Shown: positions 1-64,000 of the stretch, piece after piece
Position numbering within the stretch: position 1 is the stretch's first letter
Layout: each line of letters opens with the position of its first letter
Origin: Bacteroidota bacterium
GTDB lineage: Bacteria > Bacteroidota > Bacteroidia > Chitinophagales > Saprospiraceae
Length of the DNA stretch: 64,000 bases
Reading direction: 5' to 3'
Assembly: GCA_029567325.1 (NCBI GenBank)
Contig: JAKQLF010000155.1
Coordinates: 62,001 to 126,000 of the forward strand
Program-made: the position numbers and the translations under genes
Notes under the pieces: model-generated
The model's database searches: none
Told to the model about the DNA's origin: nothing
Seen by the model: only the letters and a program-made list of their open reading frames with translations

Positions 1-2
1 TC

Positions 3-1382
3 GAGGCAAAAAAACTCCAAATGATCGGTCAACTTGACCGAGCCATAGAAGCATTTGAAACTTTGTACAAAGAAGATAGACAAAATGATGTGGTTGCTTT
101 TGATCTGGCTAAAGCATATGATGCCAAAGGTGATGTATTATTGACCAGAAAATACATAGAGTCAGCTCTAAAAAATAAACCCGAGAATATCTGGTATAAT
201 GACTTTTATGCATCCTTTTTGCTGAAAGCTGATGAATACCGGACTGCAATCGGTCCATTGGATTTTTTAATCACCTCAAACCCTTTGGAAATCAAATATC
301 ATGATATGGCTATTGAAGCCAGTATTGGACTCAAAGACAAAGTATTGGGCCAAAAGTACATTGACCAGCTAAAAAATATATTTGGAACTTCTGAAAGAGT
401 GCTCACTCGTACATTTGAGTATTATGATGTGACAAATGATGAACGTGCGTTGACAACCGCCAATGATTTAATTCTAAAATACCCCAACAATAAAAATTAC
501 CTCAAACTAAAAGCAAGGTGGCTCAATCAGCACAATAGAAAAGAAGAAGCGATTGCAGTTTTTAAAGAAGTTTTGAGGGTAGATCCAAATGACACCGATG
601 CCAATTTAGTTGTGTTGGAGACGACAAATAAAACTGACGAAAAGGGTAACGCATACTTGAGATCATTGCTTCCAATCATCAAAAATAGCAATATTGATAT
701 TGATAATAAAGTAAAAGAGCTGATTCCTTTCCTCAAAGAAATGGCTTTAAATAATGACACATCGTTGGTTGCAGCTTTATTGGAATTGGGAGAAAAACTC
801 ACTCTTACGCATCCAAAGGAAGCAAAAGCACATGCTTTTTATGCTGATGTTTTGTACAACGCAGGTCAAGATCAAAACGCCATCAGCCAATATGAAAAAA
901 CTTTATCTTTGGATGATACCAATTTCAAAGTCTGGGAACAATTGTTGGCTCTATGTGCAAGCTTGGACCAAAAAGAAAAGTCACTGAAATATAGCTATGA
1001 AGCCTATGACTTATTTCCAAATCAAGCACCTGCTTATTTGTACTATGCTAAGTCTTTGATTTCAGGCAATAAAATTGATGAAGCCATTGGTATTTTGACA
1101 GAAGGAGGGCTCGTCGCTGCAGGTAATAAAGTCATTCAATCAAAAATGGAAACCACAAAAGCTGAAGCTTATCTCAAAGTTTCTAAGTTTGATTTAGCGA
1201 AATCTGCCGTGGATAAAGCGCTTGCACTGAGTGAAAATAAAAATGCGCTGGCATATGAAGTACTTGGCGATTACTATTCTTTGACCAACAAACCAGAAGA
1301 TGCGAAAAATGCCTATCTCAAATCTCAAACTCTTGGAAATGTCGGTATCAAGGAAAAACTCTTCATGCGTGGCATACATTAA
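3..1382 (+). CDS. TPR-repeat protein, 5' end cut by the window edge
   Basis: The reading frame is open to the left edge, so the ATG at 21 is probably internal and the protein is partial. At least 453 residues are visible. They are almost wholly helix-turn-helix repeats of tetratricopeptide type, for example A-x2-AFETLYKEDRQNDVVAFDLA near the start and AHAFYADVLYNAGQDQNAI around residue 275. TPR arrays usually act as protein-interaction scaffolds. The stop overlaps the GTG start of the next gene, and the following DUF4292 lipoprotein and LytM protein form one tightly packed unit, so an envelope role is inferred. No enzymatic motif was found. Confidence 0.85.
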   Translation, partial: EAKKLQMIGQLDRAIEAFETLYKEDRQNDVVAFDLAKAYDAKGDVLLTRKYIESALKNKPENIWYNDFYASFLLKADEYRTAIGPLDFLITSNPLEIKYHDMAIEASIGLKDKVLGQKYIDQLKNIFGTSERVLTRTFEYYDVTNDERALTTANDLILKYPNNKNYLKLKARWLNQHNRKEEAIAVFKEVLRVDPNDTDANLVVLETTNKTDEKGNAYLRSLLPIIKNSNIDIDNKVKELIPFLKEMALNNDTSLVAALLELGEKLTLTHPKEAKAHAFYADVLYNAGQDQNAISQYEKTLSLDDTNFKVWEQLLALCASLDQKEKSLKYSYEAYDLFPNQAPAYLYYAKSLISGNKIDEAIGILTEGGLVAAGNKVIQSKMETTKAEAYLKVSKFDLAKSAVDKALALSENKNALAYEVLGDYYSLTNKPEDAKNAYLKSQTLGNVGIKEKLFMRGIH

Positions 1383-2139
1383 ACCAATTCTGTTTTTTTT
1401 ACTGATTGTTTTGTTTTACCAATCTTGTAAATCAGTAAAAACTTTTGAAAATAAAGGTACTCCTCCTACGAGGTCTTTGCAGGACGTAATGACTGAACTT
1501 CGCAAGAACAATTTGGATTTTACGTGGTATGATGCAAAAATTGATATGGACATAGAAAGTACTGAATTTGGAGGAAGTGGATCAGCAGTCCTGCGAATGA
1601 AAAAAGACAGTGCCATTTGGGTGGTTGTAAAAAAACTTGGAATCGAAGGTGGGCGCATGTTGATGCGGGAGGATTCAGCCTTTTTGATCAACAGGTTTGA
1701 GCGTTATTTTCAAAGAGAACAAGTCTCAAAGATCAAAAGAAAAATGGGACTTAATTTGACACTTGGTGAGCTCCAAAAGGCGATGGCGGGCAATTTTATT
1801 TTACCTCAAGATGCGCAAATCAAATCTTACAGACAAGAAGGAAATTCATGCCTTATTGAAACAAGCATGGATGGCAACAATATAACTTACAACATCAATG
1901 CGTTCAATTTACTACCTCAGGGAATTTTGATCAACGACGGGCGCCAAAAATTTGTCGAAATAAAGTATTATGAATACGAAAAAAGGTTTGGATTGATGCT
2001 ACCGATCCGATTTGATATCCAATTTGAATCTGAAGATGGTTCAGGATCTTTACAATTGCATGTCAAAGAGGTAAATATTGATATTCCAAAAGATCTGAGT
2101 TTTTCTATACCTTCGCGATATGATGAAGTCTATTGGTAA
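1369..2139 (+). CDS. DUF4292 family lipoprotein
   Basis: The preferred start is GTG at 1369, which overlaps the upstream TPR stop (1380-1382). It gives about 256 residues with an N-terminal lipoprotein signal (hydrophobic ILFFLLIVLFYQSC, lipobox Cys about 20 residues in). In-frame ATGs at 1300, 1309 and 1339 would bury the signal inside the protein. The body is predicted beta-rich, resembling LolA/DUF4292 outer-membrane-associated proteins of Bacteroidota: SAVLRMKKDSAIWVVVKKLG and EIKYYEYEKRFGLMLPIRFD are typical strands. The 3' end overlaps the LytM gene by 20 bases. The role is unknown; lipid or lipoprotein handling is only an inference from the fold. Confidence 0.8.
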   Translation: MAYIKPILFFLLIVLFYQSCKSVKTFENKGTPPTRSLQDVMTELRKNNLDFTWYDAKIDMDIESTEFGGSGSAVLRMKKDSAIWVVVKKLGIEGGRMLMREDSAFLINRFERYFQREQVSKIKRKMGLNLTLGELQKAMAGNFILPQDAQIKSYRQEGNSCLIETSMDGNNITYNINAFNLLPQGILINDGRQKFVEIKYYEYEKRFGLMLPIRFDIQFESEDGSGSLQLHVKEVNIDIPKDLSFSIPSRYDEVYW

Positions 2140-3325
2140 AATATTGGTGCTGATGGTTCTTAGTTTTGGCCTTCAGGCACAATCAAAAGAACAATTGGAA
2201 AAAGAACGTCTCAAAATTATTAAAGATATTGAGGCAACCAATAAGTTTTTGCAAACAGCCAAAAAAGATAAAGAATCCACTTTGAAGGAAGTGAAAACCT
2301 TGGAAGTGCAAGTTGATAATAGAAAGAAGCTTATTACAAATATCAAAACTGAAATTACTTCTTCTGACCAAGTAATCATTGACAATAACCTCAAAATTGA
2401 TTCATTATTGAGATTGAGGGACAAACTCAAAACGCAATATGCCGACTTGCTTAGATATAATTATAGACAAGAATTGAGCAATAACAAGTGGACTTATCTG
2501 TTGTCTGCCCAAAACATCAATACTTTTTTATTGCGTTGGCGTTATCTCAATCAATTTACAGCCTTTCAGATCCAAAAGGGCAAAGAAATTGCTGATCTCA
2601 ATGACCTCATCCGGGCTAAAAACACGGATATTGAGAAAGTAAAACAAAGTAAAGCGCAACTATTGGCACTTGAAGAAACAACATTCAAACAACTTGAATC
2701 TGACAAGAAAAATAAAGACGTAGTTTTAAAAACCTTATCTTCTAAAGAAACGGAACTCAAAAAGCAACTGAAGGCAAAACAGGCTGAACGCGAAAAACTG
2801 AATTCTGCTATTGAAAGGATCATTATGGAACAAATGAGGGCCGCAAAGTCAGAAACCACGGCATCAACCGGTAATAAAGAAGAAAAATTTGATACGGAAT
2901 CTGCAAAATTGGCTGCAGATTTCACAAAAAACAAAGGTAAATTACCTTGGCCAGTGAGTAGTGGCTTCGTTTCAGGAAAGTTTGGTACTCAAGCACACGC
3001 TACGTTGAGAGGCGTTACGATTGAAAATAACGGCATTGATATTTCTTCCAATTCCCAACAAACAGTTTCAGCTGTTTTTGGCGGTGAAGTGGTTGGTGCC
3101 TCTAAAATTCCTGGTTATAAAAATATGATCATCATCAGACATGGCACATATTATAGTGTTTATTCAAATATGGAAAGTGTCAATGTAGGTCGAGGTGATA
3201 AAATCAATGTGGGGCAAAAAATTGGTGTTACTGGTCTGGAAGATGACGGCACTTCAGAATTGCACTTTGAGTTATGGAAAGACAAGGCAAAACAAAACCC
3301 CGAATCTTGGTTAAAGCGAAGATAA
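2120..3325 (+). CDS. EnvC-like murein hydrolase activator (M23/LytM domain)
   Basis: 401 residues: signal peptide (about 1-20, ending FGLQAQ), a long coiled coil rich in Lys/Glu (about 22-245), and a C-terminal LytM/M23 domain (about 275-400). In active M23 peptidases zinc is held by H-x3-D and H-x-H. Here the first site reads NNGIDIS without the His, and the second reads ELHFELW, so the first His of H-x-H is Glu. This matches degenerate EnvC/NlpD-type domains that activate amidases rather than cut peptidoglycan. The start overlaps the DUF4292 gene by 20 bases; ATG at 2123 is an equal alternative. A cell-separation role is inferred from family and coiled coil. Confidence 0.85.
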   Translation: MMKSIGKILVLMVLSFGLQAQSKEQLEKERLKIIKDIEATNKFLQTAKKDKESTLKEVKTLEVQVDNRKKLITNIKTEITSSDQVIIDNNLKIDSLLRLRDKLKTQYADLLRYNYRQELSNNKWTYLLSAQNINTFLLRWRYLNQFTAFQIQKGKEIADLNDLIRAKNTDIEKVKQSKAQLLALEETTFKQLESDKKNKDVVLKTLSSKETELKKQLKAKQAEREKLNSAIERIIMEQMRAAKSETTASTGNKEEKFDTESAKLAADFTKNKGKLPWPVSSGFVSGKFGTQAHATLRGVTIENNGIDISSNSQQTVSAVFGGEVVGASKIPGYKNMIIIRHGTYYSVYSNMESVNVGRGDKINVGQKIGVTGLEDDGTSELHFELWKDKAKQNPESWLKRR

Positions 3326-3344
3326 ACCCTAAATCATTTTTGTT

Positions 3345-4286
3345 TTGAATTCAAACCAAGCGACAATCACTCGATTATTTAAAGAGGAAGCCCACAGACT
3401 TGGTTTTTCAGGAATAGCCATTGCAAAGGCAGAATTCATGAATGAGGAAGCCAGAAATCTAGAAACTTGGCTCAATCAAAACTACCATGGAGAAATGGCT
3501 TACATGGAAAATCACTTTGATCTCAGAGTAGATCCTACCAAATTGGTTCCTGGTTCAAAAAGTGTAATATGCTTGATGTACAATTATCACACTCCCGTAA
3601 AACAGTTGGATCAAGAAGCTCCCAAAATAGCTACTTATGCCTTTGGAAAAGACTACCACAAAGTCGTTCGTAAAAAATTGAAACTGCTGTTTGATTTTCT
3701 CAAAAAACAAGTTGGAGCAGTTGAGGGAAGATTATTTGTTGACTCAGCACCTGTTTTAGAGCGCGATTGGGCAAAAAGAAGTGGATTGGGATGGATTGGT
3801 AAAAACACCTTGATGATTACCCCGCAGAAAGGTTCCTATTTTTTCCTAGCTGAGATCATCTGTGATTTTGATTTTGAATATGATATGCCGATTCGTGACC
3901 ACTGTGGGACATGCACCAGGTGTATCGATGCTTGTCCTACGGAAGCGATTTCACATACAGGATATTTGCTCGATGCCTCAAAATGTATTTCATATTTGAC
4001 GATTGAATTAAAAAATGAAATTCCGGAAGCCTTTAAAGGTAAAATGGGAGGATATATGTATGGGTGTGATATTTGTCAGGAAGTGTGTCCCTGGAATAGA
4101 TTTAGTAAACCTCACCTAGAAACTGATTTTGAACCATCAGAGGAATTGCTCCGGATGACAAAAAAGGAATGGTATGAATTAGCAGAAGATTCATTTGATC
4201 AAATTTTTGCATATTCGGCTGTAAAAAGAACAAAATTCAAGGGCCTCAAAAGAAACTTGGATTTTCTAAAACCCCAAACAGATTAA
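3345..4286 (+). CDS. queG: epoxyqueuosine reductase QueG
   Basis: 313 residues from a TTG start; no ATG lies near the conserved N-terminus. QueG catalyses the last step of queuosine synthesis, reducing epoxyqueuosine in tRNA with a cobalamin cofactor and two [4Fe-4S] clusters. The catalytic-region motif VDSAPVLERDWA sits near residue 133, followed by SGLGWIGKNTL. Ferredoxin-type cluster motifs are CGTCTRCIDACP near 187 and CDICQEVCPW near 242. The length fits the short QueG form without the C-terminal HEAT extension. It lies 20 bases after the LytM gene, probably as an unrelated operon passenger. Confidence 0.95.
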   Translation: MNSNQATITRLFKEEAHRLGFSGIAIAKAEFMNEEARNLETWLNQNYHGEMAYMENHFDLRVDPTKLVPGSKSVICLMYNYHTPVKQLDQEAPKIATYAFGKDYHKVVRKKLKLLFDFLKKQVGAVEGRLFVDSAPVLERDWAKRSGLGWIGKNTLMITPQKGSYFFLAEIICDFDFEYDMPIRDHCGTCTRCIDACPTEAISHTGYLLDASKCISYLTIELKNEIPEAFKGKMGGYMYGCDICQEVCPWNRFSKPHLETDFEPSEELLRMTKKEWYELAEDSFDQIFAYSAVKRTKFKGLKRNLDFLKPQTD

Positions 4287-4362
4287 TATTTTTTTGAATA
4301 CCTTTTCCCATATTTTTTTTAGTTGGCCTTATTTTTATAGATTTGATGTAAAGTAATTTTTA

Positions 4363-4932
4363 ATGGCCAAAAAACTCAAACCAACAACGCCAACCAAGAA
4401 TACTACTAAGTCAGAACAAAAATCTGCCAACACTTCTCCTGTAAAAAAGGATAATCAAATATTAAAATTGGTTGCTTTCAACGCACTAGGGGGCATAGGT
4501 ATGATTTTTTTCATCTATACCATTTTTCACCAAGTGCCAGGATACAAATGGATGTATTTTGATATGCTCAAAGGCAATATGAAGGCCATTGCAAAGAATC
4601 CTGACATGACCTTAGAAAAAAAACACATGCAAAAACTAGGAGGCGAAATGGAATTATTGGATAAAATTAAAAATGAAACTCCAAAAGATGCAATTATCAT
4701 CATGCCTACTACCCAAATGCTGACAGATATCAAAGCAACAAGGATTCAGAATTTTGCATTTTCATACTATTTTACTTTTCCTAGAATGCTCGTATATGAA
4801 GACAATAGAGAAAAAGATAGTTTATATAAAAAGGCAACCCATATTCTTACTATAGGCCAATGGGGAATCGATAGAACGGATGCCACCTTTGATTCAAATA
4901 ACCCATTCAGAGTACTTGCTTTAAAAAAATAG
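4363..4932 (+). CDS. single-pass membrane protein paired with a GT-C glycosyltransferase
   Basis: 189 residues: a Lys/Thr/Ser-rich cytoplasmic tail (1-35), one membrane helix (about 38-58, GGIGMIFFIYTIF), then a soluble domain of about 130 residues. The soluble part contains TPKDAIIIMPTTQM and YFTFPRMLVYED, which resembles the C-terminal periplasmic segment often fused to GT-C enzymes (P-x-D-A-I-I followed by F/Y-P-R-x-L-V). The next gene is a GT-C protein starting three bases downstream and lacking that segment. The two may therefore be a split form of one enzyme, which is an inference. No characterised family was recognised. Confidence 0.7.
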   Translation: MAKKLKPTTPTKNTTKSEQKSANTSPVKKDNQILKLVAFNALGGIGMIFFIYTIFHQVPGYKWMYFDMLKGNMKAIAKNPDMTLEKKHMQKLGGEMELLDKIKNETPKDAIIIMPTTQMLTDIKATRIQNFAFSYYFTFPRMLVYEDNREKDSLYKKATHILTIGQWGIDRTDATFDSNNPFRVLALKK

Positions 4933-4935
4933 CAT

Positions 4936-6342
4936 ATGACTGCATTATTAATTGTACTCATTTATATTTCTGGCTTATCCATTGTTCTGCACACTTATAA
5001 GCCTTTATCTATCTTAGAAAAGTTTTCTATTCCTCTTTTGCTAGGTTGTTTCATTACTTCTTTGCTCATGTTTTTAATGAGTCTTGTTTATATACCACTT
5101 ACAATTCTCAACATCGCTTTGACGCTTGTTTTATTCAGCGCCGCAATTATTGGAATGGGTTATAAGAACATAAATTTATTCTACCAAAGCTTGGTCGTTC
5201 AAATAAAGCCAACAAAAATAAGAATCGACTTTATATGGCTAGGTTTACTTGCTTTTGGCATGCTTTTGTTTTATCAAATATCTTTGAAAGGTTTGTTCTG
5301 GCCAATCACAGAAATGGACGCTGTTGCGGGGTATGATCTGCTTGCCAAAGGCATAGCCGAAGAAAAAATATTGACCAATAGTATTTTTACAAATAAAGAG
5401 TTGGTGCTTTCATGTGGGCCTCGTTTATTTTATCCACCCTTTCTTTCATTTATCAATTCATTGGCTTACTCATTGGGATATGAAACTCCCAAATTGATCA
5501 ATATCGTCTTGGTTGGTAATTTTTTAATATTATTTTATGCTTTGGTAAGGAGATTTTCTGGGCCATTGGCAGCAATGTTGTGTACACTATTGGTATTTAT
5601 AACACCTGAAATGTTTGCACATGTAGCTTTTAGCTTGACCAATTATCCTTCTGCAATTTTTTCATCTATAGCCATTATATACTTTTACATATTTTTTCAG
5701 GAACGTGACCCTGCTTATGCCATTTTGAGTTGTCTGTTTTTATCGGGATCTATGATGATCAGAAGTGACAATGTTGTATTTATAATGGCTGTTACACCAA
5801 TTATTGCATTGATGATTTACAAAAAAGAAGTCAAAGTAGGGCATGGATTGGCTTACTTGGCATTGCCAGTATTAATCTTTTTTGCGTGGAATCTGTATAT
5901 CAAATACGTCATCGGCATAGAGCAAAACTCTTTTTTCGTAAAAGAATTCACTTGGGATGGAGAGAAGTTTGATAAGTTATGGAAATATGTATTTGGTCTT
6001 ATAACAAACAAAAGTTTGTATGGACTAAGTTTTTATGCATTTTTCACCTTTCTCATCATCAATATTTATTTCCTTATCAAAAAAGACATGTGGGCCTTCA
6101 TCTTCATGTTTATGGTTGCACTGATTCCGTATACCATGATATATTATTTTATCGAGGATGAAGCATACTTATTTGCTGAAGGTGGTGGTTGGCTGGCTTC
6201 GGGATATAAGAGAGGATTGTTTTCTTATATACCACTGGCGTGGTTTTATGTTTTTGTAAGTAAAGGACCGTCGCTTTTTTTCAAATTTATCGAAGAAAAG
6301 ATTTTTGAAAAGAAGGTCAGACTTATAGAGCAAAAAGAATAA
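4936..6342 (+). CDS. multi-spanning GT-C type glycosyltransferase
   Basis: 468 residues with about 11-13 predicted membrane helices. After the first helices comes a loop with WPITEMDAVAGYDLLAKG (near residue 125). It resembles the acidic E/D-containing first periplasmic loop of GT-C enzymes (PMT/ArnT/GT39-like), which use polyprenyl-phosphate sugars. SLTNYPSAIFSSIAI and SGSMMIRSDNVVF further on resemble helices in such proteins. The ATG lies three bases after the upstream stop, so the pair is surely co-transcribed and may work as one complex. Donor and acceptor cannot be predicted. Confidence 0.75.
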   Translation: MTALLIVLIYISGLSIVLHTYKPLSILEKFSIPLLLGCFITSLLMFLMSLVYIPLTILNIALTLVLFSAAIIGMGYKNINLFYQSLVVQIKPTKIRIDFIWLGLLAFGMLLFYQISLKGLFWPITEMDAVAGYDLLAKGIAEEKILTNSIFTNKELVLSCGPRLFYPPFLSFINSLAYSLGYETPKLINIVLVGNFLILFYALVRRFSGPLAAMLCTLLVFITPEMFAHVAFSLTNYPSAIFSSIAIIYFYIFFQERDPAYAILSCLFLSGSMMIRSDNVVFIMAVTPIIALMIYKKEVKVGHGLAYLALPVLIFFAWNLYIKYVIGIEQNSFFVKEFTWDGEKFDKLWKYVFGLITNKSLYGLSFYAFFTFLIINIYFLIKKDMWAFIFMFMVALIPYTMIYYFIEDEAYLFAEGGGWLASGYKRGLFSYIPLAWFYVFVSKGPSLFFKFIEEKIFEKKVRLIEQKE

Positions 6343-6372
6343 GCATTCAGTGGCAAAATCTTATGCCCTCAT

Positions 6373-7632
6373 TTACGAAGCTGAATTCATCTCTATAAAA
6401 GTAATTTCTGGCCACATGCCAACCCTTCCTGGAAAACCAAGGAAACCAAATCCTTTATTGACGTATAAATATTGACCAGCTTCCTGATATAATCCAGACC
6501 AATGTTTGTATCTATATTTCACAGGGCTCCATTTGAATCCAGGAATGTCGATGCCAAATTGCATGCCATGAGTATGTCCACTGAGTGTCAATGGAAAAGT
6601 GCGTTGATGCGGTATGATTTTTTCTGTCCAGTGGGTAGGGTCATGGCTCATTAAAATGGCAAATGTATCATCTTCAATACCCATTGTTGCCTTATCAAGA
6701 TCTCCATATTTTTGAAAGAAATTCCCTGCACCCCAGTTTTCGACTCCCAGAATGGCAATTTTTTCGCCCTCTTTTTCAAGAGTGACGTTTTCATTTTTGA
6801 GCAATTTAAAACCTAAGGCAGGATATTTAGTCATAAAGTCATCCCAATACTGCTGTCTTGTTGCAGGATCTTGTCGCTCAGTTCCATAATAGTCGTGATT
6901 TCCTAAAATGGCATATTTACCCAATGATGCTTCAAGGTTGGAAAATACATCTATGTAGGGATTTATTTCATCCTTTTCCATATTTACCAAATCTCCAGTA
7001 AATAAAATGAGGTCTGGTTTTAAATCATTGATCATCGCAATACCCTTGGCCACCGACTCTGCACTGTCAAAACTACCTGAGTGTATATCTGAAATTTGTA
7101 CAATTCTTAGGCCATTAAATGCCTTCGGGAGATTCTGAAATGCCAATGACAATTTATTGACTGTGTACTGATATTTGCCTTTTGTAATTCCATACAACAT
7201 TCCGAAAAAGGGAATTCCGGCAAATAAAACTGCTCCTTTTGTCAGAAATTCTCTTCTTCCCGGCATCAAAGTAATTGCCGCTTGATCGCCTTTGATGAGA
7301 TTGGTCATCCAATTTCCAAGTCCAAAAAGCAATCGACCTCCATCTTGCAAAAGCATTAGAACTATAAATACTGTTTTGCTGATGAAAGCTGTAAATGCAA
7401 TTCCTATATAAAAATTGTCCATAAAGGATCTTTCAATGCCCCCATTTCTGATGATATCGAACGATTTGTACCAAGCAAAAATCAAAAATGCGGTTTGTGC
7501 CAAGTAAATGACGGTGAAAATCTTTTTGCTGCGCTGTTCTGAGAATAAAGACTTTAACGTGTAATAAGTATATAGCTCTCCAACAATGACAATCAACATC
7601 ACTATGAGCATAAAAATGATTCTTCTATCCAT
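6373..7632 (-). CDS. membrane-anchored calcineurin-like metallophosphoesterase
   Basis: 419 residues: four or so N-terminal membrane helices (about 1-110), a further hydrophobic segment near 135, then a metallophosphoesterase domain. The metal-binding signature is complete: QISDIHSGSF, FTGDLVN, LGNHDYYG, LMSHDPTHW and LSGHTHGMQFG, giving the D-x-H, G-D, G-N-H-D, H and G-H-x-H blocks of a dinuclear centre. It resembles the YkuE/YaeI group, some of which act on lipid head groups such as UDP-diacylglucosamine-type substrates. The substrate here is unknown. It is convergent with the GT-C gene, 30 bases apart. Confidence 0.88.
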   Translation of the reverse strand: MDRRIIFMLIVMLIVIVGELYTYYTLKSLFSEQRSKKIFTVIYLAQTAFLIFAWYKSFDIIRNGGIERSFMDNFYIGIAFTAFISKTVFIVLMLLQDGGRLLFGLGNWMTNLIKGDQAAITLMPGRREFLTKGAVLFAGIPFFGMLYGITKGKYQYTVNKLSLAFQNLPKAFNGLRIVQISDIHSGSFDSAESVAKGIAMINDLKPDLILFTGDLVNMEKDEINPYIDVFSNLEASLGKYAILGNHDYYGTERQDPATRQQYWDDFMTKYPALGFKLLKNENVTLEKEGEKIAILGVENWGAGNFFQKYGDLDKATMGIEDDTFAILMSHDPTHWTEKIIPHQRTFPLTLSGHTHGMQFGIDIPGFKWSPVKYRYKHWSGLYQEAGQYLYVNKGFGFLGFPGRVGMWPEITFIEMNSAS

Positions 7633-7811
7633 TTATTTTTTCTGAGAAAAATTTGATCTGACTAATAACAGCAAAACAACCTTCTTGTTTTGTCAAACAT
7701 TCTGATGATCGACCAAACATCCGTTGTTATAGATTGAATACGTTTTTTTGAAATAAAAGTATCGTACTGAAGAATTTGTGTAGGATAATAAAACTGTATG
7801 ATACAATATAA

Positions 7812-7848
7812 ACACGAAAAGCCCTAAATAAAATTTAGAGCTTTGTGT
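7812..7848 (-). terminator. hairpin downstream of rpmF
   Basis: An imperfect stem pairs 7811-7829 with 7833-7849 (about 16 pairs, a two-base bulge and one mismatch, loop of three). It lies 18 bases past the rpmF stop on the minus strand. The following bases are AT-rich but not a clean T-run, so termination strength is uncertain. Confidence 0.5.
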
Positions 7849-7866
7849 TATGCTTTTTACAACAAA

Positions 7867-8076
7867 TTATTCTGCTGCTTCTGCTGCCTCTGAACTTTTA
7901 GCAGGGACAACAACTTGACCTCTATAGTATAAAGCGCCATCTACATCATATGCTCTATGGTAAACATGAGCTTCGCCTGTAGTTTTACAAGTTGCTAATT
8001 GAGGAATAGCCAATTTGTGGTGTGTTCTTCTCTTTCTTTTTCTCTGTGCAGATACTCTGCTCTTCGGATGTGCCAT
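7867..8076 (-). CDS. rpmF: 50S ribosomal protein L32
   Basis: 69 residues beginning MAHPKSRVSAQRKRKRRTHH, the diagnostic basic N-terminus of L32, followed by CKTTGEAHVYHRAY. L32 binds 23S rRNA near the base of the central protuberance. Only one Cys of the usual zinc-binding set is evident, as in zinc-independent (C-minus) forms. An acidic, Ala-rich tail (SSEAAEAAE) extends the protein beyond the usual 60 or so residues. It follows yceD at 30 bases, the conserved yceD-rpmF pair. Confidence 0.96.
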   Translation of the reverse strand: MAHPKSRVSAQRKRKRRTHHKLAIPQLATCKTTGEAHVYHRAYDVDGALYYRGQVVVPAKSSEAAEAAE

Positions 8077-8106
8077 CTCCGTAATTTTTATAAATTGTAA
8101 AACAAA

Positions 8107-8610
8107 TTATTCCAAGTCAAGTCCTTTCAACGAATTCCAAATATCATTTTTTGTTGCATCATCATTGGTCTTATTGAGTTTGGCAATCATTTCTGGATCG
8201 CAGTCATCAATGTCTTCGTGAGTGATAGACATAGGCAACAACAAGCAAATACATTCATAAATGTATGAGGCAAAATTTATGCTGGATGTCTCCTGGTCGA
8301 TAAATAGTACCTCGTCCTGATCGGGATCTTGTACACCAATTTTTATGTGAAGTTTGGAATCACCCTCAATCGGATGATCAAAACTTTGCAAACATCGGTC
8401 ACAGGTCACCCTCACATCGCCATCAAAGATAAAATCTGCAACGGCAAGGTCAGAACGCTTGTCCAAACTCATTTCAACTTTTAGCTTCCCACCTTCAACA
8501 TATGAATTCTCAAACGTATGAAAGAAAGAATCATCAACTTCAAAAGTGATCTGGTGAATACCATTTTTCAACCCCAAATAAGGTACCGAAAAATGATCTA
8601 AAACATTCAT
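8107..8610 (-). CDS. yceD: YceD/DUF177 family protein
   Basis: 167 residues of the DUF177 family, linked in other bacteria to 23S rRNA accumulation and ribosome assembly. The family's Cys-containing turn is present as VRVTCDRCLQSFDHPIEGDS near residue 80, and a second weak site near CICLLLP. The C-terminal DPEMIAKLNKTNDDATKNDIW is the usual helix-rich end. It lies immediately upstream of rpmF in the same operon, as in most phyla. Its exact function remains unproven. Confidence 0.88.
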   Translation of the reverse strand: MNVLDHFSVPYLGLKNGIHQITFEVDDSFFHTFENSYVEGGKLKVEMSLDKRSDLAVADFIFDGDVRVTCDRCLQSFDHPIEGDSKLHIKIGVQDPDQDEVLFIDQETSSINFASYIYECICLLLPMSITHEDIDDCDPEMIAKLNKTNDDATKNDIWNSLKGLDLE

Positions 8611-8691
8611 TTAAAAGAACTTTTTCAAAATGAGGTGCAAAGATACATTAATTCCTCAATTCTGTGTCAAATTAAAGAAAAAATATTCGTT

Positions 8692-10293
8692 CTATAAAAG
8701 CGTGTTCTGTTGATATGGAAACTGCTCTGGATAATCCGTATTATAATGTAGCCCTCTGCTTTCTTTTCTCATCTGGGCACACCTAGTAATCAAATATGCA
8801 ATGGTGATGAGGTTGCGAAGTTCACAAAGTTGAGGAGATATGGTGGTTGTGTTATAAAGCACTTCCGTCTCGTCGTACAAAAGATATAACCTATCCAGGG
8901 CCCGCTTAAGTCGCACATCTGTTCTTACTATGCCCACATAACTACTCATGATTTCTTTCAACTCCTTCACACTCTGAGTAAGTAAAACCATTTCTCTTGG
9001 ATCAGTGGTACCCTGAGCATCCCAAGCTGGAATATCTTCTCTAAATTGTATACCATCTATCACCTGCTCTATGTCCATACTCATGCGCTTGCCATAAACA
9101 AGACCTTCTAGTAAAGAATTGGAGGCAAGACGATTGGCACCATGTAAACCGGAACTCGTACATTCCCCTGCTGCATAAAGATTTTTAATCGAAGTCCTAC
9201 CCATTTCATCTACCACAATGCCCCCACACGTATAATGGCAAGCAGGTACAACTGGTATAAAATCCACCAAAGGATCAATGCCAATGCTTTTGCATTTTTC
9301 ATAAATATTGGGAAAATGGTTGAGAAAACCTTCTTTGTCCAAATGAGTGCAGTCAAGATAAACATATTCATCTCCTCGGATTTTCATCTCATTATCAATC
9401 GCTCTCGCAACTATGTCCCTCGGAGCTAATGATTTTCTATCATCATATTTATGCATGAACTCTTTACCATCGGCAGTCTTTAGAATTGCGCCAAATCCTC
9501 TCACTGCCTCTGAAATCAAAAAGGAAGGATTTTCTCCAGCTGGATTGTATAAAGAAGTCGGATGAAATTGGATAAACTCCATATTGGCGACCCTTCCTTT
9601 AGCCCTGTACATCATGGCGATGCCGTCTCCACTTGCAATCACTGGATTTGTGGTACTTTTGTAAACTTGTCCTGCTCCGCCTGTTGCAAGGATGGTCGTT
9701 CTAGCTACAAAAGTTTCAATTTTATTGGTTTCTTTATTGAGAGCGTAAGCACCATAACATTCAATATCAGGAGATAACCTAGTGGTAAGTCTACCCAAAT
9801 GGTGCTGAGTGATAAAGTTTATTGCAAAAAAATGTTCGAGAATCGTGATGTTATCGTATAGTTTGGCTTTGTCATTGAGCGTTCTTTGTATTTCCCATCC
9901 GGTAATGTCCTTAAAGTGTAAAATGCGATTTTCTGAATGGCCGCCTTCTCTACCCAAATCGTAGTTACCATCCACCTTTTTATCAAATCTTGCTCCCCAC
10001 TCTATGATTTCAAATATTCTTTTAGGGCCTTCTTCCACAACCATTCTTACCACACTTTCATCACAAAGGCCATCACCTGCATCTAATGTATCTGCTATGT
10101 GTTTTTCAAAGTCATCAACATTTTCGTCCCAAACTGCAGCAACTCCTCCTTGGGCGTACCTTGTATTACTCTCTCCTGTATTTGTCTTTGTCAAAACAGT
10201 AATGGAAAGATCTTTTCTTTTTTCAGCCATCCAAATGGCGAATGAGAGCCCAGCTACACCACCACCAATGACCAATATATCGGTTTTATTCAA
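8692..10293 (-). CDS. nadB: L-aspartate oxidase NadB
   Basis: 533 residues, full length. NadB oxidises L-aspartate to iminoaspartate, the first step of de novo NAD synthesis. The FAD-binding GGGVAGLSFAIW is at residue 10, and NTRYAQGGVAAV follows near 45. Substrate and flavin contacts appear as REGGHSENRILHF (near 115), FHPTSLY (near 243) and HYTCGGIVVDEMGRTSI (near 350). AAGECTSSGLHGANRLASNS follows as the conserved succinate-dehydrogenase-fold end of the FAD domain. No nadA or nadC lies nearby, so the gene stands alone here. Confidence 0.96.
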   Translation of the reverse strand: MNKTDILVIGGGVAGLSFAIWMAEKRKDLSITVLTKTNTGESNTRYAQGGVAAVWDENVDDFEKHIADTLDAGDGLCDESVVRMVVEEGPKRIFEIIEWGARFDKKVDGNYDLGREGGHSENRILHFKDITGWEIQRTLNDKAKLYDNITILEHFFAINFITQHHLGRLTTRLSPDIECYGAYALNKETNKIETFVARTTILATGGAGQVYKSTTNPVIASGDGIAMMYRAKGRVANMEFIQFHPTSLYNPAGENPSFLISEAVRGFGAILKTADGKEFMHKYDDRKSLAPRDIVARAIDNEMKIRGDEYVYLDCTHLDKEGFLNHFPNIYEKCKSIGIDPLVDFIPVVPACHYTCGGIVVDEMGRTSIKNLYAAGECTSSGLHGANRLASNSLLEGLVYGKRMSMDIEQVIDGIQFREDIPAWDAQGTTDPREMVLLTQSVKELKEIMSSYVGIVRTDVRLKRALDRLYLLYDETEVLYNTTTISPQLCELRNLITIAYLITRCAQMRKESRGLHYNTDYPEQFPYQQNTLL

Positions 10294-10406
10294 AATGAAA
10301 TCTTTTTACAAATCTACAAAATCTTTTATTGTACGCATCTCCACTTTTCAGTACGGGGAATGAACGGAAATATTTTTTCCGATAAAAAAATGTAAAAAAC
10401 ATCAAC

Positions 10407-10420
10407 ATACCGATCGGTAT
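10407..10420. promoter_or_regulatory. perfect 14-bp operator palindrome upstream of the TetR gene
   Basis: ATACCGATCGGTAT is its own reverse complement. It lies just upstream of a TAnnTTTG -7 element (10425-10432), so a bound repressor would cover the promoter. An identical copy is at 11048-11061. TetR-family operators are commonly palindromes of this kind; autoregulation is inferred. Confidence 0.8.
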
Positions 10421-10424
10421 TTTA

Positions 10425-10432
10425 TACATTTG
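10425..10432 (+). promoter_or_regulatory. Bacteroidota -7 element (TACATTTG) for the TetR gene
   Basis: This matches TAnnTTTG and ends 18 bases before the TTG start at 10451. The region 19-20 bases upstream has no clear TTTG -33 element. Confidence 0.55.
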
Positions 10433-10450
10433 CTCAAAATATAAACATAG

Positions 10451-11029
10451 TTGACACTCACCAGTTCATACATTTTAGAAAAAGTAGCCCCGATATTTAA
10501 TAAAAAAGGCTATGTCGCTACCAGCTTGTCGGACATCACGGAGGCAACTGGATTGACAAAAGGCGCCATCTATTTCAATTTTAAAAACAAGGAAGATTTA
10601 GCAGTGCAGGCCTTTAAGAAAAATATCGAAAGCATGATGCCCATAACCACTGAAATTAAATCTTACGACAATGCCATTGACAAATTGAAAATCATTGGTA
10701 CCATCTATGGTGAATATTTTCTCAATGTTCAATCAAAAGGCGGTTGCCCAATCCTCAATGTAGGTATTGATGCAAAATATAACAATCCTGAACTTTATCA
10801 ATTAGCCAAATCTATTTTGAATGACTTGATTAGTGGTTTGGAAAGAATAGTCGAAAAAGGTAAAAGTAAAGGTCAGGTAAAAGTTGAGGTTGACTCCAGG
10901 GTTTTTGCTCAATCTATGTATGCCCTCATCGAAGGTGGAATTTTTGTTTCAATGGTCAATGAAGACAAAACCTATTTGGACAATGCGCTCAAAAGTTTGA
11001 ATATTTTGATAGACAACATTAAGCTATAA
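10451..11029 (+). CDS. TetR/AcrR family transcriptional regulator
   Basis: 192 residues from TTG at 10451. An in-frame TAG directly precedes it, so no earlier start exists, and the conserved helix-turn-helix begins within 20 residues. The DNA-binding domain reads AVPIFNKKGY-like then SDITEATGLTKGAIYFNFKN, typical of TetR with helix 3 near residues 38-48. The C-terminal ligand-binding domain includes GGCPILNVGIDAKYNNPEL (near 97), like the TetR_C group that sense acyl or aromatic ligands. Identical perfect palindromes lie before this gene and before the downstream thioesterase, so it probably represses both. The inducer is unknown. Confidence 0.9.
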   Translation: MTLTSSYILEKVAPIFNKKGYVATSLSDITEATGLTKGAIYFNFKNKEDLAVQAFKKNIESMMPITTEIKSYDNAIDKLKIIGTIYGEYFLNVQSKGGCPILNVGIDAKYNNPELYQLAKSILNDLISGLERIVEKGKSKGQVKVEVDSRVFAQSMYALIEGGIFVSMVNEDKTYLDNALKSLNILIDNIKL

Positions 11030-11047
11030 AATTTTTTAACCATTAAA

Positions 11048-11061
11048 ATACCGATCGGTAT
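11048..11061. promoter_or_regulatory. second copy of the TetR operator palindrome
   Basis: ATACCGATCGGTAT recurs exactly in the 36-base gap between the TetR gene and the thioesterase. It ends four bases before the thioesterase ATG and so overlaps its ribosome-binding region. Binding here would control the downstream genes separately, or block elongating polymerase. Confidence 0.78.
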
Positions 11062-11065
11062 CATT

Positions 11066-11560
11066 ATGTCAAATAAAGAAAAACATCCCAAGTCATTTCA
11101 CAAGATCAGATTTCAAGACTGTGATCCATACAATCACCTCAATAATGCGAGGTATGCAGACTATTTTATCAATGCACGTGAAGACCACTTGGAAGATTTC
11201 TACCAAATGAAATTGAGTGATCATGTCGCAAAAACTGGAAAGGGTTGGTTTACAATCTCGAGTCACAATGCTTTTTATAAACCAGCTTTGGTTCAGGAAG
11301 TCGTTTGTATTGAATCACAATTGATTGAGTTTGATGAGCGTTTGCTTGGTGTAGAAATGAAGATGTGGGACCAAGAGCAAAGCCACGTAAAAGCACTTTT
11401 TTGGATAAAATTTATGTATTACGATCTTATTGGTAAAAGGGTCACTGCTCATGAAGATTTTTTGATGGACTTATTTGAAGGAGTTATATCACCGATATCA
11501 GAAAATGTTTTTGAAGCAAGAAGCAATGCAATCTTACAAATGAACAAATCAAAAAAATAA
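11066..11560 (+). CDS. 4HBT-type hot-dog acyl-CoA thioesterase
   Basis: 164 residues. The hot-dog fold signature FQDCDPYNHLNNARYADYF near residue 15-33 carries the catalytic-type Asp followed by N-H-x-N, as in YbgC/FadM-like thioesterases that hydrolyse acyl-CoA. SHNAFYKPALVQEVVCIES forms the following strands. The substrate chain cannot be read from sequence. It is preceded by an operator for the adjacent TetR regulator and followed five bases later by a DinB-fold gene. A regulator responding to acyl compounds would fit, but this is inference. Confidence 0.85.
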   Translation: MSNKEKHPKSFHKIRFQDCDPYNHLNNARYADYFINAREDHLEDFYQMKLSDHVAKTGKGWFTISSHNAFYKPALVQEVVCIESQLIEFDERLLGVEMKMWDQEQSHVKALFWIKFMYYDLIGKRVTAHEDFLMDLFEGVISPISENVFEARSNAILQMNKSKK

Positions 11561-11564
11561 GTTT

Positions 11565-12074
11565 ATGGATTTCCAAGTATATAAAAATTTGCTTGCAGAA
11601 AATACCAATAAGTTGATTCTGCTCACCTCAAATACCAGTGGTTTTGAGAAAAATCAAAATGTAGATGAAGGCTGGAATGTGACGCAAATTTTGGAGCACT
11701 GCCTCATCCTTGAGGGAATGGTGCATAAAATTTTGCTTAAAGCAAACGGTAAATTTTCAGAAACACCTGAAATATTTGGTCTTGAAAAACAGAGGAAGTA
11801 TGCCGCTACCGCACCTTTGAAAAAGGTAAAGTCACCAGAATTTGCCTTACCTGATGGAAGTCATGGAACAAAAGAAGAGATTCTTCAGAAAATCAAATTC
11901 AATAGAGAAAATCTTGTATCAGCAATTGAAAGAGGTGATATCCTCATTGATTTGAGAACAGCTCTCCACCCATTTTTTGGAGAAATTACCATGAGTGATT
12001 GGTTACATTTATTGATCTCCCACACAGAAAGGCATATCATCCAACTGGAGGAAATATTATCTGAATACAAATAA
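11565..12074 (+). CDS. DinB/YfiT-like putative metalloprotein
   Basis: 169 residues, predicted four-helix bundle of the DinB superfamily. The three metal-ligand histidines expected in this fold are visible: GWNVTQILEHCLILEG (near 45), ALHPFFGEITMSDWLHLLIS (near 130) and HTERHIIQLEEI near the end. DinB-like proteins include thiol S-transferases that use bacillithiol or mycothiol, but most have no known reaction. The gene starts five bases after the thioesterase stop and probably shares its TetR control. Confidence 0.78.
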   Translation: MDFQVYKNLLAENTNKLILLTSNTSGFEKNQNVDEGWNVTQILEHCLILEGMVHKILLKANGKFSETPEIFGLEKQRKYAATAPLKKVKSPEFALPDGSHGTKEEILQKIKFNRENLVSAIERGDILIDLRTALHPFFGEITMSDWLHLLISHTERHIIQLEEILSEYK

Positions 12075-12094
12075 AGTAAAGGGTCAAAAACGGT

Positions 12095-13126
12095 CTATAT
12101 TTTTGACAGAAACTTGCAAATTTTAGAAATCATTGCAGGACCTTCATATATAAACCCAGAATAAACTTGTACCAAGTCAGCACCCAAATCTAGTTTGTCT
12201 TTGGCATCTTGCCCATCGAAGATTCCTCCTACTCCAATAACAAAAATCTCTGGAGCATTTATTTTGATCATATTCAGAATGTGGTCGGATGGTTGCCTTA
12301 CAGGCTTGCCACTCAATCCCCCCATTCCTATTTCAGAAACTTTGTTACTTGGCGTTTTTAGATCATTTCTACCAATAGTGGTATTGGTTGCAATTAGTCC
12401 ATGAATATTGGTAGTTCTTACAATGTCGATGATATCCATGACTTGTTCTTGGCCCAAATCTGGTGCTATTTTCAGTAAGATTGGCTTTTGCACAGACTTT
12501 TCAAAATTGGCCTTTACCAAAGCTGTTAAAATTTCAGTAAGTGGCCCTTTTTCTTGTAGTTCTCGCAAACCAGGAGTATTTGGTGAGCTCACATTCACCA
12601 CAAAATAATCTACATAATCATGCAATTTGTGAAAACAAATGAGGTAGTCATCAATGGCTTTTTCATTTGGAGTTACTTTATTTTTTCCAATATTACCCCC
12701 AATGATGATCGCACGATTTTTTAAAAGTTTGAGTCTTTCTACCAAGGCATCTACACCTTCATTGTTGAAGCCCATTCTGTTAATGACTGCTTTATCTATA
12801 GGTAACCTAAACAATCTGGGTTTTTCATTTCCAGCTTGAGGAAGTGGCGTAACGGTTCCCACTTCGATAAACCCAAAACCTAGCGCGTCCAAAGCTTCTA
12901 TATATTTACCATCCTTATCAAAACCAGCTGCAAGTCCAACCGGATTTCGAAAGTTTAATCCAAGTTTATGAACTTCAATACCTTTTGGAATAGTAAATAT
13001 CCACTCCATCAATGGTTTCATTCCCGGTATGCCAATCATAAACTTGAGTGACTTCAGGGCAATATGATGGGTTTTTTCAGGGTCAATGCTGAAAAATATG
13101 GGTCTGATCAAAAGCTTATAAATCAT
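12095..13126 (-). CDS. pyrD: dihydroorotate dehydrogenase (quinone), class 2
   Basis: 343 residues, TIM-barrel flavoenzyme that oxidises dihydroorotate to orotate in pyrimidine synthesis and passes electrons to quinone. The class 2 N-terminal membrane-associating helix is present (IYKLLIRPIFFSIDPEKTHH). FMN and substrate motifs include NPVGLAAGFDKDGKYIEAL, NRMGFNNEG, VNVSSPNTPGLRELQ with the catalytic Ser of class 2, LLKIAPDLG and IATNTTIGR. GMGGLSGKPV and GVGGIFDGQDA bind the phosphate. The gene begins two bases from the end of the upstream haloperoxidase-like gene. Confidence 0.96.
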   Translation of the reverse strand: MIYKLLIRPIFFSIDPEKTHHIALKSLKFMIGIPGMKPLMEWIFTIPKGIEVHKLGLNFRNPVGLAAGFDKDGKYIEALDALGFGFIEVGTVTPLPQAGNEKPRLFRLPIDKAVINRMGFNNEGVDALVERLKLLKNRAIIIGGNIGKNKVTPNEKAIDDYLICFHKLHDYVDYFVVNVSSPNTPGLRELQEKGPLTEILTALVKANFEKSVQKPILLKIAPDLGQEQVMDIIDIVRTTNIHGLIATNTTIGRNDLKTPSNKVSEIGMGGLSGKPVRQPSDHILNMIKINAPEIFVIGVGGIFDGQDAKDKLDLGADLVQVYSGFIYEGPAMISKICKFLSKI

Positions 13127-13127
13127 A

Positions 13128-14456
13128 TTATTGTTCTAATAATTTGATTTTGGATATGATGTGTCCGCCGATTTGCCTTCCTTCAGGAACACCGTACTCA
13201 ATTGCAGGCATGTAATGAATTCCACCATATAATCTCGAAATTGCTGCCTCTTCCGCAGCTTTATTGAAAGATGAAAAGTTTCTCACAGGCAAGCCAAACT
13301 CCAACTCAGTAGAATCTGAGAATGCAAAATTATCACCAAAAACATTTGTCAATAAAGTTGATGCCGCTCCGGAAACAACACTGTGTCCACTCGTATGCTC
13401 TGGAAAAGGTGGTGTTTGAAGTAAAGGTGTCCAGTTTTCGTCAATATGCTCATTGATATAAGTTTCTGGTCTTACCAAATTGGAGCGATATTTCTCATCC
13501 CAGCAAGAAATAAAGCCATCAAATAAACCCAGAGACGTCATCAAATAGGCATATGTTGTTTTTACAAAATCTGCTTTGTCTTTACGTGCAGCTATTCCAG
13601 CGATTTCCATCCAGTGACCACCAGGAGTTATCTTTTTGGTGGCGTGCATTACGTGCCCTATGACATTCATTTTGTATGGATTGCAGTCCCAAAATCTGGC
13701 TATTTCGTCTTGTTCTGGAGATAATTTTTTGCCGACTTCATAGACTTCATATGCTTCTTTATAAAATTTACTATCCTTTGCTGTACTAAATGTAGTAGGC
13801 CCAATTGGCTTAAATTGTTGTGCAGAATCCATCACCAATGGTCTGATTTTTGACCAACTAGGCTCAATGCCATCCATATAGGCTGGGGCAGTTGGTCTCC
13901 ACCTGTTTTTATCTTCAGTGACCGTAAATTTGGGATCAGACCTAGTCTGGGCATAACTATCCCCATCCGCCCATTTTTTGATGACCTCACTCATTTCGGT
14001 TCCAAATGCAATTGACCTTTGTTTCACATCATCAGGCATTTGAACATCATCAAATTTTTTCATCATTTCATCATAGAATATGGTGATGCTGTCTTCAGAA
14101 AAAATAAATTTTTTGGCGGTCAAATTAAAAGCAACTATAGATGCTAGCGGGTAACAATAAATTTCATTTTCGATTGGCTTTGGTAATTCTGGTATGTGTG
14201 CAATCTGTCCCTCCAAACTTTTGTATTTTGGATCCATATATCTTGCAACTTCATAACCCGCAATACATGGATATACATAATTCCTACTAGCCACAGGTGG
14301 TGAAAAGATATCATGCACAAGTATGTCTGTAAGATTTTTTACAGAAGCTTGATAATAAGCAGATTGAGCAGCTTCTTCCTGAAAATTTGGGTTGGTTTTC
14401 TTGCATCCTGAAATAAAAAGAATTACAAAAAATACAATACCTATTTGCTTTAACAT
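13128..14456 (-). CDS. vanadium-haloperoxidase/PAP2-like lipoprotein
   Basis: About 442 residues when started at ATG 14456, giving a lipoprotein signal (QIGIVFFVILFISGC); an ATG 13 codons upstream (14495) would precede it with a charged stretch. The C-terminal part carries the vanadate/phosphate-binding blocks of the vanadium-dependent haloperoxidase and PAP2 phosphatase superfamily: KYRSNLVRPETY, PPFPEHTSGHSVVSGAAS (near 350) and SRLYGGIHYMPAIEYG (near 405). The superfamily pattern ends H-x3-D; here the position after H-x3 is Ala, so the Asp is absent. Such lipoproteins are common in Bacteroidota and mostly uncharacterised. Haloperoxidase activity should not be assumed. Confidence 0.82.
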   Translation of the reverse strand: MLKQIGIVFFVILFISGCKKTNPNFQEEAAQSAYYQASVKNLTDILVHDIFSPPVASRNYVYPCIAGYEVARYMDPKYKSLEGQIAHIPELPKPIENEIYCYPLASIVAFNLTAKKFIFSEDSITIFYDEMMKKFDDVQMPDDVKQRSIAFGTEMSEVIKKWADGDSYAQTRSDPKFTVTEDKNRWRPTAPAYMDGIEPSWSKIRPLVMDSAQQFKPIGPTTFSTAKDSKFYKEAYEVYEVGKKLSPEQDEIARFWDCNPYKMNVIGHVMHATKKITPGGHWMEIAGIAARKDKADFVKTTYAYLMTSLGLFDGFISCWDEKYRSNLVRPETYINEHIDENWTPLLQTPPFPEHTSGHSVVSGAASTLLTNVFGDNFAFSDSTELEFGLPVRNFSSFNKAAEEAAISRLYGGIHYMPAIEYGVPEGRQIGGHIISKIKLLEQ

Positions 14457-14551
14457 TTTAAACTTTGCTTTTATTTTGGCTTCAAAAATAATCAATTAAC
14501 ATCAAGAACAGGGCAAATCCATAGTGATTTAACGCATCATGGATGTAGTTG

Positions 14552-14881
14552 TTATTTATTATTGCCTTCAGCGGGACCAAAAAACACCAAAACGATCATA
14601 TCTTCTTCGACATCAATAAAACGGTGTTCTACGGTAGCTGCAACAAACAAAAAATCACCTGATTTTACCTCAAGTACAGCTGAACCATGAATGAATTTGG
14701 ATTTCCCTTGTATTATATAATAAACTTCATCCTCAGCATGCGGTGTTTGAATATCAGTTTGCCCAACTGCAATTTTATAGATGCCTGTACTTAGGTCTTT
14801 AGTCCTAATAAATTCGTGATATTTTCTAGGAACTTGACCTATTTCTTGAATAATCTCGCTTAGATTAACATGTTGTTTCAT
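14552..14881 (-). CDS. small cupin-domain protein
   Basis: 109 residues forming a single cupin barrel. Motif 1 is degenerate: TPHAEDEVYYIIQGKSKFIHG aligns with G-x5-HxH-x3-4-E-x6-G but has only one His before the Glu. Motif 2 is GDFLFVAATVEHRFI with its His. A metal could still be bound. Cupins range from isomerases to storage and sensing proteins, and nothing here narrows the role. It lies between rho and the haloperoxidase-like gene. Confidence 0.8.
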   Translation of the reverse strand: MKQHVNLSEIIQEIGQVPRKYHEFIRTKDLSTGIYKIAVGQTDIQTPHAEDEVYYIIQGKSKFIHGSAVLEVKSGDFLFVAATVEHRFIDVEEDMIVLVFFGPAEGNNK

Positions 14882-14903
14882 TTATGTTTCAAATTTTTAC
14901 TTC

Positions 14904-14937
14904 AAAAAAAGGCTTGCAACTGGAAAGTAGCAAGCCT
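14904..14937 (-). terminator. intrinsic terminator of rho
   Basis: An 8-bp perfect stem pairs 14910-14917 with 14930-14937. On the minus strand it is followed by a run of T (A at 14904-14910 on the plus strand). It lies 34 bases after the rho stop and upstream of the cupin start, so the rho transcript ends here by a Rho-independent signal. Confidence 0.88.
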
Positions 14938-14970
14938 AATTAAACTCTTTTTATATTGGTCGGATGATAC

Positions 14971-16821
14971 TTATCCGTTCATAGATTGTAAAAACTCATC
15001 GTTGGTCTTTGTACCCAACATGTATTTTCTTAAGAATTCCATTGCTTCATCTGGCTTCATATCTGCAAGGTAATTCCTGAGGATAAACATTCTTTGAAGT
15101 GTTTCCTTATCAAGCAACAATTCTTCTCTTCTGGTACTTGATCTTGGAAGGTCAATAGCCGGATATAAACGTTTGTTTGCCAATGTTCTATCCAATTGTA
15201 ATTCCATGTTACCAGTACCTTTGAATTCTTCAAAGATAACTTCATCCATTTTAGAACCCGTATCTGTTAAAGCAGTTGCTAGAATAGTGAGTGATCCTCC
15301 ATCTTCTATATTTCTTGCGGCACCAAAGAATTTTTTAGGCTTGTGCAATGCATTGGCTTCAACACCACCTGATAAAACTCTACCACTGGTTGGTGCGACT
15401 GTGTTGTAAGCACGAGCTAGTCTAGTGATACTGTCCAATAAGACAACAACATCATGCCCACTTTCTACCATTCTTTTGGCTTTTTCGAGTACAATGCCCG
15501 CAACACGAACGTGATTTTCAGCTGGTTCGTCAAAAGTAGAAGCAATCACTTCTGCTCTTACACTTCTACGCATATCTGTTACTTCCTCTGGACGCTCATC
15601 GATCAACAATACCAATAAGTAACATTCAGGGTGGTTTTTGGAAATTGCGTTTGCAATGTCCTTCAACAAAAATGTTTTACCTGTTTTTGGTTGAGCAACG
15701 ATCAATCCTCTTTGACCTTTTCCAATAGGTGAGAACAAGTCAATCATTCTGTTTCCATAATCTTTGCCATCTGGAGCAGAAATCAAATTGAGTTTTTCTG
15801 TAGGAAATAAAGGGGTGAGGTAATCAAAAGGCACTCTTTCTTTCACAGCACCTGGATCTAAACCATTGATTCTGGAAACCTTAAGAAGTGCAAAATATTT
15901 TTCACCTTCTTTCGGAGGTCTGATTGCACCTTTGACCGTGTCACCCGTTTTCAATCCAAATAATTTGATTTGAGAAGGACTCACGTATATATCATCTGGT
16001 GAAGAAAGATAATTATAATCTGCGGACCTTAGGAAGCCATATCCATCTTGCATCATTTCAAGAATGCCTTCACCTTCTATTGCGCCATCTAACTCAATAT
16101 TGAATTTTGGTTCCTCCTTTTCGTAAGGTCTATCTTGTTGATTGGAGTGATGTTGGTTTCTTCTTTCATTCCTCCTAAATTCTTCCACAAACGGCTTTCT
16201 TTCAGGGGCGTCAGTTCCAGCGCTATTTTCAATCGCTAGTGGAATGATTTTTTCAGCAATGTCTTGGCCGTCAAAATCTAGCTCTTCTTCTTCCAAAAAT
16301 TTTTGTAACCTAGCCTTTGGACTATCGATTTTTTCCAATTCAGGACTTTCTGCTTTTGGTTGTCTGCGATCATCTCTGCGGTCTTCTCTCCTAGGATCTC
16401 TTCTTTCAAATCTTTTGTCCTCTCTCCTTTCTTCCCTCTTTGGGCTTGGGGCCTCTACAGCTTTTGTTTCCTGAACCTTTGGCTCAGCTGGTTTTGGCTC
16501 TGGAGCTTTAGGTGCAATAACTTCAGCTGGAGTTTCAGGTGCAGGTTTTTGATTTAATTTTTCAGGATTTGAAGTTCCAACTGGTTTGCCTTTGGGGGCA
16601 GGAACTCTTTTACGAGCTCTTTCTTGTTGGGCAGTATCTGCCTTTTTATTTTCTTGTTTAGGGCTTGATTCTTCCTTCTTTTGCGATAAAGCTTGTTGAT
16701 CGAGTATTTTATAGATTAGATCTTGTTTTGCTAATTTTTTGTACGATTCCAAGCCTAATTTCTCTGCAATATCACGCAAATCAGGAACCAGCATTTCGTT
16801 TAGCTGAATAATGTCATACAT
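14971..16821 (-). CDS. rho: transcription termination factor Rho
   Basis: 616 residues, longer than the usual 420 or so because of a low-complexity insert (about residues 50-225, rich in Lys, Glu, Pro and Arg, with [20 protein letters not shown]) between the Rho_N helical domain and the RNA-binding domain. The cold-shock-like domain starts near [20 protein letters not shown]. The hexameric ATPase follows with Walker [14 protein letters not shown], Walker [17 protein letters not shown] and the Q/R-loop region [12 protein letters not shown]. All catalytic parts are intact. Disordered inserts of this kind are seen in several phyla and can alter RNA binding or drive condensation. ATG at 16821 gives the standard [20 protein letters not shown] start. 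Confidence 0.96.
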
Positions 16822-17028
16822 ATGTTGATAATAATTTTACTGTGGAAAACAGTCTGTGTAAGTTAAAAATGATTGAAATTTAGAGGAATCAAGATTTAAG
16901 ATGTGATATCTCTATCTGGACTTAGTGCCGCAAATTTAAATGAAATTTTTGAAATTCAAAACAGTATTTTTGTGCAAGCGCTTAAAAAATCATTATTTCG
17001 CGCTTTAAATTGGTTAAACAAAGATTAA

Positions 17029-18309
17029 ATGTTAGAAATTAGCACCATTCGATTTGAAAAAGAAAGAGTCCTTGAGGGTCTTAATAAGCGTTTCCTTCCT
17101 GAAGCGCAAATAGGATTGATAGAGACCATTTTATTGCTTGATGACGAAAGAAAAAAGTCCCAAACAGAAGGTGATATTGTTCTTTCAGAAATCAATAAAT
17201 TATCAAAAGAAATAGGAGATTTATTCAAATCTGGTAAACAATCGAAAGCGAATGAGCTCAAAGATCAGGTTGCTGTACTGAAGGATAAGTCCAAAATCCT
17301 GGAGGAAAATAACAAACGCATTCAACAAGAGTTGGGTGATTTAATCATACAATTGCCAAATGTTCCGCACGTATCTGTCCCGGTTGGTAAACACGCAGAG
17401 GATAATGAAGTTTATAAGGAATGGTCTGGCGATTTGGATATTTTGCCTAGCGATGCCCTGCCTCATTGGGAAATCGCCGAAAAATATGGTGTTTTCAGTC
17501 TGACTGATGGTGTAAAACTTACTGGGGCTGGCTTTCCAGTTTTCAAAGGTAAGGGAGCTAGGTTGCAAAGAGCACTGATCTCTTATTTTTTGGACGAAGC
17601 TTCAAAAGCGGGCTATACAGAAATTGTACCGCCATTGGTTGTCAATCATGACAGCGCCAGAGCTACTGGTCAATTGCCTGACAAGGAAGCCCAAATGTAT
17701 TATATAGAAAGAGATGACCTTTATTTGATTCCAACGGCAGAAGTGCCGATCACCAATTTATACAGAGACATGATTGTTTCTGCCGAAGAATTGCCCATCA
17801 AATTGACAGGATACACACCTTGTTTTAGGAGAGAAGCTGGCTCTTATGGTGCAGATGTAAAGGGACTCAACAGAGTACATCAATTTGATAAAATAGAAAT
17901 TGTGCAGATCCAACATCCAGACAAATCTTATGATTCTTTGATGGAAATGCTCAATCATGTATCTCATTTACTCGACAGCCTTGGCTTGCCATACAGAATA
18001 TTGAGACTTTGCGGAGGTGACATGGGTTTCGCTTCTGCCTTGACTTATGATTTTGAAGTTTATTCTATGGCACAGAAAAGATGGTTGGAAGTAAGCAGCG
18101 TATCCAATTTTGAAACCTTCCAGTCAAATCGAATGATGCTGAGGTATAAAGACACAAACGGCAAAAACAAATTGGCCCACACACTCAACGGTAGCGCACT
18201 AGCGTTAGCTAGAATTGTGGCGGCGATTTTAGAGAACTTTCAAACCAAAGATGGTGTTATTGTACCTGAAGTTTTGAGGAAATATACAGGCTTCGATATT
18301 ATTAACTAA
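17029..18309 (+). CDS. serS: seryl-tRNA synthetase
   Basis: 426 residues, class II synthetase charging tRNA-Ser. The N-terminal antiparallel coiled-coil arm that grips the tRNA long variable arm is present (about 30-105, INKLSKEIGDLFKSGKQSKA). Motif 2 reads TPCFRREAGSYGADVKGLNR with the serine/ATP-binding region following, and motif 3 is HTLNGSALALARIVAAILEN near the C-terminus. Full length, own transcription unit, divergent from rho across 207 bases. Confidence 0.97.
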   Translation: MLEISTIRFEKERVLEGLNKRFLPEAQIGLIETILLLDDERKKSQTEGDIVLSEINKLSKEIGDLFKSGKQSKANELKDQVAVLKDKSKILEENNKRIQQELGDLIIQLPNVPHVSVPVGKHAEDNEVYKEWSGDLDILPSDALPHWEIAEKYGVFSLTDGVKLTGAGFPVFKGKGARLQRALISYFLDEASKAGYTEIVPPLVVNHDSARATGQLPDKEAQMYYIERDDLYLIPTAEVPITNLYRDMIVSAEELPIKLTGYTPCFRREAGSYGADVKGLNRVHQFDKIEIVQIQHPDKSYDSLMEMLNHVSHLLDSLGLPYRILRLCGGDMGFASALTYDFEVYSMAQKRWLEVSSVSNFETFQSNRMMLRYKDTNGKNKLAHTLNGSALALARIVAAILENFQTKDGVIVPEVLRKYTGFDIIN

Positions 18310-18363
18310 ACATTAAATAACAAAAGCCCTTCAATTGGGGTTACAAAAGTAAAATAAAGAGAA

Positions 18364-18411
18364 ATGATATTGTATTGAGTTATTTTAGGAGTTTTCACAC
18401 TGATAGGCTTT
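18364..18411 (+). pseudogene. interrupted N-terminus of the YugP-like peptidase (in-frame TGA)
   Basis: An ATG at 18364 follows a purine-rich AAAGAGAA. It begins a frame coding M-I-L-Y, TGA (18376-18378), then VILGVFTLIGFLV, which runs straight into the peptidase. Family members start with a membrane helix of just this kind, often with Trp after Tyr. The TGA looks like a one-base change from TGG. Confidence 0.65.
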
Positions 18412-19053
18412 TTGGTAAGCAATCGTTTGAAAAGTAAATTTGAAAATTATAGCCATATTGGGATAAGATCCAACTTGTCAGGTGCAGAAGTAGCAGTGAA
18501 AATGTTGCGTCACTATGGCATCAACGATGTTAGGGTAGAAATGGGCGAAGGAATGCTCACAGATCACTACAATCCTACAAACAAAACGATTGCACTTTCA
18601 CCAGCGGTTTATAGTGGTAGGAGCATCGCTTCTGCTGCAGTAGCTGCTCACGAATGCGGACACGCAGTCCAGCACGCTCAATCATACAGCATGCTTGCTT
18701 TAAGGTCCAATTTGGTTCCTGTTATGCAATTCAGTAGCAAGGTGCAACAGTTCATGTTTATGGGTATGATGTTTGGTGTTGGTATGGGTATTGGCGGTAA
18801 TTTATTGATGATGGTTCTTGTCATCACATTTGGTGTGACAGCGTTATTTAGCTTGGTTACATTGCCAGTGGAATTTGATGCATCAAAACGAGCATTGGTT
18901 TGGTTGGACGAATCAAATGTAGCTGCTGGTCAGGAATATGAAGGTGCAAAAGATGCGCTATGGTGGGCGGCAATGACTTATGTTGCACAAGCTTTAGGCG
19001 CCTTAGTCATGTTTTTATATTTCTTACTTTCCTTTTTGGGTAACAGAGATTAA
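18412..19053 (+). CDS. YugP-like membrane zinc metallopeptidase
   Basis: At least 213 residues from the TTG at 18412. Homologues are about 225-230 residues and start with a membrane helix that is coded here from 18364 but broken by TGA at 18376. The body is intact: VSNRLKSKFENYSHI, LTDHYNPTNKTIALSP and the zinc motif VAAHECGHAVQHA (HExxH, near residue 85). Two further hydrophobic helices follow (MFMGMMFGVGMGIGGN and ALGALVMFLYFLLSF). It belongs to the neutral zinc metallopeptidase DUF2268/YugP group of unknown substrate. The gene is either translated from an internal start, giving a shortened first helix, or is a recent nonsense mutant, or reflects a sequencing error. Confidence 0.8.
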   Translation: MVSNRLKSKFENYSHIGIRSNLSGAEVAVKMLRHYGINDVRVEMGEGMLTDHYNPTNKTIALSPAVYSGRSIASAAVAAHECGHAVQHAQSYSMLALRSNLVPVMQFSSKVQQFMFMGMMFGVGMGIGGNLLMMVLVITFGVTALFSLVTLPVEFDASKRALVWLDESNVAAGQEYEGAKDALWWAAMTYVAQALGALVMFLYFLLSFLGNRD

Positions 19054-19055
19054 TC

Positions 19056-19063
19056 TACATTTG
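19056..19063 (+). promoter_or_regulatory. -7 element (TACATTTG) for frr
   Basis: Matches TAnnTTTG. A TTTG at 19035-19038 lies 17 bases upstream. The ATG of frr is 44 bases downstream. Confidence 0.5.
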
Positions 19064-19107
19064 TGGCTTTTATTCGTTTAATGGTTAAATCATAAATTTT
19101 TTATTTT

Positions 19108-19671
19108 ATGTCTGAAGATCTAGATAGCGTACTCATAATCGGGTATGAATTGATGCACAAATCGCTAGAGCATCTCAATGAAGAGCTATCAAAAGTGCGC
19201 GCCGGTAAGGCTTCTCCTGCAATGCTTGGCAGTGTTTTTGTCGATTATTATGGAGCAAATACGCCTTTGTCACAAGTTGCGAATATCACCAATACGGATG
19301 CAAGAACTTTGTCTATTCAGCCGTGGGAAAAGAAAATGATTGCTCCAATAGAGCGAGCAATTTTTGAAGCAAATCTTGGTTTTACTCCAATGAACAATGG
19401 TGAAGTAATCATGATTACGGTGCCACCTCTCACAGAAGAACGTAGACAATTATTGGTAAAACAAACCAAAGGTTTAGGCGAAGATGCTAAAGTGGCCATC
19501 AGAACTACCAGACAAAAGCTGATGGATACGATTAAAAAGGAGGTAAAAGACGGACTTGCTGAGGACTTGGGCAAAAGAAAAGAAGCCGAAGTACAAAAGC
19601 ACGTTGATGAAGCAGTTGATATGGTTGGAAAATACCTGGAAGCAAAGGAAAAAGACATCATGAAGGTATAG
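19108..19671 (+). CDS. frr: ribosome recycling factor
   Basis: 187 residues, the usual length. RRF splits post-termination ribosomes together with EF-G. The three-helix bundle and the conserved LSKVRAGKASPAMLGSVFVD (near 26) and TNTDARTLSIQPWEKKM segments are clear, as is the C-terminal RTTRQKLMDTIKKEVKDG. A TAnnTTTG promoter element sits in the gap after the metallopeptidase, so it probably has its own start of transcription. pyrH, its usual partner, is not adjacent. Confidence 0.97.
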   Translation: MSEDLDSVLIIGYELMHKSLEHLNEELSKVRAGKASPAMLGSVFVDYYGANTPLSQVANITNTDARTLSIQPWEKKMIAPIERAIFEANLGFTPMNNGEVIMITVPPLTEERRQLLVKQTKGLGEDAKVAIRTTRQKLMDTIKKEVKDGLAEDLGKRKEAEVQKHVDEAVDMVGKYLEAKEKDIMKV

Positions 19672-19731
19672 GTCAGCATTGACTTTTACTTTTTCATATT
19701 AATTAACAAAGCATATTTTAAATAATAAATC

Positions 19732-20169
19732 ATGAGAATTTTAGTAGTGGCCTTTTTGGCTCTTACCTTATTTGCTTCTTGTAGTAAAGATGAAGCTCAA
19801 GAAATCGCGGACTATATCAGTGAAAAAAGCCTTACAGGTTTTACAGCAACCCCTGAAGGTGTTTATATAAAAATTGATAATCCAGGTAGTGATAAAAGAC
19901 CAAATTTGGGTTCTTTACTTACAGTTCATTATCGTGGAAAGTTAACAGATGGCACTCAATTTGATTCTTCTTATGATCGTGGAGAGGCCGCAACATTCCC
20001 ATTGACAGGCACTATTCAAGGCTGGCAAATAGGTATTCCAAAATTTGGAATTGGCGGTAAAGGAACATTGATCATTCCACCTTCTCTAGGTTATGGAAAG
20101 GAAGGTAATAGTGGAATACCAGGGAATTCTATCCTTATATTTGACATCGAACTCATCAATTTTCAATAA
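19732..20169 (+). CDS. FKBP-type peptidyl-prolyl isomerase lipoprotein
   Basis: 145 residues: lipoprotein signal with lipobox FASC (Cys near 17) followed by SKDEAQ, then one FKBP domain. LLTVHYRGKLTDGTQFDSSY, AATFPLTGTIQGWQIGIPKF and LIIPPSLGYGKEG are the hallmark segments containing the hydrophobic active-site pocket (Tyr, Phe, Trp, Tyr). It catalyses cis-trans prolyl isomerisation on envelope proteins. It is followed three bases later by a Kazal-domain lipoprotein, suggesting a joint envelope protein-quality role. Confidence 0.93.
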   Translation: MRILVVAFLALTLFASCSKDEAQEIADYISEKSLTGFTATPEGVYIKIDNPGSDKRPNLGSLLTVHYRGKLTDGTQFDSSYDRGEAATFPLTGTIQGWQIGIPKFGIGGKGTLIIPPSLGYGKEGNSGIPGNSILIFDIELINFQ

Positions 20170-20172
20170 AAA

Positions 20173-20550
20173 ATGATGAAAGTCATTTCTGCATATTTCA
20201 GATTGCTGGTGTTAATAGGATTTGTTTTCATCATTGGATGTAAAACGGCTCAGACGGATAATACAAGTAAAGCTGGCGAAAGTGTAACAACTCGTTCTAA
20301 TAAAGATTTCGAACCAGTGGCTTATACAAAAAAACTAAATGTTGCAGAGACAGACAATCAAGCCCCAGTGATGCCCAAAGGGTGTTTCTCTCAACAAGTC
20401 TTTTTAGACAATCAAAAGGATTGTGAAAAATCTACGCAATTGGTTTGTGGATGTAATAGTGTGACCTATCAAAACGAGTGTGAAGCAAAAAAAGCTGGAC
20501 TCACCAGTTGGAAAAAGGGAAAATGCGCAGTTGAGGCAACAGGTATTTGA
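20173..20550 (+). CDS. Kazal-type serine protease inhibitor-like lipoprotein
   Basis: 125 residues: signal with lipobox VFIIGC, a linker, then a C-terminal Kazal-like domain. The cysteine pattern is visible in GCFSQQVFLDNQKDCEKS and LVCGCNSVTYQNECEAKKAG, ending WKKGKC. Kazal domains inhibit serine proteases through the exposed loop before the second Cys-rich turn. Bacterial lipoprotein versions are common in Bacteroidota but seldom studied, and inhibition is inferred. Stop codon TGA. Probably co-transcribed with the FKBP lipoprotein. Confidence 0.82.
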   Translation: MMKVISAYFRLLVLIGFVFIIGCKTAQTDNTSKAGESVTTRSNKDFEPVAYTKKLNVAETDNQAPVMPKGCFSQQVFLDNQKDCEKSTQLVCGCNSVTYQNECEAKKAGLTSWKKGKCAVEATGI

Positions 20551-20569
20551 TTTATTTTTATAAAGAAAT

Positions 20570-20599
20570 TTTGAAATTGCAGAAATAATCTTACTTTTG
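20570..20599 (+). promoter_or_regulatory. promoter of rpmH (TTTG, 18 bases, TACTTTTG)
   Basis: The -33 element TTTG is at 20570-20573 and the -7 element TACTTTTG at 20592-20599, close to the Bacteroidota consensus. The rpmH start lies 65 bases downstream. Confidence 0.65.
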
Positions 20600-20664
20600 C
20601 AGTCCAATTTTAAGGAGCCGGTTGGCTTGCGCTTGGAATTTCATAAGATATATATAATTAAGAC

Positions 20665-20820
20665 ATGAAAAGGACGTTTCAACCTTCAAGAAGAAAGAGA
20701 GTAAATAAGCACGGTTTCAGAACCAGAATGGCTTCTAAAAACGGCAGAAGGGTATTGGCAGCTAGAAGAGCAAGAGGCAGATACAAATTAACAGTATCCG
20801 ACGAGAACAAGAGGAAATAA
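20665..20820 (+). CDS. rpmH: 50S ribosomal protein L34
   Basis: 51 residues beginning [18 protein letters not shown], followed by [20 protein letters not shown], the near-universal L34 sequence. L34 is a small basic protein of the large subunit. A strong promoter-like element precedes it and an intrinsic terminator follows. It is just upstream of rnpA, the conserved rpmH-rnpA order, but no dnaA or oriC lies next to it here. Confidence 0.98.
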
Positions 20821-20848
20821 GTTTCTTTTTTGTTCTGATATACAATAT

Positions 20849-20885
20849 AAATCTGGATGTGGGCTAGCTTGCATCCAGATTTTTT
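20849..20885 (+). terminator. intrinsic terminator after rpmH
   Basis: A perfect 10-bp stem pairs 20850-20859 with 20872-20881, followed by TTTTATTT. It separates rpmH from rnpA, so rnpA depends on read-through or its own promoter. Confidence 0.9.
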
Positions 20886-20972
20886 ATTTATTACCCTAGC
20901 CTTTTTTATTAGAATGGCTCTTTGGTGATTATACTAGATATTCCCTATTTTTGACTATCAACATAAAACAAC

Positions 20973-21353
20973 TTGGTCAAAGCAAATAAATTACCAAATA
21001 CAGAAAGAGTCAAGTCTCCTCAACGCGTTTCTGAAATTTACTACAAAGGTGTTGCTGGTTTTGTATACCCCTTTAAATATCATTTTATCTCGCAACTTAC
21101 GGAAAAGGCTGACCAATCTCTGCTCAAAATTTGCATTGCTGTTTCAAAGAAAAAATTTAAACACGCAGTAGATAGAAATAGGGTAAAAAGATTGACAAAA
21201 GAAGCATATAGGTTAAATAAGATGGGTTTTTATGACAATCCTGCCAATCTCAATAAGCAAGTAGAACTTTACTTGGTTTATATAGGAAAAGACTTACCCG
21301 AATATGAGGTGGTTGAGAAGGGCATCAAATCTATCATACAAAAGATTAGCTAA
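20973..21353 (+). CDS. rnpA: ribonuclease P protein component
   Basis: 126 residues from TTG 20973; an in-frame TAA at 20964 rules out an earlier start. RnpA is the basic protein that helps the RNase P RNA bind tRNA precursors. The signature RNR motif appears as KHAVDRNRVKRLTKEAYRLN near residue 67, with FISQLTEKADQ and KICIAVSKKKF forming the preceding strands. The N-terminal KLPNTERVKSPQRVSEIYYK matches the family start. Confidence 0.94.
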   Translation: MVKANKLPNTERVKSPQRVSEIYYKGVAGFVYPFKYHFISQLTEKADQSLLKICIAVSKKKFKHAVDRNRVKRLTKEAYRLNKMGFYDNPANLNKQVELYLVYIGKDLPEYEVVEKGIKSIIQKIS

Positions 21354-21542
21354 ATTCGCTCAAACAAAGAATTTGTATAGATTGGTCATAGGCATGATTT
21401 AATAACTCTGACCGTAGCTTTAGCTTACATAAATCCTAGTTTTGCAAAACTATTTTCAACGATCATAGTTTTTGAATTGGATTTACTAATATTGAGGAAT
21501 AATAAGTTACAATAATCAAATTTTCTAGATTATAAATTTTGG

Positions 21543-22568
21543 ATGGCAGAATCATATAAAGAACAAGAAATAAACTCAGAGCAAAGGAAAGAGGACCATA
21601 TAGCGCTTGCATTCAATGCACAAGTGCAAGGAAACCAAGTAGATGACCACTTTTACTACGAACCAGCCCTTGCAGGTCATCCAAAAGACGCTAAATTTCT
21701 CGCCACCCAATTTATGGGCTTTGATTTTGATTTACCCATTTGGGTATCAAGTATGACAGGTGGTACCGAAAGAGCCAAACACATCAACAAAAACTTAGCT
21801 CGACTTTGTGGGGAGTACAACATAGGAATGGGACTGGGTTCATGCAGAATGTTGCTAAATTCAGATTTATATTTTGAAGATTTCAATGTGAGACCTTTTA
21901 TGCCTGGTAGGCCTCTTTTTGCCAACCTTGGTATCGCCCAAATCGAACAATTAGTAGAAAGTCAGAGTTTGACATTAATTGAAAAGATGGTTGCAAAACT
22001 CAAAGCTGACGGACTGATTGTACACATCAATCCCATGCAAGAGTGGCTACAACCAGAGGGCGACATTTACACACACAGTCCACTGGATTTAATTAAAATT
22101 TTGTTGGAAAAATGCCCATTTCCAATCATAGTAAAAGAAGTTGGTCAAGGATTTGGGCCAGAAAGTTTGAAATCGCTTCTGGAACTTCCACTTGCAGCCA
22201 TTGATTTTGGATCTAGTGGTGGAACAAATTTTGCACTTTTGGAATTACTCCGAGCAGAGAAAAACGCGCAAGAAAACTTAGCCCCACTTGCTTACATAGG
22301 TCACACTGCACATGAAATGGTAGACATGGTCAATGTTTTGGCAGACAGGCCACAAAATCAATGTAAACACATCATCATATCAGGCGGCATCAAGAACTTT
22401 TTAGATGGGTACTACCTTACATCTAAGTGTAAAATGACCTCCATTTATGCCCAAGCATCTTCATTTTTGAAACCAGCATTGGGAACATATGAAGAACTAG
22501 AAGCCCACATGCAAATACAAATAAAGGGATTATCCATTTCCAAACAATTTCTACGCATAAAGTCATAA
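21543..22568 (+). CDS. fni: type 2 isopentenyl-diphosphate delta-isomerase
   Basis: 341 residues, FMN-dependent TIM barrel interconverting isopentenyl and dimethylallyl diphosphate. Conserved parts include RKEDHIALAF at the start, PIWVSSMTGGTERAKHINKN (FMN site), GMGLGSCRML, LIVHINPMQEWLQPEGD (with the catalytic-region Gln/Glu), PIIVKEVGQGFGPESL and IDFGSSGGTNFALLE. The type 2 enzyme is typical of mevalonate-pathway bacteria and archaea. The HMG-CoA reductase gene follows four bases later, confirming the pathway link. Confidence 0.95.
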   Translation: MAESYKEQEINSEQRKEDHIALAFNAQVQGNQVDDHFYYEPALAGHPKDAKFLATQFMGFDFDLPIWVSSMTGGTERAKHINKNLARLCGEYNIGMGLGSCRMLLNSDLYFEDFNVRPFMPGRPLFANLGIAQIEQLVESQSLTLIEKMVAKLKADGLIVHINPMQEWLQPEGDIYTHSPLDLIKILLEKCPFPIIVKEVGQGFGPESLKSLLELPLAAIDFGSSGGTNFALLELLRAEKNAQENLAPLAYIGHTAHEMVDMVNVLADRPQNQCKHIIISGGIKNFLDGYYLTSKCKMTSIYAQASSFLKPALGTYEELEAHMQIQIKGLSISKQFLRIKS

Positions 22569-22572
22569 TCGT

Positions 22573-23901
22573 ATGCCACAAAGTTCTGTTATAGAAGGTT
22601 TTTCAAAGTTTTCAAAAGAAGATAAAGTTCGATGGATAGCCGACCAGTATTTTAATTCCAGCATTGATAAAGTGGATGAGATCAAACAGTATTGGCTGGC
22701 AGATGACGAACAACAAATCATCATGGACGGCTTTAGTGAGAACGTCATAGGAAACCACATTTTACCTTTCAGCGTAGCACCAAATTTTTTGATCGATGGA
22801 GTGCTTCATACACTTCCAATGGTTATTGAAGAAAGTTCTGTTGTGGCAGCGGCTTCATCTGCAGCTAAATTTTGGCTGACCCGAGGAGGCTTTAATACTA
22901 CAATCATCTCTACCACGAAGCTTGGCCATGTTCACTTCACTTGGTCTGGTAACCTTGCGCTATTGCAAGAAAATCAGTCTTTGATCTTTGCTCATTTGAT
23001 GGAAGAGGTGGCGCCACTAGTAGTAAATATGCAAAAAAGAGGTGGGGGAATAAAGGATATTTTATTCAAAGATTTGAGTAAAAAAGTCGATACTGTTTTT
23101 CAGATAGAGGTGAGTTTTGAGACTTGTGATTCTATGGGTGCAAACTTCATCAACACTGTTTTGGAGGCTTTTGCAGCAGCATTTACCAATTTTGTCAATT
23201 CTACAGATCTTTTTCCTGTAGATCATCGGGATGTCGAAGTGGTCATGTCTATTCTTTCAAATTATACACCAGAGTGTTTGGTTCACGTGGAAACTGCTTG
23301 TCCAGTAGATCAATTAGGAGGCCCAATTAATGATACAGATGCAATAACGTTGGCTCACAAATTCAAAAAAGCTGTAGATATTGCACGAGCAGATACCTAT
23401 CGAGCGGTAACCCACAACAAAGGTATTTTCAATGGCATTGATGCTTTGATTCTTGCTACTGGTAATGACTTTCGTGCAGTAGAAGCCTGTGGTCATGCAT
23501 ATGCTGCTAGGTCTGGACAATACATCAGTTTATCTTCCTGCGCTATCGAATCTGGGATATTTCAATTCAGCATGGACATACCACTTGCCTTAGGCACAGT
23601 AGGTGGACTCACCTCTTTACACCCAATGGCTAAAATTGCCTTGGAAATATTGGGTAAGCCCTCAGCTTGTGACCTGATGAGATACACCGCTGCACTTGGC
23701 TTAGCACAAAACTTTGCTGCTGTTAAAAGCCTTGTGACTACGGGCATCCAAAAAGGCCACATGCGTATGCATCTGCAAAATATCATCAATCACTTGGGAC
23801 TCAGCAAAACAGAGGCCGAGATGGTAAATATTCATTTCTGCGACAAAGCAATCAGTCACAGTGCAATAAGAACCTTTGTAGAGGAAATAAGAAATAAATA
23901 A
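22573..23901 (+). CDS. mvaA: hydroxymethylglutaryl-CoA reductase, class II
   Basis: 442 residues. It interconverts HMG-CoA and mevalonate. The substrate loop ENVIGNHILPFSVAPNFLID and the catalytic-Glu block VIEESSVVAAASSAAKFW (near 85) are present. NDFRAVEACGHAYAARSG carries the catalytic Asp, and LGTVGGLTSLHPMAKIALEI and GLAQNFAAVKSLVTTGIQKG lie near the C-terminus. Class II enzymes are the bacterial form and may use NADH or NADPH. Next to fni and followed by a GHMP kinase beyond a tRNA, it works in the forward mevalonate direction, by context. Confidence 0.94.
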   Translation: MPQSSVIEGFSKFSKEDKVRWIADQYFNSSIDKVDEIKQYWLADDEQQIIMDGFSENVIGNHILPFSVAPNFLIDGVLHTLPMVIEESSVVAAASSAAKFWLTRGGFNTTIISTTKLGHVHFTWSGNLALLQENQSLIFAHLMEEVAPLVVNMQKRGGGIKDILFKDLSKKVDTVFQIEVSFETCDSMGANFINTVLEAFAAAFTNFVNSTDLFPVDHRDVEVVMSILSNYTPECLVHVETACPVDQLGGPINDTDAITLAHKFKKAVDIARADTYRAVTHNKGIFNGIDALILATGNDFRAVEACGHAYAARSGQYISLSSCAIESGIFQFSMDIPLALGTVGGLTSLHPMAKIALEILGKPSACDLMRYTAALGLAQNFAAVKSLVTTGIQKGHMRMHLQNIINHLGLSKTEAEMVNIHFCDKAISHSAIRTFVEEIRNK

Positions 23902-23947
23902 GTGATCTCAAGTTATTCCGTTGAGATCACCTTAAATTATTTTTTAG
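23902..23947. terminator. hairpin between convergent mvaA and DUF2892 genes
   Basis: A perfect 10-bp stem pairs 23902-23911 with 23921-23930, starting directly at the mvaA stop and followed by an AT-rich tract with TTTTTT at 23940-23945. It probably ends the fni-mvaA transcript. Confidence 0.75.
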
Positions 23948-24146
23948 GTACACCGCACGTATTGATGCCAAAAATGGAATACAAAGGGCAAAAGCTAATT
24001 AGACTAGTAAGTAAAAATACAAAACCTACTATAACTAAAACGAGGCCCAAAGTTCCAGAAATTACACCTGTATAATACAAGTAACCCAATATGATGGCGA
24101 TAATCGTTCTTACTGATTTATCAATTGTACCCATGTTTTTTTTCAT
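23937..24146 (-). CDS. DUF2892 (YgaP-like) small membrane protein
   Basis: 69 residues if started at ATG 24146 (MKKNMGTIDKSVR); an upstream in-frame ATG at 24251 adds 35 residues that do not resemble the family. MGTIDKSVRTIIAIIL is the usual DUF2892 opening. Two membrane helices follow (about 13-30 and 33-53) and the end is CPLYSIFGINTCG. The paired cysteines near the C-terminus are a family trait. Function is unknown; some relatives are fused to rhodanese domains. Confidence 0.82.
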   Translation of the reverse strand: MKKNMGTIDKSVRTIIAIILGYLYYTGVISGTLGLVLVIVGFVFLLTSLISFCPLYSIFGINTCGVPKK

Positions 24147-24334
24147 TTCGCTTAGCTTTAAAGTTGAATAATTCAATAAAGATAATCCAAGAAAAGAAGT
24201 TCTTGTGTGACATAAGTTACTGATAATGATGAGGGTTGTCAATCTACGCAACAGTTTTGCTTTGGTAAAATCTTAAAGCAATGCACACATTAAATAATCT
24301 GGAAAGAATTAGCAATCCAATAAAAATAAATTAT

Positions 24335-24342
24335 TACCTTTG
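24335..24342 (+). promoter_or_regulatory. -7 element (TACCTTTG) of the tRNA gene
   Basis: Matches TAnnTTTG and ends 27 bases before the mature tRNA 5' end. No clear -33 element was seen. Confidence 0.5.
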
Positions 24343-24369
24343 CGGCCACAATTAGGAAAACCTCCTTTT

Positions 24370-24443
24370 GGCGTGGTAGCTCAGCCGGTTAGAGCGTGCG
24401 ATTCATAATCGCAAGGTCGGGAGTTCAAGCCTCCCCCACGCTA
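24370..24443 (+). tRNA. tRNA with anticodon CAT (elongator Met, or Ile after lysidine modification)
   Basis: Cloverleaf read by eye: acceptor 24370-24376 pairs with the seven bases before the discriminator A (G1-U72 wobble). The D stem is GCTC/GAGC, the anticodon stem TGCGA/TCGCA with loop TTCATAA (anticodon 24404-24406), and the T arm GGGAG-TTCAAGC-CTCCC. The anticodon stem lacks the three G-C pairs of initiator tRNA, so it is not fMet. CAT could also be tRNA-Ile2; methionine is the more likely reading. The CCA end is not encoded. Confidence 0.93.
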
Positions 24444-24444
24444 C

Positions 24445-24484
24445 AAAAAACAACCGTTGTCATCTTTTTGTCAACGGTTTTTTT
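24445..24484. terminator. terminator after the tRNA, usable from both strands
   Basis: A perfect 8-bp stem pairs 24452-24459 with 24472-24479. On the plus strand it is followed by TTTTTTT (to 24484), and on the minus strand by T from the A-run at 24445-24450. It can therefore end both the tRNA and the convergent kinase gene. Confidence 0.88.
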
Positions 24485-24492
24485 GTGCCCCT

Positions 24493-25365
24493 TCATAATT
24501 TCAACAAGTGGATATTTTCTGGCAATTCAATACTATTGTTGTACAAAAGGAAAAATCCACCACCACCAGCTCCGCAAAGCTTCAAATAATAAGCATCAGT
24601 TTCCAATCCTCTTTGCCACAGCTCTTGTATTTGATGAGGAATCATTTTTGAAAATATTGTCAATTGAATTTCAGAAATGGCCTTCCAAATTCCTGATTGA
24701 AGCTGGCCTTTTGTTTCTCCTTGAGTCAGGATCTCGATCAACGCTCCATTATGTGCAGCCAAGTTGGTAATTTCTGAAGTGTGATGAGGATATAGCTCTT
24801 CCCTATAATGTTTAATAAATGAGGTACTTGACCTGGATATACCAGAGTCCAATAAATACCAATTTTTTAAGGACTCTTGTTGAATATTTACAGAAATAAC
24901 GTTTTCTGGAGTCAGCAAAATTCCTTGGTTTACCAAAATTACCAGAGGATCAATACCGGAGGATTGGCCGTGAAAAAATGACTCCATCCGAGCCAATATC
25001 AATTTGAGGTCGTTCAGGTTTTGAAAGGATGACGTGTGATAGGCGTCAAACAAGGAGGCAACCAATGCACCGCTACTGCCCAATCCATAACCCATGGGTA
25101 TATTGGCTCTAAAGACCAAGCCGCAAGACAAGTCTTTTTGTAGGTCGGTAAAATTCAAAGGAATTTCTTTTTCCATGAGAAAGTCAACCAAATGAGACCA
25201 GTTAAATTCAGGTTGATACCCTTGACCAAATTGCAAACCACCACCAAAAGTAGCATAAGGCATTGCAAGTGAAGACCACCCGTTCAAGACCAAATATTCA
25301 CCAACAAGCAAAACTTTACATCCAAAGCGCTTGTATTTTCCTGCTATTTCGTCATTAGGTGCCAA
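24493..25365 (-). CDS. GHMP kinase, probable mevalonate kinase
   Basis: 290 residues. GHMP-fold motifs: KVLLVGEYLVLNGWSSLAMP (motif 1), IPMGYGLGSSGALVASLFDA (phosphate-binding motif 2 near 90) and KLCGAGGGGFFLLYNN (motif 3 near the end). A conserved Asp, HGQSSGIDPLVILVNQG, supplies the catalytic base seen in mevalonate kinases. Together with fni and mvaA a few hundred bases away it most likely phosphorylates mevalonate. Phosphomevalonate kinase is an alternative, and a second GHMP kinase lies at 43.4 kb. Confidence 0.83.
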   Translation of the reverse strand: MAPNDEIAGKYKRFGCKVLLVGEYLVLNGWSSLAMPYATFGGGLQFGQGYQPEFNWSHLVDFLMEKEIPLNFTDLQKDLSCGLVFRANIPMGYGLGSSGALVASLFDAYHTSSFQNLNDLKLILARMESFFHGQSSGIDPLVILVNQGILLTPENVISVNIQQESLKNWYLLDSGISRSSTSFIKHYREELYPHHTSEITNLAAHNGALIEILTQGETKGQLQSGIWKAISEIQLTIFSKMIPHQIQELWQRGLETDAYYLKLCGAGGGGFFLLYNNSIELPENIHLLKL

Positions 25366-25416
25366 ATACTCAAAAATAGTTTTTAAATTCGCCGCAAATT
25401 AAACATTAATTAAAGG

Positions 25417-25572
25417 ATGACATCGTCAAATAAAGAATTAAAGAAATACTGGATGTATTTTATTGTGTCTGTAATCGGAACCATCGCTTTTTTGATATTC
25501 AAACCAGAATGGTTTTGGGTAATGCTTCCATTTACATTTACATCATTTGTGCTTGCCAAAGATTGGATGTAA
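25417..25572 (+). CDS. 51-residue membrane protein upstream of the ECF sigma gene
   Basis: The frame MTSSNKELKKYWMYFIVSVI (1-20) continues to a TAA at 25570-25572. A Lys-rich start is followed by a hydrophobic helix, the aromatic turn KPEWFWVMLPFTFT and a short end LAKDWM. Two short membrane segments are likely. The preceding AAAGG is a plausible ribosome site. Small two-helix proteins of this sort occur in front of ECF sigma genes in Bacteroidota, but no function is known. Only 33 bases separate it from the sigma gene. Confidence 0.65.
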   Translation: MTSSNKELKKYWMYFIVSVIGTIAFLIFKPEWFWVMLPFTFTSFVLAKDWM

Positions 25573-25605
25573 GACTGCTTAATAGTCAACCTTAAAAAAT
25601 AACAA

Positions 25606-26217
25606 GTGTCTAAATCCTCAGCGGAATCACAACAGGTTTTTGAAAAGGAGTTTTTCCCTCACATGGATGCGCTCAAAACTTTTGCGTACCACCTTACCTA
25701 TAATGATGCTGAAGCTGAAGACTTAGTGCAAGAAACTTACCTCAAAGCTCATAAATTCATAGATCGGTACGTGGCGGGAACTAATGCGAAGGCATGGTTG
25801 TTTAAGATTTTGAAAAACGCCTACATAAACGAATATCGCAAGAAATCGAAAGCTCCGAAAAAGGTTGACTTTGAAGATGTGATTTCTTGGCAGGACAGCG
25901 AAGATCCCAAAAAACAGGGTTTCGCCGACCTCAGACAAGATTTGTTTAGGGATCGAATGGGAGATGAGGTGACCATTTCACTCAACTTATTGCCCATCGA
26001 TTTTAGGACTGTTATTTTACTTTGCGATATCGAAGGCTTTACTTATGAAGAAATATCCAAGATCATCGATGTGCCCATTGGTACTGTAAGATCTAGGTTA
26101 TTTAGGGCTAGAAATATACTTAAAGAATTATTGAAATCATATGCCGAAAAGTTGGGGTATAAAGATTACAGAGGTTTGAAGGGTAAATTTGATGAAAGCA
26201 ATAATGAAGAAGAGTAG
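25606..26217 (+). CDS. ECF-type RNA polymerase sigma factor
   Basis: 203 residues from a GTG start. Region 2 includes YNDAEAEDLVQETYLKAHKF with the -10-binding helix KAWLFKILKNAYINEYRKKS. Region 4 has LLPIDFRTVILLCDIEGFTY followed by the helix-turn-helix EEISKIIDVPIGTVRSRLFR. It directs transcription of a stress or envelope regulon. The next gene looks like its anti-sigma factor, then a Cys-rich secreted protein and a TonB receptor. Regulation of the metal-linked receptor by this sigma factor is an inference from order. Confidence 0.92.
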   Translation: MSKSSAESQQVFEKEFFPHMDALKTFAYHLTYNDAEAEDLVQETYLKAHKFIDRYVAGTNAKAWLFKILKNAYINEYRKKSKAPKKVDFEDVISWQDSEDPKKQGFADLRQDLFRDRMGDEVTISLNLLPIDFRTVILLCDIEGFTYEEISKIIDVPIGTVRSRLFRARNILKELLKSYAEKLGYKDYRGLKGKFDESNNEEE

Positions 26218-26261
26218 TTTGTATTTTTATTTAATTAGTTCACGTAAACAAAGATTCTAGA

Positions 26262-26498
26262 ATGAGTAATTCTGAAAATTTTGCACAAATCAAGAAAAAA
26301 ATTCACCTGTTTTTTGACAACGCTTTGGACAATTCAGAAACGGAAAATCTACTTGACAAGGTAGACAATGACCCTAAATATTCTTCTATTTACAGAAAAG
26401 AAAAGGATTTTAGAGATTTTGTAAAATCCAATATTTCTAGACCAACTGTATCTAATGATTTGATACAAAATATCAAAAATTCTATCACTCAAAAGTAG
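26262..26498 (+). CDS. putative zinc-less anti-sigma factor
   Basis: 78 residues, all alpha, no membrane segment. The pattern IKKKIHLFFDNALDNSETEN then KVDNDPKYSSIYRKEKDFRD resembles the helical zf-HC2/ChrR-type anti-sigma domain, but the zinc-binding cysteines are absent (no Cys in the protein). It lies 44 bases after the ECF sigma gene, where a cognate anti-sigma is expected. The assignment rests on that context and weak resemblance. Confidence 0.6.
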   Translation: MSNSENFAQIKKKIHLFFDNALDNSETENLLDKVDNDPKYSSIYRKEKDFRDFVKSNISRPTVSNDLIQNIKNSITQK

Positions 26499-26500
26499 TA

Positions 26501-26899
26501 TTGAAGTACATCATCTACATATTATTGTGCGCTTTTATCGGTCAATTCGTATTGCCTTCAAATACTCATAAGTCCCACAATAAAGATCAAAAAATTTGCA
26601 CACATCATGATGAGGCAAATGAACAACCCCCCAAAATTTGTCACGATAAAAAAGAAAACAACACAAAAATAAAGTGTTGCTCCAAAAAAGAAGCACCATC
26701 TGCAGAAGATCACTGCGCAGATGACTGCGATTGTAAATGTTGTAATCACCTTACAGCATCGACATTCTTGGTAAATCTGGTCATTCCACAAATCAAAATA
26801 TTTGGAAATTATTCCACCCAGAATAAATTTCCTTCCGTAAACTTCAATCTTTCGGATTTTTATTTTCGGACATTCCACCCTCCTAAGGCATTGGTATAG
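26501..26899 (+). CDS. secreted Cys/His-rich protein (HYC_CC_PP-like)
   Basis: 132 residues from a TTG start two bases after the upstream stop. A signal peptide (IIYILLCAFIGQFVLPS) leads into a region dense in metal-type ligands: KICTHHDEAN, KICHDKK, KCCSKKE, then HCADDCDCKCCNHL (about 81-94). The end is FRTFHPPKALV. This matches the small Bacteroidota proteins defined by H-Y-C, CC and PP motifs that often precede TonB receptors. Metal capture in the periplasm is a fair inference from the ligands and from the HMA-bearing receptor next door. Confidence 0.7.
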   Translation: MKYIIYILLCAFIGQFVLPSNTHKSHNKDQKICTHHDEANEQPPKICHDKKENNTKIKCCSKKEAPSAEDHCADDCDCKCCNHLTASTFLVNLVIPQIKIFGNYSTQNKFPSVNFNLSDFYFRTFHPPKALV

Positions 26900-26998
26900 C
26901 TTTTTACTGATTAATTTATATGGTGCTATGATGTAGTAGCAATTTTATTTTAACATTCCACGGTTTTTATACCGAAGGAGGTAATTAAATATATACTA

Positions 26999-29509
26999 AT
27001 GATAAAGAAAATTTTATTTCTTATACCATGCATATTTTTCACTTTTAATATTTGGAGTCAAACAGCGGAATTGAAAGTTTGTGGCCTTTGCTCTATGTGT
27101 AAAGACAGGATAGAAGAAGCCGCATTGTCTACTGAAGGTGTGAAAGAGGCTGAGTGGGAAGCTGCAACGGAAAAATTGGTTGTTAAAATTGACACAGCTA
27201 GTTTTGATGAGGACGCATTACACAAAAACATTGCCGCAGTGGGGCATGACACCAATAAAGTCAAATCCAAGGATGAAGATTATAATGAGTTACCAACATG
27301 TTGTCGATATAGAGATATAGAATCGGGCAATGTTTTGATGGGTACCATCTTTGAAGAGGTAAAAAATAATAAGAGATCGCCGCTCATTGGAGCAACGATT
27401 TATTGGCTGACCCATGACAATGGAACTACCTCAGATGCAGAGGGTGCCTTCACGCTTCCTTTAGTCGAAGATGCAGATCAGTTGGTCATCAGTTATATCG
27501 GCTTTCAAAACGATACTATTCTTATAGAAAAACCTGGCCATGTAGAGATTGTAATGACTCAAGGTCTTTTGTTAGATGAGATCAATGTGGTGCGGCGTAA
27601 ATCTTCAACCTCAGTTTCTTACATCAATACCATAAAGACCAAACAAATCACTTCCAAAGAGCTCACAAAAGCTGCTTGCTGTAATCTTTCAGAAAGCTTT
27701 GAAACCAATCCTTCTGTAGATGTTTCTTTTACAGATGCTGTGACTGGTACTCGAACAATTGAAATGTTGGGCTTAGCTGGCCCAAATGTGCAAATCACTC
27801 GAGAATTATTGCCAGATATCAGAGGTTTAGCCGCTTTGTCGGGTTTTACTTACATTCCAGGTCCCTGGGTAGAGGGCATGCAACTCAATTTGGGTGCGGG
27901 TTCTGTTCTCAATGGATATGAGAGTATCAGTGGACAGATCAATGTAGAAATGAAGAAGCCTTGGTCAAAAGAACGTCTGCATATCAATGGGTATGTAAAT
28001 AACGCTGGTCGATACGAAGCAAATGCGATTGGCAATACCAGAATATCAGATAAGTGGCTTTCCAATTTACTGACACATTATAGTTTGAATACTGCTGGTC
28101 ATGATCGCAACGATGATGGATTTATGGACATGCCGTCAGGAAATTTACTCACGATTGGTAATATCTGGAAATACGAAAAAGGGGATGGGAATGAAGGCAT
28201 GATTGGTGCCAAGGTTACCAACTCGAGCCAAGAAAGTGGGCAAGATCATCATACTTTTGACCACAGTTCTGGTGATATTTGGACTGCAGGTACAGATGCC
28301 AAAAGGTATGAACTTTGGTTTAAAAGAGGCAAAGTATTTAAAAATCAACCTTATAAAAGTATTGGTTTTCAATTCAGTAGCGTGTATCATGATCAAAAAA
28401 GTACATTCGGAAATACTGTTTATACTGGCACGCAAAAATCAATTTATGCCAATTTGTTGTATCAAACTATTTTGGGTGATACCGATCATAAAATCACATT
28501 GGGTTCATCTTTTGTTTTGGACCATTTTGATGAAACGGCATTTAGAAACAACTATTTGCGAAGAGAGTACGTACCGGGCATTTTCGGAGAATACACCCAA
28601 AAATTTTCTGAAAAACTAGATATGATCGTAGGGCTCAGACTGGATCACCACAATAATTATGGCTTGTTTCTCACTCCACGTCTTCACTTGAGGTACGCTG
28701 TCAGTCCCACAGATATTCTCAGATTGGCTGTCGGTAGGGGACAACGTACAGCAAGTATTTTTGCTGAAAACATAGGCGCTTTTGCATCTTCAAGGGTTTG
28801 GACCATTCAATCATCTGAGGAAAGCAGAAACAATCCATATGGGCTCAACCCAGAAGTTGCCTGGAATATTGGCGGTAGCTATAGCAAAAATGTGGAATTT
28901 GATGGCGGAAGCCTGGATGTAGGATTGGATTATTTCTATACCAACTTTCAAAATCAGATCGTAGCAGACTATGATCAAAGTCCTCAACAATTTTTATTGT
29001 ACAATCTGGAAGGAAAGTCTTATTCCCACAGCTTACAAACTCAGGCAGACTTCACCTTTGAAAATGGATTGGATGTGAGAGTTGCCTATCGTTATGTCAA
29101 TGTGCGCAATACCTACAGTGGAACACTTCTTGAAAAACCTTTGGTGTCACCTCACAGGGCTTTCGTAAACTTAGCATATCATACCAATAATGGATGGTCT
29201 CTAGACTACACCCTCAATTGGCAAGATACCAAGCGGTTGCCAAATACACAAAGTAATCCAGAAGCCTTCAGACTTGGTGACCGTTCCGCAGCATTCTTTT
29301 TATCGAATGCTCAAGTCACTAAAAAGTTTGGTAAGAGGTTTGACCTTTATGTAGGCGGTGAAAACTTGTTTAATTTCAAACAGCCAAATCCGATACTTTC
29401 ATCGGAGCAACCTTTTGGCCAATATTTTGATAGTTCAATGGTCTGGGGGCCTATTTTTGGGCGCATGCTTTATGCAGGATTTAGGTACAGCATCGTAGAA
29501 GAAGAATAA
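26999..29509 (+). CDS. TonB-dependent receptor with N-terminal HMA metal-binding domain
   Basis: 836 residues: signal peptide (1-20); an HMA-like domain (about 22-90) with CGLCSMCKDRIEEAA, whose CSMC is the CxxC metal site, and AAVGHDTNKVK as the last strand; a CC pair (PTCCRYRD); a CarboxypepD_reg-like domain (GTIFEEV through VISYIGFQNDTILI, about 110-190); a plug domain (SESFETNPSVDVSFTDAVTG, near 235); and a 22-strand barrel ending AGFRYSIVEEE. TonB receptors move ligands across the outer membrane. The extra domain points to copper or a similar soft metal. A strong AAGGAGGT (26975-26982) lies 16 bases before the ATG, further than usual. The gene follows the sigma/anti-sigma/Cys-rich set. 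Confidence 0.9.
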   Translation: MIKKILFLIPCIFFTFNIWSQTAELKVCGLCSMCKDRIEEAALSTEGVKEAEWEAATEKLVVKIDTASFDEDALHKNIAAVGHDTNKVKSKDEDYNELPTCCRYRDIESGNVLMGTIFEEVKNNKRSPLIGATIYWLTHDNGTTSDAEGAFTLPLVEDADQLVISYIGFQNDTILIEKPGHVEIVMTQGLLLDEINVVRRKSSTSVSYINTIKTKQITSKELTKAACCNLSESFETNPSVDVSFTDAVTGTRTIEMLGLAGPNVQITRELLPDIRGLAALSGFTYIPGPWVEGMQLNLGAGSVLNGYESISGQINVEMKKPWSKERLHINGYVNNAGRYEANAIGNTRISDKWLSNLLTHYSLNTAGHDRNDDGFMDMPSGNLLTIGNIWKYEKGDGNEGMIGAKVTNSSQESGQDHHTFDHSSGDIWTAGTDAKRYELWFKRGKVFKNQPYKSIGFQFSSVYHDQKSTFGNTVYTGTQKSIYANLLYQTILGDTDHKITLGSSFVLDHFDETAFRNNYLRREYVPGIFGEYTQKFSEKLDMIVGLRLDHHNNYGLFLTPRLHLRYAVSPTDILRLAVGRGQRTASIFAENIGAFASSRVWTIQSSEESRNNPYGLNPEVAWNIGGSYSKNVEFDGGSLDVGLDYFYTNFQNQIVADYDQSPQQFLLYNLEGKSYSHSLQTQADFTFENGLDVRVAYRYVNVRNTYSGTLLEKPLVSPHRAFVNLAYHTNNGWSLDYTLNWQDTKRLPNTQSNPEAFRLGDRSAAFFLSNAQVTKKFGKRFDLYVGGENLFNFKQPNPILSSEQPFGQYFDSSMVWGPIFGRMLYAGFRYSIVEEE

Positions 29510-29517
29510 CATTTGTT

Positions 29518-29553
29518 GGGTGTTTGCATAGATTTTATTCATTGCAAACACCC
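29518..29553 (+). terminator. hairpin after the TonB receptor gene
   Basis: A perfect 11-bp stem pairs 29518-29528 with 29543-29553. No T-run follows, so it may be an mRNA 3' end stabiliser or a Rho-assisted end rather than a simple terminator. Confidence 0.6.
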
Positions 29554-29616
29554 TACAAATCCCAAATCTAAGGGAATAATTAAGACATAAACTCGTTTTG
29601 ATTAATAAGATAATGA

Positions 29617-30219
29617 ATGAGCACCATCAATGACATTTCACTACTTGATTTAAATAAAAAATATTCCTATGCCGACTATTTGACTTGGTCCATAAAGGAA
29701 CGTTTGGAATTAATTAATGGAGGAATTTATCAAATTTCCACAACGCCTAGTACATTACATCAGAAAATTTCTAGCCTATTACTTAAAGAAATTTTTAAAA
29801 CGCTGGGAGAACAACCTTGTCAAGTATTTCACGCACCTTTTGATGTGAGACTTCCTAAAAAGGAAATGGAAAATCAGCAAATTTTTACAGTTGTGCAACC
29901 AGATATCTGTATCATTTGTGATCACACAAAAATTGATGACAAGGGTTGTATTGGTGCACCTGATTTGATCATTGAAATTCTTTCGCCAGGCAATACTTCA
30001 AAGGAAATGAAAAATAAATTTGAAGCTTATGAGGAATCTGGAGTGAGAGAATATTGGTTAATCGAACCTCAAGATAAGGCTGTTCTAATTTTTGTTTTGG
30101 AGCAAGGGAAATTTATAGGTAAACGACCCGTGGTAGAGGAGGAAACCCTGCAAAGTTTTATTTTCCCAGACCTGAAAATTGATTTGCAACCATTATTCCG
30201 GAAGGCATACTCAAATTGA
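29617..30219 (+). CDS. Uma2 family (DUF820) putative endonuclease
   Basis: 200 residues of the Uma2/DUF820 family, which has a PD-(D/E)xK nuclease-like core. Signature pieces: YSYADYLTWSIKERLELING with the first Glu, STLHQKISSLLLKEIF, VVQPDICIICDHTKIDDKG (catalytic-type Asp near 97) and GAPDLIIEILSPGNTSKEMK with Glu and Lys. The family is very numerous in cyanobacteria and present in Bacteroidota, often in many copies. Substrate unknown. Stop codon TGA. Confidence 0.87.
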   Translation: MSTINDISLLDLNKKYSYADYLTWSIKERLELINGGIYQISTTPSTLHQKISSLLLKEIFKTLGEQPCQVFHAPFDVRLPKKEMENQQIFTVVQPDICIICDHTKIDDKGCIGAPDLIIEILSPGNTSKEMKNKFEAYEESGVREYWLIEPQDKAVLIFVLEQGKFIGKRPVVEEETLQSFIFPDLKIDLQPLFRKAYSN

Positions 30220-30252
30220 AAACAAGAGCATTTCTAAATACTTGCAATAGAA

Positions 30253-31011
30253 TCAAAAGTCCAGCTTTGATCCATTTTTTATGAGCCAAGCTTCTTTTTC
30301 TTCATAGTTGGGCATAACTTTTTCTACTACAGCCCAAAATTTGGGAGAATGATTCATCTCCAATAAGTGGCTGAGTTCATGAACAATGATGTAATCAAAT
30401 ACATCAAGTGGCAGAAGCAATGCCCGCGTGCTCAAATTTATATTTTTACTTGTAGAACAACTGCCCCAATTGGTCGCATTGTATTTTAGCGCAACGTTAG
30501 CTATCTCCTTTTTGAAGAACAGATTATTCCAATAATTCACCCTTTCTACGACCAGAGGTTTGAATTTTTTAGCCACAATGCGTGATATAAGGGTCCTGAT
30601 CATTTTTTTACGACTAACCAGAGATTCTTGACTGGGAATCGTTATCCTGAGATGTGAACTATCGATCATCTCAACCAAACCACTCTGCCTATCTTCTTCA
30701 AGGACTTCTGTTGAAAAATGATATTGACCTAAGATTGAAAAAGTAAATTGATCTGTGTACTTCTCAACGTCATATTTATTGAGTGCTGTTGGTTTCGTAG
30801 CGCTCAGTTGATCCAACCATTTTTGAGCAAAATCAATGTGTTTATCGCGCTGACCATCAACATAAAAGGGTATCCTCAGGATGACAAAGTCTTTACCCAA
30901 GGATACCCTTACATTATTTCTATATTCAGAATAGATGCGTAAGGGAATACTCTTCCCTTTCACATTCACTTTTTTATCTATGTAATTAGGCTTTTTCTTC
31001 TTCAAAAGCAC
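30253..31011 (-). CDS. YgjP-like zinc metallopeptidase (DUF45)
   Basis: 252 residues. The C-terminal half has the DUF45/WLM-like zinc site YIIVHELSHLLEMNHSPKFW (HExxH plus the third His, near 215), preceded by KYNATNWGSCSTSKNINLS, the usual family block. The N-terminal half is a beta-rich domain. The family is related to SprT-type peptidases and may act in DNA repair, but the substrate is unknown. Its start overlaps the 3' end of serC by 26 bases, so it is co-transcribed with serC. Confidence 0.87.
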   Translation of the reverse strand: MLLKKKKPNYIDKKVNVKGKSIPLRIYSEYRNNVRVSLGKDFVILRIPFYVDGQRDKHIDFAQKWLDQLSATKPTALNKYDVEKYTDQFTFSILGQYHFSTEVLEEDRQSGLVEMIDSSHLRITIPSQESLVSRKKMIRTLISRIVAKKFKPLVVERVNYWNNLFFKKEIANVALKYNATNWGSCSTSKNINLSTRALLLPLDVFDYIIVHELSHLLEMNHSPKFWAVVEKVMPNYEEKEAWLIKNGSKLDF

Positions 31012-32056
31012 GCATTAAGTCTGCAAGTTTTTGGATACCTTCTGCTTCAAGTGCATTGTAAATAGAAGCACGTAATCCTCCAACAGATCTGTGACCTTTC
31101 AATCCGTCAAGACCTTCTTTTTTGCACCTATCCAAAAATTCGTTTTCCATTTCTTCGCTCACACCTGTAAAAGTGACGTTCATCAATGATCTGTCTTCAG
31201 CTACTGAATGGCCTTTAAACAAGGTATTTCTGTCCAATTCGTCATAAAGGATTTTTGCCTTAGCTTCATTCCTTTTGGCCATTGCTTCCAAACCACCATT
31301 ATCTTTGATCCACTGCAATGTCAACATGGAAACGTACATCGCAAATACAGGAGGTGTATTGTACATAGACACATTTTCGATGTGTGTACGGTAATCCAAC
31401 ATCACTGGAACGTATCTGCTCACTGTACCTAAGGCTGATTTTTTCACAATCACCAAAGTAACTCCGGCAGGACCCATGTTTTTTTGAGCACCAGCGTAGA
31501 TGAGGTCAAATCTAGAAACATCAATAGGTTTGCTAAATATATCTGATGACATATCACAAATCAATCTCACATCAGTTTCTGGAAGAGATTGGAATTGTGT
31601 TCCAAAAATGGTGTTATTTGACGTGTAGTGTAAATATTTAAGATCCGAAGGGATGTTGATATTCTTTGGTATGTAATTGAAGTTTTGTTCTTCTGAACTT
31701 GCAACCACATTTACCTTACCATAAGCTTTGGCGTCTTTGATTGCTTTTTTAGACCAAGCACCGGTATTGATGTATCCCGCAGTTTCATCTTCATTCAAGA
31801 AGTTCATTGGGATTTGGAAAAACTGAGTACTTGCTCCACCTTGCAAAAAGAGTACTTCATATTCGTCACTCAGACCATACAATTCCTTTACTAAAGCAAT
31901 CGCTTGATCCATAGCTGCAACAACATCCTTGCTACGGTGCGACACCTCAAGGATCGAAAATCCGCTATTGTTGTAATTCAACACACTTGCTGCTGCTTTT
32001 TCGATGACCTCTCTTGGCAATACTGCTGGTCCCGCTGAGAAATTGTACTTTTTCAT
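30986..32056 (-). CDS. serC: phosphoserine aminotransferase
   Basis: 356 residues, fold-type I PLP enzyme. It makes O-phosphoserine in serine synthesis and can act in pyridoxal phosphate synthesis. Diagnostic parts are KKYNFSAGPAVLPREVIEKA at the start, EVSHRSKDV, VLFLQGGASTQFFQIPMNFL (near 70) and LIYAGAQKNMGPAGVTLVIV with the PLP-binding Lys (near 190). The end GLKGHRSVGGLRASIYNALE carries the phosphate-binding His and Arg. serA is not nearby; the YgjP-like gene overlaps the end. Confidence 0.96.
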   Translation of the reverse strand: MKKYNFSAGPAVLPREVIEKAAASVLNYNNSGFSILEVSHRSKDVVAAMDQAIALVKELYGLSDEYEVLFLQGGASTQFFQIPMNFLNEDETAGYINTGAWSKKAIKDAKAYGKVNVVASSEEQNFNYIPKNINIPSDLKYLHYTSNNTIFGTQFQSLPETDVRLICDMSSDIFSKPIDVSRFDLIYAGAQKNMGPAGVTLVIVKKSALGTVSRYVPVMLDYRTHIENVSMYNTPPVFAMYVSMLTLQWIKDNGGLEAMAKRNEAKAKILYDELDRNTLFKGHSVAEDRSLMNVTFTGVSEEMENEFLDRCKKEGLDGLKGHRSVGGLRASIYNALEAEGIQKLADLMRAFEEEKA

Positions 32057-32277
32057 TATGTTTATTGTTGTTTTTTTTATTCTTTCTAAGACTTGATTTT
32101 TAAAACATAATCTTGATCATTGAAACTTCTTAAATGCATTATTGCAATTATTTCAATTTTGCCCAATTATGTCAAATAATAATCTAATAATCAAGGTTTT
32201 AATTTGATAATAGTTTCTCAAATCTGACGCAAAATTGAAAAATAATATCATCTAAATCCAATAAATAGAAAGAAAAT

Positions 32278-32796
32278 TTAAAAGACTTTTTCATATTTGG
32301 GATTCACCATCCATTTTGACCATTTCTTGTTGTAGACATGAATTTTGTTGGTGGGCTTACCTTCAAAATCTGTTAAGGGATATCCTTGATTGGCCCATTC
32401 AAAAATACTACCATATAAGTTGTAAACCTTTTTGAATCCAAGTTTCGCCAATTTTTCACCAATTTTTTCACTTCTATAGCCAATAGAACAATATACAATG
32501 ATGGTTTTGTTTCTGTCGATATCCTTGACCAAATTTTCGGAAAAATAATCATAACCCACATATTTGGCACCTGGTAAGTGTGATACGTTGTATTCCTTGG
32601 GCTCACGTGCATCCAAATATTTTACATCCTTCAAGGCATGGGCGTCGGTGACAGAAATAACAGGCACACTAAATCGAATCAAAGAGTTGATTTTGTCCGA
32701 GAAGGCTGCACTTTCAACTTTGGCATTTTTTTGACCACGCAAGCTCAAACCCATTGTAAGCAATATCAAGAGAAATAACATTTTAGTATTAAACAT
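32278..32796 (-). CDS. secreted rhodanese-like protein
   Basis: 172 residues: signal peptide (LFLLILLTMGLSLRGQ) then one rhodanese domain (about 40-150). ALKDVKYLDAREPKEYNVSH is the first signature, and the active-site loop IIVYCSIGYRSEKIGEKLAK carries the catalytic Cys. Rhodaneses transfer or bind sulfane sulfur. The secreted single-domain form is frequent in Bacteroidota and its acceptor is unknown. A short tail (KWSKWMVNPKYEKVF) extends past the domain. The gene is alone between serC and the glucosaminidase. Confidence 0.87.
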   Translation of the reverse strand: MFNTKMLFLLILLTMGLSLRGQKNAKVESAAFSDKINSLIRFSVPVISVTDAHALKDVKYLDAREPKEYNVSHLPGAKYVGYDYFSENLVKDIDRNKTIIVYCSIGYRSEKIGEKLAKLGFKKVYNLYGSIFEWANQGYPLTDFEGKPTNKIHVYNKKWSKWMVNPKYEKVF

Positions 32797-32890
32797 ATTT
32801 TGAATTTAATGAGTCTTTTCCATTTTTTGGCACAGCTTTTGAAAACTATTACATGCAAAGTAATCAATATATCAAGCAACCAATGAGGGA

Positions 32891-33553
32891 ATGAAAAAGA
32901 AAATTACAAAGCCGATACAAAACAAGAAACGTAAAGTGACAACAAAAAGTAGCATTAAGGATGACTTTTCGTGGCAAAAGATTGTCTTTTCCCTATTTGC
33001 AATTGCTATTTTAATTTTTGCATCTTCCTCAAAAATCTCTAAATACAATAAACACCGTAGTGCCGAAGACCAAATTGCTTTGCAATACATAGAACAATAT
33101 AAAGATTTGGCGATTCTAGAAATGCACCGCAGTGGTATTCCTGCAAGCATCACACTTGCTCAAGGGCTACATGAATCCAATAGCGGCCTGAGTTCGTTGG
33201 CTACCTCAGCCAATAATCATTTTGGCATCAAATGTAAAAGTTACTGGGTTGGGAAAACATTTTACCACAAGGATGATGACTTCAAAAATGGTAAATTGAT
33301 TGAATCTTGTTTCAGAGCGTATGAGTCAGCGGTACAATCCTATGTAGATCATAGCAACTTCCTGATGGGCAATAAATTGTACTCAAGCCTTTTTGAATAC
33401 GATCACGCTGACTATGAATCTTGGGCTTATGGATTAAAACGTTGTGGATATGCAACAGACGCCAAGTACGCTCAAAAACTCATCGACAAAATTGAAGATT
33501 ACGAATTGTATATCTATGATTTTGAGGAAAATCCACTCGAAGTTTTAAAATAA
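32891..33553 (+). CDS. membrane-anchored glucosaminidase (GH73-type)
   Basis: 220 residues: Lys-rich cytoplasmic tail, one membrane helix (about 33-50, IVFSLFAIAILIFASSS), then a glucosaminidase domain. SITLAQGLHESNSGLSSLAT places the catalytic Glu near residue 95, and NNHFGIKCKSYW, ESCFRAYESAVQSYVDHSNF and LKRCGYATDAKYAQKLI are the standard family blocks. It cleaves peptidoglycan glycan strands in the periplasm. The ATG at 32891 opens directly before the Lys-rich segment. Confidence 0.9.
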   Translation: MKKKITKPIQNKKRKVTTKSSIKDDFSWQKIVFSLFAIAILIFASSSKISKYNKHRSAEDQIALQYIEQYKDLAILEMHRSGIPASITLAQGLHESNSGLSSLATSANNHFGIKCKSYWVGKTFYHKDDDFKNGKLIESCFRAYESAVQSYVDHSNFLMGNKLYSSLFEYDHADYESWAYGLKRCGYATDAKYAQKLIDKIEDYELYIYDFEENPLEVLK

Positions 33554-33651
33554 ACGCACTACCTTTATTTCATTTCATCGTCCATTTATCCTTGTTTTGG
33601 ATATCCCTTTTTCAAACTGATCAGAAAAGCATTAATATTTTCTAAAAATCT

Positions 33652-33666
33652 TGCAACAATGTTGCA
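33652..33666. promoter_or_regulatory. 15-bp operator-like palindrome before the MerC gene
   Basis: TGCAACAATGTTGCA is a perfect 7-1-7 inverted repeat. It covers the -33 region of the adjacent promoter (TTG at 33662-33664). A further half-site TGCAACA at 33690-33696 overlaps the MerC start codon. The form resembles metal-repressor (Fur/Zur family) sites; the regulator is not in the window. Confidence 0.7.
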
Positions 33667-33683
33667 CTAATGAATGTTTGTTA

Positions 33684-33691
33684 TATTTTTG
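33684..33691 (+). promoter_or_regulatory. -7 element (TATTTTTG) of the MerC gene
   Basis: Matches TAnnTTTG, with GTTG 19 bases upstream inside the palindrome. It ends four bases before the ATG at 33696, implying a leaderless or nearly leaderless mRNA. Confidence 0.6.
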
Positions 33692-33695
33692 CAAC

Positions 33696-34085
33696 ATGAT
33701 TTCAAAAACAATATCATACTTTCAGAAACTAAGGGCAGATTACTTAGGAATGTTTGCCTCTCTGCTTTGTGCTTTGCATTGCTCTGCTTTACCAATTTTC
33801 ATTTCTTTGGGTTTTGTTTCTGGAGCTGGCCACAGCCACAATCATGATGTAGACATGTTTTTGGCTATTTCAGGTTTATTTATTGCGGGCTATGCCTTAG
33901 TGAAAGATTTTCCAAACCATAAATCCTTGTTGCCTCTTAGTATTGCGACTTTTGGATTTGTCCTTTTATTTCTTGGCATTTTAGTTTTCCATTTTACCAT
34001 CATTAATGTTGTAGGTGGATTGATGATCGCTTTCGCTCATGTAGTCAATCTCAGATTATCTAGAGCAATATTGGTTAATCCCTAG
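33696..34085 (+). CDS. MerC-domain membrane protein
   Basis: 129 residues from ATG 33696; an in-frame upstream TTG at 33651 would translate the operator and promoter and is unlikely. Four membrane helices. The first holds the MerC signature DYLGMFASLLCALHCSALPI with the Cys-x2-His-Cys cluster thought to bind metal, followed by a His-rich loop GHSHNHDVD. MerC proteins move mercury in resistance operons, but Bacteroidota homologues without other mer genes often sit beside Fur-family genes. Zinc or iron handling is therefore more likely here, by inference. Confidence 0.8.
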   Translation: MISKTISYFQKLRADYLGMFASLLCALHCSALPIFISLGFVSGAGHSHNHDVDMFLAISGLFIAGYALVKDFPNHKSLLPLSIATFGFVLLFLGILVFHFTIINVVGGLMIAFAHVVNLRLSRAILVNP

Positions 34086-34561
34086 GTTTCGTTCTTTTCA
34101 TTTCAATTTTTCAGTGTAATCATTAAGGATAACCACCCAGATATTTTATTTTTTATCCTTTTTGCGAAATTATTACATAGGCATATCTATAATTTTAAAA
34201 TATCATTTTCAAAGCGGCTTTATTTCTTGTTCTCACTATTTTTCTTTTGCGAATCAATTAGTAACAGTAACATAACATAAGAAACAAACGAATTCTTAAA
34301 AATCTAATTTGGGAAACACCCTTAAAAACCATATATAGTCATTTTTAAAATACCATCCTTTTTTAAGCTAGAATATGTATGGTTGTTATGTTCTAATAAA
34401 TCTATGTCATATTTTTTATCAAATCCATCAACTTTTAAGCAACATTTTTGGAGTTTATTAATCATAACCGAACAAAATGAATTTCCTTTGGTATGAATTC
34501 TATATTTGAATTATTTGACAGGAAAATCTTGTTTCAGCATCATTGAAAATAAATAAAAACG
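34086..34561. other. 476-bp AT-rich intergenic region
   Basis: No frame with coding character, no tRNA and no strong hairpin were seen. The right end must hold the promoter of the HupE/UreJ-like gene, but no clean TTTG/TAnnTTTG pair stood out. Confidence 0.5.
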
Positions 34562-35134
34562 ATGTTTAATACTTATTTGGAACTTGGCATCAATCACATC
34601 CTAGACATAGAAGGATACGATCACATTTTATTTATCATTGCCTTGTGTGCAGTTTTTGGAATTAAAGATTGGAAAAAAATTTTAATCCTTGCTACTGCTT
34701 TTACAATTGGCCATTCTATTACCTTGGCGATGGCAGCGTTGGATATGGTCAAATTTCCAGCAAAAGTGATAGAGGTTTTAATACCAGTCACAATCATCAT
34801 CACCGCAATTACCAACATTCTCAGATCTTCCAGAAAGGAAGGTGAAGATTTCCCTAAGTGGAATTATTATTTGCCGCTCTTTTTTGGCCTTATACACGGA
34901 TTGGGTTTTTCCACTTTTTTTAGAGCACTCATGGGCAAATCTTCTGAAGTTATATTGCCTCTTTTTGCTTTCAATGTCGGAGTAGAGTTGGGCCAGATTG
35001 TCATCATTGCCATAACTATGGTGCTTTCATTTCTATTGGTAAATCTTGCGGGTTTAAAAAGAAACTATTGGAATTTGGCAGTTTCTATTTTGGCAATTGT
35101 AGTTTCCTGTTATTTAATTTATGAAAAGATTTAA
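34562..35134 (+). CDS. HupE/UreJ-type membrane protein
   Basis: 190 residues with about six membrane helices. The family signature INHILDIEGYDHILFIIAL (Asp-His in the first helix) and AFTIGHSITLAMAAL are clear, as is FGLIHGLGFSTFF with its His. HupE/UreJ proteins are metal transporters linked to nickel or cobalt uptake in some bacteria, and this shorter version is common in Bacteroidota next to DUF6702 proteins. No urease or hydrogenase is nearby. Zinc, nickel or another divalent metal is a guess from the family. Confidence 0.82.
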   Translation: MFNTYLELGINHILDIEGYDHILFIIALCAVFGIKDWKKILILATAFTIGHSITLAMAALDMVKFPAKVIEVLIPVTIIITAITNILRSSRKEGEDFPKWNYYLPLFFGLIHGLGFSTFFRALMGKSSEVILPLFAFNVGVELGQIVIIAITMVLSFLLVNLAGLKRNYWNLAVSILAIVVSCYLIYEKI

Positions 35135-35255
35135 GCTAAGATAAAGTTATAAATCAGACAAAAAGAACTAAAGCTTTTGACTCTGCGTTTTGAAAGGAAG
35201 TCTGAGATTGATAATGTCATATTGAGTCTTGGTCTATAAACACAAATAAACAATC

Positions 35256-35720
35256 ATGTTGAATCTGCTTTTTTTTATGGCTTTTACTTACGTACACCCC
35301 ATACATGTGTCCGTTTGTGACGTTATTCAAAAAAATGATAAAGTAGAATTTACCTTCAAAATATTCTTTGATGATTTACAAACTTCAATGGGTTTGACAC
35401 CAGGTGAAGAGCTCCCTTCAAAGTATTCTGGCTCCGATCAACTCATCAATGACTTCATTCTCAAAAATGTTAAGGTGGTTGTAAATGGTAAGGTAGCTAA
35501 ATTAAAATATAAGGAAAGTTACAGCGCACCACCAGCAATCTGGACGGAAATGGAACTAGAAGGTGTGCAAGCTGGAGATATAAAAACCATGGAAATATTT
35601 AATGACATCATGGTATCACTCTACCGTGACCAAACCAACATCATCAATGTTGCAATAAAAAATACAAAGAAAAATTTCTCCTTGGGTAAAAATGATCGTT
35701 CTGCTAAGTTGGTGTTTTGA
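35256..35720 (+). CDS. DUF6702 family secreted protein
   Basis: 154 residues. A short hydrophobic start (LNLLFFMAFTYVHPIHVSVC) leads into a beta-rich domain with EFTFKIFFDDLQTSMG and SLYRDQTNIINVAIKNTKKN near the end, the recognisable DUF6702 pattern. Homologues lie beside HupE/UreJ-like proteins and M1 peptidases in many Bacteroidota. The function is unknown, but the fixed neighbourhood suggests a shared metal- or envelope-related task. Confidence 0.8.
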   Translation: MLNLLFFMAFTYVHPIHVSVCDVIQKNDKVEFTFKIFFDDLQTSMGLTPGEELPSKYSGSDQLINDFILKNVKVVVNGKVAKLKYKESYSAPPAIWTEMELEGVQAGDIKTMEIFNDIMVSLYRDQTNIINVAIKNTKKNFSLGKNDRSAKLVF

Positions 35721-35805
35721 CCACTTTTCTAACTTTTGGAGCTCTGTCCGCATAAATTAACCGTTTTTTATACTTTTTTATGATCCATGTCTAGGTTCTA
35801 AATCG

Positions 35806-35813
35806 TAATTTTG
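35806..35813 (+). promoter_or_regulatory. -7 element (TAATTTTG) of mtaB
   Basis: Matches TAnnTTTG and ends eight bases before the ATG at 35822, so the 5' leader would be only a few bases. Confidence 0.55.
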
Positions 35814-35821
35814 CGCCCAAT

Positions 35822-37165
35822 ATGGCAACACCTTACACAGTCGCTTTTCATACATTGGGTTGTAAGCTCAATTTTTCAGAAACATCTTCCATCAGAAGAC
35901 AGTTTGAAGACCATGGTTTTCAAACCATTGATTTTGAGGAAGGTGCAGATATTTATGTACTCAATACTTGTTCTGTCACTGATTTTGCAGATAAAAAGTG
36001 TCGGTACGAAGTTCGTCGAGCACTAAAGTATTCTCCAGATGCTCGTGTCATAGTTGTTGGTTGTTATGCCCAGTTGAAGCCAGAAGAAATTGCCGATATT
36101 CCTGGAGTTGACTTAGTGCTTGGGGCGGCTGAAAAGTTTAACATCGTTTCATACATAGATGAACTGGCAAAGGCTCCTGGAAAAGGCATGGTCAAAGCGG
36201 GTGCTATCTCTACCGTCAATCATTTTGTGGATTCTTTTTCATTTGGTGATCGTACCAGATCTTTTCTCAAAGTTCAAGATGGCTGCGATTATAAATGTAC
36301 TTTTTGCACCATTCCCCAAGCCCGAGGAAAAAGCCGAAGCGATACAGTCGAAAACGTTTTGCTCAATGTTGCCAAGATTGCAGAAGCAGGTGTGAAAGAA
36401 ATTGTGCTCACGGGTGTAAATCTGGGCGATTTTGGAAATGGAACAGAAGTAATCGAAGGTACTAAGCCCAAAAAAGAGGCATTGTTTTTTGACTTAGTAA
36501 AGGAATTGGATAAATCTGCGGGTATAGAGAGATTTAGAATTTCATCTATAGAACCAAATTTGTTGACAGACGAGATTATTGAATTTGTTGCCCAATCTCG
36601 AGTTTTTGTACCACATTTCCACATTCCATTGCAGAGTGGTTCAGATAAAATCCTGAAACTCATGCGAAGGCGATATACGAGAGATTTATATAAAGCCAGA
36701 ATCGAAAAAATCAAATCGGTAATTCCTCATTGTTGTATAGGTGTGGATGTTATTGTAGGTTTTCCGGGAGAAAGTGAAGCAGATTTTATGGAGACCTATG
36801 ATTTTATCAATGGTCTTGACGTCTCCTATTTACACGTTTTTACCTATTCTGAACGTGCCAATACTTTAGCTGTGGAGTTGGAGGGAACGGTTGACATGAG
36901 CGTGAGAAGAAATAGGAATGAGCGCTTGCGTATCCTATCAGAAAAGAAAAGAGCTCATTTTTATCAACAGTTTGAAGGAGATATCAGACCTGTCTTATTT
37001 GAACATTCCAAAGAAGCAAACTGCATGAGTGGTTATACTGATAATTATATCAAAGTCAATTTACCATTGCAAGAGTCATTGATCAATCAAATAGAAGAAG
37101 TGAAAATTGGTCAATTCTTGGGTGGTGAATCGGTCAATGCCACGCTTACTGCCGTACTAGTTTGA
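35822..37165 (+). CDS. mtaB: tRNA t6A37 methylthiotransferase MtaB
   Basis: 447 residues, radical-SAM enzyme adding a methylthio group to t6A at position 37 of tRNAs reading ANN codons. The N-terminal UPF0004 domain has three cysteines (TLGCKLNFSET, LNTCSVTDFAD, VVGCYAQLKP). The radical-SAM cluster motif is DGCDYKCTFCTIPQARGKSR (CxxxCxxC, near 156). The HIPLQSGSDKILKLMRRRY and DVIVGFPGE segments are typical, and a C-terminal TRAM-like domain follows. Cys spacing and the TLGCKLN start mark it as MtaB rather than MiaB or RimO. Confidence 0.94.
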   Translation: MATPYTVAFHTLGCKLNFSETSSIRRQFEDHGFQTIDFEEGADIYVLNTCSVTDFADKKCRYEVRRALKYSPDARVIVVGCYAQLKPEEIADIPGVDLVLGAAEKFNIVSYIDELAKAPGKGMVKAGAISTVNHFVDSFSFGDRTRSFLKVQDGCDYKCTFCTIPQARGKSRSDTVENVLLNVAKIAEAGVKEIVLTGVNLGDFGNGTEVIEGTKPKKEALFFDLVKELDKSAGIERFRISSIEPNLLTDEIIEFVAQSRVFVPHFHIPLQSGSDKILKLMRRRYTRDLYKARIEKIKSVIPHCCIGVDVIVGFPGESEADFMETYDFINGLDVSYLHVFTYSERANTLAVELEGTVDMSVRRNRNERLRILSEKKRAHFYQQFEGDIRPVLFEHSKEANCMSGYTDNYIKVNLPLQESLINQIEEVKIGQFLGGESVNATLTAVLV

Positions 37166-38104
37166 TTTAATCTTGCGTAAAGCTTCAATTTCAAGCTCCA
37201 ATTTTTCAATATTTTGCTGGTGTTTTTGGTTTTTAATTGGATCACTTCCCATCATTCTGTGATTTTTCATTTGAACTAAATTTTCATACTTTTTGGCAAT
37301 TTCAAGCGTCTTTTTTGTGAAATAAACCGTCGTAAATTTTTCCCAGATATAGTTAATCGCAAAACTTGAAGGATGCAAAAGGTCATTGGCATAAAATCGA
37401 TAATCACGCAGGTCATCCATCATCAATTCATATGCAGGAAAATAGAAAACATTGGGCTGGGTCAATTGGTGAATTGACTCAATCAAAATGGCTTTGCTTC
37501 TAGCGTTTTCAATGATTCCATCCTTGATATGCCTTACTGGACTCACCGTAAAAATAATTTTAATGTCTGGATAAATCAAGGTAAGTTGATCTACAGTTTC
37601 CTTCATGCATTTTTTATTCTCTTCTACCGACAGTAATTTTTTGGTAAAGAGTTGTTGGGGCATTTTATGGCAATTTGCAACAATATTGTTAGTGGCCACA
37701 TGTTCGTAAACCCATGAAGTACCTAACGACACAAAACAATGAGTCAATGGCTTTGGGTCAGCACGAAAATGTGAAATAACTTCTTCCAATTGTTTCATGA
37801 CCATTTCTTCTTGAGAATGATTAAAAGTGGAATGGGCATCAAAGTGGAAGGCATAGTCCTCCGCGCTATTGCGACCTAACAATATATTGGAAAACATTTG
37901 CCTTTTCAGTAAGGTGGAAATTTGAACGTTGATGGAATGGCTATTGAATACCGTGCCAAAGGGATTTACCTGTACATTTAAACCGGCTGCTTGTAATTGT
38001 GCACCAATATTATCTGAAAAACAGGACCCGATCATCAATATTCTTGACTGATGATTTATGTCAACCTCTGACTTAGTAACTTTCAACTCTGTTCTGAAAT
38101 CCAT
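37157..38104 (-). CDS. GSCFA family protein
   Basis: 315 residues. The name-giving motif appears as ILMIGSCFSDNIGAQLQAAG (near 27), followed by VNPFGTVFNSHSI and FVSLGTSWVYEH. The family is an SGNH/GDSL-like esterase fold, in which the Ser of G-S-C and the late Asp-x2-His (YANDLLHPSSFAI, near 245) would be catalytic. The substrate is unknown; a link to polysaccharide or peptidoglycan acetyl groups is speculation. Its 3' end overlaps that of mtaB by nine bases, tail to tail. Confidence 0.87.
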   Translation of the reverse strand: MDFRTELKVTKSEVDINHQSRILMIGSCFSDNIGAQLQAAGLNVQVNPFGTVFNSHSINVQISTLLKRQMFSNILLGRNSAEDYAFHFDAHSTFNHSQEEMVMKQLEEVISHFRADPKPLTHCFVSLGTSWVYEHVATNNIVANCHKMPQQLFTKKLLSVEENKKCMKETVDQLTLIYPDIKIIFTVSPVRHIKDGIIENARSKAILIESIHQLTQPNVFYFPAYELMMDDLRDYRFYANDLLHPSSFAINYIWEKFTTVYFTKKTLEIAKKYENLVQMKNHRMMGSDPIKNQKHQQNIEKLELEIEALRKIKSN

Positions 38105-38218
38105 GATGCATCAAACTGGGTAGTTCACAAATATAATGCCTTTACAGACCTAGGCTTTAGAATTGTTGGTGAATAAATCTTATTTTAGCACGTTCAAAGC
38201 AAGAACCAAGGAGCTAGG

Positions 38219-39526
38219 ATGTCTTTCATCAAAAATTTATTTTCCAAAGAAGAAATTTTCCACCTTCCGGAACTGCGTTTTGGTAGATTCAGTGATCACC
38301 ATAGCACAGAAATAAAATCGCATCTTTGGGATGAGGCAGTACTTCATTTTGAAAAAAAAGCATATATCAAAAGCTATGCTTGTATGCTTGAATATCTTTG
38401 TATTGAGAAAGAAAACAATGTAAAATTTACTGAAAAATTAAATCTCAGGCTCAAGTTTGAAATCATTCATGGTTCCAAGGTCATCTCGGGCATTGCCAAT
38501 CAAGATGGTTTTTACGCATCCGCAAAACTGGTGAAACTGACGCAATATGATGAGCAACTTTTTGAGTCACTTCTAAAAGAAAATTATCATCTTAGGTATA
38601 CAAAGTTTGCCCTTGATGAGGAAGACCACCTCATTCTTATTTTTTTTACGGCACACGTCAATGCCAGCCCACAATTTTTGTATCGGGGCCTGAGAGAACT
38701 TGCACTACTAAGTGATACAAGAGACGACATCATCATCGCCGATTATGATTTTGCAATTCCTGTCAATATGGAAGTAATTCGCAAAGCATCCAAAGTAGAG
38801 CTGGATTTAAAGTTCAATTACTTCAACGACATCCTTCAAGAGGTAAAAAATATTTTTGACGTTGAAAAATTATCTAAAAAAGACCACCCTGGCATTTATG
38901 CTTATGTCTTACTAGCCGCAGTTTTCAAGCTAGATTATTTAGTTAAGCCAGAAGGGAAAATCCTGGAGACCATTATAGAAGTACATCGTATTTTTTATCA
39001 CACCCCATTCCTCATTGATAAAAAAATTGAGTTGATGTATCAGCAATTTCTGCGATTGACAGATTACGACCGTAAAAGATTTGAGATTGAAATTTATGAT
39101 ACTATTTCTACCTTTGGCATACTCCAGCATTGCAACAGGGAAAAAATCATAGACATATTATACGGTGAATTGCATCAAGCTGAGTGGTATATAACAAATG
39201 GCTATCCTGAACAGGCAAAGGCCATTACAGATTATGCTGTAGGATATTTATTGTACTCTTTTGAAATTTCCGAAGAATTCAGACCCTGGTTGCACCTTTA
39301 TTATGAAATCACTGAGCATCGATTTTTCTCCAAAATGGGATTTAAATTCAAATCATCTGATGGAGTTTCGTTGAAGAAAAAAACCATATTAAAGCGTATC
39401 GATGAAATAAAAAATACATTGCCCAAAACAGAAAATGAATTTCAAAAGTCGGTAAACCTGAAATATGAAAGTGTAGAAGAATTTGCATTTTCTTACCTTT
39501 CGTGTATTGTAAAAAATAAGAAATGA
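38219..39526 (+). CDS. uncharacterised protein with a YbjN/secretion-chaperone-like domain
   Basis: 435 residues, no signal or membrane helix. Around residues 75-175 the run ANQDGFYASAKLVKLTQYDE, LLKENYHLRYTKFALDEEDH and FLYRGLRELALLSDTRDDII matches the alpha-beta pattern of YbjN/type III chaperone-like domains. The rest is mostly helical with no known motif. It was not recognised as a named family. The stop overlaps the start of the next gene (ATGA), whose product has the same kind of fold, so the two proteins probably act together. An AAGGAG site precedes the ATG. Confidence 0.7.
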   Translation: MSFIKNLFSKEEIFHLPELRFGRFSDHHSTEIKSHLWDEAVLHFEKKAYIKSYACMLEYLCIEKENNVKFTEKLNLRLKFEIIHGSKVISGIANQDGFYASAKLVKLTQYDEQLFESLLKENYHLRYTKFALDEEDHLILIFFTAHVNASPQFLYRGLRELALLSDTRDDIIIADYDFAIPVNMEVIRKASKVELDLKFNYFNDILQEVKNIFDVEKLSKKDHPGIYAYVLLAAVFKLDYLVKPEGKILETIIEVHRIFYHTPFLIDKKIELMYQQFLRLTDYDRKRFEIEIYDTISTFGILQHCNREKIIDILYGELHQAEWYITNGYPEQAKAITDYAVGYLLYSFEISEEFRPWLHLYYEITEHRFFSKMGFKFKSSDGVSLKKKTILKRIDEIKNTLPKTENEFQKSVNLKYESVEEFAFSYLSCIVKNKK

Positions 39527-39975
39527 CCCCAAGCAAAACGGACAATACACAACAAAACACTTATGCAAGTTCAATTATAGAAGTAATTGAGAAGACATTG
39601 AGTTTGCTGCATTATGATGCCGAAAAATGTAAAAAGGCCCACAATGTTTGGGAATTATCCCATGAAAGTGCCACCATCGAAATTGTTTTTCATAGAAAGA
39701 AAGGCATCATCTACGGAGATGCATTTTTGGCGGCACTGCCTACGAAAGACAGAAAATTACTTTACGAATATCTACTTAGGCAAAACCTTCATGTCCAAGG
39801 ACTTACAATGAGTATCAGAGATAATAAAATTCTGATTTCATTCATGACAACAGACCAAGATTTATCTGTAGACCACTTGAAAAAATTGATTTCCAAACTA
39901 TTGATAGAGGCCAATAAGTTTGATAATATATTGGTTGAACAATATGGAGCTTTTTGGCCCGACCAAAAACAGTAG
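39523..39975 (+). CDS. uncharacterised small YbjN-like protein
   Basis: 150 residues, cytoplasmic. SIIEVIEKTLSLLHYDAEKC, TIEIVFHRKKGIIYGDAFLA, YEYLLRQNLHVQGLTMSIRD and HLKKLISKLLIEANKFDNIL give the alternating strands and helices of a YbjN/secretion-chaperone-like fold. The start overlaps the upstream stop by four bases, indicating coupled translation. YbjN-type proteins bind partners rather than catalyse reactions. The client is unknown and the family call is tentative. Confidence 0.65.
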   Translation: MTPSKTDNTQQNTYASSIIEVIEKTLSLLHYDAEKCKKAHNVWELSHESATIEIVFHRKKGIIYGDAFLAALPTKDRKLLYEYLLRQNLHVQGLTMSIRDNKILISFMTTDQDLSVDHLKKLISKLLIEANKFDNILVEQYGAFWPDQKQ

Positions 39976-40020
39976 AGTTTGACTCATTATTTCTATTATA
40001 ATATCACCATTTGAAAATGG

Positions 40021-40028
40021 TATCTTTG
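40021..40028 (+). promoter_or_regulatory. -7 element (TATCTTTG) of rlmD
   Basis: Matches TAnnTTTG, 30 bases before the ATG at 40059. The -33 region is not clear. Confidence 0.45.
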
Positions 40029-40058
40029 CGCATTTTTACGATAAATGCACTTTTTTAA

Positions 40059-41468
40059 ATGGCAAAGTTTAAAGCAAAGAAGGTAGAAAATATAGAAATC
40101 ACAGGCATTGCTGATCAAGGAATGTCCGTTGGTCGCACTCCAGAAGGAGAGGTGATTTTCGTATTTGGAGCAGTTCCCGGAGACATCGTTGACGTTGTCA
40201 TTTATAAAAAGCGCAAGAAAACAAAGATTGCCAAGGTGGAACATTTCAAAAAAATGTCTCCTCAAAGAGTTGATCCTTTTTGCAAACATTTTACAGAATG
40301 TGGTGGGTGTAAGTGGCAGAATCTCTCATATGAAGAACAACTGAGACAAAAACATACTACTGTTTCAGATGCAATGAAACGCATAGGTAAATTGGATAAC
40401 CTGGAAATTGCCCCTGTTCTTGGTTCTATGGACCAGAAGTATTACCGCAATAAGTTGGAATTTACTTTTTCTTCACAAAGGTGGTATACACAGGAAGAAA
40501 TTGACAATAGCGGTGAATTAGATAAAGAGCCGGCTCTGGGATTCCATATTGCTGGCTCATTTAGTAAAATACTTGACATAGAAGAGTGTTATTTGCAAAA
40601 TGATCTTTCCAATAAAATCAGAAATTTTATAAGATCATTCTGTATCGATCACCAACTCAACTTTTTCAATACCATCACACAGGAAGGATTTATGCGCACC
40701 ATGATTGTACGCAATACTCAGATGGGTGAATGGATGTTGATCATCGCGGTTACAAGGGATGATCAGAAAAAGATAAAGTTGCTTTGCAAATCCATCATGG
40801 AAGAGTTTCCATTCATAACTTCATTATATTATGTTGTAAATGGTAAGAAAAATGACTTTTTACTCGATCTAGATTTTCATCTCTACCATGGTAAACCTTA
40901 TATTGTTGAAAAACTTGGAGCTGTTTCATACAAGATTGGCCCTAAGTCATTCTTCCAAACAAACTCTATACAAGCAAAAACACTATTTGATACGGTTGTA
41001 AATTTTGCTGACTTCAAAGGAAATGATCACGTTTATGACTTGTATACAGGACTTGGAAGTATCGCACTTTATATTGCGCAACATGTCAAGTCAGTTTTAG
41101 GAATTGAGGAAATTGCGGCTGCTATTGACGACGCCAAAATAAATGCAGCATTCAATAAAATAGAAAACACTTCTTTTTATGCTGGTGATGTGAAAAATTT
41201 GCTCACGCCAGATTTCATTGCGAACCATCCAAGGCCAGACATCATCATCACCGATCCTCCAAGAGCAGGAATGCACCCAGACGTGGTTGAAACGCTCATC
41301 CAATTATCAGCCAAAAAAATTGTCTATGTAAGTTGTAATCCGGCAACTCAGGCCAGAGATTTGTTGCTTTTATCGCCTAAATACAAGGTTACCAAAATGC
41401 AGCCTGTCGACATGTTTCCACATACTCATCACATTGAAAACATCGCGCTTTTAGAACTTATTGACTAG
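40059..41468 (+). CDS. rlmD: 23S rRNA (uracil-C5)-methyltransferase, RlmD/RumA type
   Basis: 469 residues: N-terminal TRAM domain, an iron-sulfur site (PFCKHFTECGGCKWQNLSYE, near 75), then a SAM-dependent methyltransferase domain. GPKSFFQTNSIQAKTLF, YDLYTGLGSIALYIAQ (SAM site), ITDPPRAGMHPDVVE and VYVSCNPATQARDL with the nucleophilic Cys are all present, as is the late catalytic Glu in HHIENIALLEL. It methylates a uridine of 23S rRNA; RlmD, RlmCD and TrmA relatives cannot be fully separated by eye. Confidence 0.9.
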   Translation: MAKFKAKKVENIEITGIADQGMSVGRTPEGEVIFVFGAVPGDIVDVVIYKKRKKTKIAKVEHFKKMSPQRVDPFCKHFTECGGCKWQNLSYEEQLRQKHTTVSDAMKRIGKLDNLEIAPVLGSMDQKYYRNKLEFTFSSQRWYTQEEIDNSGELDKEPALGFHIAGSFSKILDIEECYLQNDLSNKIRNFIRSFCIDHQLNFFNTITQEGFMRTMIVRNTQMGEWMLIIAVTRDDQKKIKLLCKSIMEEFPFITSLYYVVNGKKNDFLLDLDFHLYHGKPYIVEKLGAVSYKIGPKSFFQTNSIQAKTLFDTVVNFADFKGNDHVYDLYTGLGSIALYIAQHVKSVLGIEEIAAAIDDAKINAAFNKIENTSFYAGDVKNLLTPDFIANHPRPDIIITDPPRAGMHPDVVETLIQLSAKKIVYVSCNPATQARDLLLLSPKYKVTKMQPVDMFPHTHHIENIALLELID

Positions 41469-41497
41469 ATATAGTAAACAGTAGCAACTTTTGCGTT

Positions 41498-42250
41498 TTA
41501 ATCCAATAATCCTCCGCATACGCTCAAAGTTTGTCCAGTTATGTAAGTTGACATATCTGAACCAAGGAAAACACAGGCATTAGCCACGTCAACTCCTTCA
41601 CCCAATCGCTTGAGAGGAATATTCTCTTCATAGGTTTTACGCTGCTCTTCTGTCAAGGCATGAGTCATGTCAGTAGCTATAAAACCTGGAGCAATGACAT
41701 TCGATCGAATTCCTCGAGAACCTACTTCTTTTGCAATTGATTTTGAAAATCCAATAATACCTGCTTTGGAAGCCGCATAATTGGCTTGCCCGGCATTACC
41801 AAATACCCCAACAACACTGCTCATATGGATGATTGATCCTGCTCTTTGCTTGAGCATGGGTTTTAAAATATGTTTAGTCAGATTAAATACAGATTTGAGA
41901 TTGACCTTGATGACATCATCCCATTGGTCTTCACTCATTCTGAGCATCAAAGTATCCTTGGTGATGCCAGCATTATTGATCAAAATATCAATTCTTCCAA
42001 AATCTGCTATGACACTTTCTATCAAAATAGCTGCTTGACCGAAATCAGATGCATCGGATTGATAAGATTTTATTTTTGCGCCATTATTGCTTAAATCTTC
42101 AACGATAGTTTGTGATTTGGCAGCTGAATTTTCACTCACATATGTGAAGGCAACAGATGCTCCCTCTTTCACATAAGCGTTCACTATTGCTTCACCAATT
42201 CCTCTTGATCCTCCTGTTATCAAGGCAACCTTACCATCTAATAGACCCAT
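41498..42250 (-). CDS. fabG: 3-oxoacyl-ACP reductase FabG
   Basis: 250 residues, classical short-chain dehydrogenase. The cofactor site ALITGGSRGIGEAIVNAYVK is at the start, followed by LINNAGITKDTLMLRMSEDQ, the catalytic Ser in IIHMSSVVGVFGNAGQANY and the Y-x3-K pair in NYAASKAGIIG. The end ITGQTLSVCGGL is typical of FabG in fatty acid synthesis. No other fab genes adjoin it. Its upstream region is the 1.1-kb hairpin-repeat region. Confidence 0.93.
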   Translation of the reverse strand: MGLLDGKVALITGGSRGIGEAIVNAYVKEGASVAFTYVSENSAAKSQTIVEDLSNNGAKIKSYQSDASDFGQAAILIESVIADFGRIDILINNAGITKDTLMLRMSEDQWDDVIKVNLKSVFNLTKHILKPMLKQRAGSIIHMSSVVGVFGNAGQANYAASKAGIIGFSKSIAKEVGSRGIRSNVIAPGFIATDMTHALTEEQRKTYEENIPLKRLGEGVDVANACVFLGSDMSTYITGQTLSVCGGLLD

Positions 42251-42390
42251 AACTTTGATTTAAATTACAAAAACAGGCGCAAAATAGCAAACCAGATACA
42301 TTCTAGGAAATTTAATACAGGAAGTAGAGTTTTTGAAAAGTCCCAAGCATTGATTGAATGAAATTTTTCCAGAGTTTACAAAATAAAAAT

Positions 42391-42443
42391 GGTATCGAAA
42401 TTTTGACACTTCGACACCTATATACTAACCCCAAAACCAATTT
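42391..42443. repeat. hairpin repeat unit 1
   Basis: The stem pairs 42391-42399 (GGTATCGAA) with 42410-42418 (TTCGACACC), nine pairs with one mismatch. The tail (42425-42443) reads CTAACCCCAAAACCAATTT. This is the most divergent copy. On the minus strand the stem is followed by ATTTTTATTT. Confidence 0.8.
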
Positions 42444-42474
42444 CTAAATTTATTTGGAAGAATAGTTAAAAAAA

Positions 42475-42530
42475 GGTATCGAAATGCTGTCACTTCGATA
42501 CCCATATAATTAACCCCAAAAAACCAATTT
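42475..42530. repeat. hairpin repeat unit 2
   Basis: A perfect nine-pair stem joins 42475-42483 (GGTATCGAA) and 42494-42502 (TTCGATACC). The conserved tail ATTAACCCCAAAAAACCAAT follows. On the minus strand seven T come directly after the stem. Confidence 0.85.
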
Positions 42531-42557
42531 AACCAATATCAATTGAAAGAGAGGAAG

Positions 42558-42630
42558 AAAAAGGTGCCGCTATGCAAAGCATTTCGGCACCCAATAATTA
42601 ACCCCAAAAAACCAATTGAAAATATATTTT
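42558..42630. repeat. hairpin repeat unit 3 (73 bp identical to unit 4)
   Basis: Stem 42563-42569 (GGTGCCG) with 42585-42591 (CGGCACC), plus an inner stem ATGC/GCAT (42572-42575 with 42579-42582) and loop AAA. The tail carries ATTAACCCCAAAAAACCAAT. All 73 bases recur at 42675-42747. On the minus strand five T follow the stem. Confidence 0.9.
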
Positions 42631-42674
42631 TGCCGTACTCACTATATTTAAACAACCAAGTTGTAAAAGAGTTT

Positions 42675-42747
42675 AAAAAGGTGCCGCTATGCAAAGCATT
42701 TCGGCACCCAATAATTAACCCCAAAAAACCAATTGAAAATATATTTT
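42675..42747. repeat. hairpin repeat unit 4 (73 bp identical to unit 3)
   Basis: Exact copy of 42558-42630, offset by 117 bases. Stem 42680-42686 with 42702-42708. The sequences on either side of the 73-bp block differ from those of unit 3, so the block is the unit of duplication. Confidence 0.9.
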
Positions 42748-42795
42748 ATACCCATCTATCACTGTCAAACAATACTTTCAGATTCCAAGGATTGG

Positions 42796-42859
42796 AAAAA
42801 AGGTGCCTCCATGTAAACATTTTGGCACCCAATAATTAACCCCAAAAAACCAATTGAAA
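42796..42859. repeat. hairpin repeat unit 5
   Basis: Stem 42802-42807 (GGTGCC) with 42824-42829 (GGCACC), inner stem ATGT/ACAT (compensated change from ATGC/GCAT), then the same tail ATTAACCCCAAAAAACCAAT. Six A precede it, giving six T after the stem on the minus strand. Confidence 0.85.
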
Positions 42860-43358
42860 GAATTTCTTATTTTCTTTATAAGCTCACTTTTGAACTTGTA
42901 TATCTTTATGACGATCAATAATATTTTACGTCACATTTATTTTTAAAAGTCAAACTGCTTTAAATCTATTTTAACATTTGTTTGATTTTTATGACTTTGC
43001 ATTTATTTACAACTTCTTTAAAGCGGGCACAAATGTATGCTAAAAATTAGCTAATATTCTATTCGAAAACCGTATTTAAGAATAATATATGATTTCAAGC
43101 AGAAAATTATGATTCATCAGAATTATATATGGTTTTATTAAAACAATTATTTATTAGATAAAATTCAGTTTTATGGATTTACGAGCCTTTTCTTTTAATG
43201 TAAATTTCATAATTCTGCAATTTTGTAAGATTTTGTACGACGAGGCTTTTTACCTTCAAAATTAAAAATTTAACTTTTGGTTAAATAAATTTTACTACTT
43301 TTTCGGCTAAAACAAAGCGTGCAACTAGGTTTATGTTCTAAAAAATTTCAAATGTTTT

Positions 43359-44240
43359 TTAAATGATGATGTCCTGATAAGGAAGGACTGTCTGATAACC
43401 TTTTTTGTTGAAATATTCTTTGGCTTCACCCAATCCACCCGGAGCTATGGCCAACATAAAGTCTCCGCCCCATGCTCCCAAAGATTTGAGTGCGTGTGGA
43501 TAATCAGAAAACAACTTTTCTTTCACGGGAGTAAAGCCAGTATGATGTTTTACAATCGATTCGTGTTCTACCATCAAATTGGAGAAAACATCCAAACTAG
43601 GTACATCAGCAACCTGCTCCGTAATCTCATCGATTTTTTTCACAAAATTTTTCTTGTCCTTGACGCTGCTCAAATATTTTTTGACCTCATCCTCGGACTT
43701 GGCTTTGGCATTGAGATGAACAAAGCACAATTTATCTTTATAAGCAGGCTTGAAATCTATAGGCGTATAGGAAATTTCATCCTCTGTGCACCAATAGATG
43801 ATTGGGCCTTTTGCACCAGCCGCTGCAACATCATATCCAGAACCATTCTCAACTTTAAAATACAATTCCAAAGGTTCGATTTCAGCCCATTGCGCTATGA
43901 GATTGATCAAAGTAGAACTACTACCCAATCCCCAATCCAATGGGAACTCAAGGTGTGTTTCTATTTTGAAGGCATTCCATTTATCCAAAAATTCACAATT
44001 GAGACGAACTGCTCCCTTCAAAATAGATTTTAACTTTTGACTGAGTGCCTCGTTTGTTGTCTCTGTTGCTGAAAAATCATAGAGTGAAATACTAGAAGAA
44101 AACCATTCATTACCATTATGGTCATAACTTTTCCATTCCAGATCAGTACTCCTAGTTGCCTTGATTGTCATACGCTGTCCCTGCTTGGTGGGTAATGCCA
44201 AACATCTTGATCCGTCAAGTACCGCGTACTCGCCTGTCAA
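43359..44240 (-). CDS. GYDIA-type GHMP kinase (isoprenoid pathway)
   Basis: 293 residues from the only nearby standard start, TTG at 44240. The frame continues upstream for about 19 codons to a TGA (44295-44297) and codes FYAHGKLLL joined to TGEYAVLDG, the conserved first strand of the family. The true N-terminus therefore seems to lie upstream of any ATG, GTG or TTG. Motif 2 is PLDWGLGSSSTLINLIAQW, NGSGYDVAAAGAKGPIIYW is the group's hallmark, and LGAWGGDFMLAIAP is motif 3. Bacteroidota mevalonate-pathway genomes carry such a kinase next to HMG-CoA reductase; here it is 19 kb away. Confidence 0.8.
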   Translation of the reverse strand: MTGEYAVLDGSRCLALPTKQGQRMTIKATRSTDLEWKSYDHNGNEWFSSSISLYDFSATETTNEALSQKLKSILKGAVRLNCEFLDKWNAFKIETHLEFPLDWGLGSSSTLINLIAQWAEIEPLELYFKVENGSGYDVAAAGAKGPIIYWCTEDEISYTPIDFKPAYKDKLCFVHLNAKAKSEDEVKKYLSSVKDKKNFVKKIDEITEQVADVPSLDVFSNLMVEHESIVKHHTGFTPVKEKLFSDYPHALKSLGAWGGDFMLAIAPGGLGEAKEYFNKKGYQTVLPYQDIII

Positions 44241-44443
44241 TAAAAGTTTACCGTGTGCGTAAAACTTTGCGATGATAAATTGGTTTGTTGATATTCAAAA
44301 ATAAGAATGCGTAAAAGTATCACTTAAAATAATATATAAAAATAAAGTATATAATATTTTTCTTTTATGTGCAATTCTTTTTTTGGAACATGTGCCTGTA
44401 AAACACCCTCTGAGCCCGTTTTTAATTTCGCAGCTTCGTTTTC

Positions 44444-46228
44444 TTATCCGTGGTGATTGTCTGGTTTAAGTTCCAGTTTTGTAATGAAGTTGGTGAAATG
44501 TTCATTTTTATTTTTGAAATGCTCAAAAACATCCTTCGTAGACAGGATTTGTTTTATTTGCACCTCCTCCATATCTGGAAATTGCGCCTTATCAATGATC
44601 AATTCGATGGTGAGTGTAGTCAGGCCAAATTCTTCCCTGATTCTATCAATGATTGCACCTTCTTGAGCAATCAGATTTTTGGTTGCCGCATTGGGCACAG
44701 TAATGATTAAGTTATTTTCCTCCAGTTGTAAAATGGTGTGTTTCATTGCCGTTTTAGTACTTACAGAAGGATTTGCTTCCAGGTACTGATTCCAGATATT
44801 TTTCACACCCTCTAAGTTGAAACCTTTCTGTGCTTGAGCTTTCAAAGCTTCTTCTTCCAGTACTTTTTTGCGAATATCGGCAACTTTATTTCTCAAAGAA
44901 CCACTGCCACTTTTCAAAAGATCTTTGGGTTCTCCCGCGATTGATGTAACTGTATTATCCTCTTTGTTTGCTTCAGGAGCTTTGGGCAGTTCTTTTTCAG
45001 GAATATGATTGTTTGAGACAGGATTTACTGGAGGTAAAGTAGGATCAGCCGTCTTTTCTGTGGTGCCAACGCTTAGGTCAGGAGTTTTTTTTTCCTGCAA
45101 ATTTTGATTGTGCATCAAGACACTTCCTTGGATGATGTTATGAAGGTTGCACAGTTTGCTCAGCGTTAATTCTGTAAGTAAACGTTTATTGGAAGCTCTC
45201 GGCATTCCTACATCACAAGTATTGAGTATGTCAAGTGCAGATAAAATGAAAGATTCAGTTGCCAAAGCTCCTTGGTTGAAATATCGTTGTCTGAGTTCTT
45301 CACTGCATTCCAGAAGGGTAATGGTGGCAGTGTCCTTACTCAGCAACAGATTTCTCATGTGTTCTGACAGTCCTTGTACAAAATGTTCTGCTTCAAAACC
45401 ATTTTTGATCACTTCATCGATGGTCAGGAAAACACTTTTTAAATCACCTCTCAAACAAGCATCTGTTGTTTTAAAAAAGTATTCATAATCCAAGACATTG
45501 AGATGTTGGATGATGTCCTTATAAGTAATGTTTCCATCCACCGCACTTGCAACCTTATCAAAAATGGAAAGTGCATCCCTCATACCTCCATCGGCTTTTT
45601 GGCCAATCTGGTGTAAGGCTTCTACATCAGCCGTTCGCCCTTCACTTTTTAAGATTCTTTGCAACTGCTCTACGATGTCACCAACTTGTATTCTTTTGAA
45701 ATCAAAAATTTGACACCTGGAAAGAATGGTCGGTAAGATTTTATGCTTCTCTGTAGTCGCTAAGATAAAAATGGCATAAGGCGGCGGTTCCTCCAAAGTT
45801 TTCAAAAATGCATTGAAAGCTTGTGTGGACAACATATGCACCTCGTCAATGATGAATACTTTATGACTTCCTTGTTGTGGTTGGAATCTTACCTGCTCTA
45901 TCAAAGTTCTGATGTGTTCAACGCTGTTGTTTGACGCTGCATCGAGTTCAATGATGTTGAAAGAAGCATTTTCATTGAATGAAGTACAAGAAGAACACGT
46001 ATTACAAGGTGCCACTTGGTCGATCGGATTCTGGCAGTTGATGACCTTGGCAAGAATTCTTGCACAAGTTGTTTTACCAACTCCCCTTGGTCCACAAAAC
46101 AAAAAAGCATGAGCTAGTTTATCGGTTTGCAACGCATTTTTCAGCGTCTTGGCAATGTGATTTTGACCAACAACATCCTCAAATTTGATTGGTCTATATT
46201 TTCGCGCCGAAACTACAAAAGTGCTCAT
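44444..46228 (-). CDS. dnaX: DNA polymerase III gamma/tau subunit
   Basis: 594 residues: AAA+ clamp-loader ATPase with Walker A FCGPRGVGKTTCARILAK (near 45), a four-Cys zinc site (CQNPIDQVAPCNTCSSC), Walker B FIIDEVHMLSTQAFNAFLKT and sensor 1 IFILATTEKHKILPTILSRC. Domain III follows to about residue 365, then a Pro/Lys-rich linker and a tau-specific C-terminal domain (about 475-594). The coding strand carries nine consecutive A (45085-45093) at codons 379-382, exactly at the linker. One base gained or lost there leads to TGA or TAA within a few codons, which would give a gamma-like form. Confidence 0.95.
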   Translation of the reverse strand: MSTFVVSARKYRPIKFEDVVGQNHIAKTLKNALQTDKLAHAFLFCGPRGVGKTTCARILAKVINCQNPIDQVAPCNTCSSCTSFNENASFNIIELDAASNNSVEHIRTLIEQVRFQPQQGSHKVFIIDEVHMLSTQAFNAFLKTLEEPPPYAIFILATTEKHKILPTILSRCQIFDFKRIQVGDIVEQLQRILKSEGRTADVEALHQIGQKADGGMRDALSIFDKVASAVDGNITYKDIIQHLNVLDYEYFFKTTDACLRGDLKSVFLTIDEVIKNGFEAEHFVQGLSEHMRNLLLSKDTATITLLECSEELRQRYFNQGALATESFILSALDILNTCDVGMPRASNKRLLTELTLSKLCNLHNIIQGSVLMHNQNLQEKKTPDLSVGTTEKTADPTLPPVNPVSNNHIPEKELPKAPEANKEDNTVTSIAGEPKDLLKSGSGSLRNKVADIRKKVLEEEALKAQAQKGFNLEGVKNIWNQYLEANPSVSTKTAMKHTILQLEENNLIITVPNAATKNLIAQEGAIIDRIREEFGLTTLTIELIIDKAQFPDMEEVQIKQILSTKDVFEHFKNKNEHFTNFITKLELKPDNHHG

Positions 46229-46315
46229 CTATGGTGTTTATCAAAATGTTACCCGAGATCATCGGGATGGCAAAAGTAAGAAATAATCGCCAAAAGTGAC
46301 GACTCAAAAATGAAA

Positions 46316-47881
46316 TCACTCTTTTTTAAGAAAAGTTTTATCACCAGGTTTCGTTGGATTTTGTTCGATGTACAAAGAAGTGGAGGGGAATGCAAAATCA
46401 ACATGATTATTTTCTGCAATTTTTTTGATTTCAAAAAATATTTCTTCTCTGATTTTGAGCTCTTCTTGTATGTCATTCACAGCAATGTATACTCGTATAA
46501 AAATGTCTAAAGAAGAGGCTGACATGTTTCTGAAATATACCAATCGTTGGTTGACATCTATTTTTTCATTATTCTCCACATAACTTCTGACCTGAGAGAT
46601 GAAGTTTTGCATATTTGAAGCATTTGTGTCGTATCGCATGGAAAGGTTGCTTTCCAAGAGGCGCAATTTTCTAGCTCCCAAATTGGTGATGGTCACGTTT
46701 GATAGGTTGCCATTGGGTATACTGACCAAACTAGTGTCTGTTTTTCTCAGTCTGGTTGACCTGAAGCCAACTTCTTCAACCACACCTTCTGTATCTGGTG
46801 TTTGGATATAATCCCCAATCTGAAATGGTTTATCAAAGAAGATCATGATAGAACCCAAAAAGTTTTTTACCGTGTCTTGTGCTGCTAAAGCAATAGCCAA
46901 ACCTCCTATGGAAACTCCTGCGATCAGGGCTGTGACGTTGACTCCGCTTATGGCCATGATGTGAATTACAGTAACCACACCAATGATAATTTTCACCACT
47001 TTTACCAAAACTGGTAACAGTTGGTCATCCAACTTAGATTCTGTTTTAGCGGTTATTCCGTTGAGGTAGATGTGCATCAAATTCACCAATTTAAATAAAC
47101 ACATCATGATGAAAATAGACTGCACAAAATCCAGCAATAAATAAAGAACTTTGCTTATTGAAATGTCGAGTAGCAGAGATGGCATTAAAAACTGTATCAC
47201 ATGGATCATCACATAAGCGACACCGTAACCTACAAATTTATGCAAAATCGGCCTCGAAGATGCCTCTAAATTCATCTCTTTGTACCAATTTGCACTCAAA
47301 ATCCACCTATCTATGATCGTATTGAGCAAAAGATATAAAAGGTATGCCAAACCAATGATGATCAGAAAGCCCAAATACTGCCAAGTTTTAATTCCGAAAA
47401 ATTCTTGCTGCACACTCTGTGGTAATCGATCAACCAATTTTCCAAGTTGAAATGGAAATACGTCTTCGTACATTTGATCCACGGCTTTACTAGTCACTTC
47501 ACTGTATGTCCAAAAGCCATTAGTTTTCTCTACATAAACTTGAGGTAATTGGTTGGGAAAAGGAGAGTAGATTTCATTTCCAGAAAGACTATCTTTATAA
47601 TTTCCTTTTTTGGGAACCTTTGCCATGTCAAAAGCAAGGCCTTTAGCATCCAATATTTTTTTCAGCCTTTCAGCTTTTTTTATTCTTATTTCTGGCGAAA
47701 GAATACTAGGATGGATCGTTTTTGCAGCTACTTCTGGGTGGTAATTTCCACTGTTCAAGTTTGAAATGTGGGTATCAAAAACATGGAAGGGAGATTGGAG
47801 CAATACAGAATCAGATTGACCAAAAGCCACATTTACGGATAAAAATATTAAAACGGTAAAAAAAGATGCTAAGCGCCGCAT
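46316..47881 (-). CDS. MscS-family mechanosensitive ion channel
   Basis: 521 residues: signal peptide (to about 21, VNVAFGQS), a periplasmic domain of about 130 residues, five or so membrane helices, then the MscS core. The pore helix region reads VTALIAGVSIGGLAIALAAQ and DTVKNFLGSIMIFFDKPFQI, and the beta domain has GDYIQTPDTEGVVEEVGFRS followed by VSIPNGNLSNVTITN. It opens under membrane tension to release solutes on osmotic downshift. Longer than E. coli MscS (286) because of the N-terminal extension. Confidence 0.92.
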   Translation of the reverse strand: MRRLASFFTVLIFLSVNVAFGQSDSVLLQSPFHVFDTHISNLNSGNYHPEVAAKTIHPSILSPEIRIKKAERLKKILDAKGLAFDMAKVPKKGNYKDSLSGNEIYSPFPNQLPQVYVEKTNGFWTYSEVTSKAVDQMYEDVFPFQLGKLVDRLPQSVQQEFFGIKTWQYLGFLIIIGLAYLLYLLLNTIIDRWILSANWYKEMNLEASSRPILHKFVGYGVAYVMIHVIQFLMPSLLLDISISKVLYLLLDFVQSIFIMMCLFKLVNLMHIYLNGITAKTESKLDDQLLPVLVKVVKIIIGVVTVIHIMAISGVNVTALIAGVSIGGLAIALAAQDTVKNFLGSIMIFFDKPFQIGDYIQTPDTEGVVEEVGFRSTRLRKTDTSLVSIPNGNLSNVTITNLGARKLRLLESNLSMRYDTNASNMQNFISQVRSYVENNEKIDVNQRLVYFRNMSASSLDIFIRVYIAVNDIQEELKIREEIFFEIKKIAENNHVDFAFPSTSLYIEQNPTKPGDKTFLKKE

Positions 47882-48015
47882 AATGTTATTTTTGTTTATT
47901 AATACTTATCTGAATGAGATTTGTCCACCAAAATTGTGAAGAAACCATAATTCCAATTGGTTTTAAAAAGCTTTAAAACAACAAAAATAGTATTTCATTG
48001 TCCCATGCAAGCAGG

Positions 48016-49041
48016 ATGACACCAACAATAAAACAAATTCCTTTTGGAAAAACAATTGTCGTTGCTCCTTTAAATTGGGGCTTAGGCCATGCTAGTAGGT
48101 GCATACCTTTGATAAATCAAGCGCTGAATCAAAATAATAAAGTGATCATCGCTTCTGATGGAATTGCGCTAAATCTTTTGCGCAAAGAATTTCCAAACCT
48201 GAAATTTTATGAGTTGCCTTCATATGATATAAAATACCCTTTTCCGTCGATTTTGTTCAATTTAATTTGGCAATCTCCTAGGATTTTGAGAACGATCCGA
48301 ACGGAAAAAAAAGCCATTTCAGACATCATCGAAGTTGAAAAAGTAGATTTATTAATTTCTGACAACAGATATGGATGTTTGAGTTTGAAATGTGAAAGCG
48401 TTTTTATTACGCACCAATTATTTATACAAACAAATAATGTCTTTACAAGTCTATTTGCCAATCTGATCAATGACTTTTTGCTTAGAAATCACTCAGCAAT
48501 TTGGGTCCCTGATTTTGAAGGTAAAGGAAACCTTGCTGGCATGATTTCGCAGGTAAAACCAAAAATGTATACTGGGAAAATCAGTTACATCGGTCCACTT
48601 TCCAGGATTTCAATGTGTGATTCCGATCAACACCAACTTTACGATGTAATTTGTTTGCTTTCTGGGCCAGAACCACAACGCACAAAGTTTGAACAAACCT
48701 TGGTGGAAATATTAAAGAAAAAAAGATTAAAAGTGAAATTGGTAAGGGGCACAACTCTTCCTTATGATCGAGCAGCACATGCGCACATAAAAGTCATAGA
48801 TGTAGCAACTACAGCAGAAATACAAGAGGACATTTGCCAGACTAAATGGGTGATTGCACGGAGCGGTTATTCCACGGTCATGGATCTCTACAGCGCGGGT
48901 AAGCAAGGAATTTTAGTCCCTACTCCAGGTCAAATAGAACAAGAGCACTTAGCCAAACATTTAAGCCAGCACCCTCAATTCAAATTCATTCAACAAAATG
49001 AATTAAATGAAAAAAATTTGACAAATCTGTTAAAAGATTAG
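48016..49041 (+). CDS. GT-B (MurG/GT28-like) glycosyltransferase-related protein
   Basis: About 341 residues from ATG 48016; a TTG at 47998 would add six residues. The N-terminal Rossmann domain opens with IVVAPLNWGLGHASRCIPLI, the Gly-rich GHxxR loop of MurG-like enzymes. The C-terminal domain has CLLSGPEPQRTKFEQTLVEI, and the sugar-nucleotide site KWVIARSGYSTVMDLYSAGK followed by PTPGQIEQEHLAKHL. Similar proteins occur widely in Bacteroidota; donor and acceptor are unknown. It stands alone between two minus-strand genes. Confidence 0.82.
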   Translation: MTPTIKQIPFGKTIVVAPLNWGLGHASRCIPLINQALNQNNKVIIASDGIALNLLRKEFPNLKFYELPSYDIKYPFPSILFNLIWQSPRILRTIRTEKKAISDIIEVEKVDLLISDNRYGCLSLKCESVFITHQLFIQTNNVFTSLFANLINDFLLRNHSAIWVPDFEGKGNLAGMISQVKPKMYTGKISYIGPLSRISMCDSDQHQLYDVICLLSGPEPQRTKFEQTLVEILKKKRLKVKLVRGTTLPYDRAAHAHIKVIDVATTAEIQEDICQTKWVIARSGYSTVMDLYSAGKQGILVPTPGQIEQEHLAKHLSQHPQFKFIQQNELNEKNLTNLLKD

Positions 49042-49046
49042 CTAGT

Positions 49047-49934
49047 TTAAATATCACAAATCAACACACCTTCTTTCAAAGATTCCATTAAACTAGGTCT
49101 TGTGGGAATAAATTCTTGAGCCACATAACCATCATAACCAGTAGCTTTGATCGCTTTAATAATCGCCTTGTAATTTAATTCTTGCGTTTCATTGATTTCA
49201 TTTCTTCCAGGTACGCCTCCTGTGTGATAGTGAGAAATGTATTTATGGTATTTCTGTATGGTTGCAATCACGTCCCCTTCCATGATTTGCATGTGGTAGA
49301 TGTCATAAAGCAAGGTGAAATTTGGATTTCCAAGTTTTTCTGCAAGCGCAACACCCCAAGCAGTATGATCACATTGATAATCAGGGTGGTTGACTTTGCT
49401 ATTGAGTAATTCCATTACCAGTTTTACGTCATACTGTTGGGCAATTTTAGCGACTTTGTCCAAACCCTTGGCACAATTTTCCAAGCCTTGTTCATCAGAA
49501 ATCCCATTTCTATTGCCGCTAAAACAGATTACCTGTTTAATTCCTTTTTCAGCTGCCAGTGGAAGTAATGTTTTATAATCATTGTAAAGTTGTTCGTGAT
49601 TTTTTAAGTCATTGAAACCCTTAGGAATGCCCAGAGAACTTCCAAAAGAAATGGCACATTCCAACCCTCTTGATAAAACAGTATCCCATTCGTTAGGATT
49701 CAATAACTCTATGGATTTTAAGCCAATCTCCTTGGCCTCTTCTGTCAATTGTTCTAGTGACATACCTTGGTAGCACCATCGGCAAGCGGAGTGTTTGATA
49801 TTACCCAAAAGTTTGTTTGGAACGGTTGCTGAGTTTTCCTCAATTTTAGTGGTTTTACATGCAGCAATCGCGGGAGCGATGCCTATTCCTGCTGCTGATA
49901 GCACTACACCTTTTAAGGCAGATCTTCTATTCAT
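49047..49934 (-). CDS. secreted TIM-barrel isomerase/epimerase (hydroxypyruvate isomerase-like)
   Basis: 295 residues. The N-terminus MNRRSALKGVVLSAAGIG looks like a Tat signal, and AIAACK could act as a lipobox. The barrel belongs to the AP-endonuclease-2/sugar-isomerase family: KSIELLNPNEWDTV, QVICFSGNRNG, KLVMELLNSKVNHPDYQCDH (metal Glu), LLYDIYHMQIMEGDV (Asp, His) and YVAQEFIPTRP (last metal Glu). Hydroxypyruvate isomerase is the closest enzyme type by eye. Export of such an enzyme is common in Bacteroidota, and the real sugar substrate is unknown. Confidence 0.83.
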   Translation of the reverse strand: MNRRSALKGVVLSAAGIGIAPAIAACKTTKIEENSATVPNKLLGNIKHSACRWCYQGMSLEQLTEEAKEIGLKSIELLNPNEWDTVLSRGLECAISFGSSLGIPKGFNDLKNHEQLYNDYKTLLPLAAEKGIKQVICFSGNRNGISDEQGLENCAKGLDKVAKIAQQYDVKLVMELLNSKVNHPDYQCDHTAWGVALAEKLGNPNFTLLYDIYHMQIMEGDVIATIQKYHKYISHYHTGGVPGRNEINETQELNYKAIIKAIKATGYDGYVAQEFIPTRPSLMESLKEGVLICDI

Positions 49935-50256
49935 CTTAACTTATTTGAATTTCAATTTAAAACATAAAGGCTTTATGAAAAACTTATTTTTAATCAAAAA
50001 TAAGCTCCAAAACGCATCTCTATTCATCAAAATTAACAACATAACTGCAAAAACAAAATCAAAATGTAATTACTGGAATCTTTGATAAATAAAATTCAAA
50101 TATAAAAGACCTCCATCCATTATTTAAGAAGAAAACCGCCTTTCTTATGAAGTTTGAATTTAAAATACCCAGGCTTGTATATTGTCATGTTTATCCATTA
50201 CAAAATGGTGCCCTAGTTTCTTATCTTTGCCGACTTTATAAAAATAAGCATTAAAA
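49935..50256. other. 322-bp divergent intergenic region before purD
   Basis: Holds the start regions of two divergent genes. The purD side has a TATCTTTG -7 element at 50222-50229, 27 bases before its ATG. No riboswitch-like structure was recognised. Confidence 0.5.
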
Positions 50257-51519
50257 ATGAATATATTAATTCTAGGAAGTGGTGGCAGAGAACATGCAAT
50301 GGCTGCCAAAATAGCAGAAAGTGCACATTGTTCAAAATTGTTTGTTGCACCCGGTAATCCTGGAATGAATAACATCGCCACAGTAGTCAATATAGGCACT
50401 TCAGAATTTGAGAAAATCAGTGCTTTGATCAAAACTGAAAAGATAGATATTTTGATTGTGGGTCCTGAACAACCCCTCGTTGATGGCATTGCAGATTTTT
50501 TGGAAGACTTACATGAAAATCTCCTCATTGTAGGTCCAAAGAAATATGGTGCACAATTGGAAGGAAGTAAAGCTTTTGCAAAAGAATTCATGCAAAGGCA
50601 CCTGATTCCGACAGCAGCTTATTTTGAATGCACCGGCAGTAATCTTGAAGAAGGGCTGGCCTATCTAGAACAAACCCCAGCTCCTTATGTATTAAAAGCC
50701 GACGGCCTTGCAGCTGGAAAGGGAGTGCTCATTATTAAAGATTTGGAAGAAGCCAAAGCAGAGCTCAAATCTATGCTGGATGGAAAGTTTGGGTCTGCAT
50801 CTTCTAAGGTAGTTATTGAAGCTTTTTTAGACGGAATAGAATTTTCGGTTTTTGCACTTACAGATGGATTTGACTATATATTACTCCCTGAGGCTAAAGA
50901 CTATAAACGTATTGGTGAAGGGGATACTGGATTAAATACAGGTGGTATGGGCGCCATCTCGCCAGTACCATTTTTCAAAGGCGATCTTAAAATAAAAGTA
51001 CTCAACAACATAGTCGAACCTACAGTAAAGGGTTTGGCAAAGGATGGCATTCCATACATTGGATTTATATTTTTTGGACTGATAATGGTCGAAAACGAAC
51101 CTTATGTTATTGAATATAATTGTCGAATGGGTGACCCAGAAACGGAAGCTGTTTTCCCAAGAATGAAGTCAGATTTTGTAGAACTTTTGATAGCCATCCA
51201 AAATGGTAATCTGCAAGATGCTCAAATGGAAGTAATTGATGAAGCAGCAGGAACCATCATCTTGGTGTCTGGTGGTTATCCTGGTGATTACCTCAAAGGA
51301 TTGGAAATACATGGACTAGAAAAGGTAGAAGGAAGTTTGGTATATCATTCTGGTACTGCTGCAAAATCCGATAAAATAATCACCAATGGTGGCAGGGTCT
51401 TAGCCATTACAACGCTAGCCCAAGATTTTAAAAAAGCGATAGAAGTTTCTAAACAAAATGCTGAAAAAATCACTTGGTCAGGAAAATATTTTAGAAAAGA
51501 TATAGGTTTTGATCTATAG
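50257..51519 (+). CDS. purD: phosphoribosylamine-glycine ligase
   Basis: 420 residues, ATP-grasp enzyme joining phosphoribosylamine and glycine in purine synthesis. NILILGSGGREHAMAAKIAE at the start, VGPEQPLVDGIADFLED, VLKADGLAAGKGVLIIKD (ATP site, near 148), KRIGEGDTGLNTGGMGAISP and YVIEYNCRMGDPETEAVFP (metal site) are all family hallmarks. Full length. No other pur genes are adjacent. Confidence 0.97.
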   Translation: MNILILGSGGREHAMAAKIAESAHCSKLFVAPGNPGMNNIATVVNIGTSEFEKISALIKTEKIDILIVGPEQPLVDGIADFLEDLHENLLIVGPKKYGAQLEGSKAFAKEFMQRHLIPTAAYFECTGSNLEEGLAYLEQTPAPYVLKADGLAAGKGVLIIKDLEEAKAELKSMLDGKFGSASSKVVIEAFLDGIEFSVFALTDGFDYILLPEAKDYKRIGEGDTGLNTGGMGAISPVPFFKGDLKIKVLNNIVEPTVKGLAKDGIPYIGFIFFGLIMVENEPYVIEYNCRMGDPETEAVFPRMKSDFVELLIAIQNGNLQDAQMEVIDEAAGTIILVSGGYPGDYLKGLEIHGLEKVEGSLVYHSGTAAKSDKIITNGGRVLAITTLAQDFKKAIEVSKQNAEKITWSGKYFRKDIGFDL

Positions 51520-51622
51520 TGTTTTGTCAATTTGTCATAATGTTTGGTTATGGAACAAAATATGATGTGTTATTGAGCAAGGATTCGAAAGAAGGGGGCA
51601 CTTAAGAAAAAGTGCATTATTA

Positions 51623-51668
51623 AAAACTTTAGTTATCAGCATGCTTTTCTGATAATTGTAAAGTTTTT
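51623..51668 (+). terminator. intrinsic terminator between purD and secA
   Basis: The stem pairs 51623-51631 with 51659-51667, continued by TTATCAG/CTGATAA (51633-51639 with 51649-51655). Ends in a T-rich tract. It lies about 110 bases after purD. Confidence 0.75.
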
Positions 51669-51704
51669 ACGTTTTTAAATACAACCAGTTATAAATATAT
51701 TGAA

Positions 51705-54700
51705 ATGTTTAATTTTTTAAAAAATTTACTAGGTTCAAAACACGATCGGGATGTAAAAGAATACATGCCATTGGTTGCGAAAACAAACCAATTTTACGAT
51801 CAGTACAAGAGCCTGAGCAATGATCAACTCAGAAGTAAGACCCTTGAATTTAAAGATAGAATATCCAAACACTTAGAAGGTATAAATGGCGATCTCCAAA
51901 AGCTCCATGAATCTGCCATGGCAGAGAAGGACCTTGGTAAAAAGGAAGCATATTTTGACCAGATCGATGACCTTACTAAAGAGAAAGACAAACACCTAGA
52001 AGACATTTTAAAATCGATTCTACCGGAAGCATTTGCTGTTGTAAAAGAAGCATGTTATCGCTTTACCAACAACGAAACACTAGAAGTAAGTACGACTGAT
52101 CATGACCGTTTTTTGGCAACCAAAGGTAAAGACTACGTATCTATCAGTGGAGAAACAGCTATTTGGAAAAATGAATGGAAAGCTGCTGGTGCTGAAATAA
52201 AGTGGAACATGGTGCATTATGACGTACAGCTCATTGGGGGTATGGTACTTCATGATGGAAAGATCGCCGAGATGGCCACTGGAGAAGGTAAAACATTGGT
52301 TGCAACTTTGCCAGCATATCTCAACGGATTGAGCGGCTCCGGTGTACACGTAGTAACTGTCAACGATTACTTGGCAAGAAGGGACTGCGAATGGATCGGC
52401 CCTATCCATGAGTTTTTGTTATTGACTACTGATTGTATTGATAAATATAAGCCACATTCAAGTGATAGAATCAATGCTTATAAGTGTGATATTACTTATG
52501 GAACAAACAATGAATTTGGTTTTGATTACCTGAGAGACAATATGGTGAGAAGTTCATCAGAAAAAGTCCAGGGTAAACATCACTACGCAATGATAGATGA
52601 GGTAGACTCTGTTTTGATTGACGATGCCCGTACACCTTTGATCATTTCTGGTCCAGTACCTGAGGGCGCTGACGAACAAGAGTATCAAGACCTTAATCCA
52701 AAAATAGAATCTCTAGTTGCTGCGCAAAGAAAATTGGCAACAGACTTCCTTACTGAAGCAAAAAAACTATTTGCGGATGGTAAAATGGGTTATGAAGAAG
52801 GTCAAGCTGGCCTTGCCTTGTTGAGAGCACACCACGCTTTACCAAAATACAGACCCCTCATCAAATTCCTTAGCGAAGAAGGAGTCAAAGTAATGTTGCA
52901 AAGGGCAGAAAATTATTATTTACAAGAGCAGGCTAAAAATATGCCTTTTGTAGATAAGGTCTTGTACTTTGTAATTGATGAAAAAAACAGATCGGTAGAA
53001 CTGACCGATAAAGGAATCGACTTATTGTCTAAAGGAGAGAATGATGACGATTTCTTCAATATGCCAGATATCATCAAGGAAACTCAAAACATAGATAACA
53101 GAGAGCGGGCAGAAGGTATCAGATTGACAGAAGAAAGGCAGAAAGTCATCAATGATTATGCGATCAAATCCAGGAGACTTCACTCAGTCCAACAATTACT
53201 TAAGGCCTATACTTTATTTGAAAAAGATCAGGAATACGTCGTGATGGACGGTCAGGTAAAAATAGTAGATGAGCAAACTGGTCGTATGATGGAAGGACGT
53301 AGATATTCTGACGGTCTCCACCAAGCGCTGGAAGCAAAAGAAAAGGTAGATATTGGTAATATCACTCAAACTTATGCTACTGTTACTCTCCAGAATTATT
53401 TCAGGATGTATCACAAGGCAGCTGGTATGACTGGTACTGCGGAGACAGAAGCTAGTGAATTGTGGGAAATCTATAAACTGGATGTTTCTGTAATACCTAC
53501 CAATCGACCAATCATTCGAGATGACAGAGAAGATTTGGTTTTCAAAACATCTAGGGAAAAATTCAATGCGGTAGTGGATGAAATTGCTGTTTTGACAGCT
53601 GCTGGTAGACCTGTTTTGGTGGGAACTACCTCTGTTGAAGCGTCAGAACTCCTCAGTAGATTCCTCAATTTGAGAAACATCAAACACAACGTACTCAATG
53701 CCAAACAACACCAACGAGAAGCTGAAATCGTTGCGGAGGCAGGAAGAGCAGGCAATGTGACCATAGCCACCAACATGGCAGGTAGAGGTACGGATATCAA
53801 GATAAACGACGAAGTCAAAAAAGCAGGTGGTTTGGCCATCATAGCAACAGAAAGACACGACAGCAGAAGGGTAGACAGACAGTTGCGAGGTAGGGCTGGA
53901 AGACAAGGTGATCCAGGAACTTCACAATTCTATGTCTCTCTCGAAGACAACTTGATGAGATTATTCCAATCAGAAAGAATTGCTGGAATGATGGATAAAC
54001 TTGGCCACAAAGAAGGAGAGGTGATCCAACATTCTATGATTTCCAAGTCCATCGAGCGCGCGCAGAAAAAAGTAGAGGAAAATAACTTTGGAATACGTAA
54101 ACGTCTTTTGGAATATGATGACGTGATGAATATCCAGAGGGAAGCCATCTATAAAAAGAGAGATACAGCACTTTATGGAGATAGACTTTCTGTAGACTTA
54201 TACAATATGTTTGACTCATTGATGGAAACGATAGTTTTCACATTCAAACAAAATGGAGATTATGAATCATACCGCAATGAATGTATGAGTCAACTGAGCG
54301 TAGATCCCAACATCACGGAGCAAGAATTTGCAACCTTGGGTTCTGAGCAAGTTTTGAATAGACTTGAAAAGCAAGTTTTTGAGGTTTATGAGTTGAAAAA
54401 ACAACACCTCAGAAATGTTTTCATGCCTATAGTTGAAAATGTTTATCAAAACCAAGGCCATAGATATAGGCGCATTTTGGTTCCTTATCATGACGGATCA
54501 ATGCACCCGCTTCCTGTATCAGCCGAGCTCAAAAAAGCTGTAGAGTCAGCAGGTGAATCATTGTCAACAGATATCGAACAAGCCATCACCCTATCATTGA
54601 TCGATGATAAGTGGAAAGAACACCTTAGAGCAATGGATGAATTGAAAGATTCTGTACAATCTGCTTCCTTTGAGCAAAAAGATCCATTGGTTATCTATAA

Positions 54701-55010
54701 GATGGAAGCATATAAACTATTTGAAAATTTGATCCACACCATCAACAGAGAAGTTGTTTCCTATTTGATGCGAGGTCAATTGATGGTAGAAACCGGTGAA
54801 CAAATCAGAGAAGCAAAAGAGCAAAAAACAGATCTTTCCAATATCCAAACCAATAAAGAAGAGGAAGCAAGAAAAGTCGCTGCTCAAAATGCAGGAGCAA
54901 GATCAGAAAGACCAGTGGTAGAGCAGATAGTCAGAACCGAAGATAAAATTGGTAGAAATGATCCTTGTCCTTGCGGAAGTGGTAAAAAATATAAAAATTG
55001 TCATGGCTAG
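51705..55010 (+). CDS. secA: preprotein translocase ATPase SecA
   Basis: 1101 residues, the long Bacteroidota form. SecA drives unfolded proteins through SecYEG. Nucleotide site 1: [20 protein letters not shown] (near 190) and [20 protein letters not shown]. Site 2 region: [31 protein letters not shown] and [14 protein letters not shown]. Insertions beyond the E. coli length (901) lie after the first nucleotide domain (about 325-400). The C-terminus [20 protein letters not shown] is the zinc-binding SEC-C motif that contacts SecB or ribosomes. Confidence 0.98.
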
Positions 55011-55043
55011 GCCAGCATTTTGCGAATTTTTTGCCCAAAATAT

Positions 55044-55075
55044 TTTGAAATCTTAAATAGTAAGTTGTATATTTG
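55044..55075 (+). promoter_or_regulatory. promoter of rpsU (TTTG, 20 bases, TATATTTG)
   Basis: -33 TTTG at 55044-55047 and -7 TATATTTG at 55068-55075, close to the Bacteroidota consensus. The rpsU ATG is 27 bases downstream. Confidence 0.7.
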
Positions 55076-55101
55076 CAACTCTTTTTAAAAAAAGCTATAA
55101 T

Positions 55102-55296
55102 ATGTTAATAATCAACGTAAAAGACGACGAATCAATCGACAGAGCCCTCAAGAGGTATAAAAGAAAATTCCAGATGACTGGAGTTGTAAATGAATTGAGA
55201 AGAAGAAAGAATTTCGAGAAGCCTTCAGTAAGCAGAAGAAACGAAATTTTGAACGCTGAGTACAGACTTAAGAAATTTGGTTCTGTAGGTCAATAG
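55102..55296 (+). CDS. rpsU: 30S ribosomal protein S21
   Basis: 64 residues. IINVKDDESIDRALKRYKRK is the S21 N-terminus, followed by the basic helix ELRRRKNFEKPSVSRRNEIL. S21 lies on the small-subunit platform near the anti-Shine-Dalgarno region; in Bacteroidota that region is masked by bS21 and partners, matching the weak Shine-Dalgarno sites seen through this window. Monocistronic, with its own promoter and terminator. Confidence 0.96.
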   Translation: MLIINVKDDESIDRALKRYKRKFQMTGVVNELRRRKNFEKPSVSRRNEILNAEYRLKKFGSVGQ

Positions 55297-55854
55297 TTTA
55301 GTCGATCGTCTTATAAAATAAATCTTTTGATTAGGGGTCATTTGCAAAAGTGATCCCTATTTCTATTTTTAAGCCCTCCTCTTCGCATTTGAAAAATTGT
55401 TATATGTGCTAAAATTGTTTTTGTTTAGTTCGAGTCCTCTGCTTTACCCCTCAAAAATTGGTAAGTGCTTTTTGAAAATATATTAAAATGCTTACTAGAA
55501 ATAGACTTACATTTGAGCGTATAGATCCATAAAATGGCCAAACATGTTTTTTGACATTTTATCCATTTTTGAAAAATAAATATCCTTCAAAGTTTTTATC
55601 AACAAGTAAAAAAAAGGTGGTTTTCAGATGATGAATTTCCCTATATCATGATATCAACCAGAATATATATTTATCATTTTTTGTATATGTTAAATTTTTA
55701 TACGAATAAGCTTGAAACCATCCATTACTACCACTATTTTAAAGTTATCAACATAGTAAGTGTTAATTTATAAAGTAGGAAAAGGAATGGGGAACTATTA
55801 GATTTGTCATCCCATTATAATATTATAAAAGGGAATTATATATCTTTTTTGAAT
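55297..55854. other. 558-bp AT-rich intergenic region before dnaB
   Basis: After the rpsU terminator (55333-55375) the sequence is very AT-rich. Two DnaA-box-like nonamers TTATCAACA occur in the same orientation at 55596-55604 and 55745-55753 (one base off TTATCCACA). No protein or RNA gene was seen. Confidence 0.5.
55333..55375 (+). terminator. intrinsic terminator of rpsU
   Basis: An eight-pair stem (one G-T) joins 55333-55340 with 55351-55358, followed by ATTTCTATTTTT. Confidence 0.75.
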
Positions 55855-57426
55855 ATGTCAGAATCTCGCAATACTTTAAAATCAATAGCTGGTGGAGCTT
55901 TGTCATCCTTGAAAGGTGATGGAGATTTCGATAAAGCCTTTGCAGGAAGGATACAGCCACAAGCTATAGAACTTGAAGAAGCAGTTCTTGGTGCCATCAT
56001 GATTGACAAAGATGCTATGCCATCAGTGGTGGAGATTTTGAAAATGGAAAGCTTTTATTTGCCCAAACACGCGCTGCTTTACCGCACCATGGAGCATTTA
56101 TTTAGTAAATCCATTCCTATTGATTTATTGACCATTCATGAGTCTCTCAAAAAAGCAGGTGAACTAGAAGAAATTGGTGGTGTAGGGTATTTGATTGAAC
56201 TGTCCAATAAAGTGGCATCCGCCGCCAATATTGAGTTTCACTCCCGAATCATTGCACAAAAGTATATACAAAGAGAATTAATCAGGGTTTCTACAGAAGT
56301 CATCAAGAATTCATTTGAAGACACCAAGGACGTTTTGGAAATCCTGGATGAAGCAGAAAGAGGCCTATATAATATTACAGACAATAACCTTAATACTGGT
56401 TATGAATCTTTGGGAAGCTTGGTGATCAAGGCTCAGAAAGAGATAGAATTGATCGCTCAAAAAGGATCAGATATTACTGGTGTTCCAACTGGTTTTAGAG
56501 ATCTCGATAAGATGACCAATGGTTGGCAAGGCTCTGACCTCATCATTGTGGCAGCTAGACCTGGTATGGGTAAAACGGCCTTTACTTTGAGTATGGCAAA
56601 AAATGCAGCCAAGGCTGGTGTGCCAGTTGCAGTATTCTCACTGGAAATGGCAAGCGTACAATTGGTCCAACGTTTGATCTCGGGAGAGGCAGAAATCAAT
56701 AGTAACAGGCTGAGAAATGGACAGCTTTCCGAAGAAGAATGGAAAGTTCTCCACAATTCTGTAGACTCACTTTCCAACATGCCTATTTATATTGACGATA
56801 CACCAGCCATCAACATTTTTGAACTTCGGGCGAAGTGTCGACGTCTCAAACAAAATTGTGATATCGGCATGATCATCATTGACTACTTACAATTGATGAC
56901 AGCTGCTCCAAATGAAAAGCGTGGTAACCGCGAACAAGAAATTTCTTCCATCTCCAGATCACTCAAAGGTCTAGCAAAGGAACTCAATGTGCCGGTGATT
57001 GCACTTTCTCAGTTATCCAGAGCAGTAGAAACCAGGGGTGGTGAAAAAAGGCCACAACTCTCTGACCTTCGGGAATCCGGAGCAATCGAGCAAGATGCTG
57101 ATATTGTAACATTTATCTACCGCCCAGGATACTACGGTATTGAAGAAGGCAATTACGATATACCTTTGGATCTTGCAGAAATCATTTTAGCTAAACACAG
57201 AAATGGTGGTTTAGGTACGGTAAATCTGAAATTTATTGGGGAATTCGTTAAGTTTGAAAATCGTGATGATGATACATTCATGAATGATTTCAAACCAAAT
57301 GACACTTTTGAAGCCAATCCTTTTGGTTCAGGGGCAGTAATTACCAGACCTTCCAAACTCAACACCGGTGAGGTAGATTTTTCTGATTTTGGAGGCGAGG
57401 GACAAGATATCGACAATCTTTTTTAA
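55855..57426 (+). CDS. dnaB: replicative DNA helicase DnaB
   Basis: About 523 residues from ATG 55855. A TTG at 55804 would add 17 residues unlike the family. The N-terminal dimer domain includes PQAIELEEAVLGAIMIDKDA and YLPKHALLYRTMEHLF. The RecA-like motor has Walker A IVAARPGMGKTAFTLSMAKN (near 235), Walker B MIIIDYLQLMTA, then ISRSLKGLAKELNVPVIALS and SDLRESGAIEQDADIVTFIY. It unwinds DNA at the fork. The C-terminal tail is acidic and about 50 residues longer than the motor. Confidence 0.96.
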   Translation: MSESRNTLKSIAGGALSSLKGDGDFDKAFAGRIQPQAIELEEAVLGAIMIDKDAMPSVVEILKMESFYLPKHALLYRTMEHLFSKSIPIDLLTIHESLKKAGELEEIGGVGYLIELSNKVASAANIEFHSRIIAQKYIQRELIRVSTEVIKNSFEDTKDVLEILDEAERGLYNITDNNLNTGYESLGSLVIKAQKEIELIAQKGSDITGVPTGFRDLDKMTNGWQGSDLIIVAARPGMGKTAFTLSMAKNAAKAGVPVAVFSLEMASVQLVQRLISGEAEINSNRLRNGQLSEEEWKVLHNSVDSLSNMPIYIDDTPAINIFELRAKCRRLKQNCDIGMIIIDYLQLMTAAPNEKRGNREQEISSISRSLKGLAKELNVPVIALSQLSRAVETRGGEKRPQLSDLRESGAIEQDADIVTFIYRPGYYGIEEGNYDIPLDLAEIILAKHRNGGLGTVNLKFIGEFVKFENRDDDTFMNDFKPNDTFEANPFGSGAVITRPSKLNTGEVDFSDFGGEGQDIDNLF

Positions 57427-57539
57427 TCCAGAGCAAACCAAATTGATATTTAATCAATATATTTGATTTACTTGTTTAGCCACACCTTACAGACAAGCCT
57501 TGATTATTATTTTATCAAATTAATATAAGCACCACATCA

Positions 57540-58667
57540 ATGGCACGTAATTTTTTATTGACCGCGTTTATTTGTTTCGTAATAGGTTCCTCAGCTTTTG
57601 CAATAGATCCTACTCCTCTTGCCATAGGTAGTCAGGCACCAGATTTTAAATTACCTGGGACAGATGGGAAAAATTACAGTTTAGCTGATTTTTCTGGGGC
57701 AAAAGTTCTGGTCTTTATTTTTACGTGTAATCATTGTCCGACTGCACAAGCTTATGAAGACAGGATGATCAAAATGAGTAATGAGTACGTGAGCAAGGGT
57801 GTTCAATTTGTTGCTATTTCTCCAAATGATCCAAATGCCATCCGTTTGGATGAGCTCGGGTACAGTGATTTAGGTGACAGCTATGAAGATATGGTCATAA
57901 GAAGTGAACAGAAAAATTTTCCTTTCCCATACCTATATGATGGAGAAACTCAATCTGTTTCTACAAAGTATGGTCCGATTGCAACACCACATGTTTTTAT
58001 TTTTGATAAGGACCGCAAGCTGAGGTTTCAAGGGCGAATAGATGATACAGAAAACCCTGCGAAAACGCCAAAAATACACGATACAAGAGTTGCTATTGAC
58101 GCTTTGTTGGCAGACAAAGCTGTGCCTGTTGAGACAACCAAAGTTTTTGGATGTTCGGTAAAATGGGCAAGCAAAACCAATTGGCTCGAACAAGCAAAAG
58201 TAAAATGGGCACAAGAGCCAGTCAGCTTGAATGTGGTTGATGAAGCAGGAGTGAGAGAATTGGTGGCCAATAAAACAGATAAGTTGAGGGTCATCAATCT
58301 TTGGGCAACGTGGTGTGGTCCATGTGTCAGTGAATTTCCTGATCTCATTACCATCAATAGGATGTACAGAATAAGAGATTTTGAAATGGTGACCATCAGT
58401 GCGGATAACCCCGGAAGTGAGGAGAAAGCACTGAAGTTTTTACAAAAGCAAGAAGCATCAACTTCCAATTATATTTTCAACCTCGAAGATAAGTATAAGC
58501 TCATTGAAGCAGTAGATCCAAAATGGGGTGGAGCTTTGCCATACACTTTGGTTGTGGAACCTGGTGGTAAAATCATATATAGCAAACAAGGACCTTTTGA
58601 TGTAATGGAACTTAAAACTGCTATTGTGGATAGCCCAACCATTGGTAGGATTTATCCAAATAAATAA
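57540..58667 (+). CDS. secreted protein with two thioredoxin-fold domains (redoxin + TlpA)
   Basis: 375 residues: signal peptide (to about 21, GSSAFA), an N-terminal AhpC/TSA-type domain (about 25-180) with APDFKLPGTDGKNYSLADF and the redox pair in FIFTCNHCPTAQAYEDR, then a C-terminal TlpA-like thioredoxin domain (about 225-365) with VINLWATWCGPCVSEFPDL. Both CxxC sites are intact (CNHC and CGPC). The first domain resembles the resA-like redoxins with C-x-H-C-P. A joint periplasmic reductase or disulfide carrier is likely; the partner is unknown. Confidence 0.88.
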   Translation: MARNFLLTAFICFVIGSSAFAIDPTPLAIGSQAPDFKLPGTDGKNYSLADFSGAKVLVFIFTCNHCPTAQAYEDRMIKMSNEYVSKGVQFVAISPNDPNAIRLDELGYSDLGDSYEDMVIRSEQKNFPFPYLYDGETQSVSTKYGPIATPHVFIFDKDRKLRFQGRIDDTENPAKTPKIHDTRVAIDALLADKAVPVETTKVFGCSVKWASKTNWLEQAKVKWAQEPVSLNVVDEAGVRELVANKTDKLRVINLWATWCGPCVSEFPDLITINRMYRIRDFEMVTISADNPGSEEKALKFLQKQEASTSNYIFNLEDKYKLIEAVDPKWGGALPYTLVVEPGGKIIYSKQGPFDVMELKTAIVDSPTIGRIYPNK

Positions 58668-58723
58668 ACTGATTTCTCCAGTAGAAATACATTAATCTAC
58701 CTTCTATCTGGAATAAGGGTTCT

Positions 58724-59827
58724 TTATAAAAAAGGCAACTTTACTATTTTGGCCGGTAATGATTTTTTGCCAAAACTGATGTAAATTGTTGTATCCAGAG
58801 CGGCGTATTGCTTTTGGACATACCCCATCCCAATTGGTTGATCTAAACCAGGGCTTTGAGTTCCTGAAGTAACAATCCCAATGATTTGGCCTTCTGCATC
58901 CATTATTTCATAATCATGTCTAGGCACCCTCCTTTCATCCAATTTAAAACCAACTAACTTTTTATGTACACCATTTAGCTTTTGATCTGCAAAAGTTGAT
59001 TTTGAAGGGAAATCGGCCGCTTTATTTAATTTGGTGATCCATGACAATCCGGCTTCGATAGGGGAAGTTAGGTCGTTGATATCATTCCCGTACAAACAAT
59101 AACCTTTCTCCAACCTTAAGGTGTCTCTTGCGCCAAGACCACAAGGTTTTAAGTCAAAATCATTGCCTTTTTCTATAAGGATATCCCATAATTTCAGGGC
59201 ATTTTCATTGTCTAGATATAACTCAAATCCACCACTACCAGTATATCCTGTAGCTGAAATTAAAACGTTATCAATTCCCGCAACCGTTCCTTTTGTAAAG
59301 GAGTAATATGGAATTTTGGATAAATCAACCGTAGTAAACAGTTGTAATAGTTCAATTGCTTTGGGACCTTGCAAAGCCAGAAGAGCTGTTTTATCAGAAA
59401 TATTGATCAATCTGGTATCAAACACATTGTGTTTGGAAATCCAGTCCCAATCTTTTTCAATATTTGATGCATTCACAACCAACATAAAGGCCATTTCACC
59501 TTCGCTACAGTTGTTTTCATCCAATCTATAGACGAGTAAATCATCAACAATTCCTCCTTGATCATTGGGCATACAAGCATATTGTGCCTCGCCAATGGCC
59601 AATGTTGACGCATCATTGCTGCTGATTGCCTGTACTAAATCCAAGGCTTGTTTACCTTTTACAATAAATTCACCCATATGAGAAACATCAAATAAACCAA
59701 CGTTATTTCTCACTGCCATGTGTTCGTCGATGATCGAAGAATAAGAAATGGGCATATTATAGCCAGCAAATTCGGCCATTTTAGCCCCTAGTGCAAGGTG
59801 CCTTTGGGTAAAAACTGTTTCTTTCAT
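58724..59827 (-). CDS. gcvT: glycine cleavage system T protein (aminomethyltransferase)
   Basis: 367 residues. GcvT passes the methylene unit from the lipoyl H protein to tetrahydrofolate, releasing ammonia. Conserved parts are LGAKMAEFAGYNMPISYSSI, RNNVGLFDVSHMGEFIVKGK with the catalytic-region Asp, ISATGYTGSGGFELYLDNEN and CGLGARDTLRLEKGYCLYGN, with SGTQSPGLDQPIGMGYVQ at the folate pocket. Full length. gcvH and gcvP are not adjacent. It starts five bases after the end of the HEAT-cyclophilin gene on the same strand. Confidence 0.96.
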   Translation of the reverse strand: MKETVFTQRHLALGAKMAEFAGYNMPISYSSIIDEHMAVRNNVGLFDVSHMGEFIVKGKQALDLVQAISSNDASTLAIGEAQYACMPNDQGGIVDDLLVYRLDENNCSEGEMAFMLVVNASNIEKDWDWISKHNVFDTRLINISDKTALLALQGPKAIELLQLFTTVDLSKIPYYSFTKGTVAGIDNVLISATGYTGSGGFELYLDNENALKLWDILIEKGNDFDLKPCGLGARDTLRLEKGYCLYGNDINDLTSPIEAGLSWITKLNKAADFPSKSTFADQKLNGVHKKLVGFKLDERRVPRHDYEIMDAEGQIIGIVTSGTQSPGLDQPIGMGYVQKQYAALDTTIYISFGKKSLPAKIVKLPFL

Positions 59828-59832
59828 TACCG

Positions 59833-61836
59833 TTATTTTGATAGTATTGCGTCAATGATTTTATCACCAAGTACTATTTGGTGTACTACGTCCATTCCTT
59901 TGATGACCTTCCCAAACAAAGTATATCTTCCATCCAAATGTGGAGTTGGTGAATGGGTGATGAAAAACTGACTACTTTCTGTATGTAAACCCGCAGAGGC
60001 CATGCCAACATAACCAGCTTCATTGTAACTTTTTCTACCCAATTCTGACCGAATGGTGTAATCCATGGAGCCATATCCATCTCCTCTTGGGCAACCTGTT
60101 TGAATTACAAAGTTGGGAACAACTCTGTGGAAGATTTTATCATCAAAGTAATCACTTTTACATAATTCCAGGAAATTACCTACCGTAGCTGGTGCTAATC
60201 TTAGATAAAGCATGATGGTTATATTTCCCTTTGTAGTTTTGACTACCACCTCTGCAGAATCTTTCAATGTGCTTAAAACATTAAAATTAAGTGTTTTAAC
60301 TTTTGAAGTTTCTTCAGTGTAAGTAGTATCAAACAGATATTTTGATAATTTATTGAGCTCGATAACTGTTTCGAGGTCTTTTGGTTGAACCATTTTGGAC
60401 ATAGACTCTTCCAAAAAAGTAGAATCCCTCAATAGGGTTTTTGCTTGATTTTTTTCATCAGCGAGTAAAGGTGCAGTAAAAGCAGTTACTCCACTATCAC
60501 CTTCTCTTATTTTACCAGCAAAGTAATATAAAATTTCCCTCTTGACTTTGATGTAATTGTTTTTATAAGCAGCGATGAAATCCGGACTATTGATGATGTT
60601 GTTTAATGCTTCTATTTTGGCCATTTCCTCTAGTTTGGAAGTCGTAGGAATGGCAATGATATTTACATATTGGTAAGGATCATAACCAAGTACTTTGATA
60701 TATTCTGCTTTAACAAAAGGATCAGTAGCTTGGTTTTTCCTTTGTAGGGCAAGATTTTTAATTCCTTCTTTGCTTACAGTAAGGAACAGGCTTTGATTGT
60801 TCATAATTGCCTGAAGTAATTTTGCCTTTACAAGAGAATGCTCAGTAATACTATCTGCCTTCCAAAAAGAACCAATCAAGCCAGGGGCTTTAATTTTTAA
60901 TGCTGCGTCTGCTGCCGTTAAGGCAACATGTGGATCTTTATCTGTAGTCAAAGTGAGGATGGTATCTGCTATGCCTTGGTCAGGAAGAAAAGCAGTCAAA
61001 GCTCTAATACCATTGGCCCTGATGCGATAGTCGTTGTCACTAAAAACAATTGAGGCTAAAACCTCCTTACATGCTTGAGTTTTGCACTTTCCTAAGGATA
61101 GGGCCAAAGCCATCTTAATATCGATGTCTTGCGTATTTGTAATTATTTTTGTGATGGCTGCAGATTCATCGTCTAATTTGATATCTCTAGTTCTAGCAAG
61201 ATAATGTGCACAGATAAGTTTTACCTCACGGTCTACCTCAGAATTTTCAAGATATTTTAAACAAAGTTTTACACCATTTTCTGGTACAATATTCCTAAGT
61301 CCAAATCTATATAATGCTTTTATTTGTCCAGTAAGAAGCAATGTATCTGTGGTTCTGTAGGTTTCAACAGAAGCCAATAAGTTTGCCTCCCGAATGCCAC
61401 CTATTTTGCCAATTGCCTCTAGTACATTTGCATTGTATTGATTATTGATGTTCATACTATCTTGACCAGCAAATGCATTGATCAATTCTGGTAAATGCGT
61501 GGAATCACCCAATTGGCCCAAAACATAAGCAGCAGCAGATCTTACTTCAAAATTGGGATCTTTAAGTTTCAAAACAATTGAATCGCCTATTGATTTGTCT
61601 TGGAAAGAAGCAAATGCATTGACAGCCATCAATCTCAATAATGAACTAGGGTGACTAAAGTATGATTTTAGACTATCTAAATTTTGATCATTTTGAAACG
61701 TGAGCATTTTTTGAACATCAGGATTGGAAAGATCTACTGATGTAGGTGTTTCTGCCTTTTTTGCTGGTGGCACACATGCGTTGAATAACAATACACAAAG
61801 TATTATAGTGGATGCTATTCTTAAAAAAATTGGCAT
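59833..61836 (-). CDS. lipoprotein with HEAT repeats fused to a cyclophilin domain
   Basis: 667 residues: lipoprotein signal (ASTIILCVLLFNACVP), HEAT-like repeats over about 40-330 (for example PNFEVRSAAAYVLGQLGDST and NDYRIRANGIRALTAFLPDQ), a helical linker, then a cyclophilin domain at about 515-665. VVVKTTKGNITIMLYL, KIFHRVVPNFVIQTGCPRGD, SSQFFITHSPTPHLDGRYTL and FGKVIKGMDVV show the isomerase core, including the catalytic Arg in FHR, QFFI, and the late H-L-D-G. It probably folds or scaffolds outer-membrane or periplasmic proteins. The gcvT gene follows closely. Confidence 0.9.
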   Translation of the reverse strand: MPIFLRIASTIILCVLLFNACVPPAKKAETPTSVDLSNPDVQKMLTFQNDQNLDSLKSYFSHPSSLLRLMAVNAFASFQDKSIGDSIVLKLKDPNFEVRSAAAYVLGQLGDSTHLPELINAFAGQDSMNINNQYNANVLEAIGKIGGIREANLLASVETYRTTDTLLLTGQIKALYRFGLRNIVPENGVKLCLKYLENSEVDREVKLICAHYLARTRDIKLDDESAAITKIITNTQDIDIKMALALSLGKCKTQACKEVLASIVFSDNDYRIRANGIRALTAFLPDQGIADTILTLTTDKDPHVALTAADAALKIKAPGLIGSFWKADSITEHSLVKAKLLQAIMNNQSLFLTVSKEGIKNLALQRKNQATDPFVKAEYIKVLGYDPYQYVNIIAIPTTSKLEEMAKIEALNNIINSPDFIAAYKNNYIKVKREILYYFAGKIREGDSGVTAFTAPLLADEKNQAKTLLRDSTFLEESMSKMVQPKDLETVIELNKLSKYLFDTTYTEETSKVKTLNFNVLSTLKDSAEVVVKTTKGNITIMLYLRLAPATVGNFLELCKSDYFDDKIFHRVVPNFVIQTGCPRGDGYGSMDYTIRSELGRKSYNEAGYVGMASAGLHTESSQFFITHSPTPHLDGRYTLFGKVIKGMDVVHQIVLGDKIIDAILSK

Positions 61837-62283
61837 AATTCAATTCAATTTGTTGCTGTAAAGATGGTAAAAATACATTTAGCACCAGTATTTATAAAAC
61901 AGTTTTGTTTAAGAAACAATCGTTCATAAAGTATAATGTCGTCAGTTTATTATGCTGAAAGTTCATATACCTATCGGAAATTGAATTGATCACCAATATT
62001 GTGTAGAAAATTTGATAGAGATCGCAGAGAGAAATTGAGGTATTGTCCAAGATTTCATGAAATTGAACGATGAAGAAATCTAATAAATTTGTGCAAGAAA
62101 ATGGTCAAATTTATTTTGCTAGCTATCTAGACTGGAAGATAGCATTCACCTCTTTTTTGCTCAAAAAAGCTCAATTTTCTTTCATTGAAAATATTGCCTA
62201 AAGAATACTTCCTGAACTCTAAAAAGAGATTGCCCATTAATTCATTAAATTAATGAGCAATCCTTCAATATTTTTATAAAACC
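61837..62283. other. 447-bp intergenic region
   Basis: A 43-codon plus-strand frame (62070-62201, starting MKKSNKFVQENGQIYF) is the only coding candidate and has no recognised match or clear ribosome site, so it is not called a gene. The rest holds the terminator of the stress-protein gene and AT-rich sequence. Confidence 0.45.
62228..62262 (-). terminator. terminator of the stress-protein gene
   Basis: A 15-pair stem with one mismatch joins 62228-62242 and 62248-62262. On the minus strand it is followed by CTCTTTTT. It lies about 20 bases past the stop of the glycine-rich protein. Confidence 0.82.
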
Positions 62284-62838
62284 TTATTTATGAATTTCTT
62301 GGGCTTTATTGGTTCGCCAGTTTTCTTCAAAGTATTTAGCATCTTCTTCATTCCGGGGTCTTACACCCATCACGATATTTCCACTTTTAACTCCTGACTC
62401 ATAAAGCTTAGCTCTGTCCTCAGGAATACCTGCTCCGACTAATGCACCAATCACACCACCTGTGATACCGCCTGCTCCCGCGCCAGCAAGGCCAGCTGCA
62501 ATGGGTCCAGCGATGACTAAGCCGAGTCCAGGAATAGCAATACTCGTTCCTACAGCGGCAATTATTCCAGCGATAGCACCGACTGTTCCCCCGATAGCTG
62601 AGCCCGTTCCTGCACCTTCAGCAGCCTTGGTGCCGAACTTGGATTCGGCCTCATATCCTTCAAAATGTTTGCTTCGAGTTTCATCAGACATCATCAGATT
62701 GATGTCATCCTTGGAATATCCTCTTTCATACATGGCGTTATAAGCTTTTTCTGAACTTTCTCTGTCATGAAACATTCCAGTCAACATGCCATGATCAGTT
62801 TTTTTGTTTTGAGTACTTTGATTATTTTGTTCTATCAT
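62284..62838 (-). CDS. glycine-rich general stress protein (YflT/GsiB-like domain)
   Basis: 184 residues. The N-terminal part GMFHDRESSEKAYNAMYERG followed by YSKDDINLMMSDETRSKHF resembles the general stress protein 17M/YflT domain. The middle (about 75-140) is a long Gly/Ala-rich hydrophobic stretch, GTGSAIGGTVGAIAGIIAAV and GPIAAGLAGAGAGGITGGVI, like glycine-zipper segments that pack in membranes. The C-terminal VRPRNEEDAKYFEENWR is soluble. Such proteins rise under osmotic or desiccation stress in other bacteria; the function is not known. Confidence 0.75.
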   Translation of the reverse strand: MIEQNNQSTQNKKTDHGMLTGMFHDRESSEKAYNAMYERGYSKDDINLMMSDETRSKHFEGYEAESKFGTKAAEGAGTGSAIGGTVGAIAGIIAAVGTSIAIPGLGLVIAGPIAAGLAGAGAGGITGGVIGALVGAGIPEDRAKLYESGVKSGNIVMGVRPRNEEDAKYFEENWRTNKAQEIHK

Positions 62839-63231
62839 AATAAATTTTCTTGAGTATCATTTTCGCAACAAAATTATTGCTTTACAAAGGTGTTGGTCTT
62901 ACACATAGGATGCATTACACAATTCCATTTTTGAATTACAGGATTCACATATCTTATAATTTTGCATAAAACTGTATTCAAAGAGAGAAAGGAAAAAGCC
63001 AAATTAGACTAATAAAATAAGTGCTTTTCAAAAGATAAATAATGAAGTTAGAGTGTTTCCATCCCTGGCTGAACTTCCTATCTTTTGCACAATTACCAAT
63101 CTGCGTTTGGTGGTTGGATAAAATACTTTATATTCGTAAACTTGAGAAATTCATTCCTTCTTTGGGTTTTATTGCCTTCATTGGAACTGTCTTTTTCTAG
63201 TATATCAGAAAGAAATTCAAAAGTTACATTT
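62839..63231. other. 393-bp intergenic region before the GH54 gene
   Basis: Divergent starts. A TAATTTTG -7-like element at 62957-62964 on the plus strand would leave a leader of about 265 bases before the GH54 ATG. No gene or strong structure was recognised. Confidence 0.45.
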
Positions 63232-64000
63232 ATGCCTGTTTCACAACGTTTTACGCCATTTTTAAAATCCTTCTTGTTTGCTGTTTTGACAAACTTCGGA
63301 TTTACGATAGGAGGGTTCGGTCAAAACTCCGGCGCCAATCCAAGCTTTCCATGTGATGAATATGCTTTGCATGGCACTCCTTGTGTGACTGCCCACAGTA
63401 CGACTAGATTACTAGCCAATTATAAAGGACCACTTTATCAAGTAAAGAGACTATCTGATGGAAAAACCTTGGACATTGGAACATTGCCATATCAAAAAGG
63501 TGAAGCAGTGATTGTAGCCAATGCCGCAGCCCAGGATGCTTTTTGCGACCAGGATGTCTGTTTCATTTCCATCATTTACGATCAATCTGGAAATAAAAAT
63601 CACTTACTACAAGCGCCTCCAGGAACTTTTGTTGGCCCAGCCCCAGGCGGATTCAATACACTACCAATTGCTGATATGGCTCCTGTGACATTGGCTGGGC
63701 ATAAAGTTTATGGTTCTTATGTCATGCCAGGAATGGGTCTTAGAAACAATAATGCTGTTGGTTTGGCGATCAATGACGAACCACAGGGTATTTATATGGT
63801 ATTTGATGGAGGTCATTATGACAGTGGTTGTTGTTTTAACTACGGTAATACTTCGACCAATAGTCAGGCGGTGGGTACAGGAACCATGGCAACAGTATAT
63901 TTTGGCACTTCGACTGCGTGGGGAAAAGGAGCTGGTAAAGGACCTTGGATCATGTCTGACATGGAAGCGGGTTTGTTTTCTGGCTATGATGCGAAAGAAA
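63232..64000 (+). CDS. GH54 alpha-L-arabinofuranosidase, 3' end cut by the window edge
   Basis: 256 residues visible, no stop. A signal peptide (to about 32, TIGGFGQ) precedes the GH54 catalytic domain. FPCDEYALHGTPCVTAHSTT, FCDQDVCFISIIYDQSGNKN, HLLQAPPGTFVGP, GGHYDSGCCFNYGNTSTNS and GPWIMSDMEAGLFSGYD follow the fungal AbfB order closely. The Glu of SDMEAG (codon at 63964, residue 245) aligns with the catalytic nucleophile of Aspergillus AbfB (E221). The disulfide cysteines, including the adjacent CC pair, are kept. The acid/base Asp and any carbohydrate-binding domain lie beyond the window. It removes arabinose side chains from plant polysaccharides. Confidence 0.9.
   Translation, partial: MPVSQRFTPFLKSFLFAVLTNFGFTIGGFGQNSGANPSFPCDEYALHGTPCVTAHSTTRLLANYKGPLYQVKRLSDGKTLDIGTLPYQKGEAVIVANAAAQDAFCDQDVCFISIIYDQSGNKNHLLQAPPGTFVGPAPGGFNTLPIADMAPVTLAGHKVYGSYVMPGMGLRNNNAVGLAINDEPQGIYMVFDGGHYDSGCCFNYGNTSTNSQAVGTGTMATVYFGTSTAWGKGAGKGPWIMSDMEAGLFSGYDAKE

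Follow-up and report, generated by a model that had tools for sequence, protein, structure and literature searches.

The LhrC sRNAs of Listeria occur in several copies, partly in tandem, with terminators of their own and C-rich motifs, while sponge RNAs of the CsrB/RsmY type use a GGA-type motif. In Bacteroidota, few sRNA families have to our knowledge been characterised. By build, the system most like the one treated here is FopS of Bacteroides, for which the accounts drawn on here give a conserved single-stranded 5' stretch followed by a terminator, 14 copies and an occurrence in phage (PMC11697453). FopS is bound by the RRM protein RbpB, and the FopS and GibS RNAs bind SusC-type mRNAs in the start region and repress translation of susC (PMC11697453, PMC7366714).

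The DNA analysed here, called the window, is a stretch of 64,000 nt that carries five hairpin units in tandem. They lie where a sequence-only reading had placed them, at start-to-start spacings of 84, 88, 117 and 121 bases (the last is 121 or 122 according to the base counted). On the minus strand each unit has a conserved U/G-rich segment, (U)UUUCAAUUGGUUUUUUGGGGUUA, and then an intrinsic terminator. Along that strand, the features are as follows.

43359-44240, minus strand: GHMP-type kinase-like frame (by eye, no Pfam match), upstream neighbour of the array
42880-42897, minus strand: possible 5' hairpin of unit 5, AAGTTCAAAAGTGAGCTT (dG -4.8)
42837-42860, minus strand: conserved segment of unit 5, CTTTCAATTGGTTTTTTGGGGTTA (pattern search; G000:C330:104837-104860)
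42802-42829, minus strand: terminator hairpin of unit 5, which would be transcribed first; T-run 42801-42796
42716-42739, minus strand: conserved segment of unit 4, TTTTCAATTGGTTTTTTGGGGTTA (pattern search)
42680-42708, minus strand: terminator hairpin of unit 4; T-run 42679-42675
42599-42622, minus strand: conserved segment of unit 3, TTTTCAATTGGTTTTTTGGGGTTA (pattern search)
42563-42591, minus strand: terminator hairpin of unit 3; T-run 42562-42558
42511-42530, minus strand: conserved segment of unit 2, AAATTGGTTTTTTGGGGTTA (20-mer search)
42475-42502, minus strand: terminator hairpin of unit 2; T-run 42474-42468
42427-42442, minus strand: shortened, degenerate conserved segment of unit 1, AATTGGTTTTGGGGTT
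42391-42418, minus strand: terminator hairpin of unit 1, then ATTTTTATTT
41498-42250, minus strand: FabG-like short-chain dehydrogenase, downstream neighbour of the array

The stems differ by compensated changes, just as the sequence-only reading had described them: GGTATCGAA/TTCGATACC in unit 2, GGTGCCG/CGGCACC in units 3 and 4, and an inner ATGC/GCAT in units 3 and 4 against ATGT/ACAT in unit 5. Its account of the tails and of the minus-strand T-runs (5-7 T after the stems of units 2-5, ATTTTTATTT after that of unit 1) holds as well. Units 3 and 4 have 73 identical bases in common amid unrelated spacers, and unit 1 is a degenerate copy with T4 where the conserved segment normally has T6. The region had also been called gene-free, and the gap of about 1.1 kb between the flanking frames (42250 and 43359) indeed contains no convincing gene; an ORF of 98 aa at 42543-42839 was rejected, being the repeat read through. 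The array repeats beyond chance, because the 18-mer AACCCCAAAAAACCAATT has exactly five exact occurrences in the genome (5.8 Mb), and four of these fall in the array. A sixth copy in this genome, with an exact core, lies between FtsH-type and GyrB-type genes and has a different hairpin.

Across the family, the segment is widespread. With up to two mismatches allowed, a 24-base segment pattern was found in 90 of 120 sampled Saprospiraceae genomes (86 of 112 genera), at 0 to 5 copies per genome, and the reversed control pattern gave no match in the same 120 genomes; presence in 90 of 120 family genomes rules out a local duplication. BLAST matches to the array came from 13 of 40 genomes, the window's own included, and share about 23-30 bases, TTTTCAWTTGGTTTTTTGGGGTTA, after which the hairpins are of other sequence. 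A phylum-wide draw of 296 genomes, searched with a 20-mer at one mismatch, yielded six positives: five Saprospiraceae (own genome included) and one other. An exact scan of named genomes returned at least 118 stretches, and the titles among the matches listed were Saprospiraceae, Saprospirales, Lewinella, Neolewinella, Flavilitoribacter, Chitinophagales and looser Bacteroidota or bacterial MAGs. Plasmids searched with the array as query gave no match.

A covariance model, one of the checks proposed with the sequence-only reading, recovered further diverged copies in Saprospiraceae genomes lacking the pattern. It matched 13 of 31 genomes (30 pattern-negative Saprospiraceae genomes and G001), and in 12 of these the match is plausible by eye, with a T-run then GGGGT and, after these, a hairpin with its T tail; the match in G090 was dropped for a three-base insertion in the core and a missing T-run. 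A plausible diverged copy was found in G135 (L281), and second matches (L286, L288-L290) are partial or doubtful. Run on 148 phylum genomes with filters that lose weak matches, the model found three Saprospiraceae (own genome included) and one weak other. Outside the family, the matches in G272 (no terminator) and G268 (poor core) were put down to chance by eye. Four diverged copies occur in G041 (L047, L310), the L047 pair being altered inside the core, with ATTTTG for ATTTGG.

The set used for the counts below comprises 195 distinct copies (177 host and 18 viral), collected with a pattern of up to three substitutions in 23, mostly via exact-match scans, and excludes unit 1; hairpins, promoters and orientations were counted with our own scripts on mechanically called frames. 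The segment consensus is AGAUUGUUUUCAWUUGGUUUUUUGGGGUUA, most conserved in the U-run and the GGGGU that follows. Among the 195 copies the core TTGGTTTTTTGGGGTT hardly varies, in part because they were collected by a near-exact pattern; the 120-genome pattern search and the 31-genome covariance search are the fairer measures of conservation. The base at W is T in 115 and A in 62 of the host copies, and T in all 18 viral ones.

Straight after the segment, 188 of the 195 copies have a terminator hairpin with a T tail (dG -9 or below in 186), compared with 92 of 538 random windows (dG -9 or below in 19). As in trans-encoded intergenic sRNAs, an intrinsic terminator thus stands at the 3' end. Its sequence seems free to drift, with 185 distinct 40-nt hairpin regions among the 195 copies. 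The stems of relatives are nonetheless compensated, so that a lack of such compensation, which would have counted against the sequence-only reading, was not borne out. In 48 aligned copies, mostly picked for having a hairpin (45 drawn at random from 104 with a called hairpin, minus L129 and L180, plus five from the genus), 81.5% of stem cells pair and the covariation score is 0.398. Sliding the stem brings these values to 38.7-47.2% and 0.111-0.157, and shuffling gives a covariation score of 0.210. The number of double changes, taken by itself, does not set the stem apart: after sliding they still occur in 6-9 of 9 pairs, and one of the slides matches the stem's total of 40 such cells.

Upstream of the segment, a 5' hairpin of dG -4 or below precedes 83 of the 195 copies, compared with a rate of 7.3% in shuffles and of 16.4% for regions lying further upstream. 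In L073 and L074, from two genomes with three-copy arrays, the 5' hairpins differ in sequence yet stay paired. In the arrays of G005 and G004 the first unit has an altered, weaker one (dG -2.3 and +0.4), and units 2-4 of the window have none of note (dG -0.9 to -1.9). A promoter-like motif of the Bacteroidota type, TTG-N17-22-TAnnTTTG, precedes 16 of the 195 copies (1.15 in shuffles), and TAnnTTTG alone precedes 40 (13.6 in shuffles). No such box stands directly before the units of the window; within the stretch searched it occurs once, at 43037-43030. In the phage copies L204, L205 and L220, 15-24 nt separate the start of a TAnnTTTG box from the segment, so the smallest form of the RNA may comprise just the segment and its terminator. 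The predicted unpairedness of the segment averages 0.42, exceeds 0.7 over the core in 7 of 195 copies, and reveals no special openness when set against shuffled segments (0.46 versus 0.45, 98 copies).

The commonest locus, with 69 of 147, has a RadA-type frame upstream in divergent orientation (its representative has zinc-ribbon, AAA and Lon/ChlI-type domains). Otherwise the neighbours vary between genera, and include a frame without Pfam match (28 loci), DksA/TraR-type (27) and ScpB (18), each neighbour family being named from one representative. The array of G005 is flanked on both sides by frames that look similar by eye to those of the window, in the same order. In a deduplicated set of 146 loci (an earlier set of 158 copies held duplicates), the nearest frame runs antisense to the copy on the upstream side in 89 loci and on the downstream side in 84; with neighbouring frames so often antisense, the copies look like stand-alone genes. 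A tandem arrangement, with copies at distances of 68-372 bases, is seen in 13 loci including the window. One of the arrays, L191, has four copies at a spacing of 91-92 nt, and the T-runs of its internal hairpins are poor (TTTCATAAAA), so that one long RNA may be made there.

Copies are also found on phage contigs. The exact 23-mer is present in 21 viral stretches from 20 IMG/VR contigs, L206 and L209 being two ends of one contig; among the named phage records of INPHARED no match was convincing. PHROGs, consulted for ten neighbouring proteins encoded on nine contigs, placed a terminase large subunit near L207, L212, L217, L220 and L222, a portal near L208 and L217, a head protease near L205, an amidase near L209 and an HNH endonuclease near L216. 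How far these genes lie from the segment varies: the terminase frame ends 1.2 kb upstream in L217 and starts 1.0 kb downstream in L220. Most phage copies sit among same-strand frames, and they carry terminator sequences of their own. Four of them (L211, L214, L215 and L216) differ from nearly all other copies in keeping segment and hairpin with the T-run absent. In L212 and L215, the sequence preceding the copy resembles by eye the 3' end of a tRNA gene.

Hfq, which an Hfq-dependent sRNA needs in its genome, was over the cut-off in 0 of 120 Saprospiraceae genomes (G137 has a match below it, E 1.7e-4), in a search that was positive for 5 of 14 control genomes. RRM_1 proteins were present in 27 of 31 genomes. 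Because no Hfq was over the cut-off, a partner of the RRM type is proposed. A scan of 197 loci with a profile from five RRM proteins placed an RRM gene next to the RNA in one of them; in this sole case, L075 (G047), the RRM_1 frame starts about 730 nt upstream of the segment on the same strand.

Targets were sought by comparing duplex energies with those of shuffled or reversed segments and of gene interiors. For the 503 genes of a 780-kb stretch of G081, complementarity at start sites was not enriched (0.72 versus 0.90 in shuffles; 28 of 40 shuffles reached the observed ratio). A set of 631 start regions (named contigs and the window) yielded a slight excess confined to strong sites: 19 sites below -17 at starts and 11 inside genes, against 10 and 15 for the reversed segment and 4-6 and 5-24 for four shuffles. 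The best of these sites, however, belongs to the element, and the set contains the same genes many times over as orthologues. The reverse complement of the segment, AACCCCAAAAAACCAA-WTG-AAAACA, resembles a start site, but W varies and no such mRNA was found, so that the likeness is regarded as a coincidence that may still serve as a lead. Pairing with E. coli 16S, 23S and tRNA-Glu was at shuffle level, and an apparently low value for E. coli 5S (1 of 60 shuffles) was set aside, as the reversed segment scored nearly equal. RF00177 had no match in G000 or in the single-contig G081, where rRNA seems to have been withheld or to be missing.

Counting known copies, the antisense 13-mer AACCCCAAAAAAC has matches in 103 of 120 genomes, more than the reversed control. 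Among the matches listed outside known copies, 40 places (41 matches, 29 of them within an open frame of more than 100 codons on either strand) show no shared antisense site by eye. Six of the 41 matches are followed by a hairpin and T tail of dG -8 or below; two of these, both in G041, are diverged copies by eye, and L315, L323 and L302 may be.

From these sequence comparisons, the repeats very probably form an sRNA gene family. The array itself probably represents five tandem genes, with unit 1 decaying, of a trans-acting Saprospiraceae family in which the segment would be the working part. Tandem small RNAs, each with its own terminator, had been suggested from the array, and the suggestion gains from the family-wide conservation of the segment and the covarying terminator stems; it also fits the sixth copy, the locus shared by other genera and the promoter-like motifs before some copies. 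Each RNA would measure roughly 55-130 nt and consist of an optional, variable 5' hairpin, the near-invariant U/G-rich segment and the intrinsic terminator. Judged by this build, action in the manner of FopS/GibS appears most likely: the segment would pair with a target RNA, bind an RNA-binding protein, which may be an RRM protein, or do both. Whether the RNA acts by pairing with mRNA is, in our estimate, evenly balanced. Tandem and dispersed copies may provide higher dosage or different timing, and phages with the segment would supply an equal activity during infection.

The segment could instead be a protein-binding site, and the arrays CsrB-like multivalent sponges produced by read-through of weak internal terminators. 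One multi-site RNA would then titrate a host RNA-binding protein, and phages would carry the segment to disarm that protein. A segment that is nearly invariant while its flanks drift suits this idea, as do the lack of a complementary target, the regular spacing and poorly terminated internal hairpins of L191, and the four phage copies that keep segment and hairpin without a T-run. Most loci, however, are single-copy (13 tandem loci against 147 loci) and most copies have strong terminators, which leaves a sponge unlikely, if still worth considering. A wider proposal is similarly doubtful and is put forward as speculation: the segment of about 23-30 nt, near-identical in more than 80 genera, would be a hub for an Hfq-independent RNA regulator; phages would have captured it as a minimal gene of promoter, segment and terminator with which to control that regulator during infection, and hosts would multiply it in arrays that act as a multivalent sponge.

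A cis-acting leader, attenuator or specialised terminator of a neighbour (in the window, the FabG-like or the kinase-like gene) would agree with the similar same-strand genes around the window and G005 arrays and with the mostly same-strand surroundings of the phage copies, but it is very improbable given how often the next frame on either side is antisense and how neighbours differ from genus to genus. The sequence-only reading had offered a mobile REP-like repeat as an alternative, to which an insertion-derived repeat maintained by transposition may be added. Some genomes are indeed multicopy and phage contigs carry copies too, yet the idea found no support and we give it scarcely any credence: there are 0 to 5 copies per genome rather than the many dispersed related palindromes of REP/BIME elements, polarity with the T-run is fixed, one syntenic (RadA-type) position accounts for 69 of 147 loci, and conservation is confined to about 23-30 nt while hairpin sequences differ. 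The exact 23-mer common to phage contigs and hosts might, finally, be an attachment core or a DNA-binding site beside an incidental hairpin. Against this stand the terminator polarity in 188 of 195 copies, the phage copies' own terminator sequences, some with a promoter-like box, and the location of the tested phage copies near terminase, portal, protease, lysis or HNH genes, and its probability is close to nil.

Saprospiraceae are bacteria of activated sludge and marine habitats, and with a single pattern an sRNA candidate can now be recognised in 90 of the 120 genomes sampled and a covariance model obtained. Isolates carrying the segment (Neolewinella, Lewinella, Flavilitoribacter) make transcript, target and protein partner testable, and, since phage contigs carry copies, it can also be tested whether phages control RNA regulation in their hosts.

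Apparently, the RNA family has no earlier description. None of the 4227 Rfam models reached its gathering score in the array, and in E-value mode L002, L031, L034, L207 and L212 gave one weak match, below gathering. In the window as a whole, gathering score was reached solely by a tRNA at 24370-24443. Among the open papers listed for small or noncoding RNA of Saprospiraceae and Lewinella, or for the core letters, none was relevant. Compared with known systems, the array resembles LhrC in being made of tandem paralogous sRNAs, each with a terminator, but differs in sequence and phylum. It resembles CsrB/RsmY RNAs in repeating a short motif between hairpins, although the motif is not of the GGA type and most loci are a single terminated copy. 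Measured against the accounts of FopS and GibS drawn on here, it belongs to another bacterial family, forms tandem arrays and has yielded no start-site targets, and a variable 5' hairpin, of which the FopS consensus description makes no mention, often precedes the segment. The likeness to FopS and GibS, which for FopS (R1 seed included) is one of description rather than of letter-by-letter segment comparison, nevertheless extends to the build of short RNAs in which an intrinsic terminator follows a conserved 5' segment (here in 188 of 195 copies), to several paralogues per genome, to maintenance through one bacterial family, to an occurrence in phage and to a phylum in which RRM proteins act as RNA binders.
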